DNA of 55,467 nucleotides from an uncultured Neglectibacter sp. GTDB taxonomy: Bacteria > Bacillota > Clostridia > Oscillospirales > Acutalibacteraceae. The stretch is from the NCBI GenBank assembly GCA_904419785.1, contig CAJFSY010000012.1, positions 1 through 55,467 on the forward strand, written 5' to 3'. This document shows, piece by piece, positions 1-55,467 of the stretch. Made by a program: the position numbers and the translations under genes. Below the pieces are notes generated by a model that was not told the origin of the DNA, did no database searches, and saw only the letters and a list, made by a program, of their open reading frames with translations. Position 1 is the first letter of the stretch, and each line of letters begins with the position of its first letter.

Positions 1-94
1 ATATTCTAACAAATTACGACTTGCTGCGTTAGAGGCTCCTGTGTTTCATACCCTTTGGTGCCTTGCAGCGCAGCGGAAAGGAATGGTCATAAAA

Positions 95-1702
95 ATGAAA
101 GGTACTTTGAAAAAAATGTTAGCGACTGGCTTGGCTGCTTTTATGGCCTTTAGCGTCACCGCATGCGGTGATTCAGGAGCCAGTTCATCCACGTCGGGTG
201 CTGCATCTTCCGGAGATGTGTCTGCTACCCAGGGTTCAGAGACGATTGAGATTACCGGTTTCGCAATGGAAGGCCCCTATACAAAAGGAGATTTCAATGA
301 TTTGCCCATTTGGGACTATGCGGAAGAAGCCACAGGCGTGCGGGTCAATTTCGAGACCGCCCCTCAAGCTTCGTTCCAGGAAAAATTAAACTTGAAGTTC
401 GCTTCCAACCAGTTGCCCGATGTGTTCTTTAAGTGCACCCTGGAATCTGCGGATATTACCAAATATTCTTCGGAAGGCACCTTGGTTCCTTTGGACGATT
501 ATCTGGAGGAATATGCCCCCAATTTCTCCACTTTTATGGAGGACGACACTTCTATTGAAAAAGAAATCCGTCTGGCGGATGGAAAGATTTATGGTTTCCC
601 CTATTTGGTAACAGCAGCACCTTCTCGCATTTTCCCCAAACTGTTTATCAATCAGAAGTGGATGGAAGCCCAAAATCTGGAAATGCCGGAAACAACTGAC
701 GATTTCTACGAAATGCTTAAAACTATGTCCGGCTACGATTACAATGGCAACGGCACAAAGGATGAAATCCCCTTCTGCACGGAAGGCGTTAACGGTTTGA
801 CTAAGGGCCTGATGGGTTCTTTTGGCCTTCTCACCAGAGGTGCCGCCCAGGAAGAATGGGATATCGATCCTGAAACTGGAGAACTGCGGTTTGTTAAGAC
901 GACTGATGAATATAAGGCTTTCTTGGAATTCTGCAATAAGCTCTATGAAGAAAAACTTCTGGACCAAGAGGTCTTCACCGTTGATATTCCCAAGCTTACC
1001 GCGAAGGCTGAACAGAATATTCTGGGCGTTGTGTTCACAAACAACACCAATTATCTGGGAAGCTACGCAGAAGACTATACTTATATTCCCGCTCCCCTTA
1101 TCGGGCCGGACGGCGACCAGCTTTTCGGCGGCAGAACCATTCCTGTAGCTGGTCAGAATACTTTTATCACAAAAGTGAACGAGCATCCTGCTGAAACGGT
1201 CAAGTGGGTGGACTATTTCTATTCTCCTGAAGGCATCGAGCATTTCTTCATGGGTGTGGAAGATGATACCTATACCATCGACGATGAGGGCAATCCCCAG
1301 TTTACCGATAAAGTAATGAACAACCCGGACGGGATGAATATGGAAGAAGTTTTGGGCAGCTATGTTTGCTGGAGTGGCGGCGGTAATCCCTCTGTGGCGG
1401 ATGACGCTCACTTTGGAAACTTTATGATCCCTGAGACCACCGTCAACGCAGCCCAGGCTCTGATAGACTATACCCCTGAAATCGTTTGGGGACAGCTCAA
1501 CTATTCTGCGGAGGACGCAACCCGCATCTCTGTTTTGACCACGGATATCTCCACATATTTGACGGATATGACCGCCAAGTTTATCACCGGAGAAGCAAGC
1601 TTTGACCAGTGGGAAGACTACAAAGCCAACGTGGAAAAAATGGGGTTGGAAGAATATCGAGAGATCGTACAAAAAACCATTGACAACGCTGGAATGGAAT
1701 AA
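95..1702 (+). CDS. Sugar ABC transporter solute-binding lipoprotein (LplA-like)
   Basis: Extracytoplasmic binding protein for a carbohydrate ABC importer, about 535 aa. Residues 1-24 form a lipoprotein signal (MKGTLKKML, hydrophobic core, lipobox VTAC with Cys24), followed by a Ser/Gly/Ala-rich linker and a family-1-type extracellular solute-binding domain. I chose the ATG at 95 because it begins a normal signal peptide and has GGAAAGGA upstream; in-frame starts farther left add a non-signal extension. It is a paralogue in plan of the binding protein at 11542 (same length, lipobox and C-terminal region). It heads the visible part of an operon with a glycoside hydrolase, murQ and murK, so an amino-sugar glycan or muropeptide-derived sugar is a reasonable but unproven ligand. 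No permease lies next to it in this window; they are probably upstream, off the left edge. Confidence 0.88.
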   Translation: MKGTLKKMLATGLAAFMAFSVTACGDSGASSSTSGAASSGDVSATQGSETIEITGFAMEGPYTKGDFNDLPIWDYAEEATGVRVNFETAPQASFQEKLNLKFASNQLPDVFFKCTLESADITKYSSEGTLVPLDDYLEEYAPNFSTFMEDDTSIEKEIRLADGKIYGFPYLVTAAPSRIFPKLFINQKWMEAQNLEMPETTDDFYEMLKTMSGYDYNGNGTKDEIPFCTEGVNGLTKGLMGSFGLLTRGAAQEEWDIDPETGELRFVKTTDEYKAFLEFCNKLYEEKLLDQEVFTVDIPKLTAKAEQNILGVVFTNNTNYLGSYAEDYTYIPAPLIGPDGDQLFGGRTIPVAGQNTFITKVNEHPAETVKWVDYFYSPEGIEHFFMGVEDDTYTIDDEGNPQFTDKVMNNPDGMNMEEVLGSYVCWSGGGNPSVADDAHFGNFMIPETTVNAAQALIDYTPEIVWGQLNYSAEDATRISVLTTDISTYLTDMTAKFITGEASFDQWEDYKANVEKMGLEEYREIVQKTIDNAGME

Positions 1703-1734
1703 ATAACTCCAGATGCAACAAGAGGAGTAACAAT

Positions 1735-3900
1735 ATGTACTATCAAAGCAGATATCACCTATCAAATGGACGCTTATCCCTGGCTTTGGACAGTCTCACC
1801 GGCGAGCTGTTGGAACTTGTAGATGAGACTTCTGGGGAGAACTTGATAAAAAACCACACGTTTGCTTTGCCCCAGCCTTTTGCGATTCTGGCCAAGAAAG
1901 GGGAGGCCTGCCTCCATCCTGGATCAGCCGAAACAATTGCCCGGTATCCCCAGCTTCAGCCAGAAATTGCTGTCTCTCCTGAGGGACAGTCGGCAACCGT
2001 AACCTACCATGCTTTGTGGGATGGGGAGCGCCCCTGGGAGGTTCAGGTAAAATATACTGTCGAGCTTACTGAAAACGGCGACAGCCAATGGCGTATCCAT
2101 GTAGAGAACCATTCCACTGAGACGCTGAAGGAAGTTCGGTTCCCTTGTGTAAACGGCATCTATTTTGGAAGGGATTGGCAGGAAAACGCCTTGGTCTACC
2201 CCTTTGAGGCAGGCATCCAAGTAAAAGACCCAGTGACAAACTTTGCGAAGGGATCTTCCCATATTTACTGGCGCTGGCAGAACTACAAATACGTCTATGG
2301 CGTGGGGACAATTTCGCGTAAATTCCCCGAAGATGTATACGGCATAGAAGAGAGATACTCAGGCAATCTGTCCATGAAATGGTTGGATTACTACGGAGAA
2401 AACACAGGTCTTTACTTCGCGTGCCATGATCCGGAACCCAATATCTGTGCCCTTCGGGTAGATACCTATGGGCCTCACAGCCCAGGAATGAACTTTTCAT
2501 TTGGGCATCCAGTGAGAATGGGGGCGGAAACCTGCTGGGACTCTCCTGAGTTTGTGGTTTCAGTTCATTCGGGAGATTGGCACCAAGGGGCCGACAAATA
2601 CAGGGCCTTTCATCGGCAGTTTTCTCCTGCCACTACCTCCTGTCCCAAATGGTTTGAGAAAAGCGCCGGCCTGATGGCGCACTATGATTTCAAATATCAA
2701 AACGGCGGTGTAGTTCATCATTTTTCCGATATAACAAAGCTTTTAGAGCAGGCCAAGGAAATAGGTTTGAATCACCTGCTGGTGGCAGGCTGGCACAAGG
2801 ACGGATTTGACAACGGGTTCCCTGAGTATGTGCCTGCTGATGACCTTGGAACAGCGGACGAATTGCGAGATCAGGTCGCTAAGGTAATTGCTCAGGGAGG
2901 TCATATCTGTTTTTATGTTAACTCCCGGCTTGCTAACACAAAGTATACCCATCTAAAGGACTTTATTGCGGAAAACGGTGTGCTGCAAGAGGATGGTTCT
3001 GTAATGACAGAACAATACGGCTCTGGCGATTTGCGTTTTTCAGTGCAGTGCATTGGTAGCCGAGGTTGGAGAAAGAAGCTTGAGGAAACCGTGGCCTATG
3101 TGACGGAAGACATTGGCATCGATGGGATGTATTTGGACCAGCTCTCTATGGGCAGCCCTTGCGTGTGCTACAACACAAACCACGATCATAGCTTTGGGCA
3201 GTGGAACTTCTGGTACCAGAAACTGCTGGAGGAGGTTGCCAAGCGACGCCAACAGCAAAACCCGCAACCCCTTTCCATGATTCATGAAGGTGTTTCTGAT
3301 TCGTATGGAAACCTGGTTTCCGGCCAGTTGGTTTCTACTTTTTCTTACCACCACTGTGGCGCGTTCCCTCAGCTTTACCGTTATACATTCCCGGAGCAGA
3401 TTTTGGTAGATATGCTTTATCCTGAGCAGAACCTGGCCATGCGTCCCGTTCATGTGGCGCAGGCCTCCAGGGAGATGATTGACAGGGCGTTCCTTCTGGG
3501 GATGTATTTCTGGATTTACGATTTGGAAGAGGACAATACCTTCCGAAGAGATCCCAAAAGCTACGAATATTTAAAGAAGGTTATTGCCCTGCGGAAATTC
3601 TGGTTGGAAGAGTTCGGATTGGGAACATATGGCGACCAAAATGGCCTGACAAATATTCCGGAAGGAATTCAGGCGGCCTGTTACACACTGGAAGATGGGC
3701 TTCTGATTGTTTGCAGCAATACAACATCCTCCCCGCAGACCATCCAGGTGCAAGTTGAAAAACCTTGTTCTGTTCAATCCTTTACAGCAGAAAGCCTTCC
3801 CAATGCCTTTGCGGCAACATCACAGAACCCGAACCACGACGGTACCATCTCTTTGGAACTCTCTAGCGCCCCACATACATTGTTCCATCTAAAATACTAA
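1735..3900 (+). CDS. Putative glycoside hydrolase (DUF6259-like, TIM-barrel type)
   Basis: A 721 aa protein without signal peptide, so probably cytoplasmic. The N-terminal part (about 1-290) resembles the beta-sandwich found before the catalytic domain of alpha-galactosidase-like enzymes. The middle (about 300-600) reads like a (beta/alpha)8 barrel, with GWHKDGFDNGFPEY, then FYVNSRLAN, then GIDGMYLDQ with Asp463 and Asp468 as candidate catalytic or substrate-contacting acids. The C-terminal about 90 aa look like a small beta domain. I connect it to the DUF6259 group from memory only. It sits 32 bp after the binding protein and 28 bp before murQ, so it likely processes the imported glycoside before the murQ/murK steps. 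The exact linkage cleaved cannot be read from the sequence. Confidence 0.7.
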   Translation: MYYQSRYHLSNGRLSLALDSLTGELLELVDETSGENLIKNHTFALPQPFAILAKKGEACLHPGSAETIARYPQLQPEIAVSPEGQSATVTYHALWDGERPWEVQVKYTVELTENGDSQWRIHVENHSTETLKEVRFPCVNGIYFGRDWQENALVYPFEAGIQVKDPVTNFAKGSSHIYWRWQNYKYVYGVGTISRKFPEDVYGIEERYSGNLSMKWLDYYGENTGLYFACHDPEPNICALRVDTYGPHSPGMNFSFGHPVRMGAETCWDSPEFVVSVHSGDWHQGADKYRAFHRQFSPATTSCPKWFEKSAGLMAHYDFKYQNGGVVHHFSDITKLLEQAKEIGLNHLLVAGWHKDGFDNGFPEYVPADDLGTADELRDQVAKVIAQGGHICFYVNSRLANTKYTHLKDFIAENGVLQEDGSVMTEQYGSGDLRFSVQCIGSRGWRKKLEETVAYVTEDIGIDGMYLDQLSMGSPCVCYNTNHDHSFGQWNFWYQKLLEEVAKRRQQQNPQPLSMIHEGVSDSYGNLVSGQLVSTFSYHHCGAFPQLYRYTFPEQILVDMLYPEQNLAMRPVHVAQASREMIDRAFLLGMYFWIYDLEEDNTFRRDPKSYEYLKKVIALRKFWLEEFGLGTYGDQNGLTNIPEGIQAACYTLEDGLLIVCSNTTSSPQTIQVQVEKPCSVQSFTAESLPNAFAATSQNPNHDGTISLELSSAPHTLFHLKY

Positions 3901-3928
3901 AACCAGTCCCTGTAAGCGAGGAATAGAT

Positions 3929-4858
3929 ATGGATTACTCAGAGCTGACAACAGAGAAAGTGAACCCTAATACCGTAAATATTGACACCTGCAGCACAAGC
4001 GACATATTGAAGAAAATTCACGCAGAAGACTGCAAAGTAGCCGACGCAGTAGGCAAAACACTTCCTGAAATTGAAAAGGCTGTGGATATCATTGTGGCGC
4101 GAATCAAGTTGGGGGGACGTCTCATTTATGTTGGCGCTGGGACTAGCGGAAGGCTCGGAGTACTGGACGCTTCGGAATGCCCTCCCACCTTTGGAACCGA
4201 CCCCGGATTGGTTGTAGGTATTATCGCTGGCGGGGATAAGGCGCTCCGAAACTCCATTGAAGGCGCGGAGGATTGCTACAGCCAAGGAAGTGGAGATTTA
4301 GACCTGCTTCAAGTTTCCGAGAAGGATGCGGTGGTGGGCATCAGTGCCAGCGGCAACGCCCCCTATGTATTGGGAGCCTTGGAACATGCCAAGAAACTGG
4401 GCGCGGCTACCATTGCCCTCAGCAATACCTACCCTGGAAGCGTGATCCAAGTGGCGGATGTAGCCATCGTTCCTATTGTGGGGCCCGAGGCGATTATGGG
4501 AAGTACCCGTATGAAAGCGGGAACGGCCCAGAAAATGGTGCTGAACATGATTTCTACCGCCAGCATGATCAAACTTGGAAAAGTCTATCGGAACCTTATG
4601 GTGGATCTCTCCCCAAGCAATAAAAAATTGAAAGACCGCACACTGCGTATCATTACACAGGCGACAGGGGTCACCAGAGAAGAGGCTGAGCACTCGCTTC
4701 AGCAAGCCAAGGGAGAAACAAAAACAGCCATTTTGAGCTTGCTGTGTGGATGTGAGGCTGAAGAAGCCCATCGCCTTCTGGAAAAGGAGCAGACGATTTC
4801 CAAAGCTGCCTCTCTTTACTGGGAGGAAATGCAGGGCAGGAAAGTGGTTGGAAAGTGA
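3929..4858 (+). CDS. murQ: N-acetylmuramic acid 6-phosphate etherase
   Basis: MurQ cleaves the D-lactyl ether of MurNAc-6-phosphate to give GlcNAc-6-phosphate and D-lactate, a cytoplasmic step of peptidoglycan recycling or MurNAc use. The 309 aa length is normal. The SIS sugar-phosphate core shows RLIYVGAGTSGRLGVLDASE (residues 64-83) followed by CPPTFGTD; Glu83 and Glu114 fall where the catalytic glutamates of E. coli MurQ are, and STRMKAGTAQK near residue 195 is also typical. Translation probably starts at ATG 3929 behind GCGAGGAA. It is 12 bp upstream of a sugar kinase that supplies the phosphorylated substrate and is followed by an RpiR-type regulator, the usual murQ neighbourhood in Firmicutes. 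Confidence 0.96.
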   Translation: MDYSELTTEKVNPNTVNIDTCSTSDILKKIHAEDCKVADAVGKTLPEIEKAVDIIVARIKLGGRLIYVGAGTSGRLGVLDASECPPTFGTDPGLVVGIIAGGDKALRNSIEGAEDCYSQGSGDLDLLQVSEKDAVVGISASGNAPYVLGALEHAKKLGAATIALSNTYPGSVIQVADVAIVPIVGPEAIMGSTRMKAGTAQKMVLNMISTASMIKLGKVYRNLMVDLSPSNKKLKDRTLRIITQATGVTREEAEHSLQQAKGETKTAILSLLCGCEAEEAHRLLEKEQTISKAASLYWEEMQGRKVVGK

Positions 4859-4870
4859 GGGAGTCGTACA

Positions 4871-5794
4871 ATGGAGTATGTCATTGGGATTGATGGTGGC
4901 GGCACAAAAACGCACTTGCTCGCCGTTGATAAGAACATGGACATATTGTACGAATCGAAAGGCGGAAGTTCCAACCTGGCAAGCAACCCGCCGGAAGTAG
5001 TGAAAGATAACCTTTCCTCTCTTCTGGAGGAATTCCGGCGGGAAAGCGGCCTTTCACCTCTTCAGTGCCGAGGACTCTGCCTGGGGTCTGCTGGCGCTGG
5101 GAGGGAATCCGCCAAGAAAACGCTGTATCAGTTTCTACAGAAGTCGAAACTTTCCCCTTATATCTATGTGACCACAGATGCGGAAGGCGCCTTATACGGA
5201 GGAACCGAAACGGGCTGTGGGCTGCTGCTGATAGCGGGAACAGGGTCCATCTGTTATGGGCGCAATGCCGTTGGGGAGATTTGCCGTGTAGGCGGTTGGG
5301 GTCATATTATGGGAGACGAGGGAAGCGGTTTCAACATGGCCTGCCGGATGCTTCAGGCTGTTGCAAAAGCCTGGGATGGCAGAGGGCGTCCCACGATTTT
5401 GACAGACCTTATTATGGAGTACTGGTCTCTGCATAACATGGATGAACTTGTAGATTATGTCTATCACGCAAATAAAGGGAAAGCGGAAATAGCAGCACTT
5501 GCTTTTTTATGCGATTTAGCATATAAAAAAGGGGATGAGTCCGCATTTGAAATTATGGAAGCTTGCGCCAGAGAACTGGCCGGCCTGGTCAAATCCGCTG
5601 GAAGGGCTTTTTCCCAAGACTCCCAAGTGATTTGCGTATATTCCGGCAGTCTCATCACAAAGTCCCCCTACCTCCTTCAACATCTGCGCCATATGTTAGC
5701 TGAGAACACGCCTGAGATCCTGTTTATCCAGCCCAAACAAAGCGCGGCCTGGGGGTGTGCCAGACTGGCATGGGAATTGCAAAGCGGAAAATAA
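4871..5794 (+). CDS. murK: N-acetylmuramic acid / N-acetylglucosamine kinase (MurK-like, BadF/BadG family)
   Basis: A 307 aa ASKHA-fold sugar kinase expected to phosphorylate MurNAc and/or GlcNAc at O6 with ATP in the cytoplasm. The phosphate-1 loop GIDGGGTKT is at residues 6-14, the phosphate-2 region is LLLIAGTGSICYGRN, and GDEGSGFNMA follows. The family is BcrAD/BadF/BadG, whose clostridial member MurK of C. acetobutylicum is encoded next to murQ; that context is reproduced here (12 bp gap). In such operons MurNAc enters unphosphorylated through an ABC importer, in contrast with the PTS MurP route, which agrees with the binding protein at the head of this operon. A plain GlcNAc kinase is the main alternative. 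Confidence 0.85.
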   Translation: MEYVIGIDGGGTKTHLLAVDKNMDILYESKGGSSNLASNPPEVVKDNLSSLLEEFRRESGLSPLQCRGLCLGSAGAGRESAKKTLYQFLQKSKLSPYIYVTTDAEGALYGGTETGCGLLLIAGTGSICYGRNAVGEICRVGGWGHIMGDEGSGFNMACRMLQAVAKAWDGRGRPTILTDLIMEYWSLHNMDELVDYVYHANKGKAEIAALAFLCDLAYKKGDESAFEIMEACARELAGLVKSAGRAFSQDSQVICVYSGSLITKSPYLLQHLRHMLAENTPEILFIQPKQSAAWGCARLAWELQSGK

Positions 5795-5817
5795 TCCATA
5801 GGGCAAGGAGGAGTAAT

Positions 5818-6678
5818 ATGGCTGAAATCTTCGCAAAACTCAGTCAGATCATCAATGACTTGGCACCTTCAGAGCAAAAGGTGGGAAAATACCTTTTAGA
5901 ACACTCTGACAGTGTCATGGGGATATCCATTGAACAGCTTGCGGCTAAAAGTACCGCAAGCCAGGCAGCCGTTACCCGTTTTTGTAAAAAGATGGGCTAC
6001 AAAGGTTACCGTGATTTATCCATTCAACTGGCCGCCCAGCTGGCAGCGGAACAAAAAACTGGTGATCAAGAAGAGTATAAAGATATTAATATAGGGGATG
6101 ACGTGGACACCATCATGCGCAACATCTCCTATCACAACGCGAAAGCCATTGAAGATTCTCTTGCCCTGACAGACACATCTCTAGTACAAGAAGCGGCGGA
6201 CCTGCTATATCGTGCCCAGCATATTGATTTTTACGGCCTGGGTGCATCCGGTATTGTTGCCCAAGACTCCATGTACAAATTCATGCGGATCAATAAGTAT
6301 TCCACTGCTTATGCAGACCCCCACTTACAGATTACTTCAGCTGCCAACCTTGGCAAGCAGGGGGTGGCTGTAGCTATCTCCTGGTCTGGTGAAACAAAAG
6401 ATATTCTCGAAGCGGCTCGTCAAGCCAAAGAAAGCGGGGCTTCCGTCATTTCGATCACAAGGTATGGAGAAACCTCACTGGAAGCTTACTCTGACATTCA
6501 TTTTGGGCTGAGTGCTCCAGAAACCACGATCCGTTGCGGAGCCACAAGTTCCCGGATGGCCCAACTCAACATGATCGACATGCTCTTTTACTGTATCGTT
6601 AGCCAACATTATATGGAACTCTATAAATATCTTGAGCGTTCCCGCCAAGTGGTGTCGGCAAAACGAGAGGCAAAATAA
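5818..6678 (+). CDS. RpiR-family transcriptional regulator (MurR-like)
   Basis: A 286 aa regulator with an N-terminal RpiR helix-turn-helix (about residues 1-77, SIEQLAAKSTASQAAVTRFCKKMGY as the recognition region) and a C-terminal SIS sugar-phosphate-binding domain (HIDFYGLGASGIVAQD, later ISWSGETKDILEAARQAK). It probably senses a phosphorylated amino sugar such as MurNAc-6-P or GlcNAc-6-P and controls this operon. The ATG at 5818 has a very good site, AAGGAGGAG, 6 nt upstream; the 21-codon in-frame extension overlaps the kinase gene and lacks one. It is the last gene before a clear terminator. Whether it represses or activates cannot be told from the sequence. Confidence 0.88.
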   Translation: MAEIFAKLSQIINDLAPSEQKVGKYLLEHSDSVMGISIEQLAAKSTASQAAVTRFCKKMGYKGYRDLSIQLAAQLAAEQKTGDQEEYKDINIGDDVDTIMRNISYHNAKAIEDSLALTDTSLVQEAADLLYRAQHIDFYGLGASGIVAQDSMYKFMRINKYSTAYADPHLQITSAANLGKQGVAVAISWSGETKDILEAARQAKESGASVISITRYGETSLEAYSDIHFGLSAPETTIRCGATSSRMAQLNMIDMLFYCIVSQHYMELYKYLERSRQVVSAKREAK

Positions 6679-6691
6679 ACCATACTCACTT

Positions 6692-6737
6692 AAAACCAAA
6701 GAGGAAATTCCACGAAAGGGATTTCTCCTTTGGTTTT
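6692..6737 (+). terminator. Rho-independent terminator of the murQ-murK-rpiR operon
   Basis: The arms at 6692-6708 (AAAACCAAAG then AGGAAAT) and 6721-6737 (ATTTCTC then CTTTGGTTTT) form a long hairpin with one two-base mismatch and a 12 nt loop. It ends in a T-rich stretch starting 14 bp after the regulator's stop codon. Confidence 0.85.
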
Positions 6738-6968
6738 CTGTTTGTCCAAGTTTTGCTGTTTTTTTTACCTGTATTCCGGCCTCATATCCATTGGATTGCA
6801 GGTGCGTTTCAGCGGTCAAACGGCAGCTAGAGCCTTATTCCAAGAAGCGCGATAGGGTATAAGGTGAGCAAAATTTCGGTCTGCAACTGCGCTAATGCTG
6901 AGAAATGGGATATAGTAGTTGCCCTAAGAGCGTGCCTGGTCCGGTTTGTGGGAAATTCTTACTTAATG
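6738..6968. other. Intergenic region with no recognised gene
   Basis: Between the operon terminator and the promoter of the AraC-type regulator I see no convincing reading frame, tRNA or riboswitch. Short open frames here lack ribosome sites. Function unknown; it may hold operator DNA for either neighbour. Confidence 0.5.
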
Positions 6969-6997
6969 TTGTTTTAAGTCAGCTTTTGTGGTATACT
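6969..6997 (+). promoter_or_regulatory. Sigma-A promoter of the AraC-type regulator gene
   Basis: The -35 TTGTTT (6969-6974) and -10 TATACT (6992-6997) are separated by 17 bp, with an extended -10 TG at 6989-6990. The predicted start near 7004 gives a leader of about 48 nt before the TTG start codon at 7052. Confidence 0.7.
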
Positions 6998-7051
6998 TTT
7001 TCAGATTCATGCTTGATGATTTTAGCGTATTTTCAGAAAGGAGCGGTATGG

Positions 7052-9235
7052 TTGAAACTCTATCAGCGGTTTTTGGCGTCTTACCTGTGCGTTTGCTTGA
7101 TTCCTCTGGCTTTTTCCCTGATAGTAGTATTCAACCTGCAGCAAGAGATTCAAAAATCCATTGGGAAAGATCAGGAAACAACTTTGCGTAACGCCCAAAG
7201 TAATTTGGAAAGCTGCTTAGTAGACGCTTCTAATACGCTGGATCTTCTTTCACAAAATGAGGTGCTGGAAAATCTGGCTTTACGAGAGACGCTGACGGGA
7301 GAGGACCTTTATAAATTGAAGGGGCTTATCCAGACGTTGTCGGTAGCAAATGAGAGACATCCCTCTTATATTCGAAGTTTTGTTTATTTTCCCCGCAGCG
7401 GGTACTTGGTATCCAGTAAAAGTACCTACCATCCCGCCCTGGCAGGAATGGCCACGTGGGATTTAGGGATAGATTATGAAACCCTTCGCGATGGTTTGGT
7501 TGGAAACGGCGGTGTGGATGTGGCGGTGCGTACTCTGTATCGTCAAGATGGAAACGGCGGATACTTGCTGGTTTCTAAAAATTGGTACGATAGCCGCTAC
7601 CAAACTGTATATGCCTCGTTGGGCATTGTTATCCAGCTGGAGAAAGAGGAATCCTTTTTAAATACGTCCACCACCAGTATGTTTGCTTTGGATGCGGACG
7701 GTAGTTTGTTTTGCGGCACACAATATGGGGAAGAGGTGGCCCGCCGCTTAGAGGAAACCGGCCAGAATCAGGGGAAAATCCGTGTTTCTGGGGAGACATG
7801 GCTTTATTCCGTTTATCCGGCCCAAAGCATCAGCAATCTGCGCTATGGGCTTTTGATGTTGAGCAGCGCTTATTACCGCACGTTATACCCCGTCTTATGG
7901 CAACTAGCTGTGGAACTGCTGGTGATGCTTGGAGTAGGGATTGCGCTGGCAGTATTTTTCAGCCGGCGTACTTGGTCGCCTATTGAACGGGTGCTGCCGT
8001 TTGTGGAAAAATCTTCCGGAAGGGAAGGAGATTATCATTCTTTAAAAGAATTTTCCCAGGACTTGATGGATTTTGTCCAAGAGAAAGAACGATTGCTTGA
8101 ACAGTTAGTACAGTCGGAGGAGCGGGACCACAGCTTGGCCCTTTGGCGTTATCTTCTGGGGTTTACACAGGATTCCTCCTGCTTGTCCCGTTATCTGGAA
8201 GAAAACCAGCCTTACCGGCTGCTGGCGTTCTGTCCAGCACAGCCGGAATCACTTTCTCAGGAAGGAACAGAGGATATGCGCGCCTTTCTGGAAGAACTTT
8301 ACAAGGCGTTGGAACAAGTGTTTTTAGACAGGCAGGATGGCGTTTGCTTGACCATTGGCGCCAGTACAGTGCTGGTATTGGTGCAGAACGTAGTAGACAT
8401 GGAAGAAATCCGTCAAAAAGCGGAACAGACTCAGCAGAAAACCGGCCAGCCGCTGATTTGCTATGTCAGCGATGTATGTAGTGGTTTGGCGGAAGCGCCC
8501 GAGGCTTGGGACTGGGTGAAACGTGCCTGTGACCGGGACAGCTTTTGGGAGCACACCCGCAAGCCTGGAGTGTGGCTTGCTCAGGAGGTACTGGAATATC
8601 CCGGCTATTTTGAGGATTTCGCTCTGCACCGCAAGCAGTTTGTTTCCGCGTTGACTACAGGCAAGCTGGAAAAAGCTCAACGGACGCTGGACACCATCTG
8701 GGGGCAGGATATGCAGAATGCTTCGTTGCCGGTGGAGATCATTCGCCACCGGTGTGGCAATGTTGTGGAAGCGTTACTGCCCTATTTGGAAGAAGAAGAG
8801 CGGCCTGCAGCCATGAAGGTGATATCTGCGCCCACAGTGCAAGAAATGAAAAAAGAATTGCATGCCATGCTTCAAAAAGCCCAGCTGCGGGAACAACAGG
8901 AACAGCCTGAGGAAAAGGGCAGCCAGTTGGTAGCCCAAGTGCAGGAGTATATCCGGAAGAACTATCAGGACCCCTTCCTCAATGTTTCTTTGATCGCAGA
9001 CCGGCTGAACAGAAACCTGTCTACGCTCAGCCATCAGTATAAAGACCTTACGGGACACGGACTGTTGGAAGAACTTCACACGGTGCGTTTGGAAGCAGCC
9101 AAGCGTTTACTGAAACAAGGCAAAACCGTACGGGAGACAGCGGAGTTGACAGGCTATGGAGACTCCCGCGCGCTGATTCGTGCTTTCAAGCGATATGAAG
9201 GAAGCACCCCCGGACAATTCATAGACAAGAAATGA
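7052..9235 (+). CDS. Membrane-anchored AraC/XylS-family regulator
   Basis: A 727 aa regulator if started at TTG 7052, which has AAAGGAG 8 nt upstream; this start gives MKLYQRFLASYLC, the standard beginning of this family. Order of domains: transmembrane helix about residues 8-28, an extracytoplasmic sensor of about 250 aa (probably Cache-like), a second helix near 285-305 (VELLVMLGVGIALAVFF), a cytoplasmic linker, and a C-terminal two-HTH AraC domain (about 625-727, with VSLIADRLNRNLSTLSHQYK and a second HTH ending GSTPGQF). Regulators of this kind sit upstream of LplB/YtcP-type sugar importers and respond to the extracellular sugar or its loaded binding protein. The importer starts 291 bp downstream and is the likely target. 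An ATG at 7048 is in another frame and yields only a short peptide. Confidence 0.85.
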   Translation: MKLYQRFLASYLCVCLIPLAFSLIVVFNLQQEIQKSIGKDQETTLRNAQSNLESCLVDASNTLDLLSQNEVLENLALRETLTGEDLYKLKGLIQTLSVANERHPSYIRSFVYFPRSGYLVSSKSTYHPALAGMATWDLGIDYETLRDGLVGNGGVDVAVRTLYRQDGNGGYLLVSKNWYDSRYQTVYASLGIVIQLEKEESFLNTSTTSMFALDADGSLFCGTQYGEEVARRLEETGQNQGKIRVSGETWLYSVYPAQSISNLRYGLLMLSSAYYRTLYPVLWQLAVELLVMLGVGIALAVFFSRRTWSPIERVLPFVEKSSGREGDYHSLKEFSQDLMDFVQEKERLLEQLVQSEERDHSLALWRYLLGFTQDSSCLSRYLEENQPYRLLAFCPAQPESLSQEGTEDMRAFLEELYKALEQVFLDRQDGVCLTIGASTVLVLVQNVVDMEEIRQKAEQTQQKTGQPLICYVSDVCSGLAEAPEAWDWVKRACDRDSFWEHTRKPGVWLAQEVLEYPGYFEDFALHRKQFVSALTTGKLEKAQRTLDTIWGQDMQNASLPVEIIRHRCGNVVEALLPYLEEEERPAAMKVISAPTVQEMKKELHAMLQKAQLREQQEQPEEKGSQLVAQVQEYIRKNYQDPFLNVSLIADRLNRNLSTLSHQYKDLTGHGLLEELHTVRLEAAKRLLKQGKTVRETAELTGYGDSRALIRAFKRYEGSTPGQFIDKK

Positions 9236-9254
9236 CCTCTTTTCCTAATTGCCG

Positions 9255-9342
9255 TTTTTTGCCCCGCCCAAATCACAAAAAATCCAGGTTTTTTCCCGTT
9301 TTCGGGATGTCAAATTTTTTGTGAATCAGGGTGGGGCAAAAT
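9255..9342. repeat. Long imperfect inverted repeat between the regulator and the ABC importer
   Basis: The left arm 9255-9283 contains TTTTGCCCC and ATCACAAAAAAT; the right arm 9314-9342 contains ATTTTTTGTGA and GGGGCAAAA. The arms match over about 28 bp with a few mismatches, around a centre that holds a smaller CCCG/CGGG hairpin. It begins 20 bp after the regulator's stop codon and ends 8 bp before the importer's -35. It can serve as a terminator for the regulator gene, an operator for its product, or both. Confidence 0.7.
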
Positions 9343-9349
9343 TTGGCTG

Positions 9350-9378
9350 TTTACAATTTATTAAAAGTTTTGTACAAT
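9350..9378 (+). promoter_or_regulatory. Sigma-A-type promoter of the sugar ABC importer operon
   Basis: The -35 TTTACA (9350-9355) and -10 TACAAT (9373-9378) are 17 bp apart, just downstream of the long inverted repeat. The roughly 140 nt leader that follows includes a small hairpin, CCGGCA/TGCCGG, at 9402-9418. Nothing in it resembles a known riboswitch. Confidence 0.65.
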
Positions 9379-9526
9379 GAAGTTGCATAATTTTTGAGAC
9401 GCCGGCACAGCATGCCGGTTATTTCGCAACTTCAAGGTTTAGCGATTTAACGTAGCGAACAACAAGACGGCATACAGGCTAGGGCGTTCCCTAAAATAGT
9501 ATCGAGGAAGAGAGGTAGAAGTGCGT

Positions 9527-10513
9527 ATGCGTAAGTCTGCGGAGTTCATGTCGAACCCGGCTATCCAGTCGAACCCAGACATTCAGGTTCGAAAAGCCCG
9601 AAAGTACACTTGGGAAAACATTAAGAAAAACACTATCCGGAACTGGCCATTGCTGATAATGGTTCTTCCCACAATAGCGTTTTTCGTTTTGTTCCATTAT
9701 ATCCCCATGGGTGGCCTTTGGATGGCCTTTGAAGATTTTAAGCCCAAACTGGGTATTTTAGGTTCCCCCTTTGTTGGACTTGAAAACTTTGCGGATTTTT
9801 TCAGTTCCGCTTATTGCTGGCGTACCATCCGCAATACGCTGATTCTCAGCGGCTTGCAGATCGGTATTGAGTTCCCCATTACGATTATATTCGCTCTGCT
9901 TCTCAATGAGTTGCGCAGCAAGCGCTATAAGAGATTGGTGCAGACCGTTTCTTACATGCCCTATTTCGTTTCTATGGTGGTTGTGGCCGGTATCATTGTG
10001 GACTTCTGCTCCACCACTGGCCCCCTCACTGCTTTGGTGGGCGCCTTTACCGGCAACTATGACAACCTGTTGGGCAATCCCGCAAACTGGCGGCCGATTT
10101 ACGTCCTATCAGACTTATGGAAAGATTTGGGTTTTAACGCCATCATTTATGTGGCGGCCCTTTCCGGCATCGACCAGACCTTGTATGAGGCTGCTGAGAT
10201 CGACGGCGCTAACCGTTTGCAGCGCATCCTGCGGGTCACCATCCCCGGCATTATCGATACCATCATGATCATGCTGATTCTGCGAATTGGCCAGATGCTT
10301 TCGGTGGGTTATGAAAAGACCATTTTGCTTTACAATCCCCAGGTATATGAAACTGCTGATATTCTTTCCAGCTTCATCTACCGCAAGGGTATCCAAGAGA
10401 TGAACTACGGTTATTCCACAGCGGTTTCCCTGTTTAACTCTGTTATCAACTTTGTGCTGCTGATTTTGGCCAACGCTTTCAGCAAAAAGTATACGGAAAC
10501 CGGCCTGTTCTAA
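9527..10513 (+). CDS. Sugar ABC transporter permease (LplB family)
   Basis: About 328 aa, one of two inner-membrane subunits of a carbohydrate importer. A cytoplasmic N-terminus of about 40 aa precedes six predicted helices beginning with LLIMVLPTIAFFVLFHY. The EAA loop that contacts the ATPase is seen as YEAAEIDGANRLQRILRVTIP near two-thirds of the length. ATG 9527 is preferred (AGAGGT 10 nt upstream); a GTG two codons earlier at 9521 is possible. The next permease starts 25 bp later. No ATPase gene is in the cluster, as is usual for this type, which uses a shared MsmK/UgpC-like ATPase encoded elsewhere. Confidence 0.9.
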   Translation: MRKSAEFMSNPAIQSNPDIQVRKARKYTWENIKKNTIRNWPLLIMVLPTIAFFVLFHYIPMGGLWMAFEDFKPKLGILGSPFVGLENFADFFSSAYCWRTIRNTLILSGLQIGIEFPITIIFALLLNELRSKRYKRLVQTVSYMPYFVSMVVVAGIIVDFCSTTGPLTALVGAFTGNYDNLLGNPANWRPIYVLSDLWKDLGFNAIIYVAALSGIDQTLYEAAEIDGANRLQRILRVTIPGIIDTIMIMLILRIGQMLSVGYEKTILLYNPQVYETADILSSFIYRKGIQEMNYGYSTAVSLFNSVINFVLLILANAFSKKYTETGLF

Positions 10514-10538
10514 TTAAAGGGGAAGGAGAGATTGTAAA

Positions 10539-11447
10539 ATGGCAATGGTTAACAGCAAAAGCGCAGGCAGCCGGATCTTCGGCGTTGTAAACTGCCTGTT
10601 TTTCGCGGCAATCATGATCGTATGTATCTTGCCTGTGTGGCATGTGTTCTGCGCGTCTTTTTCCGACGCGTCTTGGGTCATGAACCAAAGCGGTTTGATT
10701 TGGCGTGTTGAGGGTTTCAACTTTAACGGATATAAATTGGTGTTTGCCGACAACAACATTTGGACCGGCTATCTGAACACCTTCATCTATGTAATTGGCA
10801 CCACCATTTTGGGAATGTTCCTGACTGTGATGGCAGCTTACGCTCTTTCACGGAAGGACTTCATCTGGGCCAACCCCCTGATGCTCATCATTTCCTTTAC
10901 CATGCTGTTCTCTGGTGGTATCGTTACCTTGTACATCCTGGTTACACAGACTTTGAACATGTTCGACAGCCGCTGGGCTTTGATTCTGCCCAACTGCATG
11001 AGCGCGTTCTATCTGATCTTAGTGCGTACCGCCATGCAGAACGTTCCCGACAGCTTGGAAGAATCTGCTATGCTGGATGGCGCGGGCCGGTTCACGATTT
11101 TGTTCCGCATTATGCTGCCCCTGATTAAAGCAACTTTGGCCACCATCATCCTTTATTATGTGATCGGCAACTGGAACAGCTGGTTCAACGCCATGATCTA
11201 TCTGCGTTCCCCCGATAAAAAGCCTTTGCAGCTGATCCTCAAGGAACTTTTGGTGGACGTGAACAGCAGCAACGCCAATGTGGATGTGAGCATCCTGGCG
11301 TCGGGCGAATCGGGCGATGCGGTGCTTTATAAACAGCTGACCAAATATTGCACCATCATCGTGTCCACAGTTCCCATGTTTATCTTTTACCCCTTCATCC
11401 AGAAGTATTTTGAGTCCGGCGTAATGATCGGCGCCATCAAGGGATAA
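10539..11447 (+). CDS. Sugar ABC transporter permease (YtcP/LplC family)
   Basis: The second permease of the importer, 302 aa with six predicted helices starting with VVNCLFFAAIMIVCILPVWH. The EAA-loop sequence is EESAMLDGAGRFTILFRIML, followed by the terminal helix, and the protein ends in SGVMIGAIKG, a common C-terminus in this family. The ribosome site GGGGAAGGAGAG precedes the ATG. With the preceding permease it forms the heterodimeric channel that receives sugar from the binding protein at 11542. Confidence 0.9.
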   Translation: MAMVNSKSAGSRIFGVVNCLFFAAIMIVCILPVWHVFCASFSDASWVMNQSGLIWRVEGFNFNGYKLVFADNNIWTGYLNTFIYVIGTTILGMFLTVMAAYALSRKDFIWANPLMLIISFTMLFSGGIVTLYILVTQTLNMFDSRWALILPNCMSAFYLILVRTAMQNVPDSLEESAMLDGAGRFTILFRIMLPLIKATLATIILYYVIGNWNSWFNAMIYLRSPDKKPLQLILKELLVDVNSSNANVDVSILASGESGDAVLYKQLTKYCTIIVSTVPMFIFYPFIQKYFESGVMIGAIKG

Positions 11448-11467
11448 AAAGCTCTCATGGAAGCAAC

Positions 11468-11530
11468 AGCGCTTTCGCGCTTTTGCACGGCGTTCCCGAG
11501 GGACGCCTATAAACCTAAAATATTATTAGG
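11468..11530 (+). promoter_or_regulatory. Hairpin-rich spacer between permease and binding-protein genes
   Basis: The spacer holds AGCGC/GCGCT with a 4 nt loop (11468-11481) followed by TTTT, then GGCGT..CCC/GGGACGCC (11489-11507), then CCTAA/TTAGG (11514-11530), whose 3' arm runs into the AGGAGG ribosome site of the binding protein. Such structures commonly stabilise or process the mRNA so that the binding protein is made in excess over the permeases; that role is inferred. Confidence 0.5.
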
Positions 11531-11541
11531 AGGAAACCAAC

Positions 11542-13191
11542 ATGAAAAATGGCAAAAAACTGGTTGCCCTGCTGCTGGTTATGGCTATGATTTTGTCTCT
11601 GGCCGCATGTGGCGGCAACACCAATGACAACAGCGGCTCCAATTCCAGCCAGGCTTCCACTGCTAGTGGTACAGCTGAAGAGGGCCAAACTGCCGAGCCC
11701 GGCGAGGTTAAGCTGCCCATCGTAGACGAGCCTGTCACCCTGACTTATTTCAACGCGGACGATACCAACGCCGCCATCATCACCAAAGACTGGAACGATA
11801 ACGAGTTCTATAAAGAGATGGAGAAGCGCACTGGTGTTCATCTGGAATTCGAAACCGTTTCCAGCGCGGACTATCAGACCAACTTCAACCTGATGATCGC
11901 TTCCGGCAACTTGGCCGACCTGATCTATGTTGGCGCTTCTTACTATGCCGAGGGTGTGGACGCCGCTATTGACGACGGCTACTTCCTGGACCTGACCGAC
12001 AAGGTTGACCAGTATATGCCTAACTATCAGGCCATCCGTAAGTCTGATATCAACTACGAACTGCTTTCCACCACCGACTCTGGCCGCTTGGGCGCTGTGT
12101 ATGAGCTGCGTCAGTCCAAGCAGGGCCCCTGGCTGGGCTTGTGGATGCGCCAGGACTGGCTGGATGATCTGAACATGGAAGTGCCCGAGACCTTTGACCA
12201 GTGGCATGACGTTCTGACTGCTTTCAAAGAAGAGAAGGGCGCTTCCGCTCCCCTGATCCTGAACTTCAGCGGCAGTGACGGTGAATTTGGCACCATGTCC
12301 GCTGGTTTGGGTGTGCTGAACAACTGGCAGCTGGATGAGACCGGCAAGGTCAACTTCGGGCCTTATATGGACGAATGGAAAGAGTATGTCACCATTATGA
12401 ACCAGTGGTATAAGGAAGGCTTGATCGATCCCGACTTCATGGCTACCGACGAGCGTACCGCCGACATGGCTAAGGTTGTTACCGGTGCTACCGGTGCTTT
12501 CGCCGCTCTGTACACCATGCCTTCTTTGTATGAATCTTCTTCCGAAGATCCCAACATGAACCTGGTTCCTGTCAATCCCCCTGTAAAGAATGAGGGCGAC
12601 GAGATCCACATCCGTCTGCGCGACTCTTACACTTCTGGCAACACCGCCATTTCCGCTGACTGCGAGAACTGGGAAGTTGCTCTCCGTTGGCTGGATTACC
12701 TGTATACTGAAGAGGGCGCTCTGCTGGCCAACTACGGTATTGAAGGTGATACCTTCGAGTTCGACGAAAGCGGCAAGCCTGTTTTCACCGACAAGATCCT
12801 GAACAACGAGAATGGCTGGACCATGGCTCAGACCGTATCCAGCTACCTGTGCCCCTCCGCCGGTATCGCTAACTGGTCCGACTGGACCCGTGAGCTGGCC
12901 GGTGTGCCTGAGAAGGACCAGGAATGCTACACCGTTTGGAGCGAAGCCAGCGACGATTGGCGTTTGCCCACCATCTCCCTTACTCAGGAAGAATCTACCG
13001 AGCGCGCTGCTCTGTATGCTGATATCAGCACTTGCGTGAAAGAGAACACCGCTAAGTTTATCAGCGGCGCTCTGGATATCGAAGAGAACTGGGACGCTTA
13101 CATTGCTGAGCTGGAGACCAGCGGCATCGAGCGCGCTATCGAGATCACCCAGGCTGCTTACGATCGTTACATGGCTCGTGTCGATTCTTAA
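11542..13191 (+). CDS. Sugar ABC transporter solute-binding lipoprotein
   Basis: A 549 aa binding protein of the importer encoded just upstream. Its signal peptide ends in the lipobox SLAAC (Cys23), followed by an Asn/Ser/Gln/Glu-rich linker and an extracellular solute-binding domain (VTLTYFNADD, then NFNLMIASGNLADLIYVG). AGGAGG lies 7 nt before the ATG. Codon use is visibly more biased than in the neighbours (mostly CTG for Leu, GAC, CAG, GGC), which suggests high expression. Same plan as the protein at 95-1702. The ligand is probably an oligosaccharide or sugar acid but is unknown. Confidence 0.92.
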   Translation: MKNGKKLVALLLVMAMILSLAACGGNTNDNSGSNSSQASTASGTAEEGQTAEPGEVKLPIVDEPVTLTYFNADDTNAAIITKDWNDNEFYKEMEKRTGVHLEFETVSSADYQTNFNLMIASGNLADLIYVGASYYAEGVDAAIDDGYFLDLTDKVDQYMPNYQAIRKSDINYELLSTTDSGRLGAVYELRQSKQGPWLGLWMRQDWLDDLNMEVPETFDQWHDVLTAFKEEKGASAPLILNFSGSDGEFGTMSAGLGVLNNWQLDETGKVNFGPYMDEWKEYVTIMNQWYKEGLIDPDFMATDERTADMAKVVTGATGAFAALYTMPSLYESSSEDPNMNLVPVNPPVKNEGDEIHIRLRDSYTSGNTAISADCENWEVALRWLDYLYTEEGALLANYGIEGDTFEFDESGKPVFTDKILNNENGWTMAQTVSSYLCPSAGIANWSDWTRELAGVPEKDQECYTVWSEASDDWRLPTISLTQEESTERAALYADISTCVKENTAKFISGALDIEENWDAYIAELETSGIERAIEITQAAYDRYMARVDS

Positions 13192-13209
13192 ATTAGTATA
13201 ACGAATGAG

Positions 13210-13231
13210 AACCCTGCCCTTGGGCGGGGTT
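13210..13231 (+). terminator. Hairpin between binding protein and isomerase genes
   Basis: AACCCTGCCC and GGGCGGGGTT form a 10 bp stem (one G-T pair) with a very short loop, followed by TTT. It lies 18 bp after the binding-protein stop. It probably ends part of the transcripts and lowers expression of the isomerase relative to the binding protein. Confidence 0.65.
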
Positions 13232-13271
13232 TTCGTCGGTTATAAAAATAAAAATTTTGGAGGAAAAAACT

Positions 13272-14000
13272 ATGGAGTACGGTTTGCAAATGTACAGTGT
13301 ACGTGATCTGACCAAGACCGACCTGCGGGAAGCTTTGAAGCAGGTAGCGGAAATGGGCTATTCTTTCGTGGAGTTTGCCGGCTTTATGGGCAATTCTGCG
13401 GAAGACGTGAAGAGCTGGCTGGATGAGTTCGGCCTGCGTGTTTCCAGTACCCACACTCCCCTGGCGGAGCTGGAGGACAGCGTGCTGGACGAGACCATCG
13501 CTTATCACAAGGCCATCGGCTGCACCAACATCATCATTCCTTATGCTAAGATGGAGACAAAAGAGCAGATCGACGCTTTGGTTGAGCGCGTGAATGTTTT
13601 GATCCCCCGTCTGAAGGCTGAAGGCATCACTCTGCATTACCACAACCATGACTGTGATTTCGCTCCTACCGCAGAAGGCATGGTTCCTGAAATGGAACTG
13701 CTGAACCGGACCGAGATCATGCTGGAAGTGGACACCTACTGGACTTTCGCGGCCAAGAAAGACCCGGTTGCTTTCATCACCGAGCATAAAGACCGCATCC
13801 AGATGATCCACCTGAAGGACGGCATGGGCGACCACACCGGTAAATCTCTGGGCTTGGGCGTTGCTCCTGTAAAGGAAGTGCGTAAAGCAGCTATTGAACT
13901 GGGCTTCCCCATGGTCGTTGAGAGCGAGGGTCTGGAACCCACTGGTTTGGAAGAGGTAAAGCGCTGCATCGACTTCCTGCGCGAGCAGGACGCCCAGTAA
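13272..14000 (+). CDS. Sugar phosphate isomerase/epimerase (IolE/xylose isomerase-like TIM barrel)
   Basis: A 242 aa cytoplasmic TIM-barrel protein of the AP-endonuclease-2/xylose isomerase-like family, which isomerises or epimerises sugars and inositols using a divalent metal. Candidate metal ligands occur in the usual strand order: HYHNHD near residue 120, MLEVDTYW, MIHLKDG and VVESE. It starts at ATG 13272 behind TTGGAGGAAA. Being last in the ABC importer operon, it likely acts on the imported sugar, but substrate prediction within this family is unreliable. Confidence 0.85.
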   Translation: MEYGLQMYSVRDLTKTDLREALKQVAEMGYSFVEFAGFMGNSAEDVKSWLDEFGLRVSSTHTPLAELEDSVLDETIAYHKAIGCTNIIIPYAKMETKEQIDALVERVNVLIPRLKAEGITLHYHNHDCDFAPTAEGMVPEMELLNRTEIMLEVDTYWTFAAKKDPVAFITEHKDRIQMIHLKDGMGDHTGKSLGLGVAPVKEVRKAAIELGFPMVVESEGLEPTGLEEVKRCIDFLREQDAQ

Positions 14001-14033
14001 TTGCACGAAGCTGGAGCGGATAATCCATAATCA

Positions 14034-14069
14034 AAAAGGTGGCACAGCAAGCTTGCTGTGCCACCTTTT
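14034..14069. terminator. Bidirectional terminator (perfect 36 bp palindrome)
   Basis: The sequence AAAAGGTGGCACAGCAAG (14034-14051) is followed directly by its exact complement (14052-14069), giving an A-flanked stem with T tracts on both strands. It separates the sugar importer operon on the plus strand from the end of the opp operon on the minus strand. Confidence 0.92.
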
Positions 14070-14133
14070 CTTGTTTTAGGGTGTAAGACCATTATCGTTT
14101 TGTAAGGCCGTTTTATGGGCCTGTAGAGCGTCT

Positions 14134-14340
14134 TTAAAAGAAACGGAAGAAGAAGAAATACAATACCAGACCAAACACCAGGAGAACCACAAGAAGGGCC
14201 GGTACAAATACGATAAGGCCAGCTAAGATCATAGCGGTGCGGTCGTTTTTTTCCAGAGGAGTTTTTTCCAAGTCTTTCTGGAAGCGTTCCTCGGCTTTTT
14301 TCACATCCACTACCCGGTTGATCTTTTTACAAAAGAACAT
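14134..14340 (-). CDS. Small single-pass membrane protein at the end of the opp operon
   Basis: A 68 aa protein I do not recognise. Residues 1-38 are charged (MFFCKKINRVVDVKKAEERF and onward, amphipathic), and residues 39-68 form one strongly hydrophobic helix ending in FFFFRFF. It starts 4 bp after the stop of the oppF-like gene, with an AGAAAGG ribosome site inside the end of that gene, so it is probably co-translated with the transporter. It could be a small accessory subunit or just a cotranscribed membrane peptide. It has no extracellular domain and no Cys pair. Confidence 0.65.
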   Translation of the reverse strand: MFFCKKINRVVDVKKAEERFQKDLEKTPLEKNDRTAMILAGLIVFVPALLVVLLVFGLVLYFFFFRFF

Positions 14341-14344
14341 AATC

Positions 14345-15421
14345 TCAGCCTTTCTCGCCAGTGAGAGGGAAGTGACAGGCTACATAGTGGTTGTTGCCCA
14401 TGTCGCGCCACTCGGGAGCCTCCTGCCGGCATTTTTCCTGGCAATGGCGGCACCGGGTGTGGAATTTGCATCCCTTTGGCGGATTCACCGGGCTGGGGAT
14501 ATCGCCTTCCAGCAAAATCCGTTCCCGGCCACCGTTATTCTCTTCGGTGGTGGGGATAGCGGAAAGCAGAGCCTGTGTATAAGGATGGAGGGTGCGGGTG
14601 AAAAGTTCCTCAGAATCAGCCAGTTCCACCATGTTGCCCAGATACATTACACAAATACGGTCGCTGATATATTTGACCACGCTTAAGTCATGGGTAATGA
14701 ACAAATACGTCAGGCCAGCTTTTTCACGAAGCTCTGAAAGCAGGTTCAAAATCTGTGACTGAATAGAAACGTCCAGAGCAGAAACTGCTTCGTCACATAC
14801 CACGAATTTGGGCCGCAGTGCCAGGCTCCGGGCAATACCGATACGCTGGCGCTGGCCGCCGGAGAACTGGTGGGGATAACGGTTAAACATATAACTGGAA
14901 AGGCCACATTCTTCCATGATCTGGAAGATATAGTCCTTCATGGCAGGGTCGCCCCGCTTGAAAATACCGTGGGAAGTAAGGCCTTCCCCAATGATCTGGC
15001 CCACCGTCATACGAGGGTTCAGAGAAGAATAGGGGTCTTGGAAGATTAACTGCAGATCTTTGCGCAGCACCCGCATTTCATCATAAGAAAGCTTTTTCAA
15101 GTCGATGGGAGCGCCGTCTTTGTAATAGATGATATCGCCCTCTGTTTGAGGATAGAGCTGCAAAATGGTACGCCCCAGGGTGGACTTGCCACAGCCGGAT
15201 TCGCCCACCAGGCCCAGTGTTTCCCCTTCGTAAATATCCAGGGTAATGCCGTCGTTTGCGCGGACATAGCGCTGCTTTTCCCGCAGTTTTGTCTTTTTGA
15301 CCGGAAAGTATTGCTTGACATCCTGCAAGTGCAAAAGCACTTTACGGCCGTTCTCTTCAGGCTGAGAAGAGGTGGCTTTCTGCTTTTCAATGGCCTCTTG
15401 GCCCATTTTTTCATTTTGCAT
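14345..15421 (-). CDS. oppF: Oligopeptide ABC transporter ATP-binding protein (OppF-like)
   Basis: A 358 aa ATPase subunit energising peptide import. Walker A is GLVGESGCGKST, the signature is FSGGQRQR, and the Walker B region is FVVCDEAVSALD. The C-terminal oligopeptide-transporter extension has the Cys-rich GCKFHTRCRHCQEKC motif, which in OppD/DppD-type subunits can bind an iron-sulfur cluster. A charged 30-residue N-terminal stretch (QKATSSQPEENG) precedes the ABC domain. It overlaps the oppD stop by 11 nt, indicating coupled translation. Confidence 0.93.
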   Translation of the reverse strand: MQNEKMGQEAIEKQKATSSQPEENGRKVLLHLQDVKQYFPVKKTKLREKQRYVRANDGITLDIYEGETLGLVGESGCGKSTLGRTILQLYPQTEGDIIYYKDGAPIDLKKLSYDEMRVLRKDLQLIFQDPYSSLNPRMTVGQIIGEGLTSHGIFKRGDPAMKDYIFQIMEECGLSSYMFNRYPHQFSGGQRQRIGIARSLALRPKFVVCDEAVSALDVSIQSQILNLLSELREKAGLTYLFITHDLSVVKYISDRICVMYLGNMVELADSEELFTRTLHPYTQALLSAIPTTEENNGGRERILLEGDIPSPVNPPKGCKFHTRCRHCQEKCRQEAPEWRDMGNNHYVACHFPLTGEKG

Positions 15422-16406
15422 TTTCTTTTCTCACCGCCTTTTCCGCATAAAAACAACGTACCAGATGGCCGGGTTCCACTTCGCTGAGAGGAGGTTCTGC
15501 CTCCATGCACTTCTTAGTGCAGTATTTGCACCGGGGGCCAAACTTACAACCCTCAGGCAAATAAAGCGGGTTGGGCACCGAACCGGGAATGGCTTCCAGC
15601 TTTTCTCCCTTGGGAGTGTTGAGCTGGGGGATAGAGGTCATCAGCCCTTCGGTATAGGGATGGGAAAATACCGAGTCATGGAAAATTTCCGCTGCGGAAG
15701 CTTTTTCCACGATCTGTCCGCAGTACATTACCGCTACTTCGTCGGCCATTTCGTGAATGACGCCCAAATCGTGGGTGATGAACAAGATAGAAGTACCGGT
15801 CTGCTGCTTCAATTCGTTCATCAGCTTCAAAATCTGAGCCTGAATGGTCACGTCCAAAGCGGTGGTGGGTTCGTCCGCAATCAGCAGCTTGGGCTTGCAG
15901 GCCAGGGCCATGGCGATCATGACACGCTGGCGCATACCGCCGGACAGCTGGAAAGGATACTGCTTCGCCACCCGCTCGGGGTTGGGGATTTTCACGTCAG
16001 AGAGCAGTTCCACAGCTTTCTGGCGGGCTTGCTGCTTGTTCATATTCTGATGGATTCGCAGTACCTCGCCAATTTGCCGTTCTACTGTGAACACCGGGTT
16101 CAAAGAGGTCATAGGCTCCTGGAAAATCACCGAAATCTCATTGCCGCGGATGTGATACATTTCTTTGTCGGTGCAGTTCAAAATGTCCTGGCCGTCAAAG
16201 GTGATGGTGCCGCTCTCAATATAGCCGTTGCCGTCCAGCAGTTTGATGATGCTCATGGCTGAAACACTTTTTCCCGAACCAGATTCACCCACGATGCCCA
16301 GGGTTTTTCCCGCTTCCAGAGAATAGGTCACGTCGTTAACGGCTTTTACGATGCCTTTCTTGGTTTTAAAATACGTGTGAAGGTTCTTAACTTCCAGCAA
16401 ACTCAC
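15411..16406 (-). CDS. oppD: Oligopeptide ABC transporter ATP-binding protein (OppD-like)
   Basis: A 331 aa partner ATPase. Walker A GESGSGKS is at residues 40-47, with signature LSGGMRQR, Walker B LLIADEPT and an H-loop in ILFITHDLG. The C-terminal Cys cluster [15 protein letters not shown] is as in other peptide transporters. It starts 6 bp after the OppC-like gene's stop and overlaps the next gene. OppD and OppF form the heterodimeric motor. Confidence 0.94.
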
Positions 16407-16412
16407 AGGTGC

Positions 16413-18227
16413 TCACCTCTCTTTCGATTTGGGGTCAATGGCGTCACGCAGGCCGTCGCCCACACAGTTGATGCTGATAGTGCAAATGCCCAGGGCTGCC
16501 GAGGGGAATACCCACCGCCACCAGTAATTTTCGATTACCTGGCCGTTCTGTGCGCCGGTAAGCATGTTGCCCCATGTTGCGTTGGGCTCGTTGACGCCGA
16601 ACCCGATAAAGGACAGGGAAGATTCTGTCAACATACAAGTGGCGAAATCCAAAGTGGCGTTGACGATAATTACGGTGATGATATTGGGCAGGATATGGCG
16701 GAAGATGATGCCGAATTCCTTAACGCCCAATGCTTTGGCAGCCGTAACGAATTCCTGTTCACGCTCAGCCAGTACGCTGCCGCGCACCAGACGGGCGATG
16801 CCGGGCCAGGAGAGCAGGCCCAGAATAAACATGATCAAAATAATTCGCTGTGTCTCTGAGATACTGTTGCCCAGGATACTTGATAGGATGATACAGAATG
16901 GCAGGAAGGGGATGGAAGAGACGATCTCTGTCAAACGCATGAGCAGGTTGTCGATCTTTCCTCCCTTATAGCCGGAAATACCACCCACAATAATACCGAT
17001 AAGGGTAGAAATGATAACAGCGATAGCGCCAACGGTCATGGTCATACGGCCGCCAACCAGCAGCCGGCGGAACACGTCGCGGCCGAAAGCGTCGGTGCCC
17101 ATCAGGTAACCATCAAGGCCCCAGCCCTTTACTTCGCCGTTTTCCAAAACAGCGTAGCTGCTGTAGTAACCGGAAACCACGGAAACAACCTTGCTGTTGA
17201 AGCTGGGAACGTTAGTCTGTCCGAAATTGTTATCGCCCCAGGAAGCTACGGTGCCGTCATCCAGCAGAGCGGTATAGTGATAACGTCCTGCGGACAAAGC
17301 GGTTACCCGGCCCTGAATCTCTTCAGGCACATCCATGGAATGGTTCACGTTGTTGCCCCAGGTATGCACCTTGCCGTCTTTGGTCAAAGCGGCGGCGCTC
17401 TCGTCTGTAAGGGCAATATCGATCACGTTTCCTTGGATGTCTTCGGGCACCGTAGTGAAAGCAGATGCTTTGGAAGACAGGGGAACCACTTCGCCGTCGT
17501 TTGTCAAGGCTATGACAATATTGGTATTGTCATCAAACTTCTGAATGTTGCCCTGAACACCCTCGGGGAAGGTGATATTCAGCAGATACGTGCTGCCCCA
17601 GTTGTAAAGATGGCCGCCTTCTGTAAGGGCCAGAGAGATCTGGTAACCAGCTGAAATCTGTTTGATCGGATCGGTAGACAAACGCATTTCCACCGGGAGA
17701 GAGGCAAGGCCCATACGGTCATTACCCCAGGTAAAAATTTCCCCGTTTTCATTGACAGCTACGATGTGATCCAAACCGGCAGAGATCTGGGTGAGTTTAC
17801 CCATTTCCGAAGAGGAAGGGATCTTTTTCAGTTTGTCGGTGGGGAAAGTGCCCCATTCATACACCTTGCCGTCCTTGTCGATACCAACCGAGAAGGTGCT
17901 GCCGGAAGAGACCATCTGGGCATTCCCCTGCAGCTGGGAAGGAACGTTCAACATACCGAAGCCGGGGGCCACGTTAGACTGGGTTACATCCTGATAATGC
18001 AGATCGATGGGCAGAAAGAAGGGGAGCACGATGCAGCACAGGAAAATTATCAGGAACAGGCACAGGCCTGTCATGGCAATTTTATCGTGCAGAAAGCTCT
18101 TAACCACCATACGGGCAGGGCTTTGCATCAATTCTTCTTCTTCCTGAGGCAGTCCGCCAAACACCATACGTTGGGCGGCTGCTGCGGCGGTTGACTTCCG
18201 GCCGCCGAATAACTTTTTCTTAGCCAT
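16413..18227 (-). CDS. oppC: OppC-like permease carrying an inserted RCC1-type beta-propeller
   Basis: A 604 aa peptide-transporter permease, about twice the usual length of about 300. Residues 1-50 are cytoplasmic, with the first helix at about 52-72. Where a normal OppC continues with a short loop, residues about 103-372 instead contain seven consecutive repeats of about 40 aa with the RCC1 pattern (SAGxxHxxAL, then DGxVxxWG), for example TQISAGLDHIVAVNENGE and RVTALSAGRYHYTALLDDG. The permease resumes at YLMGTDAFGRDVFRRLL (residues 374-390) and has five more helices, with the EAA loop AAKALGVKEFGIIFRHILPN at 496-515. Reading is continuous with no frameshift. By topology the propeller is extracytoplasmic, where it could contact the binding protein, peptides or the cell wall. 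Confidence 0.93.
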   Translation of the reverse strand: MAKKKLFGGRKSTAAAAAQRMVFGGLPQEEEELMQSPARMVVKSFLHDKIAMTGLCLFLIIFLCCIVLPFFLPIDLHYQDVTQSNVAPGFGMLNVPSQLQGNAQMVSSGSTFSVGIDKDGKVYEWGTFPTDKLKKIPSSSEMGKLTQISAGLDHIVAVNENGEIFTWGNDRMGLASLPVEMRLSTDPIKQISAGYQISLALTEGGHLYNWGSTYLLNITFPEGVQGNIQKFDDNTNIVIALTNDGEVVPLSSKASAFTTVPEDIQGNVIDIALTDESAAALTKDGKVHTWGNNVNHSMDVPEEIQGRVTALSAGRYHYTALLDDGTVASWGDNNFGQTNVPSFNSKVVSVVSGYYSSYAVLENGEVKGWGLDGYLMGTDAFGRDVFRRLLVGGRMTMTVGAIAVIISTLIGIIVGGISGYKGGKIDNLLMRLTEIVSSIPFLPFCIILSSILGNSISETQRIILIMFILGLLSWPGIARLVRGSVLAEREQEFVTAAKALGVKEFGIIFRHILPNIITVIIVNATLDFATCMLTESSLSFIGFGVNEPNATWGNMLTGAQNGQVIENYWWRWVFPSAALGICTISINCVGDGLRDAIDPKSKER

Positions 18228-18238
18228 AGGGGGACCTC

Positions 18239-19231
18239 CTAGTTTTCAAGCCGGACCCGCGGGTCGACCAGGGTGTAGGCAATGTCCATGATGACGTTGC
18301 CGGCGAGAGACAGCACCACGTAAAACATCTGCATGGTGAGCACGATAGAGAAGTCCCGCTGCAAAAGGCCGTCGATCAGCATTTTGCCAAGGCCGGGCCA
18401 CAGGAATACGGACTCGATAACGATGGAGCCGCCGAACAGGGAAACTACCCAAGCGGTAGCAATGGTAACCACAGGAATCAAAGCATTGCGGAAAGCGTGG
18501 ACATAAATGACCACTTTTTCGCGCAAGCCTTTGGCACGAGCGGTTTTGATATAATCCATGCGCAGCACATCGATCATGGCGGCGCGCACATAACGGGTAA
18601 TACCGCCGATACCGGAAATAGACATTACGATGACCGGCAGCGCCATATGCCAAAGGGTATCTAAAGCCATTTGGAAAGCATTTCCTGAGAAGCCTGCCGA
18701 ACGCACGCCGCTGATTGGGAAGATAGGAATCTTTACGGCAAAAGCGAAAATGGCAAGCAAGGCAATGATAAAGCTGGGAAGGCTGTAGCCGATAATGGTG
18801 ACAACCTGAATCGTCTTGTCAAAAATACCGTTTTTCCGCACGGCAGTGACAATACCCAGCGGGATAGCTACGATAAACACCAGCAACATGGAAAGAAGGT
18901 TTAGCATAACGGTGTTCATCATGGGGGTGGCAATTACCTGAGCCACCTGCTGTTTATACTGAGTGGAATAGCCAAAATTACCGGTAAGCATGTTGCCGAT
19001 CCACCGGATATACTGTTCAGGCAGGGAACGGTTCAGACCCAGGCTTTCCGCGGTGCGGTCATAAAGAGCCTGATAAGCCTCGGGCTGCATGTTGTTTCGG
19101 GCGTCACCCAGCATCATGGTAACAGGATCACCGGGCATAAGCTTGTAAATAAAGAACATCAAAATGGATATGATGAAGAAAACAAAGATGATATAGATCA
19201 ATCTTTTAAGCAGATATCTGCCTTTTCCCAC
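18239..19231 (-). CDS. oppB: Oligopeptide ABC transporter permease (OppB-like)
   Basis: A 330 aa first permease of the peptide importer. The N-terminal helix (YIIFVFFIISILMFFIYKL) is followed by the hallmark LMPGDP at about residues 31-36, a large external loop, and five more helices. The EAA loop is KTARAKGLREKVVIYVHAFRN, and the protein ends in AYTLVDPRVRLEN, typical of OppB/DppB. Its stop is 11 bp from the OppC start. Unlike its partner it has no inserted domain. Confidence 0.94.
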   Translation of the reverse strand: MGKGRYLLKRLIYIIFVFFIISILMFFIYKLMPGDPVTMMLGDARNNMQPEAYQALYDRTAESLGLNRSLPEQYIRWIGNMLTGNFGYSTQYKQQVAQVIATPMMNTVMLNLLSMLLVFIVAIPLGIVTAVRKNGIFDKTIQVVTIIGYSLPSFIIALLAIFAFAVKIPIFPISGVRSAGFSGNAFQMALDTLWHMALPVIVMSISGIGGITRYVRAAMIDVLRMDYIKTARAKGLREKVVIYVHAFRNALIPVVTIATAWVVSLFGGSIVIESVFLWPGLGKMLIDGLLQRDFSIVLTMQMFYVVLSLAGNVIMDIAYTLVDPRVRLEN

Positions 19232-19326
19232 TTGTATCCCCCCATTTCTAAATTTGTTTTTTATAAAGGAGCCGGCGGTGCCCCGGAAAGGAGCGCCGCC
19301 GGACTCGTTACATCATAATTAGGGTG

Positions 19327-21258
19327 TTATTCCGTTACCCAAGCGTCCAGTACAGCAGAAGACCAATCCCAAATGGAAGAGGCATCCCAGCCTTGAAGCT
19401 TCAGGGAGAAGAAATCATAGTACTCGTCGGAATACAGGGGGATATCCGGCAGTTTGGTGTTCCAAACCTTGATATACTCACGCCAAGTCTCCAGCCACTT
19501 TTCGTTGTCTTCATAAGGAATGCTCTGGAGAGCGCCGGCAGCGTCGGCCAACTCCTGATCCAAAATCCAGTTGGAGTTGTAACCGGAGGTCATGAACCGC
19601 TCGTCTGTAGAATAGTTGTACCAAGGCGAGTTGGCTGTAGCAAAACCGGTAGCCAGATTGTACATGTTGTAGATCTTATCGCCGGAATGGTCAATGCAAG
19701 CGAACAGAGTAGAAACGTCCATGGTGGTGGGGCTCAGTTCCATACCAGCCTCAGCCATGGTCTCGGGCAGCATGGTGGCCAGCAGCTCGGAAACAGGGTT
19801 GCCTTCGGAGTTGGCCCACTCGATCACCAGGGGCTTCAGCTCGCCGTCAACATCCTTGTAACGGGTGCCAGTGCCGGAGTAGGGAGTGCCGTCTGCGTTC
19901 AAGGTCCAGCCGTCCTCTTCCAGCAGCTGCTTAGCGGTATCGATGTTCATTTCATAGGTGTTCAGGTTCTCGTTGATCCAATCGGTGGATTCCTGATACT
20001 CCCACTGGGCCAAGCCATATGCAGCGTGGACAACAGCGGCGTAACCACCGGAGTACTGACGGACAAACTCGTTGCGGTCCAGGCAGTAAGCGATAGCCTG
20101 ACGGACTTTCTCAGAGTCAGTGGGGAACTGGCTGCAGTCAAACTGGAGTTTGCCGTAGCCATTACGGAAATAGGTGTGATCCTGAACTTTGCCGGCTTCC
20201 ACCAGATCCAGGCCGGCATTGACAGTGTCAGCGCCGCTGGACTGGAACAACAGATCAACAGAACCGGACTCCAGCTCGTTCATCATGGTGTCGTTGGAAA
20301 CAGTCTTGATAACCAAGGTTTCGATAACGGGCTTTACGCCACGATAGTCGCCAGCGAACTTGGGGTTCACCTTCAAAGTGGCCTGGCGGCTGGCGGTGTC
20401 ATAGCTGTCCAGCAAATAAGGGCCGCAAACAACCTCGGGATGATACCGATAGCCGGTTTCGGGGTTATTGATGGTTTCGGTGAGCAGTTCGGTGGTGAAG
20501 TCGCCGGTGATCTTGGCGCCGTTCTCACTATCCTCTACATCGCAGCCGGGAGCCAGTACGGCCATGGGCCGGGGAGCAAGGCCAGCGTAAATGATATCGT
20601 AGTGGTTGGGCAGCTCCTCAGCGGCGATGGTGACGGAGTAGGTCATGTCATCCACCAGATGGACGCCGGCGAAGGTGTCGCTTTCACCGGAAACATACTC
20701 GTTATAGCCCTTTACAACAGACATGCCGTTGGCAGGATAGCCATCCACGCCGGTGATCTCGTTGCTGTTTTCCAGCAGAGCCTGGAACACATAATCCTTA
20801 GCGGTGATGGGAGTGTCGTCGCTCCACACCAAGCCATCTTTAATGGTAACAGTATAGGTCTTGCTGCCATCTTCGTTTTCGGTCTCTTCATGTTTTTCCA
20901 CTACAGTGGGATTGAACTCGAATTTACCCTCTTTGGTGTAGACTACAGTGCCGCCGCCGTGGATCAGGCTGTACATGCTGTAGTTGGTAGCGGCGTTGTT
21001 GAAAGAGGAATCGTAGAAATCGTTTTCAACAGGTGTGTTGGTGCCGATTATCAGCTGGCCGGAAGGCTCGGTGGGCCGTTCGCCGGTCTGGCCGGCTTCT
21101 GCGTCAGAGCTCGTAGTCTCCGAGCTGCTGCTTTCCACCGCAGAAGCGGTGGAAGAACTCTCCTGGTCGTTGGTGACAGGTTGCTGCTGTCCGCAGGCTG
21201 CCACCGAAAGAGCCAGGATCCCTGCCAACAACAGGGAGAGAATCTTTTTGGTTTTCAC
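19327..21258 (-). CDS. oppA: Oligopeptide-binding lipoprotein (OppA-like, family 5)
   Basis: A 643 aa extracellular peptide-binding protein of the SBP family 5 type. The lipoprotein signal ends in SVAAC (Cys22) and is followed by a long Ser/Glu/Thr-rich linker (about 23-65). The family-5 core includes DGLVWSDDTPITAKDYVFQA, the classic segment of OppA/DppA. It is the first gene of the minus-strand opp operon, behind a good promoter. Codon use is strongly biased, as in the binding protein at 11542, pointing to high expression. It delivers peptides to the OppB/OppC channel; ligand length preference is unknown. Confidence 0.94.
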   Translation of the reverse strand: MKTKKILSLLLAGILALSVAACGQQQPVTNDQESSSTASAVESSSSETTSSDAEAGQTGERPTEPSGQLIIGTNTPVENDFYDSSFNNAATNYSMYSLIHGGGTVVYTKEGKFEFNPTVVEKHEETENEDGSKTYTVTIKDGLVWSDDTPITAKDYVFQALLENSNEITGVDGYPANGMSVVKGYNEYVSGESDTFAGVHLVDDMTYSVTIAAEELPNHYDIIYAGLAPRPMAVLAPGCDVEDSENGAKITGDFTTELLTETINNPETGYRYHPEVVCGPYLLDSYDTASRQATLKVNPKFAGDYRGVKPVIETLVIKTVSNDTMMNELESGSVDLLFQSSGADTVNAGLDLVEAGKVQDHTYFRNGYGKLQFDCSQFPTDSEKVRQAIAYCLDRNEFVRQYSGGYAAVVHAAYGLAQWEYQESTDWINENLNTYEMNIDTAKQLLEEDGWTLNADGTPYSGTGTRYKDVDGELKPLVIEWANSEGNPVSELLATMLPETMAEAGMELSPTTMDVSTLFACIDHSGDKIYNMYNLATGFATANSPWYNYSTDERFMTSGYNSNWILDQELADAAGALQSIPYEDNEKWLETWREYIKVWNTKLPDIPLYSDEYYDFFSLKLQGWDASSIWDWSSAVLDAWVTE

Positions 21259-21346
21259 TGTGTTTCTCCTTCTTTCCTCACATACGTGATTTTTTGATTT
21301 CCTCTCACAAAAAATGAGAAAGGTGTGCCTTTGGGAAATCCCTTAT

Positions 21347-21375
21347 ATATTAGCAAATTCCTGACAAAAGGTCAA
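21347..21375 (-). promoter_or_regulatory. Sigma-A promoter of the opp operon
   Basis: Read on the minus strand, -35 TTGACC (21370-21375) and -10 TAATAT (21347-21352) are 17 bp apart. A small inverted repeat TCTCA/TGAGA (21303-21319) lies in the transcribed leader, and the ATG of the binding protein is about 80 bp downstream of the expected start. Confidence 0.78.
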
Positions 21376-21463
21376 GATATTTTACGATCTGGCGCTATTT
21401 GCAAAAAATGATAATGAGATGCGCGCAAATTTTGGCACCGCAAAATAAGGCAATGTTTTTTGC

Positions 21464-23266
21464 TTATTGGGTTGAAAGCTGTTCCATTTCTTTTACCAGT
21501 TCTTCAAAAAGCTTCAAAGCGTCGTCCACAGGAGCGGGGGCGCTCATGTCCACACCGGCGCCTTTCAGCAGTGACACAGGGTCGGTAGAGCAGCCGCCGC
21601 TGAGGAAGTGGAGGTAATCCTTCACAGCAGGGGCGCCTTCCCGCAGGATACGCTGGGAGAGGGCGATGGCGGCGGAGAAGCCAGTGGCGTATTGATAAAC
21701 GTAGAAATTCCGGTAGAAATGGGGGATCCTGGCCCATTCCAGGGCGATCTCCTGATCGGGCTCGATCTCCTCACCATAATATTCCCGGTTAAGCTCTCCA
21801 TATTTATCGCAGAGAGCTTCGGCAGTAAGGGGATGGCCTTTCCGGGTTTCCTCGCTGCACCAAAGCTCAAATTCAGCGAACATGGTCTGGCGGTAGAGGG
21901 TGGTGCGGAACTGCTCTAAGAAATGGTTGATCAGGTAAGCGCGCTGTTTGGGCTCCTGGGTCTTTCCAAGCAGATGCTGCATCAGCAAAGACTCGTTGCA
22001 GGTAGAGGCCACTTCCGCCACGAAGATTTTATAATTGGCATAGGTGACAGGCTGTTCCCTGTTGGAAAGGTACGAATGGAGCGCGTGGCCCATTTCATGG
22101 ACCAGCGTGAACAAGTCATCCAACGTGTCTGTGTAGTTCAACAGCACAAAAGGATGGTTGCCGAAAACGCCGGAGGAATAGGCGCCGGACCGTTTGCCCT
22201 GGTTCTCATACACGTCGATCCAGCGGTTGTCGAAACCTTCCCGCAGGATGCCCAGGTATTCTTCCCCTAAAGGCGCCAAAGCTTCCAAAGCGGTCTCTTT
22301 GGCCTGGTCGAAGGGGATGGTTTGTTCCTGGTCGGCGACCATAGAGGCGTAGATGTCGTAATAGTGGAGCTTGTCCACGCCTAAAAGTTTTTTCCGCAAG
22401 CGGATGTACCGGTGCATCGCCGGGAAATTCTTCCGCACGGCTGCGATCAGGTTGTGGTAAATCTCCACCGGAACTTCCGTGTTATCTAAAGCGGCGTGCA
22501 GGGCGGAAGGGTATTTCCGGGCGTTGGCGAAAAATTGAAGCTGTTTCATCTGGCCTTCCAACGAAGAGGCAAAGGTGTTCTGAAACTGCTTGTAAGCCCC
22601 ATACAAAGATTGGAATGCGGATTTCCGCAGTTCCCGGTCGGGAGCCTGCATCAAGGGGATGAACGTTCCGTGGGTGACCGGGTGGTTTTGGCCGCTTGCA
22701 TCCACCGCGTCGGGGAAGGTCAAGTCGGCGTCGTTCAAGAAATTGTAGGTGAGTCCCGGTGTCTGGCCCAGCTTGCCCGCGGCGGCCAGCAGCGCTTCTT
22801 CGCTTTGGGAAAGAGTGTGTTCCTTTTGGCGGCGCACCCGGTCCAGCACCAGTCGGTAATGCTCCAGCTCTGGAACAGCCTGATAAAAACCATTTAACGT
22901 CTCGTCGGGGATTTGCAGCACTTCGGGGGTAAAGAAAGCCAGGGCTTCCTGGGCCTCCAGCAAGAGGTTCTGCATTTGGCCGGCCATTTTTTGGTAAACG
23001 GGATTGCGGGTGTCCTCGTCTTTTTTGTACATGGCATAGCCCACGAAGGGATCGGCAATGCGGAGAAAATCATCCTCTAAACGGAGAAAGCCCAGCAGGT
23101 TCTGGCCGCTTTCCCCAAGCTTGCCTTCATATCCCTTGAATTTTTGCACCATGTCTTGGATTTTCGGGATTTCAGCTTCCCAAGCTTCATCGGTAGGGAA
23201 CAGGTCGGTAGTGGCCCAGGTGAATTTGGGGTCCACTTCGCCCCGGACGGGAATCTTGTGTTCCAT
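21464..23266 (-). CDS. pepF: Oligoendopeptidase F (M3B metallopeptidase)
   Basis: A 600 aa cytoplasmic zinc metallopeptidase that cleaves oligopeptides of about 7-17 residues. The zinc site HEMGH is at residues 390-394, and the third ligand Glu occurs about 25 residues later in FVAEVASTCNE. The length and domain order (N-terminal helical oligopeptidase F domain, then M3 catalytic domain) match the family. No signal peptide. It lies on the same strand as the opp operon but has its own promoter. Functionally it would degrade peptides brought in by Opp. Confidence 0.95.
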   Translation of the reverse strand: MEHKIPVRGEVDPKFTWATTDLFPTDEAWEAEIPKIQDMVQKFKGYEGKLGESGQNLLGFLRLEDDFLRIADPFVGYAMYKKDEDTRNPVYQKMAGQMQNLLLEAQEALAFFTPEVLQIPDETLNGFYQAVPELEHYRLVLDRVRRQKEHTLSQSEEALLAAAGKLGQTPGLTYNFLNDADLTFPDAVDASGQNHPVTHGTFIPLMQAPDRELRKSAFQSLYGAYKQFQNTFASSLEGQMKQLQFFANARKYPSALHAALDNTEVPVEIYHNLIAAVRKNFPAMHRYIRLRKKLLGVDKLHYYDIYASMVADQEQTIPFDQAKETALEALAPLGEEYLGILREGFDNRWIDVYENQGKRSGAYSSGVFGNHPFVLLNYTDTLDDLFTLVHEMGHALHSYLSNREQPVTYANYKIFVAEVASTCNESLLMQHLLGKTQEPKQRAYLINHFLEQFRTTLYRQTMFAEFELWCSEETRKGHPLTAEALCDKYGELNREYYGEEIEPDQEIALEWARIPHFYRNFYVYQYATGFSAAIALSQRILREGAPAVKDYLHFLSGGCSTDPVSLLKGAGVDMSAPAPVDDALKLFEELVKEMEQLSTQ

Positions 23267-23320
23267 GTGGTGAATGGCTCCTTCCTTTGAATAAGATTGT
23301 GAAAATTTTATTTAAGGCCA

Positions 23321-23329
23321 AGTATAGCA
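23321..23329 (-). promoter_or_regulatory. Extended -10 element for pepF
   Basis: On the minus strand TGCTATACT matches an extended -10 (TGnTATACT). The -35 region is weak (TTTTGT-like). It lies about 55 bp upstream of the pepF start. Confidence 0.5.
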
Positions 23330-23519
23330 CAGCCGGCAGGGAAACAAAAGAGACAACTGCGGATTTTTTTAAAAAAGGGAGACTTTAGAGGCACGGGGGA
23401 CGGTAAAAAAGCAGGAAAGACAAAATCATCATTGGTTATAAATGAAGAGAAAAATCCCGGAAGACGAAACTTGCCTGGTGGCGGATGTGGGGATTTTTTA
23501 CGGCGGTTTGGCGTTGAGA

Positions 23520-23548
23520 GCATAATTGGGCGACGGTATGCCACACTA
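23520..23548 (+). promoter_or_regulatory. Possible forespore (sigma-G/F-type) promoter of spoVAC-spoVAD
   Basis: GCATA (23520-23524) and CACACTA (23542-23548), 17 bp apart, fit the sigma-G pattern gHATR ... CATnHTA with one mismatch in the -10. The distance to the spoVAC ATG at 23576 is suitable. spoVA operons are transcribed by sigma-G in B. subtilis. In the remaining roughly 190 bp between this site and the pepF promoter I see no other feature. Confidence 0.4.
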
Positions 23549-23575
23549 AACAAAAACAGCGATTGGGGGATGTTT

Positions 23576-24022
23576 ATGAAAACCGTATCAAAAGAGGAAT
23601 ATAAGCGGCGGGTGGAAAAAGCATCGCCGCCTACCACTGTTGCGAAAAACTGCATTTTAGCATTCCTTTTTGGGGGCGCTATCTGCACGATTGGGCAAGC
23701 GCTATGCAATCTTTATCAAAACTTGGGGTTAGACTTGCCCCAGGCGCGCACCGCCGTTTCGATCAGTTTGATTTTCTTATCGGCTTTACTGACTACTTTG
23801 GGATTGTACGATAGAATTGCAAAACACGCCGGCGCAGGCACCCTGGTGCCCATTACCGGTTTTGCCAATTCCATGGTATCCCCAGCCTTGGAGTTCAAAA
23901 GCGAAGGTTATGTTACCGGGCTGGGCGCCAAACTATTTACGGTAGCCGGTCCAGTGCTGGTGTTTGGCATTACCGCATCGGTGGTGTACGGGTTAATTTT
24001 ATTTGGACTGTCTTTACTGTGA
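23576..24022 (+). CDS. spoVAC: Stage V sporulation protein AC
   Basis: A 148 aa membrane protein of the spore inner membrane, part of the SpoVA channel that moves Ca-dipicolinate into and out of the spore; SpoVAC itself is described as a mechanosensitive channel in B. subtilis. Sequence marks: an N-terminal cytoplasmic VSKEEYKRRVEKASPP, then helices around ILAFLFGGAICTIGQAL and TAVSISLIFLSALLTTLGLYD, the conserved GAGTLVPITGFANSMVSPA, and a final helix. ATG 23576 follows GGGGGA; an ATG two codons earlier is too close to it. Length equals the family norm of about 150 aa. Confidence 0.95.
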   Translation: MKTVSKEEYKRRVEKASPPTTVAKNCILAFLFGGAICTIGQALCNLYQNLGLDLPQARTAVSISLIFLSALLTTLGLYDRIAKHAGAGTLVPITGFANSMVSPALEFKSEGYVTGLGAKLFTVAGPVLVFGITASVVYGLILFGLSLL

Positions 24023-24031
24023 GGTAGCGGA

Positions 24032-25036
24032 ATGAAACGTATTGGAAAAAGTACCTTGGAATTTGACCGGCCTCCCACGATTTTGAGCCACGGGGCGGTG
24101 GGAGGCAAAAAAGAAGCGGAAGGGCCTTTGGGGGCCCAGTTCGACCAGACCTTCCAGGATACCACACTGCAAGAGGACAGTTGGGAAAAGGCGGAAGCAC
24201 AGCTTCAAAAGGAAGCGGTGACAATCGCTTTGCGAAAAGCGGGAGTGGGGCCGGAGAATGTGGATTTCATTCTGGCGGGGGACCTTTTGAACCAGTGTAT
24301 TTCCTCCACTTTTGGGCTGATGGATTTCCAAATCCCATTTTTGGGGCAGTATGGGGCCTGTTCTACCATGGCCCAGACGTTGCTCATGGCTACCATATTG
24401 GTGGAAAGCGGGGCGGCGGAAAAAGCTTTGGCGGTGACCAGTTCTCACTTTTGCTCGGCGGAACGGCAGTTCCGGCTGCCGCTGGAATATGGCGGGCAGC
24501 GTTCCCCAACCGCCCAATGGACTGCTACTGCCTCGGGATGCGTGCTGGTGGGAACAGGAGGTCCGGTGGAAATCCGCCGGGGACTGGCGGGGAAAATCCA
24601 GGACCTGGGGGTGAAAGACCCGGCCAACATGGGGGCGGCCATGGCTCCTGCGGCGGCTTCCAGCATTTTTGAGTTCCTGGAAGACACTCACACCCGACCA
24701 GAGGATTACGACGGCATTTTTACCGGCGATTTGGGGCTTGTAGGTTCCAGGCTGTTGTATGAATGTATGGATGACAACGGGATAGACCTGCGGCCTGTGC
24801 ATCAGGATTGCGGCTTGCTCCTCTATGACAGGGAACGTCAGGATGTCCACGCTGGAGGTTCGGGCTGTGGGTGTTCGGCCGGAGTGCTTTGCGGCCACTT
24901 GCTCCGGCAAATGGAAAAAGGAGAATTGAAAAATATTTTATTTTGCGCTACAGGAGCCCTCATGTCGCCTACGTCCCAGCAGCAAGGCTTGGCTATTCCA
25001 GGGGTGTGCCATGTGGTGCAGCTGGTGGCGAAATAA
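24032..25036 (+). CDS. spoVAD: Stage V sporulation protein AD
   Basis: A 334 aa thiolase-fold protein that binds dipicolinic acid at the spore inner membrane. Recognised by the start of the protein (FDRPPTILSHGAVGGKKEAEGPLG), by FILAGDLLNQCISSTFGLM, and by the conserved SSHFCSAERQFRLPLEYGGQ. The ATG lies 9 bp after the spoVAC stop. In most spore formers spoVAE follows; here a terminator begins 4 bp after the stop codon and the next gene is on the other strand, so spoVAE is not in this operon. Confidence 0.95.
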   Translation: MKRIGKSTLEFDRPPTILSHGAVGGKKEAEGPLGAQFDQTFQDTTLQEDSWEKAEAQLQKEAVTIALRKAGVGPENVDFILAGDLLNQCISSTFGLMDFQIPFLGQYGACSTMAQTLLMATILVESGAAEKALAVTSSHFCSAERQFRLPLEYGGQRSPTAQWTATASGCVLVGTGGPVEIRRGLAGKIQDLGVKDPANMGAAMAPAAASSIFEFLEDTHTRPEDYDGIFTGDLGLVGSRLLYECMDDNGIDLRPVHQDCGLLLYDRERQDVHAGGSGCGCSAGVLCGHLLRQMEKGELKNILFCATGALMSPTSQQQGLAIPGVCHVVQLVAK

Positions 25037-25040
25037 GAAG

Positions 25041-25076
25041 AAGGCCCTTTGCGGGGGTGTTCCCGCAAAAGGCCTT
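25041..25076. terminator. Terminator between spoVAD and the phosphomutase gene
   Basis: AAGGCC-C-TTTGCGGG pairs with CCCGCAAA-A-GGCCTT across a 6-7 nt loop, with one internal mismatch. It lies between two convergent genes and can stop transcription from either side. Confidence 0.85.
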
Positions 25077-25096
25077 TCGTATTATCTGGTGCCGCG

Positions 25097-26611
25097 TTAC
25101 GCGAATTTTTCCATGGGAGAGATGTCTATGTCTTCCTTGTGGGTCTCCAGGAACTTCAAGAGCTTTTGGCCGATGGCTCGTACACCGCCGGCAACATCGC
25201 TTTCCAGGTTGATGGGCAGTATGGGGTCGTGTACGGAAAGCCGCAGCAGGAACCATCCTTCCCCTTCGCCTTTCGGGAAAGATACCCGGATGCCCTCCCG
25301 ATTGTCGGGGGCAATGGCCCAGCTTTGCTCTTTGGCGTACTCTTCCAATGCTTGGATCAGCGCCTCGCCCCGGCGGCGGAAATCCGGATCGGTAATGGGA
25401 AGCCGGACTTCGCTGGCTTCTACAGGTTCCCGCAGAGGTGCCAGCAAGTCTTCCAGTTCCTTGCCCTCTTTTCGTAAAGAAGCCATCTTGATTAGGATCT
25501 TTGTGACCAAATAGGCGCCGTCATCCAGAAAGTGGTTTTCCCGCATAGCGGCGTGACCACTGGTTTCGATAGCCAAGGGGCAGTTGATGCCTTCGGCGTT
25601 CAGGCGCAGGGCTTCGTTGATCACGTTTTTGTAGCCCCGCTTGAAACGATGGTGTTTGCCCCCCAGGGTATTCTCGATGTATTCTTTCAGCCCGTCGGAA
25701 GTGATGGAGTCGGTGACGATGGTGCCGCCTTCGTTGCCTTCCAGAGCAATGGAGGAAGCCAGCGCCACCAGACGGTTCCGGTTGATCTCTTCCCCACGGT
25801 TGTCCACAGCCGCGCCCCGGTCTACGTCTGTGTCGAAAATTACGCCCAGGTCCGCATGGGAATCCTTTACCGCTTTGCAAATAAAGGCCATGGCTGTTTC
25901 GTTTTCGGGATTGGGAATGTGGTTGGGGAACATGCCGTCCGGCTCTAAAAACTGGCTGCCCGAAATGTTGGCGCCCAAAGGAGCCAGAACTTCTGTGGCA
26001 TAAAAGCCGCCGGCGCCGTTACCGGCGTCCACGACGATATGAAAGCCTTTTAGGGGATGCTCATAATCTGGCGCGCCTACGCCTTTTTTAATGGTTTCGC
26101 ACAGGCGCTTGGCATAGTCTTTCATATAGCCGCAGTCTTCCCGGATGCCTGGGGTTTCCTGCCGGGGATGTTCCCCTTTTTGGGCGAGCTGCAAAATTTC
26201 CCCAATGTCGGGAGCGTCCAGGCCGCCCTGGGGTGTAAAGAATTTTAAGCCATTCCGGTGATAGGGGTGATGGCTGGCAGTGATCTGTACCGAGCAGTCA
26301 CAGGGAAGGTCCAGTGTGGCCCAGAACATGGAGGGTGTGGAAGCCAGGCCGCAGTCCAGAACATGCACACCGTATTTTAAGAACACCCGCTGCAGCGCCG
26401 CGCTGATTTTGTCTGCGGAAATGCGGGAGTCGTGGCCAATGGCGATGCGCATCCCCTGGGGCTTTTTGCCCAGGTGGTTCTCCGTCCATTTGAGAAAAGC
26501 CGCCGCAATGGTTTCCACAACCTCATCCGTGAGAGTAACCGGTTCCCCCGCCACGCCTTCCACGGCCACGCCGCGGATATCCGTGCCGCTTTTCAATTTG
26601 AGATAATCCAT
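25097..26611 (-). CDS. Phosphomannomutase/phosphoglucomutase family enzyme
   Basis: A 504 aa alpha-D-phosphohexomutase interconverting hexose 6- and 1-phosphates. The phosphoserine loop is TASHHPYHRNG with Ser113, the metal-binding loop is FDTDVDRG (Asp260, Asp262, Asp264), and the sugar-binding region includes ETSGHAAMRENHFLDDGAYL (GEXSGH-like, here ETSGH). I start at ATG 26611, behind AAAGGGG and 28 bp after the -10; the longer in-frame extension runs over the promoter. Which hexose is preferred cannot be decided. The variant ETSGH instead of GEMSGH and the length place it in a divergent clade rather than typical ManB. Confidence 0.88.
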   Translation of the reverse strand: MDYLKLKSGTDIRGVAVEGVAGEPVTLTDEVVETIAAAFLKWTENHLGKKPQGMRIAIGHDSRISADKISAALQRVFLKYGVHVLDCGLASTPSMFWATLDLPCDCSVQITASHHPYHRNGLKFFTPQGGLDAPDIGEILQLAQKGEHPRQETPGIREDCGYMKDYAKRLCETIKKGVGAPDYEHPLKGFHIVVDAGNGAGGFYATEVLAPLGANISGSQFLEPDGMFPNHIPNPENETAMAFICKAVKDSHADLGVIFDTDVDRGAAVDNRGEEINRNRLVALASSIALEGNEGGTIVTDSITSDGLKEYIENTLGGKHHRFKRGYKNVINEALRLNAEGINCPLAIETSGHAAMRENHFLDDGAYLVTKILIKMASLRKEGKELEDLLAPLREPVEASEVRLPITDPDFRRRGEALIQALEEYAKEQSWAIAPDNREGIRVSFPKGEGEGWFLLRLSVHDPILPINLESDVAGGVRAIGQKLLKFLETHKEDIDISPMEKFA

Positions 26612-26639
26612 AAAGAGCACCCCTTTCTTGATTTTTTTC

Positions 26640-26668
26640 ATTGTATCAAAATTCCCCGGAACATGCAA
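26640..26668 (-). promoter_or_regulatory. Promoter of the phosphomutase gene
   Basis: On the minus strand, TTGCAT (26663-26668) and TACAAT (26640-26645) have 17 bp spacing, with a TGA extended -10. It is back-to-back with the promoter at 26736. Confidence 0.72.
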
Positions 26669-26735
26669 CGGCCCATTTAAGGGGAAAGTAAGCAAATCGC
26701 ACGTTCCCGCGGCACGGGTGCAGCGTGGCGCTGGG

Positions 26736-26764
26736 TTGCATCTTTTTGGAAAGTGTGCTATGAT
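26736..26764 (+). promoter_or_regulatory. Promoter of the small conserved gene and pyrE
   Basis: TTGCAT (26736-26741) and TATGAT (26759-26764) are 17 bp apart, with TGC extended -10. The ribosome site AAAGGAGG follows at 26783. Confidence 0.72.
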
Positions 26765-26797
26765 GGCACCGGAACAAATTGCAAAGGAGGAATGACC

Positions 26798-27064
26798 ATG
26801 TCACCCAAGATGGTAGAATTGCACGATATTGATGTACCGGCCTTTTTGAAGGTGCTAGACAGCTGTGAAGGCGAAGTCTATTTGATGACTCGTGACGGCG
26901 ACCGACTGAATTTGAAAAGCAAGCTTTGCCAATTGGTGGGTCTCACCGCGCTGATTGAGGGAGGAAAAATCGCTGAGGCCTTTGTCATGTGTGAGAAAGA
27001 GTCTGACGAATCCAAATTGTTCCGGTTCAACTTGTATAAGAGCCCAGAGGATCACGAGGAATAA
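26798..27064 (+). CDS. Small conserved protein of unknown function upstream of pyrE
   Basis: An 88 aa soluble protein: VELHDIDVPAFLKVLDSCEG, then EVYLMTRDGDRLNLKSKLCQ, a helix LVGLTALIEGG, and a C-terminal strand-rich part ending KSPEDHEE. The DRLNLKSKL motif is familiar to me from short clostridial proteins of unknown function, some carrying an implausible 'polyA polymerase' name. ATG 26798 is 7 nt from AAAGGAGG; the ATG at 26792 is too close. It is 31 bp upstream of pyrE and shares its promoter. No nucleotide-binding motif is visible, and I assign no function. Confidence 0.75.
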   Translation: MSPKMVELHDIDVPAFLKVLDSCEGEVYLMTRDGDRLNLKSKLCQLVGLTALIEGGKIAEAFVMCEKESDESKLFRFNLYKSPEDHEE

Positions 27065-27095
27065 TCCAAGCCCCGGTAAGAAAGGAAGCAGTGAC

Positions 27096-27758
27096 ATGCT
27101 GACGGAAAAGAAAAAGGAATTTATCGAATTTATGCTTTCGGCCCAAGTGCTGCGCTTTGGCCATTTCGTTACAAAGAGCGGACGGAATACCCAGTATTTC
27201 GTCAATACGGGGAACTATAAAACCGGTGCCCAGCTTTCTCGGTTGGGCAGCTATTACGCCAGCCTGGTGAAAGAAACGGTGGGCGGCGAGTTTGAAGCCA
27301 TGTTCGGCCCCGCGTATAAGGGAATCCCCCTGGCTACGGCCTGCGCCGCTGCTTTGTACCGGGATTTCGACATCGACAGGCCCTATTTCTTCAACCGCAA
27401 AGAAGTGAAAGACCACGGCGAGGGCGGCGGCATTGTAGGCTATCAGCCTCAGGACGGCGACCGGATCATCATTATTGAGGATGTGATCACCGCCGGCACC
27501 GCTGTGCGGGAGACTATGCCCATCTTGAAAGCCTGCGCCGATGTGAAGGTACCCCACATGTTTATCAGCGTGGACCGCTGCGAAGTAGGGCAGACCCCGG
27601 GCAAGACCGCCATTATGGAGGTAGAGGAAGAGTTTGGCGTGAAAGTCCATCCCATCGTTACGGTGGTGGATATCCACGAATATTTGAAAAATAGCGGCAC
27701 GGACTCCGAGCTTATCAAAGCCATGGAAGGGTATATGGAACAGTATTGCGTGCTGTAA
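27096..27758 (+). CDS. pyrE: Orotate phosphoribosyltransferase
   Basis: A 220 aa enzyme that makes OMP from orotate and PRPP, the fifth step of UMP synthesis. The PRPP loop IIIIEDVITAGTAVRE is at residues 124-139 (Glu128, Asp129), and RKEVKDHGEGG (101-111) is the flexible catalytic loop with Lys102 and Lys105. The start at ATG 27096 is set by AAAGGAAG 7 nt upstream. It stands alone here without other pyr genes. No PyrR attenuator is visible upstream. Confidence 0.96.
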   Translation: MLTEKKKEFIEFMLSAQVLRFGHFVTKSGRNTQYFVNTGNYKTGAQLSRLGSYYASLVKETVGGEFEAMFGPAYKGIPLATACAAALYRDFDIDRPYFFNRKEVKDHGEGGGIVGYQPQDGDRIIIIEDVITAGTAVRETMPILKACADVKVPHMFISVDRCEVGQTPGKTAIMEVEEEFGVKVHPIVTVVDIHEYLKNSGTDSELIKAMEGYMEQYCVL

Positions 27759-27779
27759 AAAAGCATTGAGATAAACAAA

Positions 27780-27801
27780 ATCCCCCGGTTTTCCGGGGGA
27801 T
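27780..27801. terminator. Bidirectional terminator between pyrE and the P-type ATPase gene
   Basis: ATCCCCCGG-TTTT-CCGGGGGAT is a perfect 9 bp stem with a 4 nt loop; T-rich sequence follows on both strands. Confidence 0.93.
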
Positions 27802-27833
27802 TTCTTTATGTTCTGGGTAACGGATCAAAGCGT

Positions 27834-30299
27834 TTACCGGGCGCCGTGACGGGAGCGGCCGGCCCTTCTGGATTTCCGCTTTTTGAGGGGATATAAGGGG
27901 CTTTGGGAGTTGGCGATGACATGGTCGACGAAATGGACCAAAGTCAGCATCATCACGATGGAGAACAGCAGCATAGGCGCCAAAGCGATGAGCATGGGCA
28001 GGGTCAGCGTAGTGAGGGCGAAGAAATCGCTTAAGAACAGTACCGCGCCCAGGAAACCCGCCAGCAATACGCCGAAGAGAGCTCCCCGCAGGCCGTTGAA
28101 AGGCGTGCTTACTTTGAACAGCATGATAAAGCCGGTCAGGCTGGTGAGAACCACCGCCAAGGTGGACATATCCTGGCTGGAAAGCCCCAAGGGGCCGCTG
28201 AGAGCGCAGAGAAGCACGATGTTGGCGGCCATGGTCAAAGCGGCAGGAATGCTCTGACGGAGCACGTTCAGGATGAATTTTCCCCGCAGCCGGTCTTTAT
28301 TAGGCTCCAGTGCCAGGATGAAAGAAGGCGTGCCAATGGTCAAAGTGCTGATCAAGGTCTGCTGCACGGGCTGGAAGGGGTAAGTATAGTTGATGAAGAT
28401 GAACAGCACCGCGATCAGGGCGGAGAAGATGGTCTTTGCCAAAAACAGAGCGCTGGACCGCTGCAAGTTGTTGATGGACCGGCGTCCCTCCTGCACGACT
28501 AATGGCATGGAGGCAAAGTTGGAATCCAGCAGCACCAGGCTTGAAACAGTGCGGGCCGCGTCGCTGCCCGAAGCCATGGCGATAGAGCAATCGGCTTCTT
28601 TCAGTGCCAACACATCGTTGACGCCGTCGCCGGTCATGGCTACGGTATGGCCTTGGGCTTTCAGGGCTTTGACGAAGCTCAGCTTCTGCTGGGGAGTCAC
28701 CCGGCCGAATACGGCGTATTCGCTGACTGCCTGCTTGATATCTTCCTCCGTGTGGAGTGTGGTGGCATCCACGTATTTGTCGGCGTTCTCCAGCCCGGCT
28801 TTCCGGGCGATATGGGCCACAGTGACCGCGTTGTCGCCGGAGATCACTTTTAGGTCTACGCCTTGGTCGGCAAAATAGCGCAGCGTCCGGGGAGCCTCGC
28901 GGCGGATCTTGTCGCTGAGGAGCACAAGCCCCAGCAAACGCAGCTCTCCGGGAAGGGTCTGGCCCTCAAAATCCTCTTGGCTGTGGACTAAAAGCAACAC
29001 CCGCTGGCCTTGCTGGGAATAAGTCTCCACCTGTTCCCGAATGCTTTCGAAGCCTTCGCCCAGGATGAATTCTCCCGCGCCCATGACATAAGAGCCCTGG
29101 CCCGGGAAGTAAGCGCCGCTCCACTTCCGGGCGGAAGAAAAGGGCACCAAAGTGGAAGCCCGCCAAGGGCTGGTTTCCGGAAGCCTGTCGCGGATGGCTT
29201 GAAATGTGGGGTTATCGTCGGCCAGGTTGGAGACAAGAGCTGTGAGGGGAACGGTCATATCTTGTTCGGTGACCCCCTCAAAGGGGACGAACTCGTCCAC
29301 CTGCATGGTTCCTTCGGTGATGGTGCCGGTCTTGTCCAAACATAAGGTGTCTACCCGTGCCAGGGTCTCCACGCAGTAGAGGTCCCGCACCAGGGTCTTG
29401 CGGGCGGAAAGCTTCACAACGCTGACGGCGAAGCACACGCTGATCAACAGCACCAAGCCTTCGGGGATCATGCCAACCATGGCCGCGGTGGTGCTGACCA
29501 CCGAGGTGGGAAGGCTGTCTCCCAAGACGAAGAATTGCTTCCAAAACAGCAGTGCCCCTATGGGGAGGATTCCGAAGCCCACCACCTTCACGATCTGGTC
29601 GATGGAGTCCATGATCTCGGAATTGCGCTTTTTAATGTATTTAGCGTCACCGGTGATCTTGGTGGCGTAGTTGTCCGCGCCCACGTGTTCTACTTGGGCA
29701 TGGCAGTTGCCGCTGACCACAAAGCTTCCCGAAAGCAGGCTGTCTCCGGGACGTTTCAAAATAGGGTCCGATTCTCCGGTGATAAGGGACTCGTTGACTT
29801 CGCATTCCCCGGCGGCCACAATGGCGTCGGAGCAAATCTGGTTGCCGGAGGAAAGCAGCAGGATATCGTCCAGAACCACTTGTTCCACGGGAATGGACTT
29901 TTTCTGGCCTCCCCGCAGCACTACGGCTTTGGGGGCGGAAACGATGGAAAGCTTATCCAGTGTGCGCTTGGCTCGGATGCTTTGGAAAGAGCCGATGAGG
30001 ATATTGGAAAAAATGACCCCCAGGAACACGGCGCTGCGGAACGATCCTACTAAGATGACCGCGGCAGCCAGGGCGAAGTTGAGCATATTGAAAAAGGTGA
30101 ATACGTTTTCCCAGATGATCTGTCCTTCGGTCTTTGTTTTGATGCCGGCGTTTCCATTGTGCAGACCCTCGCGGACCCGCCGCTGGACTTGGTCTTGGGA
30201 AAGGCCAATTTGGGGGTCTGGGCGGAAGCGCTCCACCTCTTGCCGGCGGGTGGTTTGAGGAACAGGGCGCGGGTTATCTCGGTTGTGGCTTCGGGACAA
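27834..30299 (-). CDS. P-type cation-transporting ATPase (CtpE-like)
   Basis: An 821 aa integral-membrane pump. Order: short N-terminal region with GLSQDQVQRRV, two helices, actuator domain with ITGES, the membrane segment VGMIPEGLVLLISVCFAV, phosphorylation motif DKTGT (Asp322), nucleotide-binding domain, hinge TGDGVNDVLALKEADCSIAM, and six C-terminal helices. No Cys-rich metal-binding domain and no CPC motif, so not a heavy-metal pump. PEGL and the overall sequence resemble the mycobacterial CtpE group, reported as a calcium transporter; the ion here is inferred. The start is TTG 30299, 7 nt after a strong AGGAGGG; the C-terminus is very basic (KKRKSRRAGRSRHGAR). Confidence 0.9.
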   Translation of the reverse strand: MSRSHNRDNPRPVPQTTRRQEVERFRPDPQIGLSQDQVQRRVREGLHNGNAGIKTKTEGQIIWENVFTFFNMLNFALAAAVILVGSFRSAVFLGVIFSNILIGSFQSIRAKRTLDKLSIVSAPKAVVLRGGQKKSIPVEQVVLDDILLLSSGNQICSDAIVAAGECEVNESLITGESDPILKRPGDSLLSGSFVVSGNCHAQVEHVGADNYATKITGDAKYIKKRNSEIMDSIDQIVKVVGFGILPIGALLFWKQFFVLGDSLPTSVVSTTAAMVGMIPEGLVLLISVCFAVSVVKLSARKTLVRDLYCVETLARVDTLCLDKTGTITEGTMQVDEFVPFEGVTEQDMTVPLTALVSNLADDNPTFQAIRDRLPETSPWRASTLVPFSSARKWSGAYFPGQGSYVMGAGEFILGEGFESIREQVETYSQQGQRVLLLVHSQEDFEGQTLPGELRLLGLVLLSDKIRREAPRTLRYFADQGVDLKVISGDNAVTVAHIARKAGLENADKYVDATTLHTEEDIKQAVSEYAVFGRVTPQQKLSFVKALKAQGHTVAMTGDGVNDVLALKEADCSIAMASGSDAARTVSSLVLLDSNFASMPLVVQEGRRSINNLQRSSALFLAKTIFSALIAVLFIFINYTYPFQPVQQTLISTLTIGTPSFILALEPNKDRLRGKFILNVLRQSIPAALTMAANIVLLCALSGPLGLSSQDMSTLAVVLTSLTGFIMLFKVSTPFNGLRGALFGVLLAGFLGAVLFLSDFFALTTLTLPMLIALAPMLLFSIVMMLTLVHFVDHVIANSQSPLYPLKKRKSRRAGRSRHGAR

Positions 30300-30336
30300 A
30301 CAGATTCCCTCCTATGCGGCAAAATTCTTTACCCTC

Positions 30337-30365
30337 AGTATACACCAAGAACAGAGTGTTTCCAA
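30337..30365 (-). promoter_or_regulatory. Promoter of the P-type ATPase gene
   Basis: On the minus strand TTGGAA (30360-30365) and TATACT (30337-30342) are 17 bp apart, about 37 bp before the TTG start. The stretch 30366-30514 between this and the next promoter shows no gene or strong structure. Confidence 0.65.
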
Positions 30366-30514
30366 GCGGCGAAGGCGTAGTTTTTCAGAAAATTTCCGCT
30401 TTTCACCAATTTCGGCTGGCGGCGTTCCCAATAGCTTTCCAATTATAGCCAAAAACCTTGAATGGAATCGTGTTTAATCGGGAAAAAGCCAGTTTTTTTG
30501 CGGTTTTCAAGAAT

Positions 30515-30543
30515 TTGACAGAACCGGGGAAAAAGAATATAAT
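30515..30543 (+). promoter_or_regulatory. Perfect-consensus sigma-A promoter of the ricin-lectin-like gene
   Basis: TTGACA (30515-30520), 17 bp, TATAAT (30538-30543): both hexamers are exact consensus. This predicts strong, probably constitutive transcription of the gene at 30600. Confidence 0.88.
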
Positions 30544-30599
30544 GCAGGCGTGATAGGCTGATACATAATTTGAGGTAATATAGAAAGGATGTTTCGCAG

Positions 30600-31352
30600 A
30601 TGGCTGGCAAGAAAACAGCGGAGTTCATGATCGTTAACCGCAGAAGCGGCAAGGCATTGCAGGCGACAGGTCTGGATAACGGTTTGGTAGTGGAACAGGC
30701 GGAACCCGTCAAAACCGACGCCCAGATTTGGACCTCGGTAGAAACTGAAAGCGGAGTAAAGCTTTTTAACAAAGCTTGTGGCAAGGTCCTGGACGTAATG
30801 GCCAACGGCACCGCCAATGGCACTTGGGTACAGACCTGGGAAGATGTGGATGGCGAAAGCCAGCTGTGGAAGCTGGTGACCGTGACCGCCACCTATAAGA
30901 AGATCATCAATGTAATGGCCGGCAAAGCGCTGGATATCGTGGATATGAGCAATGAAAACGGCGCTCCCGCCCAAATTTGGGAGGACGTGGAAGGCGAAGG
31001 CCAGCAGTGGAAGTTTGTTTCCGCCGCACCCAAGGCAGAGACAAAAACTGTGCGCAAGCCCGCGGCAAAAAAGGCCGAGGCAAAAACTGAGAAAAAAACC
31101 ACGAAACGCTCCACGCGGAAAGCGAAGGCCGAAGAACAGAAAGCCGTTGAGCCCAAAGCAGAAACTGCCGCTGTAACAGCGATTAAAGCGGAGCCGGCTA
31201 AGACCATGAAAAAACAGGAAGAAACTCCCAAAGCTTTGAAAAAACAAGAGGAAACACCCAAGGCGTTAAAAAAGCAGGAGGAATCTCCAAAAACGTTGAC
31301 GAAGGTTTCCACGGGGGCTGAAAAAGCGGTAAGCAGTGACAGCAAAAAATAA
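30600..31352 (+). CDS. Cytoplasmic ricin-B-type beta-trefoil protein with a histone-like basic tail
   Basis: A 250 aa protein with two parts. Residues 5-140 form three repeats of about 45 aa, each ending in the ricin-B motif QxW (QIW 42-44, QLW 88-90, QQW 135-137), that is, a complete beta-trefoil. Residues 141-250 are a low-complexity tail rich in Lys, Ala, Glu, Pro and Thr (KPAAKKAEAKTEKK, KRSTRKAKAEEQK), like histone H1 or bacterial Hc1-type proteins, and contain three tandem decapeptides KKQEETPKAL. There is no signal peptide or membrane segment, so it should be cytoplasmic, unusual for ricin-B lectins, which are mostly secreted. It sits alone between a perfect promoter and a terminator. 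The tail could bind nucleic acid or acidic polymers; no function is known to me. Confidence 0.85.
   Translation: MAGKKTAEFMIVNRRSGKALQATGLDNGLVVEQAEPVKTDAQIWTSVETESGVKLFNKACGKVLDVMANGTANGTWVQTWEDVDGESQLWKLVTVTATYKKIINVMAGKALDIVDMSNENGAPAQIWEDVEGEGQQWKFVSAAPKAETKTVRKPAAKKAEAKTEKKTTKRSTRKAKAEEQKAVEPKAETAAVTAIKAEPAKTMKKQEETPKALKKQEETPKALKKQEESPKTLTKVSTGAEKAVSSDSKK
31206..31295 (+). repeat. Three tandem 30 bp coding repeats
   Basis: Three in-frame copies encode M/L-KKQEE-T/S-PK-A/T at residues 203-232 of the basic-tailed lectin-like protein. The copies differ mainly at third codon positions, so the array is old enough to have diverged; the copy number may vary between strains. Confidence 0.85.
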
Positions 31353-31361
31353 CAGCTTTTA

Positions 31362-31390
31362 AAAGACTGTTCCCAGAGGGAGCGGTCTTT
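31362..31390 (+). terminator. Terminator of the ricin-lectin-like gene
   Basis: AAAGACTGTTCCC and GGGAGCGGTCTTT pair with two G-T wobbles and a 3 nt loop, followed by TTTTGTTTT. Confidence 0.85.
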
Positions 31391-31415
31391 TTTGTTTTGC
31401 AAAAGATTTTCCCCA

Positions 31416-31444
31416 TTTACAAAAAGAGTAAAAACAGGTATCAT
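31416..31444 (+). promoter_or_regulatory. Promoter of the PfkB-type sugar kinase gene
   Basis: TTTACA (31416-31421) and TATCAT (31439-31444) with 17 bp between them, about 42 bp upstream of the start codon. Confidence 0.55.
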
Positions 31445-31486
31445 TATTTTCAGAAAGCATTTTTGTTTGGAAAGGCGGTTTGGGAT

Positions 31487-32461
31487 ATGGCGGAAATCGT
31501 ATCCATGGGCGAACTTTTAATTGATTTTACCCCAGTTGGAACAACAGAAGATGGGCGGCTGCTATTTGCACGCAATCCCGGAGGCGCGCCGGCGAACGTG
31601 GCGGTACAGGCTCACAGGGCAGGTGTGAGCGCCGGATTTTTGGGCCGGGTGGGAAAAGATATGTTCGGTGATTTCCTGGTGGACACACTGAAAGAGTGCG
31701 GTGTGGATATCCAGGGCCTGACCCAGGACCCGGACTATGCCACAACCTTGGCTTTTGTGCAGCTCAGTCCCGAGGGGGACCGGGATTTCAGCTTTTACCG
31801 CAATCCCGGAGCGGATACCAGGCTGACCTTTGAGGACACCGACCTGTCCATTCTGGACCAGTGCAAGCTGCTGTGTTTCGGGTCCCTGCTGATGACGGCA
31901 GAGCCTTCCCGTTCGGCAGTGACACGCCTGGTGGATTACGCGCGGGAACACGGGAAGATCACCGCATATGACCCCAACTGGCGGCCGCCCCTGTGGAAGG
32001 GCCGGGAAGCGGAAGGCGTAGAACAGATGAAGAGTTTGGTCTCCAAAGCGGATATCATGAAAATATCTGGGGAAGAGCTGGAACTGCTTACCGGCAAAGA
32101 GTCCATTGAGGAAGGGGCTTGGGTGTTGTTGGAGCAAGGCGTCTCCCTGGTAGTGGTGACTTTGGGTGCCCGCGGATGCAAAGCGTTTGTCCCAGGCGTC
32201 AGCGTGGAAAAGGAAACATACGACACCCAGGTGAAAGATACTACCGGTTCTGGTGACAGCTTCTTCGGAGCGCTGCTGGCGAAAATCGTGGCCAGCGGGA
32301 AGCGTCCTTCTCAGCTTTCGCCGGAAGAATTGGGAGATTTTTTGGATTTCGCCAATGCCGCCGGCTCCACTTGCGCCACTAAGACAGGGGCTATCCCTGC
32401 CCTGCCGGATGTGGAAGCCATTGAAAACTGCCGGAAAACAGTGCCGCTTTTGCGGCTGTGA
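31487..32461 (+). CDS. PfkB-family carbohydrate kinase (fructokinase-like)
   Basis: A 324 aa ribokinase-fold sugar kinase. The N-terminal substrate region is MGELLIDFTP, then NPGGAPANVAVQAHRAG (PfkB signature 1); the C-terminal DTTGSGDSFFGALLAKI (signature 2) holds the anion hole and catalytic Asp. Overall it is closest in my reading to ScrK/fructokinase-type proteins that make fructose-6-phosphate, but related kinases act on other sugars. ATG 31487 is chosen because it gives the family's normal start MAEIVSMGELL. It is a single-gene unit with its own promoter and terminator; no sucrose or fructose transport genes are adjacent. Confidence 0.85.
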   Translation: MAEIVSMGELLIDFTPVGTTEDGRLLFARNPGGAPANVAVQAHRAGVSAGFLGRVGKDMFGDFLVDTLKECGVDIQGLTQDPDYATTLAFVQLSPEGDRDFSFYRNPGADTRLTFEDTDLSILDQCKLLCFGSLLMTAEPSRSAVTRLVDYAREHGKITAYDPNWRPPLWKGREAEGVEQMKSLVSKADIMKISGEELELLTGKESIEEGAWVLLEQGVSLVVVTLGARGCKAFVPGVSVEKETYDTQVKDTTGSGDSFFGALLAKIVASGKRPSQLSPEELGDFLDFANAAGSTCATKTGAIPALPDVEAIENCRKTVPLLRL

Positions 32462-32481
32462 CGCAGCTGATAAGGATGAAA

Positions 32482-32518
32482 AAAGAGCCCCTTCGGAATC
32501 GTTCCGAGGGGGCTTTTT
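32482..32518. terminator. Bidirectional terminator between sugar kinase and glycosyltransferase genes
   Basis: GAGCCCCTTCGGAA and TTCCGAGGGGGC pair around TCG, flanked by A and T runs so that both strands end in T tracts. Convergent genes stop on either side. Confidence 0.92.
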
Positions 32519-32526
32519 TGTGGGCG

Positions 32527-33486
32527 TTACTTTTCTTGTTTGTTTTGCAGATAGGTCTCTACCCGGAAGCGGGGCCGGGCTTTCACTTCGCTGTAGATTT
32601 TGCCGATATAACCGCCTACCACGCCAAGACACAGCATTTGCAGGCCGCCTAGCAGCCAGATGGAACACACAATGGCGGTCCAGCCGGAAACCGTAACTCC
32701 GGCAAAGTAAGAGATGAGTGCGTAAAGCAATCCGAAAACACTCAGCGCCGAGATAAGGATTCCCAAGTTGGAAATGAGTTTCAAGGGCTTTACGCTGAAA
32801 CTGGTGATGCCGTCCAAAGCGAAAGAGAGCATCTTTTTCAAGGGGTATTTACTTTCTCCGGCGAAACGCTCATGGCGGTCGTAATACACATAATCGCTGC
32901 GGTAACCGATCAGCGGCACGATGCCCCGGAGGAAAAGGTTCACTTCCCGGTATTCAGAAAGGCCTTCCAAAGCTCGTTTGCTCATCAAGCGGTAATCGGC
33001 ATGGTTGAATACCACGTCGACTCCCAAAGTTTTCATCACTTTGTAGAAGCCTTCGGCGGTAGTGCGTTTGAACCAGGTATCCGTTTCACGCTTGTTGCGC
33101 ACGCCATAAACCACGTCGCAGCCTTCGCGGAACTTCGTGACGAATTGGTCCAGCGCGTCGATGTCGTCTTGCAGGTCGGCGTCCATACTGATGGCGCAGT
33201 CACACAAAGGCATGGCGGTCATCAAGCCGCAGAGAAGGGCGTTCTGGTGGCCCCGGTTGTGGGCCAGCTTCACGCCTTCCACCCAGGGGTTCTCCCGGTT
33301 GTATTGGGCGATCAGTTCCCAAGTCTTGTCTTTGCTGCCGTCATCCACAAACAGGATGCGGCTCCCTGGGCCGATAAGGGCTTTCTCCCGCATAGAGTCC
33401 AGCTTTTCCGTAAGCCGGCTACAGGTTTCCGGGAGCACAGCTTCCTCGTTGTAACAAGGGATCACAAAATACACAGTGGGTTCCAT
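32527..33486 (-). CDS. Membrane-bound GT2 glycosyltransferase (CsbB/GtrB-like)
   Basis: A 319 aa polyprenyl-phosphate glycosyltransferase. The GT-A domain has VIPCYNEE at the N-terminus, VDDGS (DDG 48-50), DADLQDD (102-108) and RHERFAGESKYPLKKM (204-219); two helices at about 241-262 and 270-294 anchor it. Enzymes of this type load a sugar from a nucleotide donor onto undecaprenyl phosphate on the cytoplasmic face. It begins 12 bp after the YfhO-like gene on the same strand. In B. subtilis CsbB works with YfhO to glycosylate lipoteichoic acid, so the same two-step system is likely here; the sugar and acceptor polymer are unknown. Confidence 0.9.
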   Translation of the reverse strand: MEPTVYFVIPCYNEEAVLPETCSRLTEKLDSMREKALIGPGSRILFVDDGSKDKTWELIAQYNRENPWVEGVKLAHNRGHQNALLCGLMTAMPLCDCAISMDADLQDDIDALDQFVTKFREGCDVVYGVRNKRETDTWFKRTTAEGFYKVMKTLGVDVVFNHADYRLMSKRALEGLSEYREVNLFLRGIVPLIGYRSDYVYYDRHERFAGESKYPLKKMLSFALDGITSFSVKPLKLISNLGILISALSVFGLLYALISYFAGVTVSGWTAIVCSIWLLGGLQMLCLGVVGGYIGKIYSEVKARPRFRVETYLQNKQEK

Positions 33487-33498
33487 ATGAATTCTCCT

Positions 33499-36111
33499 TT
33501 AATGAGATGGGGTATCCGTTGAACTGTTCTGGCCGGGGTCCGCTTCTTCCTTCTGAGAGGGAGCGTCCTCGCTGGGGAGCCCTTCTTGAGAAGGCAGGTC
33601 CTCCGGTACGGCGGCCTCCCGTGGCACATGGGGGATTAAGGCGCCAGGCCTGCGGAAGGAAGCGTGATGGGCTTTGGCGTATTGGGAGAACCGGCCAACC
33701 CTTAACAGGCTGGCGCCCCGGTTCGGCGCCGGCCGGGTGGGGAGGCGGTTCATCAGCATCAAATAAGCTACCAGCAGGGCCAGAGACACAAGGGAAACGA
33801 TAAATCCAACTGCCAGCCCAGGCGTGTGGTACGTGAATTCAATGACCACGCTGTCCCCCTCGGGGACGATAACGGACATAAATCCGATATTTGAACGTTC
33901 GATGGCTACATGCTCTCCGTTAACAGTAGCGCTCCAACCATCCTCGTAAGGTACGCTGAAGAAAATAACCTGCTGCCTATCTGAGTCTAGCTGGGCTGTA
34001 AAGCCGGAATTGGTGTACTGGAAGAAAGAACAAGACCTTGCCGCCCTGTCTAGGCAGTCCTGCAAATAGTTGCTTTCGGTGAAGCTCCTCTCATTATCGG
34101 GCAAATGCTGCAAAATGCCGTCATATAGATGTGCCCGGTCATCTTCAACAACCATGGCTCTAAGCATGGCCAACTCCCGGTCGCCAATGGCGTTTTCGCT
34201 GCCTTCGCTCATGGCTTCATATTCGCTGCGGGTAATGTAGTAGTCGTAGGAGAAGCCCATGGGAATATAATATTGGTTTTCCCAAATATCAAAGCCATTG
34301 GCGTTTCCATAATAGGCAAAACCGGGCATGGCCGGGTCGGAAGAATCCTTCCCAGCAAAATATTGGTCATCGTGGTCGTCGTCAAACAGCCAGTGAACGC
34401 TTAAAAGCCCCCGAATGGCATAGTGATCGGTGGTGGGGCGGGAGGCCACGTCACGAGGCACGCCGATAGAATCGTAAAACTCCATAATCGAGCCCGGCAC
34501 CACGCTGTGGAACGCCTGGATAGAGGGGATTTCCCAGAACATGGCGGCGTTGTCCAGAGACTCGTAAAAGTCTGAGCGGCAGGCCTGCAAGTCGGGCAGG
34601 TCCGCGTTTTTGCCGCCGTTTAAAGAATAAGGGATGAGATGGTCCCAGGTGTATTCCGATTGGGTCTTGCCCAGGGCGATGAAGAAGATGGAATAAAATA
34701 CGGAGATGAGGGACAGCGCCACCAACGTGGAGCGGTAAAAGAGCTTTTTTGTTTTGCGGCAGAAGCAGAACAGGTACACCAGCGCTCCCAAGGAGACCAG
34801 TGAGATAGCCACGTAGCTCCAAAAACGGGTAGGATAATCCTCTAGCCCGAAGGAAAGGGACTTGACGCCGTCCACAGTTTCCACAGCGGGCATAAAGCCT
34901 ATCACGATAGCGATGCCCACAGTGATGACAGTGGTCCAGGTGATAGAGCGTTTCCAGTCGATACGGTCGTTTTCCAAGGCCAGGACCGTAGCCATGGCCA
35001 TCATAAGGGTGAGCATATAATACCACCGGGCGTAAAACGCGGTGTTCATCATCTGGAAGGAGGAATTTAAAAACGGCACCAGGGCCATGAGGAACAGAAT
35101 CCAGATAAACTTTTTCAGCCAGTGTTTCCGGCGCATTTGCAGCCAGCCGATGACGCCGGTCATGCCGAACAAAGGCAGCCAGGCCCCCAGCGAAGCCCAT
35201 TTGGAACCGGAATCCGGTGTGAAGTTGGGACGGGCAGGCAGGTCCGGCGGGAAGAAGAAGCAGGTGAGGATGTGCAAATACCGCTGCACTTGGTTATACA
35301 GCACCGCATTCCAGCCGTTGATGTATTCGGAGGTGCGGTAATTCTGCAGCACCGTCAGCACGGAAGGAACCAGCAGCGTGCAGGAAAGCCCCACGCCCAG
35401 CACAGCTTCCAGGGCCAAGAGGAGGAAATCCTTTACAGAGATACGCCAGCTTTTGCAAATAAGGCGCAGGAAAAAATAGATCAGCGTGAAGGTGACCTGC
35501 CCCACGAAGAAATAATAATTCACCGTGCAGCAGGCAAATACCGCCAAGGCGAACAATCCCCGGCGGCGGGTGGCGATGTATTCATCCAGCGCTGCCAGCA
35601 GCAGGGGGAAGAATACGATGGCCTCGTGGAAATGGTTGAAAAACACATTGTAAACGGAAAATCCGGAAAAAGCGTAAAGCACCCCCGCGATCAGGGCGGA
35701 ATCCTGGTTCTTGGTGTAGCGGTGGATGTAGATGTATCCTGTCAGGGTGGCACAGGCAAATTTTAAGATGAGCAGCGGCCCCATCAGGAATTGCACCCAT
35801 TCCGACGGGAAGGGAATAGTAAGCCAGAAAAAGGGGCTTCCCAGCAGATAAAAGCTGTAAGACCCAATAAAGTTTGCGCCTAGATCGGTAAGGTAGTTCC
35901 ATCCTAAGTTGCCAGAACGCACAGCGTCGTGGGCCAGCCGGTAGAAGGGCACCTGCTGAACGTTGAAATCCCCGTAAAAAAGGAAACGGCCGCCATCCAC
36001 CACCATAAAGGGGATGAACACGAGAAAGGAGAGCCCCAGGCCCAGGAAAAAAGCTTTTAGAAAATAATTATCTCGAAAGCTCTTCTTTTTTGTTTCTTTG
36101 ACAGATCCCAT
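33499..36111 (-). CDS. YfhO-family multi-pass membrane protein (GT-C-like glycosyltransferase)
   Basis: An 870 aa polytopic membrane protein. After a basic N-terminus (GSVKETKKKSFRDNYF) come about 12-13 helices in the first 620 residues, with DFNVQQVPFYRL in the first external loop, a motif region typical of YfhO. A large external domain follows (about 640-800), then one helix near residue 810-830, and a Pro/Glu/Ser-rich cytoplasmic tail. ATG 36111 follows AGGAGGT; the 131-codon in-frame extension crosses the promoter and is not coding. YfhO proteins are thought to take the sugar from undecaprenyl phosphate outside the cell and attach it to teichoic-acid-type polymers; its partner CsbB-like gene follows. 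Confidence 0.88.
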   Translation of the reverse strand: MGSVKETKKKSFRDNYFLKAFFLGLGLSFLVFIPFMVVDGGRFLFYGDFNVQQVPFYRLAHDAVRSGNLGWNYLTDLGANFIGSYSFYLLGSPFFWLTIPFPSEWVQFLMGPLLILKFACATLTGYIYIHRYTKNQDSALIAGVLYAFSGFSVYNVFFNHFHEAIVFFPLLLAALDEYIATRRRGLFALAVFACCTVNYYFFVGQVTFTLIYFFLRLICKSWRISVKDFLLLALEAVLGVGLSCTLLVPSVLTVLQNYRTSEYINGWNAVLYNQVQRYLHILTCFFFPPDLPARPNFTPDSGSKWASLGAWLPLFGMTGVIGWLQMRRKHWLKKFIWILFLMALVPFLNSSFQMMNTAFYARWYYMLTLMMAMATVLALENDRIDWKRSITWTTVITVGIAIVIGFMPAVETVDGVKSLSFGLEDYPTRFWSYVAISLVSLGALVYLFCFCRKTKKLFYRSTLVALSLISVFYSIFFIALGKTQSEYTWDHLIPYSLNGGKNADLPDLQACRSDFYESLDNAAMFWEIPSIQAFHSVVPGSIMEFYDSIGVPRDVASRPTTDHYAIRGLLSVHWLFDDDHDDQYFAGKDSSDPAMPGFAYYGNANGFDIWENQYYIPMGFSYDYYITRSEYEAMSEGSENAIGDRELAMLRAMVVEDDRAHLYDGILQHLPDNERSFTESNYLQDCLDRAARSCSFFQYTNSGFTAQLDSDRQQVIFFSVPYEDGWSATVNGEHVAIERSNIGFMSVIVPEGDSVVIEFTYHTPGLAVGFIVSLVSLALLVAYLMLMNRLPTRPAPNRGASLLRVGRFSQYAKAHHASFRRPGALIPHVPREAAVPEDLPSQEGLPSEDAPSQKEEADPGQNSSTDTPSH

Positions 36112-36190
36112 AAAAGAGCGTACCTCCTGGAAAATGATAGGAAAGGGCGGGGCAACCGCCCGCCCAAAAAAGTAGAATCTCTTTTGGAAT

Positions 36191-36218
36191 ATTATAGCAC
36201 ACAATCCAAAGGGGTAAA
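36191..36218 (-). promoter_or_regulatory. Promoter of the yfhO-csbB-type pair
   Basis: On the minus strand the extended -10 TGCTATAAT (TATAAT at 36191-36196) has a -35 TTTACC (36213-36218) at 16 bp. It is about 80 bp upstream of the ATG. Confidence 0.6.
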
Positions 36219-36304
36219 AGCCTTTTTTGGCGTTTTGGGTATGGGGAAGGCAAAAGGTTGGGAAAAAGATTTCAATTTTGTAACAAAAAACCTCAAAAGT
36301 ATTG

Positions 36305-36310
36305 TATAAT
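36305..36310 (+). promoter_or_regulatory. -10 element for the yfbR-like gene
   Basis: TATAAT at 36305-36310, 55 bp before the chosen ATG. The -35 is uncertain: TTGTAA lies 21 bp upstream and TAACAA 18 bp upstream. Confidence 0.4.
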
Positions 36311-36364
36311 AAAAAAGCGCCCATAAAGAGGCGTGATAACGCTTTGAAAACGGGGGAAACCGGA

Positions 36365-37012
36365 ATGTATCCATTTTTTGCCATGCTTTCCCGAATGAAA
36401 TACATTAACCGCTGGGGACTGATGCACAACACCCGCAATGAGAATATTTGCGAGCACAGTCTGGAAGTGGCTTTGGTGGCCCACGCCCTGGCCACCATCG
36501 GCAACCGGAAGTTTGGAAAGAATTACGACCCCGAACGGGCCGCCATGCTGGCGGTGCTCCACGATGCCTCGGAGATCATCACAGGGGACATGCCCACGCC
36601 GGTGAAGTATCACTCTGAGGAGATACGGAAAGCCTATGCCGAGGTGGAGGATATGGCGGTGGAGCATCTTGTCTCCATGCTGCCGGAGGAGCTGCGGGAT
36701 GAATACCGGGGGATCATGACCATGAGCGGCGAGGCCGACGCGGAACTGAAACCGCTGGTCAAGGCAGCGGACCGCATCTCGGCGGTGATCAAGTGCATGG
36801 AAGAGCGGAAAAGCGGCAACCGGGATTTTTCCAAAGCCGAGCAGACGATTACCCAGGCGATTCACGACATGGGGCTTGTGGAAGCGGATTATTTTATGAA
36901 AGAATTCCTGCCGCCCTATGGGCTGACCATTGAGGAACAGGACTATACCCGGGAGGCTGGGTTAAAATTTTCGGAATCGTCACAAATGGTGTTTTCAAAA
37001 GTATTAAAATAG
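36365..37012 (+). CDS. HD-domain 5'-deoxynucleotidase (YfbR-like)
   Basis: A 215 aa metal-dependent phosphohydrolase that removes the 5'-phosphate of deoxynucleoside monophosphates. The HD-fold ligands appear as NICEHSLEVALVAH (His31) and LHDASEIITGDMPTPVK (His66, Asp67, Asp75), the pattern of E. coli YfbR. An Asp in VKAADRISA is the fourth metal ligand. ATG 36365 is 7 nt after GGGGGA and gives the normal MYPFFAMLSRM start; an upstream in-frame codon lies inside the promoter region. It begins a run of plus-strand housekeeping genes. Confidence 0.9.
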   Translation: MYPFFAMLSRMKYINRWGLMHNTRNENICEHSLEVALVAHALATIGNRKFGKNYDPERAAMLAVLHDASEIITGDMPTPVKYHSEEIRKAYAEVEDMAVEHLVSMLPEELRDEYRGIMTMSGEADAELKPLVKAADRISAVIKCMEERKSGNRDFSKAEQTITQAIHDMGLVEADYFMKEFLPPYGLTIEEQDYTREAGLKFSESSQMVFSKVLK

Positions 37013-37085
37013 ATGAGCGTCCCAAGACGGCGTACCGCGAAAGCCGTTTTGCGGGCTCCAACGAATCTTTGTAAAGGACGAGCAT

Positions 37086-38063
37086 ATGAATATCGGCAAT
37101 CTTGAAATCAATGGCCGGGCTGTTTTGGCTCCCATGGCTGGGGTTACCGACGCCGCTTACCGACGCTTGTGCGCGGATTTCGGCGCGGCCTATACCGTCA
37201 CCGAGATGGTCAGCGCCCGGGCTATCCAGTATAACTATCAAAAAACCGCCCAGCTGGCGGATACTTCCAAGGATCAGCATCCGGTGTTCCTCCAGCTGTT
37301 TGGCAGCGATCCCTTTGATTTTGGCCTGGCCGCCAAAAAAGCGGAAGCCTTTCATCCGGACGGCATCGACATCAATATGGGATGCCCTGTCCCCAAAGTG
37401 GCAGGCAACGGCGCGGGCAGCGCTTTGATGAAGGACCCAAGCCGTTGCGGCGCTATTGTGGCCGCGGTGAAACGGAACACGGACCTGCCTGTCACCGTGA
37501 AGATTCGGGCGGGCTGGGATGAGGAACACATCAACGCCGTAGAGGTAGCCAAAGCCTGCGAGCAGGCCGGAGCTGCAGCTGTTTGCGTCCACGGGCGCAC
37601 CCGCAGCCAAATGTATATGGGCCACGCCGATTGGGATGTGATCGGGGCGGTGAAACAGGCGGTGAGCGTTCCCGTCATCGGCAACGGTGATGTGGCGGAT
37701 GCCCAATCTGCCTGCAAACTGCTGGACCACACCGGCTGCGATATGGTCATGGTGGGCCGGGGGGCTTTGGGGAATCCCTGGATCTTTCGGCAGATCAACG
37801 CCTATTTGACAGATTCCTGCACTATCCTGCCGGGGCCGGGCATCGCTGAGCGGATCTTGGTCATCAAGCGCCATATGGGCGCTTTGTGCCAGCTGAAAGG
37901 CGAGGGCCGGGCCATGCGGGAAGCCCGGAAGCACGTGGGATGGTATCTCCATGGAATACGGGGGGCGGCGGAATTCCGACGCCGGGCCGGGGAACTTTCT
38001 ACATTGGAAGATTTAGACCGGCTTCTGCGGGATGTGTATGCCGCGGCCCAGGAGGAAGAATAA
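37086..38063 (+). CDS. dusB: tRNA-dihydrouridine synthase (DusB-like)
   Basis: A 325 aa FMN enzyme that reduces specific uridines in the tRNA D-loop with NADPH. It has the LAPMAGVTDAAYRRL start, the catalytic cysteine Cys100 in NMGCPVPKV, KIRAGWD, the VHGRTRSQMY segment and GNGDV with VMVGRGALGNPW for FMN phosphate binding. All are standard for DusB. Ribosome site AAAGGACGAG before ATG 37086. It lies 37 bp upstream of polA. Confidence 0.94.
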   Translation: MNIGNLEINGRAVLAPMAGVTDAAYRRLCADFGAAYTVTEMVSARAIQYNYQKTAQLADTSKDQHPVFLQLFGSDPFDFGLAAKKAEAFHPDGIDINMGCPVPKVAGNGAGSALMKDPSRCGAIVAAVKRNTDLPVTVKIRAGWDEEHINAVEVAKACEQAGAAAVCVHGRTRSQMYMGHADWDVIGAVKQAVSVPVIGNGDVADAQSACKLLDHTGCDMVMVGRGALGNPWIFRQINAYLTDSCTILPGPGIAERILVIKRHMGALCQLKGEGRAMREARKHVGWYLHGIRGAAEFRRRAGELSTLEDLDRLLRDVYAAAQEEE

Positions 38064-38100
38064 ACAGGACGGCTGAATTTTTGAAAAGGAGCGCCAACCT

Positions 38101-40671
38101 ATGAAACTCTTAGTATTGGACGGAAACAGCATTTTGAACCGGGCGTTTTACGGGATCAAGCTGCTCACCACCAAATCGGGGGAATATACCAACGGCATTT
38201 ACGGTTTTCTCACCATGCTGAAAAAGCTTTTAGACGAAACAGGCCCCGATGGGGTGGCTATCGCTTTTGACCGGAAAGCGCCTACTTTCCGGCATAAAGC
38301 CTACGCGGGATACAAATCCAACCGCAAGGGTATGCCTCAGGAGCTTGCCCAGCAGCTTCCGGTTTTGCAGGAACTTTTGACAGATTTGGGGTATCGCATC
38401 GTTTCTTGCGAGGGATGGGAAGCTGACGACATCCTGGGGACCTTGGCCGCCGCCTGCGAGAAGGAAGGTTCTACCTGCCTGATCGCCACCGGTGACCGGG
38501 ACAGCTTGCAGCTTGTTTCCCCACAGACTACCGTGCGTTTGGCTACCACCAAGTTCGGCCAGCCTCAGGTGACGGTTTACGACGTGGACAAACTGCGGGA
38601 AGAATATGGCGTGGCCCCTGCCCAGATGATCGACCTGAAGGCCATCCAAGGGGACACCTCAGACTGTATCCCAGGCGTAGCGGGCATTGGGCCAAAGGGC
38701 GCCGGGGAGCTGATCCAGAAATTTGGCAGTGTCCAGTATATTTACGACCATTTAGAGGAACTGGATATCAAGCCCGCCATGAAAGCCAAGTTGGAAAAAT
38801 CCAAAGACAACGCTTTTTTGAGTTATGATCTGGGCACCATTCGCCGGGACGCGCCTATCGACACGGAACTTTCCCACTACGTGAAAGGCAACGGCGACCC
38901 CCAGAAAGCGGCGGGCGTCATGGTGAAATTGGAGCTTTTCTCACTGCTGGAGAAATTTGGGCTTTCCGGAAACCCCACAGCCCAGGCGGACGCTCCCGCT
39001 GGGGAGAAACCGCCAGTGCGGGAGTATGAGGACGGCGCTTCTCTGCTGCCCCAGTTGGAGGACAAAGGCGAGGCATACTTCTACGCTCAATGGGAGAAAG
39101 GGGAACTGTTAAGCCTGGTATTTTCCCACGGTGGAGAACTGCACAGAGTCAAAGCCGATGACGCGTTTTTGCGGGCGTTCTTCAAAAATGACAGGATCAA
39201 AAAATATACCCACGATGGAAAGCCCTTGCAGCGGAAGGCTCTTTCCCTGGGGTGCAAAATGGAGAACGTCCAGATGGATACAGCGTTGGCTGGGTATCTG
39301 CTGAACCCTTCCGCTTCCGGGTATGGGGTGGACCGGCTGGCGGCGGAATACGGCGTAGCCTTGCCGGATTTTGAAGAACCGGAACTGAACGCCGGGGCGG
39401 TTATGCCCGGCCTTGCGGAAGCCTTGGCCAAGGCCGTTGCTGAAAACGGCCAGCAGGAACTGCTTTCCGCCATTGAGATTCCCCTTTCCTTTGTGCTGGC
39501 CCAAATGGAGCACATTGGTTTCTATGTGGATAAGGAGAGCATCCGCGCCTATGGGGAGGAATTGGAGACCCAAGTCCAAGCCCTGCACGATTCCATCATT
39601 GAGCAGGTAGGGTATGAGTTCAACATCAATTCTCCCAAACAGCTTGGAGAAGCCTTGTTTGACAAGCTGGGCCTGCCCCACGGGAAAAAGACGAAAAGCG
39701 GTTGGTCCACCAACGCGGATGTACTGGAAGAACTGCGTTATCTGCACCCGGTGGTGGAGGAAGTGCTCCGTTACCGGACAGTGGCCAAGTTAAAATCCAC
39801 CTATTGTGACGGGCTTTTGAAAGTGATCGGCCCGGATGGGCGTATCCATTCCAGTTTCAACCAGACGGAGACCCGCACCGGGCGGATATCCAGCACTGAG
39901 CCCAACCTGCAGAACATCCCTGTGCGCACGGCCATCGGCCGGGAACTGCGGAAGTTTTTCGCCGGGTCAGACGGCAACCTGCTGGTAGACGCGGACTATT
40001 CCCAGATTGAACTGCGGGTACTGGCTCATGTTGCGGATGACAAGGCCATGCAGGAGGACTTCCGGGAAGGCCGGGACATCCATTCTTCCACGGCGGCCAG
40101 GGTGTTCAATATGCCCCAGGAACTGGTCACAAGCGAGATGCGCTCAAAGGCCAAGGCGGTGAATTTCGGCATCGTATACGGTATCGGAGCGTTTTCCCTG
40201 TCGAAGGATATCGGGGTCTCCCGGAAGGAAGCCGACGAGTATATCAAAGAATACCTGCGGAATTATTCCGGCGTGGACGCCTATATGAAGCGTGTGGTGG
40301 AAGAAGCCAAGGAAAAAGGCTATGTGGAAACACTGTTTGGCCGGCGCCGCTATTTGCCGGAACTGAAAAGCGGCAATTTCAATATGCGTGCTTTTGGGGA
40401 ACGGGTGGCCCGGAATATGCCCATCCAGGGCACGGCGGCGGATATCATCAAGATCGCCATGATCCGGGTCAGCGACCGGTTGGAAAGGGAAGGCTTAAAG
40501 GCAAAGTTGATCCTCCAGGTCCACGACGAATTGATCGTGGAGTGCCCCCCGGAAGAACGTGACCAGGTGAAAGAGCTCCTCACCCAGGAGATGGAAGGCG
40601 CGGTGAACCTGTCTGTGCCCATGGTTGCGGAAGCGGCTTCCGGGCGCACCTGGTACGATGCCAAGGGGTGA
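38101..40671 (+). CDS. polA: DNA polymerase I
   Basis: An 856 aa repair and Okazaki-fragment polymerase. N-terminal 5' nuclease domain (about 1-290; LVLDGNSILNRAFYG, WEADDILGTLA, GDRDSLQLV, QGDTSDCIPGV with its acidic metal ligands). The middle about 300-470 is the 3'-5' exonuclease fold but lacks the DxE pair: where proofreading enzymes have a DTET-like sequence it reads YFYAQWEKGEL, so proofreading is probably absent, as in Bacillus and Thermus PolA. The polymerase domain has motif A DADYSQIELR (Asp630) and motif C QVHDE (His808, Asp809, Glu810). It is followed after 3 bp by the methyltransferase gene. Confidence 0.97.
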   Translation: MKLLVLDGNSILNRAFYGIKLLTTKSGEYTNGIYGFLTMLKKLLDETGPDGVAIAFDRKAPTFRHKAYAGYKSNRKGMPQELAQQLPVLQELLTDLGYRIVSCEGWEADDILGTLAAACEKEGSTCLIATGDRDSLQLVSPQTTVRLATTKFGQPQVTVYDVDKLREEYGVAPAQMIDLKAIQGDTSDCIPGVAGIGPKGAGELIQKFGSVQYIYDHLEELDIKPAMKAKLEKSKDNAFLSYDLGTIRRDAPIDTELSHYVKGNGDPQKAAGVMVKLELFSLLEKFGLSGNPTAQADAPAGEKPPVREYEDGASLLPQLEDKGEAYFYAQWEKGELLSLVFSHGGELHRVKADDAFLRAFFKNDRIKKYTHDGKPLQRKALSLGCKMENVQMDTALAGYLLNPSASGYGVDRLAAEYGVALPDFEEPELNAGAVMPGLAEALAKAVAENGQQELLSAIEIPLSFVLAQMEHIGFYVDKESIRAYGEELETQVQALHDSIIEQVGYEFNINSPKQLGEALFDKLGLPHGKKTKSGWSTNADVLEELRYLHPVVEEVLRYRTVAKLKSTYCDGLLKVIGPDGRIHSSFNQTETRTGRISSTEPNLQNIPVRTAIGRELRKFFAGSDGNLLVDADYSQIELRVLAHVADDKAMQEDFREGRDIHSSTAARVFNMPQELVTSEMRSKAKAVNFGIVYGIGAFSLSKDIGVSRKEADEYIKEYLRNYSGVDAYMKRVVEEAKEKGYVETLFGRRRYLPELKSGNFNMRAFGERVARNMPIQGTAADIIKIAMIRVSDRLEREGLKAKLILQVHDELIVECPPEERDQVKELLTQEMEGAVNLSVPMVAEAASGRTWYDAKG

Positions 40672-40674
40672 GTT

Positions 40675-41511
40675 ATGGAAGAAATGAACTTTTGCTGCCC
40701 GTTGTGCGGCGGCGCTCTTGTCCGCCAGGAGCACCGGGCGGTGTGCGAGAAGGGCCACAGCTTTGATGTGGCCCGGCAAGGGTATGTGCATCTTTTGCCC
40801 GTGAACAAGATGCACTCCAAGCTGCCGGGAGACAGTCGGGAGATGGTGGAAGGCCGTCGCCGTTTTTTAGAAGCCGGCTACTATAAGGCCTTTCGTGAAA
40901 AGCTGGAAGAGTTGGCAGCGGGATGCGCTTCCGCTTTGGGAATGCCCCAAGGGGAAGGGCTTTTGCTGTGCGACGCCGGCTGCGGGGAAGGATATTATAC
41001 AGCGGGCTTGGCAAAGACCCTTCCACAGGCTTCTGTATGTGGGTTCGACATTTCAAAGCTGGCGGTAAAGGCCGCCGCGGGGAAGTATAAGGAGATCGAG
41101 TGGGCGGTGGCAAGCAGCTTTGCCATCCCCTTGAAGGACAGGAGCGTCCATGTGCTGACGGATGTGTTTTCACCGCTGGCAGTGGAAGAGTTCGCCCGTG
41201 TTGTGAGGCCGGGAGGGTACTTCCTCTACGCTGTGCCGGGCGAGCGCCATCTTTATGGGATGAAGGAGATTTTGTATCAGGAACCCTATGAGAATCCTCA
41301 CCGGGAGACAGAGTATGCTGGTTTCCGGTTTGTGGAGCGGGCTGCGGTGCGGGAGGATATCTGGGTGCCGGATGGGAAAACAGCCATGGACCTGTTTTCG
41401 ATGACTCCCTATTATTGGAAAACGGGAGTGGAGGGCGTGAAACGCTTGGAGGAGACACAAGGCTTTTCTACAGAGATCGCCTTTGATTTTCTAGTATATC
41501 AGAAACAATAA
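40675..41511 (+). CDS. 23S rRNA (guanine-N1)-methyltransferase, RlmA/TlrB family
   Basis: A 278 aa SAM-dependent methyltransferase. An N-terminal zinc finger is seen as FCCPLCGGAL with CEKGH about 20 residues later, followed by FDVARQGYVHLLP, the signature of RlmA proteins. The Rossmann SAM site is LLCDAGCGEGYYTAGLA. RlmA(I) methylates G745 and TlrB/RlmA(II) G748; in the latter case tylosin resistance can result. Gram-positive members are usually of the second kind, but the sequence alone does not decide it. The ATG is 3 bp past the polA stop, so translation is probably coupled. Confidence 0.9.
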   Translation: MEEMNFCCPLCGGALVRQEHRAVCEKGHSFDVARQGYVHLLPVNKMHSKLPGDSREMVEGRRRFLEAGYYKAFREKLEELAAGCASALGMPQGEGLLLCDAGCGEGYYTAGLAKTLPQASVCGFDISKLAVKAAAGKYKEIEWAVASSFAIPLKDRSVHVLTDVFSPLAVEEFARVVRPGGYFLYAVPGERHLYGMKEILYQEPYENPHRETEYAGFRFVERAAVREDIWVPDGKTAMDLFSMTPYYWKTGVEGVKRLEETQGFSTEIAFDFLVYQKQ

Positions 41512-41550
41512 GGCCGGACGTTTCTGCGTTCGGATGGAGCGATAGAAAGG

Positions 41551-42051
41551 ATGGACAGCGTGAAGATCTTATTTGTCTGCACAGGGAATACCTGCCGCAG
41601 CCCCATGGCGGAGGGCATATTCCGCAAGATGATGCAGGAGAAGGGAATGGAGGAAAAGGTGCTTTGCCAAAGCGCGGGGCTTTCCGCGGTGGAAGGAGCA
41701 CCTGTTTCAGAGAACGCCGTGCTTGCCTGCCAGGAGATCGGTGTGGATATTTCCCAGCATACCGCCCGGCGCATTACCGGCGAGGAGCTGCCTGTGTGGG
41801 ACCTGTATTTCCCAATGTCGAAAACCCATGGGTACATTTTGGCCCAGGCAGGCGTGCCCCAGACAAAAATATACATACCCAAATATATTGCCGATCCTTA
41901 TGGACAAGGGATCGAGGTCTATCGGGAATGCAGAGACAAGCTTGCCGGTCAGCTGGAAGTGTTTTACAACGATTTTGTCACCCGGCTGCTGGTGTTTGAT
42001 AATCCCATCCCTTTTCCGGTACAGCCCGGCGAAAACAGGCCCTGTCCATAA
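41551..42051 (+). CDS. Low-molecular-weight phosphatase, YwlE-like (possible protein-arginine phosphatase)
   Basis: A 166 aa LMW-PTP-fold enzyme. The P-loop CTGNTCRS (Cys10 to Ser17) has Thr after the Asn, the residue that makes B. subtilis YwlE specific for phosphoarginine; tyrosine phosphatases have Ile or Leu there. The general acid is in IADPYG (Asp near 118). The tail after VFDNP is longer than in YwlE. YwlE counteracts the McsB arginine kinase, but no mcsB or clpC is in the window. A second family member of the tyrosine type is at 54900. Confidence 0.82.
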   Translation: MDSVKILFVCTGNTCRSPMAEGIFRKMMQEKGMEEKVLCQSAGLSAVEGAPVSENAVLACQEIGVDISQHTARRITGEELPVWDLYFPMSKTHGYILAQAGVPQTKIYIPKYIADPYGQGIEVYRECRDKLAGQLEVFYNDFVTRLLVFDNPIPFPVQPGENRPCP

Positions 42052-42086
42052 ACCCATGGTTTTTAAGTGACAATGATATCCGGGCG

Positions 42087-42121
42087 TTAAAGCCCCGCGC
42101 CGTTTCTCGGCGGGGCTTTAA
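42087..42121 (+). terminator. Terminator after the YwlE-like gene
   Basis: TTAAAGCCCCG (42087-42097) pairs perfectly with CGGGGCTTTAA (42111-42121) across a 13 nt loop that can pair further (GC/CCG). It is followed by TGCCTTTTGTT. Confidence 0.85.
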
Positions 42122-42198
42122 TGCCTTTTGTTATGTAAAATTTTATTGACACAAATCAACGCAAAAGTGGGCGAAAGGTGGAAAATTGGAGTCCAAGC

Positions 42199-42227
42199 TT
42201 GAGTTTTGGTGTTTCTCCGTTTATAAT
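42199..42227 (+). promoter_or_regulatory. Sigma-A promoter of the rimI-tsaD cluster
   Basis: TTGAGT (42199-42204) and TATAAT (42222-42227) with 17 bp spacing, about 54 bp upstream of the rimI start. Confidence 0.75.
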
Positions 42228-42280
42228 AGTTTTGTTGTGTGAATTGCTGTGAAGCAAGGAAAGGAAACGAGAAAGAACGT

Positions 42281-42733
42281 ATGGAATTGATCAAGATGCA
42301 GAAGGAACACTGCGGGATTTTAGCGGAACTGGAAAAGCTTTGTTTTTCCCGCCCCTGGAGCCAGAAGTCTTTGGAGGATGAGGTGCAGAATCCACACGCC
42401 TATTTTGTCACGGCGGTGGATGAGGAAAAAATCCTGGGCTATGGGGGGATGCATTGTTCCCACCACGAGTGTTACATCGACAACATCGCCGTGTTCGGCC
42501 ATCACCGTAAAAAGGGTGTAGGAAGCGCTATCGTGCGGCAGCTGGCGCAAGAGGCCCAGCGCCGGGGTGCGGATTTTATCTCTTTGGAGGTGCGGCCCTC
42601 CAACTTGGCGGCAGTGAACCTTTATATGGGTCTTGGATTCGTAGAAGAAGGACGGCGCCGGAATTTCTACAACGATCCCACAGAGGATGCGTTGATCCTT
42701 ACCCGGCGTTTTCGGAAGGAGGATACTCCGTGA
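42281..42733 (+). CDS. rimI: Ribosomal protein alanine N-acetyltransferase (RimI-like GNAT)
   Basis: A 150 aa GNAT acetyltransferase that acetylates protein N-termini, classically ribosomal protein S18. Marks: FSRPWSQKSLEDEVQNPHAYF at the N-terminus as in RimI, acetyl-CoA loop HHRKKGVGSAIV (Q/RxxGxG type), and LEVRPSNLAAVNLYMGLGF followed by GRRRNFY. The gene overlaps tsaD by 4 nt. rimI is often next to tsaB/tsaD; tsaB and tsaE are not seen here. Confidence 0.9.
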   Translation: MELIKMQKEHCGILAELEKLCFSRPWSQKSLEDEVQNPHAYFVTAVDEEKILGYGGMHCSHHECYIDNIAVFGHHRKKGVGSAIVRQLAQEAQRRGADFISLEVRPSNLAAVNLYMGLGFVEEGRRRNFYNDPTEDALILTRRFRKEDTP

Positions 42734-43734
42734 TTTTGCTGGGCATTGAAAGTTCGTGTGATGAAACTGCCGCCGCCCTTGTGGAGGATGGCCGGAAGAT
42801 CCTTTCCTCGGTAGTGGCCTCTCAAGTGGAAGAACATAAAATCTATGGCGGCGTAGTGCCGGAGATCGCTTCCCGCCGCCATAGCGAGGCCATTGTAGGT
42901 GTGGTGAAAGAAGCTTTGGAGCAAGGCGGAAAGACCCTTTCGGAGATCGACGGGATTGCTGTCACTTACGCTCCCGGTTTGATCGGGGCGCTGCTGGTTG
43001 GAGTCAATTTTGCCAAAGGGCTGTCCCTTTCCAGCGGTCTGCCTTTGATCCCCGTGCATCATCTGCGGGGCCATATCGCTTCCAATTATCTGAGCAGCCC
43101 GGACTTGCAGCCTCCCTTTCTGTGTTTGGTGGTGTCAGGGGGGCATTCCCATATTGTGCAGGTGGAAGATTACACCCGGTTGAAGATTCTGGGCCGTACC
43201 CGGGACGATGCCGCTGGGGAAGCGTTTGACAAGGCCGCCAGAGCCATGGGGATTCCTTACCCAGGCGGTGTGGAGATGGACCGAATCGCCGAAGAAGGGG
43301 ATGACAGCGCGTATTCGCTGCCCCATCCCCGGGTGGAGGGCGCGCCGCTGGATTTTAGTTTTTCCGGCTTAAAGACCGCTGTATTAAACTTGCTGAACAA
43401 CGCCAAGCAGAAGGGCCAGGAAATAAGCGTGCCGGATTTGTGCGCTTCTTACCGGAAAGCGGTAGTGGGATGTTTGACGGAGAATTTTTTCCGGGCGGCG
43501 GAAGAGACCGGTGCCAAAACCCTGGCGGCTGCGGGAGGGGTTTCCGCGAACCGCCTGCTGCGCCGCGAATTGACCAAAATGGCCCAGGAACGCGGGCTTT
43601 CCCTGTATCTTCCGGAGCGTTCTCTTTGCGGGGATAACGCAGCCATGATCGTTTCTCAAGGGTATTATGAATACTTGGCGGGGAACACCGCGGGCATGGA
43701 TTTGAACGCCTGCGCCCAGCGCTCCATTGAATAG
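42730..43734 (+). CDS. tsaD: tRNA N6-adenosine threonylcarbamoyltransferase
   Basis: A 334 aa ASKHA-fold enzyme that transfers the threonylcarbamoyl group to A37 of ANN-decoding tRNAs. It starts with ILLGIESSCDETAAALV; metal ligands His111 and His115 are in HHLRGHIASN, with ALVVSGGH-like LCLVVSGGHSH following and the third ligand Asp in SLCGDNAAM. It starts at GTG 42730, overlapping the rimI stop (GTGA), with GGAGG upstream; the overlap indicates coupled translation. Confidence 0.96.
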   Translation: MILLGIESSCDETAAALVEDGRKILSSVVASQVEEHKIYGGVVPEIASRRHSEAIVGVVKEALEQGGKTLSEIDGIAVTYAPGLIGALLVGVNFAKGLSLSSGLPLIPVHHLRGHIASNYLSSPDLQPPFLCLVVSGGHSHIVQVEDYTRLKILGRTRDDAAGEAFDKAARAMGIPYPGGVEMDRIAEEGDDSAYSLPHPRVEGAPLDFSFSGLKTAVLNLLNNAKQKGQEISVPDLCASYRKAVVGCLTENFFRAAEETGAKTLAAAGGVSANRLLRRELTKMAQERGLSLYLPERSLCGDNAAMIVSQGYYEYLAGNTAGMDLNACAQRSIE

Positions 43735-43747
43735 AAAGGTTGATTGC

Positions 43748-44278
43748 ATGAGAAAAAAGATGGGTTTTGCTATAGGCGCGTTCCTGTTGGCGCTGACTCT
43801 GGCCGCTTGCGGGAACGCCCAAGGGAGCGATTCCGCTACAGCTGAAAGCCAGGCGGTAGTAAGCGCGGCGCAGGAGGAAAGCTCACAGCCTTCTCTGAAA
43901 CCCCAGCCCCGCACCTTGGAAGAAGCCCCTGCGGAAAGCGGTTCCAGTGGGGAGACAGCTTCCCAGCAGGCGGCTTTGGTGCTGGTGCAGGAGGATTCCG
44001 GGGCGGAAGCGGGCTATGAGCCTGCTTTCACTTTATATCCGGATGGGACGTTTGAGCTGTTCGTTTCTTTTTATGACGGTACCGCTACGATCACCGGTAC
44101 TTATACAGAACAGGACGGCGGCTATGTGCTCACGCCCAGCGACAGCACTGCTCAGGGCGCTATGGGCAGCGATGTGGGCGAAATGACCCTTTCTCCGGAA
44201 GGAGAGGGCTATGCCTATTCCGGCGGCCAACTGGGGGTCATATTTGATGGGGCTGTGTTCGCGCCGTCCCAAGGATAA
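43748..44278 (+). CDS. Lipoprotein of unknown function
   Basis: A 176 aa exported lipoprotein: signal peptide with lipobox LTLAAC (Cys21), then a Ser/Ala/Glu/Gln-rich linker to about residue 75, then a compact domain of about 95 aa with alternating strands (ALVLVQEDSGAEAGYEPAF, TFELFVSFYDGTATITGTYTEQ, GGYVLTPSDS, then GEMTLSPEGEGYAYSGG). The domain resembles short META/lipocalin-like beta modules, with a GTYTEQDGGYVLT strand pair, but I cannot name a family. ATG 43748 has AAAGG 8 nt upstream. It lies between tsaD and ilvB with short gaps. Confidence 0.75.
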   Translation: MRKKMGFAIGAFLLALTLAACGNAQGSDSATAESQAVVSAAQEESSQPSLKPQPRTLEEAPAESGSSGETASQQAALVLVQEDSGAEAGYEPAFTLYPDGTFELFVSFYDGTATITGTYTEQDGGYVLTPSDSTAQGAMGSDVGEMTLSPEGEGYAYSGGQLGVIFDGAVFAPSQG

Positions 44279-44290
44279 GGATGTGGTAGC

Positions 44291-45910
44291 ATGGTAAGCG
44301 GTGGAGAGATCATGGTGAAATGCCTGGAAGCCGAAGGGGTAGAACTATTATTTGGCTATCCAGGCGCTGCTATTTGCCCTTTTTACGACGCTTTGTATGA
44401 TTCTCCCATCCGGCATGTGCTGGTGCGTTCAGAGCAGAACGCCGCCCACATGGCCAGCGGTTACGCCCGGGCTTCTGGAAAACCAGGTGTGTGCGTGGCT
44501 ACTTCCGGTCCCGGCGCCACCAATCTGATCACCGGGATCGCTACTGCTTATATGGATTCTATCCCCATTGTGGCTATCACCGGCCAGGTGAATTTGGAGC
44601 AGCTGGGGAGGGACGTGTTTCAGGAAGCCGATGTGACCGGCGCCTGTGAATCCTTTACCAAGCACAGCTACCTGGTAAAATCGGCGGAGGAACTGCCCCG
44701 GGTTTTCAAAGAGGCCTTTCATATCGCCGCCACAGGCCGTCCAGGGCCGGTGTTGATCGACGTGCCGGAGGATGTGCAGGAAGCCTTTGTGGAATCATTC
44801 GCCTATCCCGAAAAAGCCGATATCCCCGGTTACAGGCCAAAAACTTCGGGACATCCCATGCAGATAAAGCGGGCGTTAGAAACGATCAGCCAGTCAAAAC
44901 GGCCGGTCATTTGCTGCGGTGGCGGCGTGGTTCTGGCAGGCGCCCGGGAAGAAATGACCGCCTTTGCCAAAAAAAGCGGTATCCCAGTGGTTTCCACCAT
45001 GATGGGCATTGGTGTAATGCCCATGGACAGCCCTGTGTATCTGGGGATGATCGGCAAATTTGGCAGAAGCTATGCCAATCGGGCTATTGGCGAGGCGGAT
45101 TTGATCATCCTGTGCGGGGCGCGGGTGGGAGACCGCGCGATAGCGTTGCCCAATCAAATCGCTGAGCAGGCAAAGATCATCCACATTGATATCGACCCAG
45201 CGGAGATCGGGAAGAATATGCGGGTAGATGTGCCCATTGTGGGAGACGTGAAAGCTGTGCTGGCATCCCTGGCGGAACGGGTAACGCCGGCAGACTGCCG
45301 GGAGTGGGTAGAGCAAGTCCTCCGATACAAGCGGGAGTTTGTTCCCCGGGGCCAGGACCGGGAAGACTATGTGGAGCCCCGCTCTTTTATCCGTGCGCTT
45401 TCTTCCATGATGGAAGAGGACGCTATCCTCACTGCGGACCCGGGCCAGGGGCAGATTTGGGCGGCCATCAATTTTTCCCAGAGGGAAGGCCGATTTCTCA
45501 CCAGCGGCGGGCTGGGTACCATGGGATACGCTCTTCCGGCGGCTTTGGGAGCTAAACTGGCTAAGCCCCGGCGTCAGGTGTTGTCGGTGTGCGGGGATGG
45601 AGCCTTTCAAATGAGTTTGTGCGAATTGGCTACGGTAGTGGCTTCCCACGCGCCGTTGAAAATGGTGGTCTTTGATAACCGCCGCCTCGGTATGGTGCGG
45701 GAGTATCAGAATAACCGGTATTCCCGGCGGCACATCGCCACCCACATGGATGGCAACCCTGATTTTGTAGCTCTTTGCAAGGCTTATGGTATCCCGGCGG
45801 CTTTGGCGGAAAATAACCGTCAAGCAGTGGAGCTGGCGAAAAAAATGCTGGAAGCTCCCACCCCTTATGTGCTGGTGTGCAGGGTGGACCCCGAAACCCC
45901 CTCGGTATGA
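44291..45910 (+). CDS. ilvB: Acetolactate synthase large subunit
   Basis: A 539 aa thiamine-diphosphate enzyme, first step of valine/leucine synthesis (and isoleucine with 2-ketobutyrate). The N-terminal segment SGGEIMVKCLEAEGVELLFG and GYPGAAICPFYDAL is typical, the cofactor-activating Glu is in VRSEQNAAHMASGYARASG, and the ThDP-Mg motif begins at CGDGAFQMS and ends in FDNRRLGMV. FAD-site residues are compatible with anabolic AHAS, and the adjacent regulatory subunit gene supports that. No T-box or leader peptide attenuator precedes it. Confidence 0.95.
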   Translation: MVSGGEIMVKCLEAEGVELLFGYPGAAICPFYDALYDSPIRHVLVRSEQNAAHMASGYARASGKPGVCVATSGPGATNLITGIATAYMDSIPIVAITGQVNLEQLGRDVFQEADVTGACESFTKHSYLVKSAEELPRVFKEAFHIAATGRPGPVLIDVPEDVQEAFVESFAYPEKADIPGYRPKTSGHPMQIKRALETISQSKRPVICCGGGVVLAGAREEMTAFAKKSGIPVVSTMMGIGVMPMDSPVYLGMIGKFGRSYANRAIGEADLIILCGARVGDRAIALPNQIAEQAKIIHIDIDPAEIGKNMRVDVPIVGDVKAVLASLAERVTPADCREWVEQVLRYKREFVPRGQDREDYVEPRSFIRALSSMMEEDAILTADPGQGQIWAAINFSQREGRFLTSGGLGTMGYALPAALGAKLAKPRRQVLSVCGDGAFQMSLCELATVVASHAPLKMVVFDNRRLGMVREYQNNRYSRRHIATHMDGNPDFVALCKAYGIPAALAENNRQAVELAKKMLEAPTPYVLVCRVDPETPSV

Positions 45911-45925
45911 AAGGAAGGTGCCTTT

Positions 45926-46396
45926 ATGAAATACACCTTGTCTGTATTGGTGGAAAACCAGCCTGGCGTGCTTTCCAAAGTGGTGAGCTTGTTTGCCAGA
46001 CGGGGATACAACATCGACAGCCTGGCCGTGGGCACCACCGAGGACCCCACGATGTCCCGGATGACCATTGTGGGTCAGGGGGATGACCGGATATTGGAAC
46101 AGGTGGAAAAACAGCTGAATAAGGTGATCCCCGTGATCAAAGTGCGCTCGTTGGGGCAGGATGCCGCTACCGCGGAACTGTTGCTGGTCAAGGTTGCCTG
46201 CGATCCCCAGACTTTAGGGAAGGTCAATGAGATCGCGGCTTTGATGCAAGCCAAAGTGGTGGATGTTTCTAAAGCTACCGTGACCCTGCAGTATGCCGGA
46301 GAACATGACAAGTGCGAGACGCTCTGCGGTCTTCTGCGGCCTTATGGTATTCGTGAAATCGCCCGTACTGGGGTGATCGCCCTGGAAAGAGGCTGA
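45926..46396 (+). CDS. ilvN: Acetolactate synthase small (regulatory) subunit
   Basis: A 156 aa regulatory subunit. The N-terminal ACT domain (about 3-75) shows the valine-binding pattern ENQPGVLSKVVSLFARRGYN and IDSLAVGTTEDPTMSRMTIV; the C-terminal half (about 80-156) activates the large subunit. GAAAGGAAGG lies before the ATG, 15 bp after ilvB. Length and order match IlvH/IlvN proteins of Firmicutes. It is expected to give feedback inhibition by branched-chain amino acids. Confidence 0.95.
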   Translation: MKYTLSVLVENQPGVLSKVVSLFARRGYNIDSLAVGTTEDPTMSRMTIVGQGDDRILEQVEKQLNKVIPVIKVRSLGQDAATAELLLVKVACDPQTLGKVNEIAALMQAKVVDVSKATVTLQYAGEHDKCETLCGLLRPYGIREIARTGVIALERG

Positions 46397-46409
46397 ATCG
46401 GAACATATG

Positions 46410-46443
46410 AAAAGGGACCGTCCCAACAGGGCGGTCCCTTTTG
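46410..46443. terminator. Bidirectional terminator between ilvN and the AI-2E-family gene
   Basis: AAAAGGGACCGTCCC and GGGCGGTCCCTTTT pair with one bulged T and loop AACA. Both strands end in a T run. Confidence 0.9.
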
Positions 46444-46488
46444 CTGTAGCCTAATAAACCGGAATGTTTTTAAAGTGCCAGAAACCCA

Positions 46489-47760
46489 TCAAGGATTTTT
46501 TGATTCTATCTCAGCTGGTTTTGTTGCGACTTCATCTGTTTCTTCGTCGTCATCATCAGGGCCTTCTGTGCTGGAAAGCGGGAAAGAAGGATCGAGCTGT
46601 CTGTTGCGCAAGCGTTTCCGCACAGATGTGCGCAAGAGACGGTAAAGCACTGCAGTAACGGGAGTTCCAAACAGGATGCCGGGCACTCCCAAAACGCCGC
46701 CCCAGAATACCACCGCGAAAAGGGTCCACAACGGGGGCAAGCCGATGGAAGAACCCACCACCCGGGGATAGATCAGGTTGCCTTCCACTTGCTGCAAGAT
46801 CAGCAAAAAGATCAAGAAGATCAAAGCGTCCAGCGGATGGACCAGCAGCAGGATGATCACGCCTACCGCCGCGCCGATATAAGCGCCCAAAATGGGAATC
46901 AAAGCACCCAGTGCCACAACGGAGGAAATCAACAAAGCGTAATCCAGCCGGAGGATGCTCATACCCACATAGCACAGTGAACCGAGAATGACGCATTCTG
47001 TCAACTGGCCTCGGATGAAGTTAAAGAATACACGGTTGGCCAAGGAACTGACTTGACCGATCTTGCGGGCGATAGTTCTAGGCAGAAATGCCAACAAGGT
47101 AGCTTTTACACTGCGCAGGAGCTTTTCTTTATTAGTGAGCATGTATATTGAAAAGATAAAGCTCATTACCGCGGCAAAAACACCGGAAGCTACATTGATG
47201 GTGACACCCACCAGAGAAGAGAGGAAATCCGTGGTGACCTGGGCCACGTTGGAAAGCAAGGAGGACCAACTGAAACCCTTCAAGAAATCCTGGATAAAGG
47301 TAAGATCATTTTCAGCGGCAAATCGGTTCAGCCAGATCATAGTGTTGTTAAAATAGACTGGTACGGTGCTTTGAGCAGTTTCGGCCAGTACACTCATGGA
47401 TTCGATCAAACCAGGGATGATAAACGTAACAATCAGCAGGATTACCAGGGCAACTACCACATAAGCTAAGGTTACCGCTAAAGGGCGTCTGGCCCGCTGC
47501 CAAAGTTTAGAGCGGCAGTTTTGAAAAGGCTTGAACACGATATCCTCAAAAAAATGGACAAACACATTGAGGATATAGGCCATTACAATGCCGTAAAGCA
47601 ATGGGGAGATCGTGGCGAAGCCAGTACAGATCGCTCCCCACACTTGATCGAACTTTATAATGACAAGTACCAATACAGCTGCGAAACCCAGCAGAATCAT
47701 ACCATTGCGCAGCACCTGTTTTTCATCCCGCAAATGGATTCCAAATTCCCGAAGACGCAT
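46489..47760 (-). CDS. AI-2E family membrane transporter
   Basis: A 423 aa membrane protein with about eight predicted helices (ILLGFAAVLVLVIIKF, ISPLLYGIVMAYILNVFV, LAVTLAYVVVALVILLIVTFIIPGLI and onward) and the conserved C-terminal core GAYIGAAVGVIILLL plus GLPPLWTLFAVVFWGGVLGVPG. The family includes E. coli TqsA (autoinducer-2 export) and Na+/H+ antiporter-like members, so the substrate is open. The acidic tail (GPDDDDEETDEVATKPAEI) is cytoplasmic. It follows the glycerol-1-phosphate dehydrogenase gene by 14 bp, forming a likely operon. Confidence 0.9.
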   Translation of the reverse strand: MRLREFGIHLRDEKQVLRNGMILLGFAAVLVLVIIKFDQVWGAICTGFATISPLLYGIVMAYILNVFVHFFEDIVFKPFQNCRSKLWQRARRPLAVTLAYVVVALVILLIVTFIIPGLIESMSVLAETAQSTVPVYFNNTMIWLNRFAAENDLTFIQDFLKGFSWSSLLSNVAQVTTDFLSSLVGVTINVASGVFAAVMSFIFSIYMLTNKEKLLRSVKATLLAFLPRTIARKIGQVSSLANRVFFNFIRGQLTECVILGSLCYVGMSILRLDYALLISSVVALGALIPILGAYIGAAVGVIILLLVHPLDALIFLIFLLILQQVEGNLIYPRVVGSSIGLPPLWTLFAVVFWGGVLGVPGILFGTPVTAVLYRLLRTSVRKRLRNRQLDPSFPLSSTEGPDDDDEETDEVATKPAEIESKNP

Positions 47761-47774
47761 GTTTTTCCCCTCTT

Positions 47775-48947
47775 TTATTCAGAATAAAATTGATTGGTCA
47801 ATTCAATCGCGCAAGCAGATAGCAAGCCCTCTCTATCCAACAAGCGGAGAATTGTGAATCGATCCCGCATTCTCATGGCGTGAAGTATCGCTTCCAAGCA
47901 AAGATCCCGCCGAATACCCAATTCTTTGGGCGTGACACAAGCCCCTGCCGCTTTCAAACAGCGCAGGATTTTTTCCTTGTCAGGAGGCGTAAAACCTTGG
48001 GGAAGTTTTTCCGCGGCCAGTTCATACAGGCTGGCAGAGATTACCGAGGCTACCCCAACAGCGTTGCCATGGAGGGGATGTTCTTCCCCGCGCTTTAAAG
48101 CATCCATTTCCCAATAGTGGGCCATGTGGTGTTCCGCTCCGGAAGCGGGGCGGGAATTACCCACAAGCCCCATGGCCACCCCGGAAAGAATCAGGGCTTC
48201 TGTTACGGCTTGTACAGCTTTTGGGTCCCGTTGGGCAAGGCCCTGTGCGTTTTCCACGCATTTTTCCAGGGCCCGCTCCACGAGCGTAGCAGCTTCCTCA
48301 CAATAATATTCCCCAAAAAGCTGGCGGGAAAGCTGCCAGTCGCACAGGGCGGTGATTTTTCCTAGGATATCCCCAAGCCCTGCTGTCAGCATAGGCATGG
48401 GGGCCTCCTTCATGATGTCAATGTCAGCCACAATAGCTGTGGGATACACCGCCGGCAAAGTGGTCTTGATGCCATCCAAGATCATGGGGGCCACTGTGGA
48501 AGCGTAACCGTCCATAGAGGGTGCTGTAGCGGCGATCACATAGGGCACACCTGTGCGGGCGCTGAGATATTTCGCCAAGTCGTTGAGCGTGCCGGAACCC
48601 ACCGCTAAAAGCATGTCGTCCTGATTCTCCATCGCGGCCAAGGCTGAGCCTAGGGCGTACTCGTTGGGGACCAGCGGGGTCTGGTTCTTGAACAGTCGCG
48701 TGTGATAGGGGATTCCTGCGGTTTCCAGCAGAAGTTCCACTTGTTTGCCGGCAGCCTCATAGGTGAAGCTGTCCGCCAGCAAAAAAACTTGCCTTGCGCC
48801 CAGGCTTTTCAAAAGATCAGGCAGTTCCTGAATACAGCCTCTGCCCACCCGGATCGCCTGAATATCTACCCTGTGGTCCCGGCCGCAAGAGCAGGAGTAT
48901 TCCAGCCCTGCCAGCTCCCCGATGGGACGTTCCCAAATCCTTGCCAT
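47775..48947 (-). CDS. sn-glycerol-1-phosphate dehydrogenase (AraM/EgsA-like)
   Basis: A 390 aa NAD(P)-dependent enzyme of the iron/zinc alcohol dehydrogenase fold, reducing dihydroxyacetone phosphate to sn-glycerol-1-phosphate. The cofactor region is LLAVGSGTLNDLAKYLSARTGVPYVIAATAPSMDGYAS in two stretches, with metal ligands in AGLGDILGKI, SGAEHHMAHYWE and HPLHGNAVGVAS. It resembles bacterial AraM (B. subtilis), whose product feeds heptaprenylglyceryl-phosphate. An N-terminal motif CSCGRDHRV is common in AraM-like proteins. No ara or pcrB gene is adjacent. Confidence 0.88.
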   Translation of the reverse strand: MARIWERPIGELAGLEYSCSCGRDHRVDIQAIRVGRGCIQELPDLLKSLGARQVFLLADSFTYEAAGKQVELLLETAGIPYHTRLFKNQTPLVPNEYALGSALAAMENQDDMLLAVGSGTLNDLAKYLSARTGVPYVIAATAPSMDGYASTVAPMILDGIKTTLPAVYPTAIVADIDIMKEAPMPMLTAGLGDILGKITALCDWQLSRQLFGEYYCEEAATLVERALEKCVENAQGLAQRDPKAVQAVTEALILSGVAMGLVGNSRPASGAEHHMAHYWEMDALKRGEEHPLHGNAVGVASVISASLYELAAEKLPQGFTPPDKEKILRCLKAAGACVTPKELGIRRDLCLEAILHAMRMRDRFTILRLLDREGLLSACAIELTNQFYSE

Positions 48948-48994
48948 ACACCACTCCTCCTCAAGTGATTCATTTTCTTGCTTTTATGGTAAGA

Positions 48995-49396
48995 TCAAGT
49001 CTTGATTTGAAATACATTGTGGCATTTTTGGCACGTCACCTGGATTTTCCCTTTTCCACGAGGAGCCCGCAGCCGCTGCTTGCATTGAGGACAATGAAAA
49101 TATTTATAAGTTTTCCGGTCACGGAAGCGGGTATTTTGAAATTTGATCCAGTTCTCTACCGGCGTCCAGAAACGAAGAAAGGCATAATATTCCTTCTGGC
49201 GCGCAGCGTGGTTGCGTGAGAGCATACGGAACAGCACATAGAGAAAGATTGCGTCTGCCAGAAGAGCCACCGGCCAGAAAAAGCTGCCGAGGATAGAAAT
49301 GATCAAAGCCAAGATCAGCAGGAACAAACTGAATTTATCCCCACCATAACGGCCGTACATGAATTGCTGTAATTTTTGCAGCAGCAACGAAAACAC
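48995..49396 (-). CDS. Small membrane protein with C-terminal zinc ribbon
   Basis: About 133 aa. An N-terminal GRYGGDKFSLF precedes two hydrophobic segments (LFLLILALIISILGSFFWPVALLADAIFLYVLF, residues about 23-57). A basic helix follows, then a zinc ribbon CPQCKQRL and CQKCHNVF near the C-terminus. Similar small proteins with a 'MxGRYGxDxL' start are common in Clostridia, function unknown to me. GTG 49396 is 2 nt from AAAGGA and TTG 49387 is 11 nt from it, so the exact start is uncertain. Confidence 0.75.
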   Translation of the reverse strand: MFSLLLQKLQQFMYGRYGGDKFSLFLLILALIISILGSFFWPVALLADAIFLYVLFRMLSRNHAARQKEYYAFLRFWTPVENWIKFQNTRFRDRKTYKYFHCPQCKQRLRAPRGKGKIQVTCQKCHNVFQIKT

Positions 49397-49445
49397 ATCC
49401 TTTCAAAAATAAGCGCCAGTATAAAAACATCATACGCTATCATTC

Positions 49446-49474
49446 AGTATACTGGTTGTGGTGTGATTTTTCAA
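49446..49474 (-). promoter_or_regulatory. Promoter of the zinc-ribbon membrane protein gene
   Basis: On the minus strand TTGAAA (49469-49474) and TATACT (49446-49451) are 17 bp apart. The rest of the 329 bp intergenic region towards rubrerythrin is AT-rich and, apart from the elements listed next, shows nothing I can name. Confidence 0.65.
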
Positions 49475-49621
49475 CGGCCTTCCGGTAGCTTTTACGATAA
49501 ATTTACATTTCATGGGCACAGTGAAAATTTCTCTGAGAACCTCTCTTTTCTGGAGGTATAGAAACACCGGAACGTGAAAGACTAATCATCACAATGTAAA
49601 AGAAAATCGAAAATTCAAAAA

Positions 49622-49636
49622 TAAGAATAATTATCA
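49622..49636 (+). promoter_or_regulatory. Fur/PerR-like box upstream of rubrerythrin
   Basis: TAAGAATAATTATCA is a 7-1-7 inverted repeat. It matches the Fur box TGATAATnATTATCA at 12 of 14 positions and the PerR box TTATAATnATTATAA at 11 of 14. It ends 9 bp upstream of the -35. Clostridial rubrerythrins are known PerR targets, so peroxide-responsive repression is the favoured reading. Confidence 0.65.
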
Positions 49637-49645
49637 AAAATAAAC

Positions 49646-49674
49646 TTGACTTTTAGAAATAGTTAGGATATACT
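49646..49674 (+). promoter_or_regulatory. Sigma-A promoter of rubrerythrin
   Basis: TTGACT (49646-49651) and TATACT (49669-49674) with 17 bp spacing; the ribosome site AAAGGAGGAA follows. Confidence 0.82.
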
Positions 49675-49725
49675 ATTTACAGAATTTCCCAAAAGCCACA
49701 CGTTATTTTCAAAGGAGGAACGATC

Positions 49726-50265
49726 ATGCCAGAATTGAAAGGATCTAAAACGGAAGCCAACCTGATGACCGCTTTTGCTGGGGAGTCCCAGGCACGCAAC
49801 AAGTATACCTATTATGCTTCCAAGGCTCGCAAAGACGGGTATGTGCAGATCGCAAACCTGTTTGAGGAGACCGCCAACAACGAAAAAGAACATGCCAAAA
49901 TTTGGTTCAAGCTGCTGCACGGTGGCATCGGCGATACCGTGGAAAACTTGAAAGACGCTGCTGCCGGCGAAAATTACGAGTGGACCGACATGTATGCCGG
50001 CTTTGCCAAAACCGCTCGGGAAGAAGGTTTTGATCATATCGCTGACCTTTTCGAAGGTGTAGCCAAGATCGAGAAAGAGCACGAAGAGCGTTATCTGAAA
50101 CTGGTTCAGAACCTGGAGCAGGGTCTGGTGTTCTCTCGGGATGGCGACGTTATTTGGCAGTGCGCCAACTGCGGCCATATCGTCATTGGCAAGAAGGCGC
50201 CGGAGGTATGCCCCGTATGTGCTCACCCCCAAGCCTATTTCCAAATCAAAGCAGAGAATTATTAA
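49726..50265 (+). CDS. rbr: Rubrerythrin
   Basis: A 179 aa cytoplasmic peroxidase that protects anaerobes by reducing H2O2. The N-terminal four-helix diiron domain carries [13 protein letters not shown], then [15 protein letters not shown], and the second half-site [15 protein letters not shown]. The C-terminal rubredoxin-like domain has CANCGHIV and CPVCAHPQ, binding one iron. Size and domain order are normal. Preceded by its own promoter and a Fur/PerR-like box and followed by a terminator. Confidence 0.97.
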
Positions 50266-50280
50266 GTTTTTCTTGTCATC

Positions 50281-50311
50281 AAATCCTCTGGAGTTTTTCT
50301 CCAGGGGATTT
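50281..50311 (+). terminator. Rubrerythrin terminator
   Basis: AAATCCTCTGGAG and CTCCAGGGGATTT pair (one T-G) around TTTTT, followed by a run of T. Confidence 0.9.
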
Positions 50312-50344
50312 TTTTATTTCCTGAACTTTACAGTAAAGTACCTC

Positions 50345-50373
50345 TTGCAAAATACGAACACGTGTTCTATAAT
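50345..50373 (+). promoter_or_regulatory. Promoter of the Y-family polymerase operon
   Basis: TTGCAA (50345-50350) and TATAAT (50368-50373) are 17 bp apart. The spacer contains a LexA box, so bound LexA would cover the promoter directly. Confidence 0.82.
50355..50368 (+). promoter_or_regulatory. LexA (SOS) box 1
   Basis: CGAACACGTGTTCT matches the Firmicutes LexA consensus CGAACRNRYGTTYG at 13 of 14 positions. It lies between the -35 and the -10. Confidence 0.85.
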
Positions 50374-50378
50374 AGATA

Positions 50379-50392
50379 CAAACACACGTTCG
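50379..50392 (+). promoter_or_regulatory. LexA (SOS) box 2
   Basis: CAAACACACGTTCG matches CGAACRNRYGTTYG at 13 of 14 positions, just downstream of the -10. Its centre is 24 bp from that of box 1, about two helical turns, so two LexA dimers could bind on about the same face. Confidence 0.8.
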
Positions 50393-50419
50393 ATCGAAGC
50401 GAAAGGAAGGTGCCCCGCT

Positions 50420-51613
50420 ATGGAAAATGGCATTCTGCATGTGGACATGAATAATTTCTACGCCTCGGTAGAGACGTTGTTCGCGCCCCAATATGCCAAT
50501 GTACCCATGGCGGTGGCCGGTGACCAGGAAAGCCGCCATGGGATCATTTTGGCGAAGAATATGCTGGCGAAACAGATGGGGGTCAAAACAGCGGAACCCA
50601 TTTGGCAGGCCAAGCGAAAATGTCCTGATTTGCAGCTGGTAAAGCCTCACCGGGAACGCTATGTGCATTACTCCCGTTTGGCGAAGGAGATTTACAGCCG
50701 TTTTACCGATCAAGTGGAAAGCTTCAGTCTGGACGAGTGCTGGCTAGATGTGTACGGCAGCGAGCGCCTTTTTGGAGACGGGGAAGCTATTGCCCACAAA
50801 ATACGCTGCGCGGTGAAAGAAGAGCTGGGGCTGACGGTGTCGGTGGGGGTGTCGTATAACAAGGTGTTCGCCAAGCTGGGAAGCGACTATAAAAAGCCTG
50901 ACGCGGTCACTGTGTTTGGCAGGGCGGAGATGGAAAGCGTCATTTGGAAATTGCCAGCCCAGGCACTTTTGTTTGTGGGACCTCACACAGGAAAAACTTT
51001 AGAGAAGTTCGGTATCCACACGATTGGGGATATTGCCAGGATGGAACTTCCGGCCATGAGGCGGATGCTGGGAAAGACAGGGGAGGCTCTCTGGACTTAC
51101 GCCAATGGGCTGGATGATTCCCCGGTGGGAGTGATGGGCACAGGGGAGCCCCCTAAGACCATTGGCAACAGCACTACTTTGCCTCATGACGTGACCACCG
51201 AAGAAGAAATTCGCCGAACTCTACTGGAGTTGGCGGAGTCCGTGGCCAGCCGGCTTCGGAACCAAGGCATGAAAGCAGGAGAAGTGCAGATCACCGTGAA
51301 AAGCGGGGATTTTCAGGAATATCAGCGTCAATGCCGGTTGGAACCCCCTGTCTGCGACGCCCGTTCCTTATACAGGGCCGCACTGGAGCTGTATCGCCGG
51401 GAAAACCGTCATTGGGCTGTTCGCTTGCTGGGGTTACGGGCCGGAAAGCTGGTGGATGCCGCCCAAGTGCAAATAAGCTTTTTCGATGACGCGGACGGCT
51501 TGGAACGGGAAGAGAGGTTGGAATCCGCGGTGGACGCTTTGCGGGAACGGTTTGGCAGCCGCAGTGTCACCCATGGCACGACTTTGGAAAATAGGGGTGA
51601 TTCCAGCAGCTGA
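50420..51613 (+). CDS. dinB: Y-family DNA polymerase (DinB/Pol IV-like)
   Basis: A 397 aa translesion polymerase. Catalytic residues: Asp9 in HVDMNNFYASVE and Asp105-Glu106 in FSLDECWLDVYG; the steric-gate position is Phe13. Thumb and finger motifs VSVGVSYNKVFAKLGSDYKKP and, later, the helix-hairpin-helix LEKFGIHTIGDIARM follow, with a C-terminal little-finger domain. The C-terminus lacks an evident beta-clamp motif of the usual QLxLF type; QVQISFF near residue 355 (LVDAAQVQISFFDD) may serve. ATG 50420 follows GAAAGGAAGG. It is the first gene of a three-gene operon under LexA boxes. Confidence 0.92.
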   Translation: MENGILHVDMNNFYASVETLFAPQYANVPMAVAGDQESRHGIILAKNMLAKQMGVKTAEPIWQAKRKCPDLQLVKPHRERYVHYSRLAKEIYSRFTDQVESFSLDECWLDVYGSERLFGDGEAIAHKIRCAVKEELGLTVSVGVSYNKVFAKLGSDYKKPDAVTVFGRAEMESVIWKLPAQALLFVGPHTGKTLEKFGIHTIGDIARMELPAMRRMLGKTGEALWTYANGLDDSPVGVMGTGEPPKTIGNSTTLPHDVTTEEEIRRTLLELAESVASRLRNQGMKAGEVQITVKSGDFQEYQRQCRLEPPVCDARSLYRAALELYRRENRHWAVRLLGLRAGKLVDAAQVQISFFDDADGLEREERLESAVDALRERFGSRSVTHGTTLENRGDSSS

Positions 51614-51648
51614 AGGTCGTGGCGGATTGCTGAAAAGGGGGGGAGAAT

Positions 51649-52974
51649 ATGGACCTTTTTGAGAAATTGGAAATCCTGACGGACGCGGCGAAGTATGACG
51701 TGGCCTGCACTTCCAGCGGCGTGGATCGGGCAGGGCAAAAAGGCGTTTTGGGAAACGCTGTGAAAGCGGGAATCTGCCACAGCTTTGCGGCAGACGGCCG
51801 GTGCGTTTCTTTATTGAAAGTGTTGATGAGCAACGACTGCGCTTATGATTGCGCGTATTGTGTCAACCGGAGAAGCGAGGAATGCCGGAGGGCCACCTTT
51901 ACCCCAGAGGAGCTTTGCCGGCTGACTATGGAGTTTTACCGGCGGAATTACATTGAAGGGCTGTTCCTTAGTTCGGCGGTGGTGGGGAGCCCTGACGCCA
52001 CGTGCGAGAAAATGTTGGCGGTTTTGAAAAAACTCCGGCAGGAATGCCGCTTTGGTGGATACGTCCATGTGAAGGCTATCCCTGGGGCTTCGCCGGAACT
52101 GACTTGGCAGCTGGGGCTTTATGCCGACCGGATGAGCGTCAATATCGAACTGCCTTCCCAGCAGAGTTTAAAGCTGCTGGCGCCACAAAAGAGCAAGGAA
52201 AAGATACTTTCCCCCATGGGGCTGATTCGGGATGGTATAAAGCAAAATGGCAAAGAGCTCTCTACGTTTCGGCACGCGCCCCAGTTTGTTCCGGCAGGCC
52301 AATCTACCCAAATGATCATTGGGGCTACTCCCGAAAGTGACCGGCAGATACTCCGGCTTACGGAAGGGCTTTATCGAAAGTATGGTTTGAAACGGGTGTT
52401 TTTCTCGGCATATATGCCGGTAGTCCATGACAGAAATCTGCCGGCGCTGGATACCCCGCCGCCGCTTTTGCGGGAACACCGGCTGTATCAGGCGGATTGG
52501 CTGCTGCGGTTCTATGGGTTTACTGCTTCGGAAATTTTAGAGGAAGAAGCCCCTAACTTCGACCCCCTGCTGGACCCGAAATGCAACTGGGCAGTGCGCC
52601 ATATGGAGCTTTTCCCTGTGGAGGTGAACCGCGCCCCCTATGAGATGCTTTTAAGGGTGCCGGGGATCGGGGTAAAAAGCGCCATGCGCATTCGTTCTGC
52701 CCGGAGGTATGCCAAGTTGGATTTTGACGCGCTCAAAAAGCTCGGGGTGATTTTGAAACGGGCCAGATTCTTTCTCACATGCCAGGGGAAGAGCATGTCC
52801 CCCCTTCCTACGGATGATCCTGGGGTCATTGCGGGAGCGATTCGCGAAGGGACAGCTTTCCACCGCACACAGCTGGCGGGGAAAGGTAGCCCCCTGCTGG
52901 ACCAGCCGGAACAGCTTTCCCTGTTTTCCCCCACGAAGGAGGATCGTGTGCAATGTCTTACCGGACAAATCTGA
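51649..52974 (+). CDS. Radical SAM protein with helix-hairpin-helix, putative DNA modification/repair (TIGR03916-like)
   Basis: A 441 aa protein. The radical-SAM cluster motif CAYDCAYC (Cys64, Cys68, Cys71) sits in a TIM-barrel-type domain. The C-terminal region has a DNA-binding helix-hairpin-helix LLRVPGIGVKSAMRIRSARR (about 326-345). This is the 'rSAM linked to uracil-DNA-glycosylase' family, whose chemistry is unknown. It starts 35 bp after the polymerase gene and overlaps the next gene by 22 nt, so all three are probably one mRNA under LexA control. Start ATG 51649 behind AAAGGGGGGAG. Confidence 0.9.
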   Translation: MDLFEKLEILTDAAKYDVACTSSGVDRAGQKGVLGNAVKAGICHSFAADGRCVSLLKVLMSNDCAYDCAYCVNRRSEECRRATFTPEELCRLTMEFYRRNYIEGLFLSSAVVGSPDATCEKMLAVLKKLRQECRFGGYVHVKAIPGASPELTWQLGLYADRMSVNIELPSQQSLKLLAPQKSKEKILSPMGLIRDGIKQNGKELSTFRHAPQFVPAGQSTQMIIGATPESDRQILRLTEGLYRKYGLKRVFFSAYMPVVHDRNLPALDTPPPLLREHRLYQADWLLRFYGFTASEILEEEAPNFDPLLDPKCNWAVRHMELFPVEVNRAPYEMLLRVPGIGVKSAMRIRSARRYAKLDFDALKKLGVILKRARFFLTCQGKSMSPLPTDDPGVIAGAIREGTAFHRTQLAGKGSPLLDQPEQLSLFSPTKEDRVQCLTGQI

Positions 52975-53714
52975 TTTATCGCTATGACGGCACTTATCAA
53001 GGGTTTCTGTGTTGTGTGTTCGAGTGCTTCCGGGCCAAGGAAATGCCTGTGGGGATATGTTCCATAGAGGAGGAGCAGCAAAGCTTGTTTGGCCATAAAG
53101 AGATCGCCACCCGCATGGACTTGGCCCAGCGGGTAGAGCGGTCGATCCCCCGAAAAATCTCGCTCCATGCCCAAAGGATGGTGCGGGAAGGGTTTCTCAC
53201 CTGCTTGCCCGAACGTGAAATGCTGCTGCTCAAATTTTTGATGATGGGGTATCGTTTGGGCGCCCAGGTGACCAAGTTTACGACCCATCCGGTGGTAAAC
53301 TCCTTAGAGAAAGGCGTGCTGAATTTAAAAAACGAAGCCCACCACACTTTGGAGTTTCTGCGGTTTTCCGATTGCGGGGAATTCCTGGCGGCCAGGATCG
53401 CGCCAAAAAATACGGTGCTGCCTCTGGTTGCGCCTCATTTTTGTGACCGGCTTCCCAGCGAGAACTTTATGATCTTCGACGGGAATCACGGCATGGGGTT
53501 CTTCCACCAGGCGGAGGGAAAGACCGCCGGGGAATATTTTTACGCGGACCAAGTGGAGCTTCCTTCTCCGGAAGAGGAAGAACTGCGATGGCGAAATTTG
53601 TGGAAAGTATTTTATCGTACTATCGCCGTTGCAGGCAGGGAAAATCAAAAATTGCGGCAAAATTTGTGTCCCAAACGCTACTGGCCCTTGATGACGGAGT
53701 TTCAAGAACCCTAG
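52953..53714 (+). CDS. Partner of the radical SAM protein (TIGR03915/DUF4130-like, DNA metabolism)
   Basis: A 253 aa soluble protein with YRYDGTYQGFLCCVFECF at the N-terminus, FLMMGYRLGAQVTKFTTHPVVNSL in the middle, LEFLRFSDCGEFLAARIAPKNTVLPLVAPHFCDRL, and a C-terminal RNLWKVFYRTIAVAGRENQKLRQ segment followed by PKRYWPLMTEF. These match my memory of the family that always accompanies the radical SAM protein and in many bacteria is fused to a uracil-DNA-glycosylase-like domain; here the glycosylase domain is absent. ATG 52953 is behind AAGGAGG inside the previous gene, so translation is coupled. Catalytic residues are not evident. Confidence 0.88.
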   Translation: MSYRTNLIYRYDGTYQGFLCCVFECFRAKEMPVGICSIEEEQQSLFGHKEIATRMDLAQRVERSIPRKISLHAQRMVREGFLTCLPEREMLLLKFLMMGYRLGAQVTKFTTHPVVNSLEKGVLNLKNEAHHTLEFLRFSDCGEFLAARIAPKNTVLPLVAPHFCDRLPSENFMIFDGNHGMGFFHQAEGKTAGEYFYADQVELPSPEEEELRWRNLWKVFYRTIAVAGRENQKLRQNLCPKRYWPLMTEFQEP

Positions 53715-53734
53715 CGGGGCAGCGGAGAAACGAA

Positions 53735-53782
53735 AAACAGCCAGAAAGTTCTCTGGAAGAAAGGGAAGCTTTCTGGCTGTTT
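53735..53782 (+). terminator. Terminator of the SOS repair operon
   Basis: AAACAGCCAGAAAG (53735-53748) and CTTTCTGGCTGTTT (53769-53782) are perfectly complementary across a 20 nt loop; ATTTTTTT follows. Confidence 0.92.
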
Positions 53783-53907
53783 ATTTTTTTGAAACTATAC
53801 AATAAAAAACGAAAAGACCGAAGTGTCACCTTGGCCTCTTCACGGTGAATAGTAATAGATGCCATTCCTTCATTTTTTTCAGAACTACGGTGTAAACGCA
53901 GGGTATC

Positions 53908-54435
53908 TCAGACTTGAGGCCCATCGTTTATGTAACTTATAAAATCCTTCTCAACCAACTCATAATCAATGGAAGATTGAAGCTGGCCAATCTGATCTTT
54001 CCAAGCATCCATGTTCGTTCTCACTTTGCGGAAGCCAAGGGATTCATAAACATGTTGTGCCCTGGTGTTTTTCAAATTCGTGTCGAGAATGATTTTAGAA
54101 TAACCCTTTCTAAACAGCCAGCCAATCAGCAAGCTCAAAATTTTTCTGCCGGCACCACGATTTTGACAATCGGTTTCACAGATTTTGATACCGATTTCGG
54201 CTACACCGTCCCCTACATTGCGATAATTGCACTCACCGATCAGTCGGTCGTTTTCTTGAATGACCATACAACCATTGCCAAGTCCTTTAATGACTTCCTC
54301 TTCGGTGGTCCCCAAGCCATTGGGAAAACCTGCGTGTGCCATCACAGCACCATCATTCCACCAAGCGGCAAGCTGCTTGGCATCGGCGGCTTGGGCTTGA
54401 CGGATGGTTAAGTTTTCGTATTGAATCTTTTCCAT
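53908..54435 (-). CDS. GNAT-family acetyltransferase
   Basis: A 175 aa N-acetyltransferase of the RimJ/RimL-like type. It has LTIRQAQAADAKQLAAWWND at the start, acetyl-CoA loop CQNRGAGRKILSLLIGWLF (QNRGAG), and the late LDTNLKNTRAQHVYESLGF motif. The ribosome site GGAGGAAAGATA precedes the ATG. The substrate could be a small molecule, an antibiotic or a protein N-terminus. It is the downstream gene of the right-hand minus-strand group but is separated from the rest by the terminator at 54513, so it needs its own promoter, which I could not locate. Confidence 0.85.
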   Translation of the reverse strand: MEKIQYENLTIRQAQAADAKQLAAWWNDGAVMAHAGFPNGLGTTEEEVIKGLGNGCMVIQENDRLIGECNYRNVGDGVAEIGIKICETDCQNRGAGRKILSLLIGWLFRKGYSKIILDTNLKNTRAQHVYESLGFRKVRTNMDAWKDQIGQLQSSIDYELVEKDFISYINDGPQV

Positions 54436-54512
54436 TATCTTTCCTCCATTGCAAACTCCCTAAAAGATCAAAGAAGCGGGCTGATGACGCTTTTTTTGTG
54501 CGTAAATATAAA

Positions 54513-54544
54513 AAATCGGAGCAAAGCTAACTTTGCTCCGATTT
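54513..54544 (-). terminator. Terminator of the KilA-N/phosphatase transcript
   Basis: AAATCGGAGCAAAG and CTTTGCTCCGATTT form a perfect 14 bp stem with loop CTAA. Only the minus strand runs into a T tract (TTTTTTATATTT), so it terminates the minus-strand transcript coming from 55394. Confidence 0.88.
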
Positions 54545-54609
54545 GGAACATCACAACACTATAGATGCCACGGCCTTCGCCCGTTCACAAGCGTCCTGCC
54601 TATTATTTT

Positions 54610-54934
54610 TTACTCCATAGGAGATAGTTTTCCGCTATGAGCCTCCAGAGCTTCGATCCGATGGTCTTGCGTCAAGATCTCCATCTGGCTGATGGCGATG
54701 GCATTGAGCTTTGCCAGCCGCTCGGTCTGATGCCTAAACGCATCGAATTCGACACGGTTAAAAGACGGGTTGTATAGAGATTCCCAAACACCCAGGAACT
54801 CAATCGTGTTCCGGTTCCGCAGCCAGTTTTGCCTTCAGCTTGGCGATGTCCGTCAAGCTGATAAAGTCATCCCGGTTGGAATTCCATTGTACACTGATCT
54901 CAGTTCCCCTGACAACCAGTTTGTCCACGTACAT
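54610..54934 (-). pseudogene. KilA-N domain gene, frameshifted and internally deleted
   Basis: An intact ribosome site AAGGAGGTGT precedes ATG 54934, from which MYVDKLVVRGTEISVQW and DDFISLTDIAKLK are read, the start of a KilA-N domain, ending at a stop at 54800 after 44 codons. A different frame continues with RNRNTIEFLGVWESLYNPSFN and VEFDAFRHQT, the next part of a KilA-N domain, then ERLAKLNAIAISQMEILTQ, the C-terminal tail of such proteins, to TAA at 54610. So a frameshift plus loss of the NW-containing segment and of much of the middle (about 150 residues in full-length relatives) has destroyed the gene. KilA-N proteins come from phages and mobile DNA. Its start lies inside the 3' end of the phosphatase gene. 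Confidence 0.82.
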
Positions 54935-55394
54935 ACACCTCCTTGTCGATGATTTTTTGAAGAAGTCCCCGGCAGCCTTCCTCCACATCCCGCCAGGTCC
55001 TATCGAAATCTCCAGTGTACCACGGATCGGCTACCTCGCCGGGGCGGTCGGTGAAGTCCATCAGCGGGTGCATCTTGTCGGCAAAATCGCCGCCACAGAT
55101 CCGGTACATACTTTTGAGGTTGGCACGGTCCATACCGATCAACAGGTCGAACTTCTCGTAGTCGCTGTTCAGAAGCTGGCGGACTCTCTTGCCGGAACAA
55201 TCGATGCCATGCTCGAACAGCTTGCGGCGGGCTGGCGGATATACAGGATTGCCGATCTCCTCGGTGCTGGTGGCTGCCGATTCGATCTGAATACTCTGCT
55301 CCAGACCGGCTTCCTTCACCAGATTTTTCATGATGAACTCGGCCATCGGGCTTCTGCAAATGTTGCCATGGCAGAGAAAAAGTATCCTGATCAT
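54900..55394 (-). CDS. Low-molecular-weight protein-tyrosine phosphatase
   Basis: A 164 aa LMW-PTP. The P-loop is CHGNICRS (Cys8, Arg14) with Ile after Asn, the tyrosine-phosphatase form; the general acid is in VADPWYTGD. Conserved residues in between (IESAATSTEEIGNP, KFDLLIGMDRANL) are normal. ATG 55394 is chosen because it starts MIRILFLCHGN; the in-frame extension upstream is not needed. It differs from the YwlE-like protein at 41551. Downstream it overlaps the KilA-N pseudogene start by 35 bp. Tyrosine-kinase partners are not in view. Confidence 0.92.
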   Translation of the reverse strand: MIRILFLCHGNICRSPMAEFIMKNLVKEAGLEQSIQIESAATSTEEIGNPVYPPARRKLFEHGIDCSGKRVRQLLNSDYEKFDLLIGMDRANLKSMYRICGGDFADKMHPLMDFTDRPGEVADPWYTGDFDRTWRDVEEGCRGLLQKIIDKEVYVRGQTGCQGN

Positions 55395-55428
55395 GCTCCG
55401 TACACTCCAACTCATTACTATCACGCTC

Positions 55429-55457
55429 AGTATAGCACTGAATCTCAGATTCGTCGA
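55429..55457 (-). promoter_or_regulatory. Promoter of the tyrosine phosphatase gene
   Basis: On the minus strand the extended -10 TGCTATACT (TATACT at 55429-55434) has a weak -35 TCGACG (55452-55457) at 17 bp. Within the spacer is the palindrome AATCTCAGATT (55441-55451), a possible operator. Confidence 0.55.
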
Positions 55458-55467
55458 GTTGGATTTC

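Follow-up and report, generated by a model that had tools for sequence, protein, structure and literature searches.

The customary picture of a type I importer is a minimal pore working with a soluble or lipid-anchored binding protein, and it is, to our knowledge, unusual for the permease itself to contain a large folded domain. Both OppC permeases and BLIP-II-like propellers are familiar in their own right. For the E. coli importer DppABCDF, PMC12136057 describes DppA as capping both permeases, and the TM1-TM2 region of DppB as a "scoop" motif that enters the DppA cleft.

The window considered here, the whole stretch of 55,467 nucleotides analyzed from an uncultured Neglectibacter sp., carries on its minus strand the genes for OppA, OppB, OppC, OppD and OppF, in that order, with a gene for an M3 (PepF-like) oligopeptidase (21464..23266, minus strand, by family match) upstream of OppA. 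Family matches identify OppB (18239..19231), a permease of ordinary length; the ATPases OppD (15411..16406) and OppF (14345..15421, 358 aa); and OppA (19327..21258), a solute-binding protein of 643 aa with a lipobox-like start, all on the minus strand. The OppA model has the fold of a peptide-binding solute-binding protein, with B. subtilis AppA and lactococcal OppA as its best structural matches. The companions by which an OppC/DppC permease operon is recognized, namely a solute-binding protein, OppB and two ATPases, are all present among the window genes. The gene families and the predicted OppA fold agree on peptide import, suggesting an importer of the OppABCDF type.

The propeller within OppC

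The gene for the OppC-type permease is one open reading frame (16413..18227, minus strand) of 604 aa, as the first-pass annotation had it, and was assigned with Pfam, NCBIfam and phmmer. Pfam places OppC_N (residues 36-88, 5e-11), RCC1_2 and BPD_transp_1 (residues 411-601, 1e-33) along the protein in that order, all above cut-off; the profile search proposed earlier thus recovered both the RCC1 and the permease models, and the propeller does lie, as had been claimed, between TM1 and the point at which the permease resumes with MGTDAFGRDVF. RCC1_2 gives six passing stretches (1.5e-42, 142.8 bits against a cut-off of 22), WD40_RLD, the RCC1-like domain model, remains under its own cut-off (134.2 against 150), and the score for the NCBIfam equivalog Opp4C is 320.5 bits against a cut-off of 350. 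Within its genome, RCC1_2 matches at E <= 0.01 are confined to OppC.

Residues 1-87 (17967..18227; Pfam and model) comprise the N-terminus, predicted from family topology to be cytosolic, together with TM1 (the OppC_N match) and the lead to the insert. The insert itself, residues 88-372 (17112..17966), is a seven-bladed RCC1/BLIP-II-like propeller according to Pfam, phmmer, AlphaFold, Foldseek and alignment. A six-residue linker (residues 371-376, 17100..17117) joins the last blade to the GTD motif, and residues 373-604 (16416..17111; Pfam and phmmer) are the permease core, MGTDAFGRDVF followed by BPD_transp_1, all four parts being read from the minus strand. The insert site is therefore the TM1-TM2 loop, between OppC_N and the MGTD...BPD_transp_1 part. 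The core matches E. coli OppC (8z21_B) with an E-value of 3e-53 in phmmer, and in a sequence search the insert matches BLIP-II (3qhy_B) with an E-value of 5e-32. By family topology the propeller would be located outside the cell, in line with the first-pass annotation, as the TM1-TM2 region of E. coli DppB and DppC is periplasmic (PMC12136057). OppB, which had been said to have no such insertion, can indeed be aligned across the TM1-TM2 region of E. coli DppB with only about six extra residues, and because it aligns through that region it probably keeps the usual scoop.

The repeats of the insert start at residues 103, 145, 188, 228, 268, 308 and 347. An AlphaFold model of OppC made with 25 aligned sequences has seven three-stranded blades, with ten-residue mean pLDDT values of 78-95 in the insert; from the same 25 sequences the permease part is modeled poorly, with ten-residue means of 26-60. 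BLIP-II chains account for all five of the best Foldseek matches of the insert, with alignments of 279-288 columns and target TM-scores of 0.84-0.87. Since there are seven modeled blades and whole BLIP-II chains are aligned, the ring is closed in the model; modeling OppC alone thus gave no refutation, and the earlier suggestion that seven repeats close a propeller holds for the predicted ring. From strand direction, we read the topology as bringing the insert's two ends to one and the same face of blade 7.

We aligned 85 distinct sequences of this kind, with identical ones removed and a few cut at contig ends. Seven blades are present in 84 of them, the other (L094) being cut. The first-pass annotation had described seven repeats of about 40 aa with the pattern SAGxxHxxAL / DGxVxxWG; the seven repeats stand, but the full signature does not occur in every one. 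Blade 4 (residues 228-251, 17475..17546, minus strand) is without both the WG and the first-loop glycine signature in the window, and across the alignment its WG end occurs in no sequence and its first-loop glycine in one; blade 5 has the first-loop glycine in none, and the remaining blades mostly retain glycine and WG. The ring therefore has a constant odd side. In 85 of 85 sequences six residues separate the last WG position from GTD, and the N-side stretch is 22-24 residues long in 84, the exception being L094, which is cut by its contig end.

An assembly artefact or gene-fusion error is ruled out by the 85 distinct sequences having the same frame and linker length. A genus mate is 86% identical to the window OppC over its full length. 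Recent foreign insertion is ruled out as well: GC content is 0.520 in the insert and 0.517 and 0.536 in the two flanks, and the permease tree described below needs one change for its 78 propeller rows.

Distribution and descent of the insert

The survey of OppC homologues called for in the first-pass annotation found the same insertion in many of them, in a subfamily spread through the Bacillota and not as a one-off. Scanning genome contigs with the insert as query gave 58 loci, of which 32 encode insert and permease in a single frame, one (L028) is truncated at a contig end, and the other 25 showed different RCC1-like frames or nothing. With E-value cut-offs of 1e-15 and 1e-20, propeller-bearing OppC was found in 30 of 394 genomes of the order sample, 17 of 391 of the class sample and 14 of 398 of the phylum sample, the three samples overlapping. 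Carriers include Oscillospiraceae, Lachnospiraceae, Acutalibacteraceae, an Acetivibrio MAG, Clostridium sp. Cult1 and an Erysipelotrichaceae MAG. An alignment of 62 sequences including the window left out L085, L086, L053 and L028 as copies or cut.

Among 29 genomes of the window's genus, the full gene is present in two, split over two contigs in one, and represented by the permease end only in one. The locus L027, from a MAG named as Lachnospiraceae, is identical to the window at 95% in the permease core, 74% in the insert and 69% in OppA. Because only four of the 29 genus genomes show the gene or a part of it, and yet so similar a core is found in L027, the operon itself may have been able to move between lineages of gut Clostridia. 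There is also a stand-alone open frame of 525 aa with 12 RCC1_2 repeats (L057:3019-4593), 35% identical to the insert, which is a possible relative of the insert's source.

A tree built from the permease only has 139 rows, 78 with the propeller, 10 with another insert of more than 100 aa and 51 with neither; duplicates, rows scoring below 120 bits and truncated permease domains were left out, and the midpoint root serves for drawing only. All 78 propeller rows form one clade (100/100 support, 100% of 200 bootstrap trees), and no row lacking an insert falls inside it. The pattern in the sampled tree is that of a propeller that arose once and was then kept, as far as the permease sequences indicate, and losses are perhaps under-sampled because the propeller itself served in part to collect the rows.

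In the neighboring clades (L173-L177, L179 and L204-L207), OppC has inserts of 147-378 aa in the same TM1-TM2 loop, and the propeller model does not match them. Pfam applied to two OppCs with another insert (L273 and L275) finds OppC_N and BPD_transp_1 only, leaving the insert unmatched, and the other-insert OppCs inspected have a near-canonical PSxxHxLGTD end. Given the propeller clade and the neighboring clades with unmatched inserts, the loop thus took large domains at least twice, and from these sequences it looks like an insertion hotspot.

The linked OppA and possible roles of the propeller

Among the 72 propeller loci with flanking sequence, OppA, B, D and F were all identified in 69, and in every one of these the genes run colinearly as A-B-C-D-F on one strand. 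In L235, L237 and L252 some of the genes are missing from the available DNA. The OppA gene itself is found in 70 of the 72, L235 and L252 being short of DNA on the OppA side. An M3 peptidase gene adjoins 18 related operons, 17 times on the strand of the operon; it is absent from 15 others with at least 2 kb of upstream sequence, and the upstream stretch is too short in 38. The OppF open frame is at least 450 aa long in 38 of the 69 complete propeller operons, and the window OppF is without the extra segment. In the four cases inspected (L254:7120-8694, L058:8555-10120, L062:8530-10089 and L243:7157-8776), this segment separates Walker A from the Q-loop and looks helical or coiled-coil-like by eye.

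A search of 245 class-sample genomes for the OppA lineage (E <= 1e-60, with at most five candidates scored per genome) gave matches in 10, nine of them propeller genomes. The remaining eight propeller genomes of the class sample were searched and seven match, including G750 by a gene cut at the contig start, so that the lineage is present in 16 of the 17; in the last, G700, the contig stops shortly after OppB (L252). In G526, a genome 78% complete, the OppA lineage is present at a contig end, and a search of this incomplete genome found neither a propeller OppC nor a near permease. G763 has an additional OppA of the propeller-linked lineage, located outside the operon on a different contig. 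With 16 of 17 genomes matching and this additional copy off the operon, an exclusive pairing of propeller and OppA is not upheld. When compared with sister operons, OppB, the permease, OppD and OppF show 33-57% identity, and in the 8 of 13 cases with an identified sister-operon OppA, the window OppA reaches at most 99 bits against it. On the basis of this linkage and comparison, a distinct binding-protein lineage accompanies the propeller, and the link may reflect only the inheritance of the operon as one unit.

Two genomes have more than one OppA. In G450, two adjacent genes of the same lineage precede the propeller OppC (G450:C1:1156924-1158918 and 1159460-1161415), and G763 has three OppA genes (G763:C4:32276-34432 and 36662-37846, and G763:C7:203784-205805 on the other contig). 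Several binding proteins may feed one importer in these organisms.

For the analysis of covariation, 69 loci supplied subunit sets, reduced to 65 by a length filter, with the window, and to 60 by a 97% filter. Branch lengths of propeller and OppA covary with a partial r of 0.50, a value that does not exceed a noise-matched simulated null (mean 0.43, with 94 of 500 runs as high). Of the known partners put to the same null, OppD-OppF passes (0 of 500), and OppA-OppB (65 of 500) and OppB-permease (67 of 500) fail, therefore the covariation test has little power. We discarded covariation as evidence for docking, the matched-noise null being nearly equal to the observed r. At exposed loop positions, conservation on the presumed membrane-side face of the propeller does not exceed that on the far side (p 0.57). 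Among the loop classes, conservation is lowest (0.21-0.38) in the far-side loops that precede strand A, but these are also variable in length, and we give the low values no weight. Neither the covariation nor the face-conservation results favor or rule out docking.

We tentatively propose, as a reading that falls somewhat short of an even chance, that the propeller is a rigid outer platform that docks or retains a dedicated lipoprotein OppA. The propeller would sit at the outer face of the importer, on the rim of the translocation path, in the loop equivalent to that of the scoop but in the other subunit, held by two short linkers of near-constant length that would both meet the membrane-nearest face of blade 7. 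Here it might keep loaded OppA near, or correctly oriented over, OppB and OppC, leaving OppB with an ordinary scoop that would open OppA; imported peptides could then be cut by the neighboring PepF-like peptidase. Of the three roles suggested in the first-pass annotation, OppA docking has circumstantial support from the linked OppA lineage and the constant linkers, and substrate capture and wall contact are without support.

RCC1-like propellers are generally protein-binding scaffolds, and BLIP-II, the closest relative with a solved structure, is itself a propeller that binds a protein, with a partner in the picomolar range. The propeller might accordingly be a receptor or anchor for some other envelope partner, such as a peptidoglycan enzyme, an extracellular protease, the S-layer or a wall polymer, siting the importer where peptides are released. 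The data point to no such partner, although the flanks were searched for Opp subunits and the M3 peptidase only, and we consider this explanation unlikely. The position of the propeller beside the pore entrance of an oligopeptide-type importer would also suit the capture of peptides or glycopeptides by the propeller itself, with transfer to OppA or straight to the pore, but the conserved loop residues single out no face of the ring and an OppA gene is present wherever the flanking DNA extends far enough to show it, making this quite improbable. About as improbable is a largely neutral insertion, tolerated because the two ends of a propeller are near each other and the loop is a permissive site: the same site does hold different inserts or none in other clades, but the propeller is kept in 78 of 78 rows of its clade, from genus to phylum samples, and its linker is of fixed length. 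Least probable of all is a fast-changing shield against phages, bacteriocins or host factors at the outer face of the importer, as the faster divergence of the insert than of the permease core in L027 and the presence of other inserts in the same loop of neighboring clades must be set against a similar pace in the L027 OppA, so that such a rate is nothing exceptional in a protein on the outside, and against a linker and a blade number that do not vary in complete sequences.

The OppA platform could be one instance of a broader arrangement, in which the TM1-TM2 loop of the C subunit is a modular extracellular slot, filled by the propeller in one clade with its own OppA lineage and by other domains in neighboring clades, and in which the domain in the slot sets which binding protein docks and how, making this a distinct importer subtype. 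We regard this generalization as rather unlikely, although less so than any of the alternatives to docking above. If true, it would be a slot-based rewiring of importers, of which we found no description.

The first-pass annotation knew of no characterized example of this design, and our searches of the literature, covering open-licence papers, likewise found no description of an RCC1-type propeller within OppC or an ABC permease, though absence there is no proof. We did not find the combination, its single origin, its spread or its link to one OppA lineage in print. A gut-bacterial importer with a fixed outside platform would offer a tractable case for studying the means by which Gram-positive cells hold binding proteins close to their pumps, and our results suggest that a distinct subfamily is being counted as plain OppC by the family models.

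Comparison with known systems

The window OppC shares with E. coli OppC and DppC (PDB 8z21_B and 8z1v_B) and with NCBIfam Opp4C the TM1 segment (OppC_N), the GTD..GRD motif, the BPD_transp_1 core and an operon with OppA, B, D and F. The E. coli chains are 300-302 aa long and without a propeller, whereas the window OppC has 604 aa and a propeller. The other-insert OppCs (L173-L177, L179 and L204-L207) use the same loop, but their inserts are unlike the propeller model and their OppA is distant where found. BLIP-II (beta-lactamase inhibitory protein II; 3qi0 and 1jtd) is likewise a seven-bladed RCC1-type propeller of the same size, 27-28% identical over the chain with target TM-scores of 0.84-0.87, but it is a free inhibitor protein, whereas the predicted ring in the window is part of a permease. 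The scoop of DppB/OppB is, like the propeller, an extracellular TM1-TM2 element of a permease beside the binding protein; it is a motif of about 30 residues in the B subunit that enters the DppA cleft (PMC12136057), whereas the propeller is a domain of about 285 residues in the C subunit.
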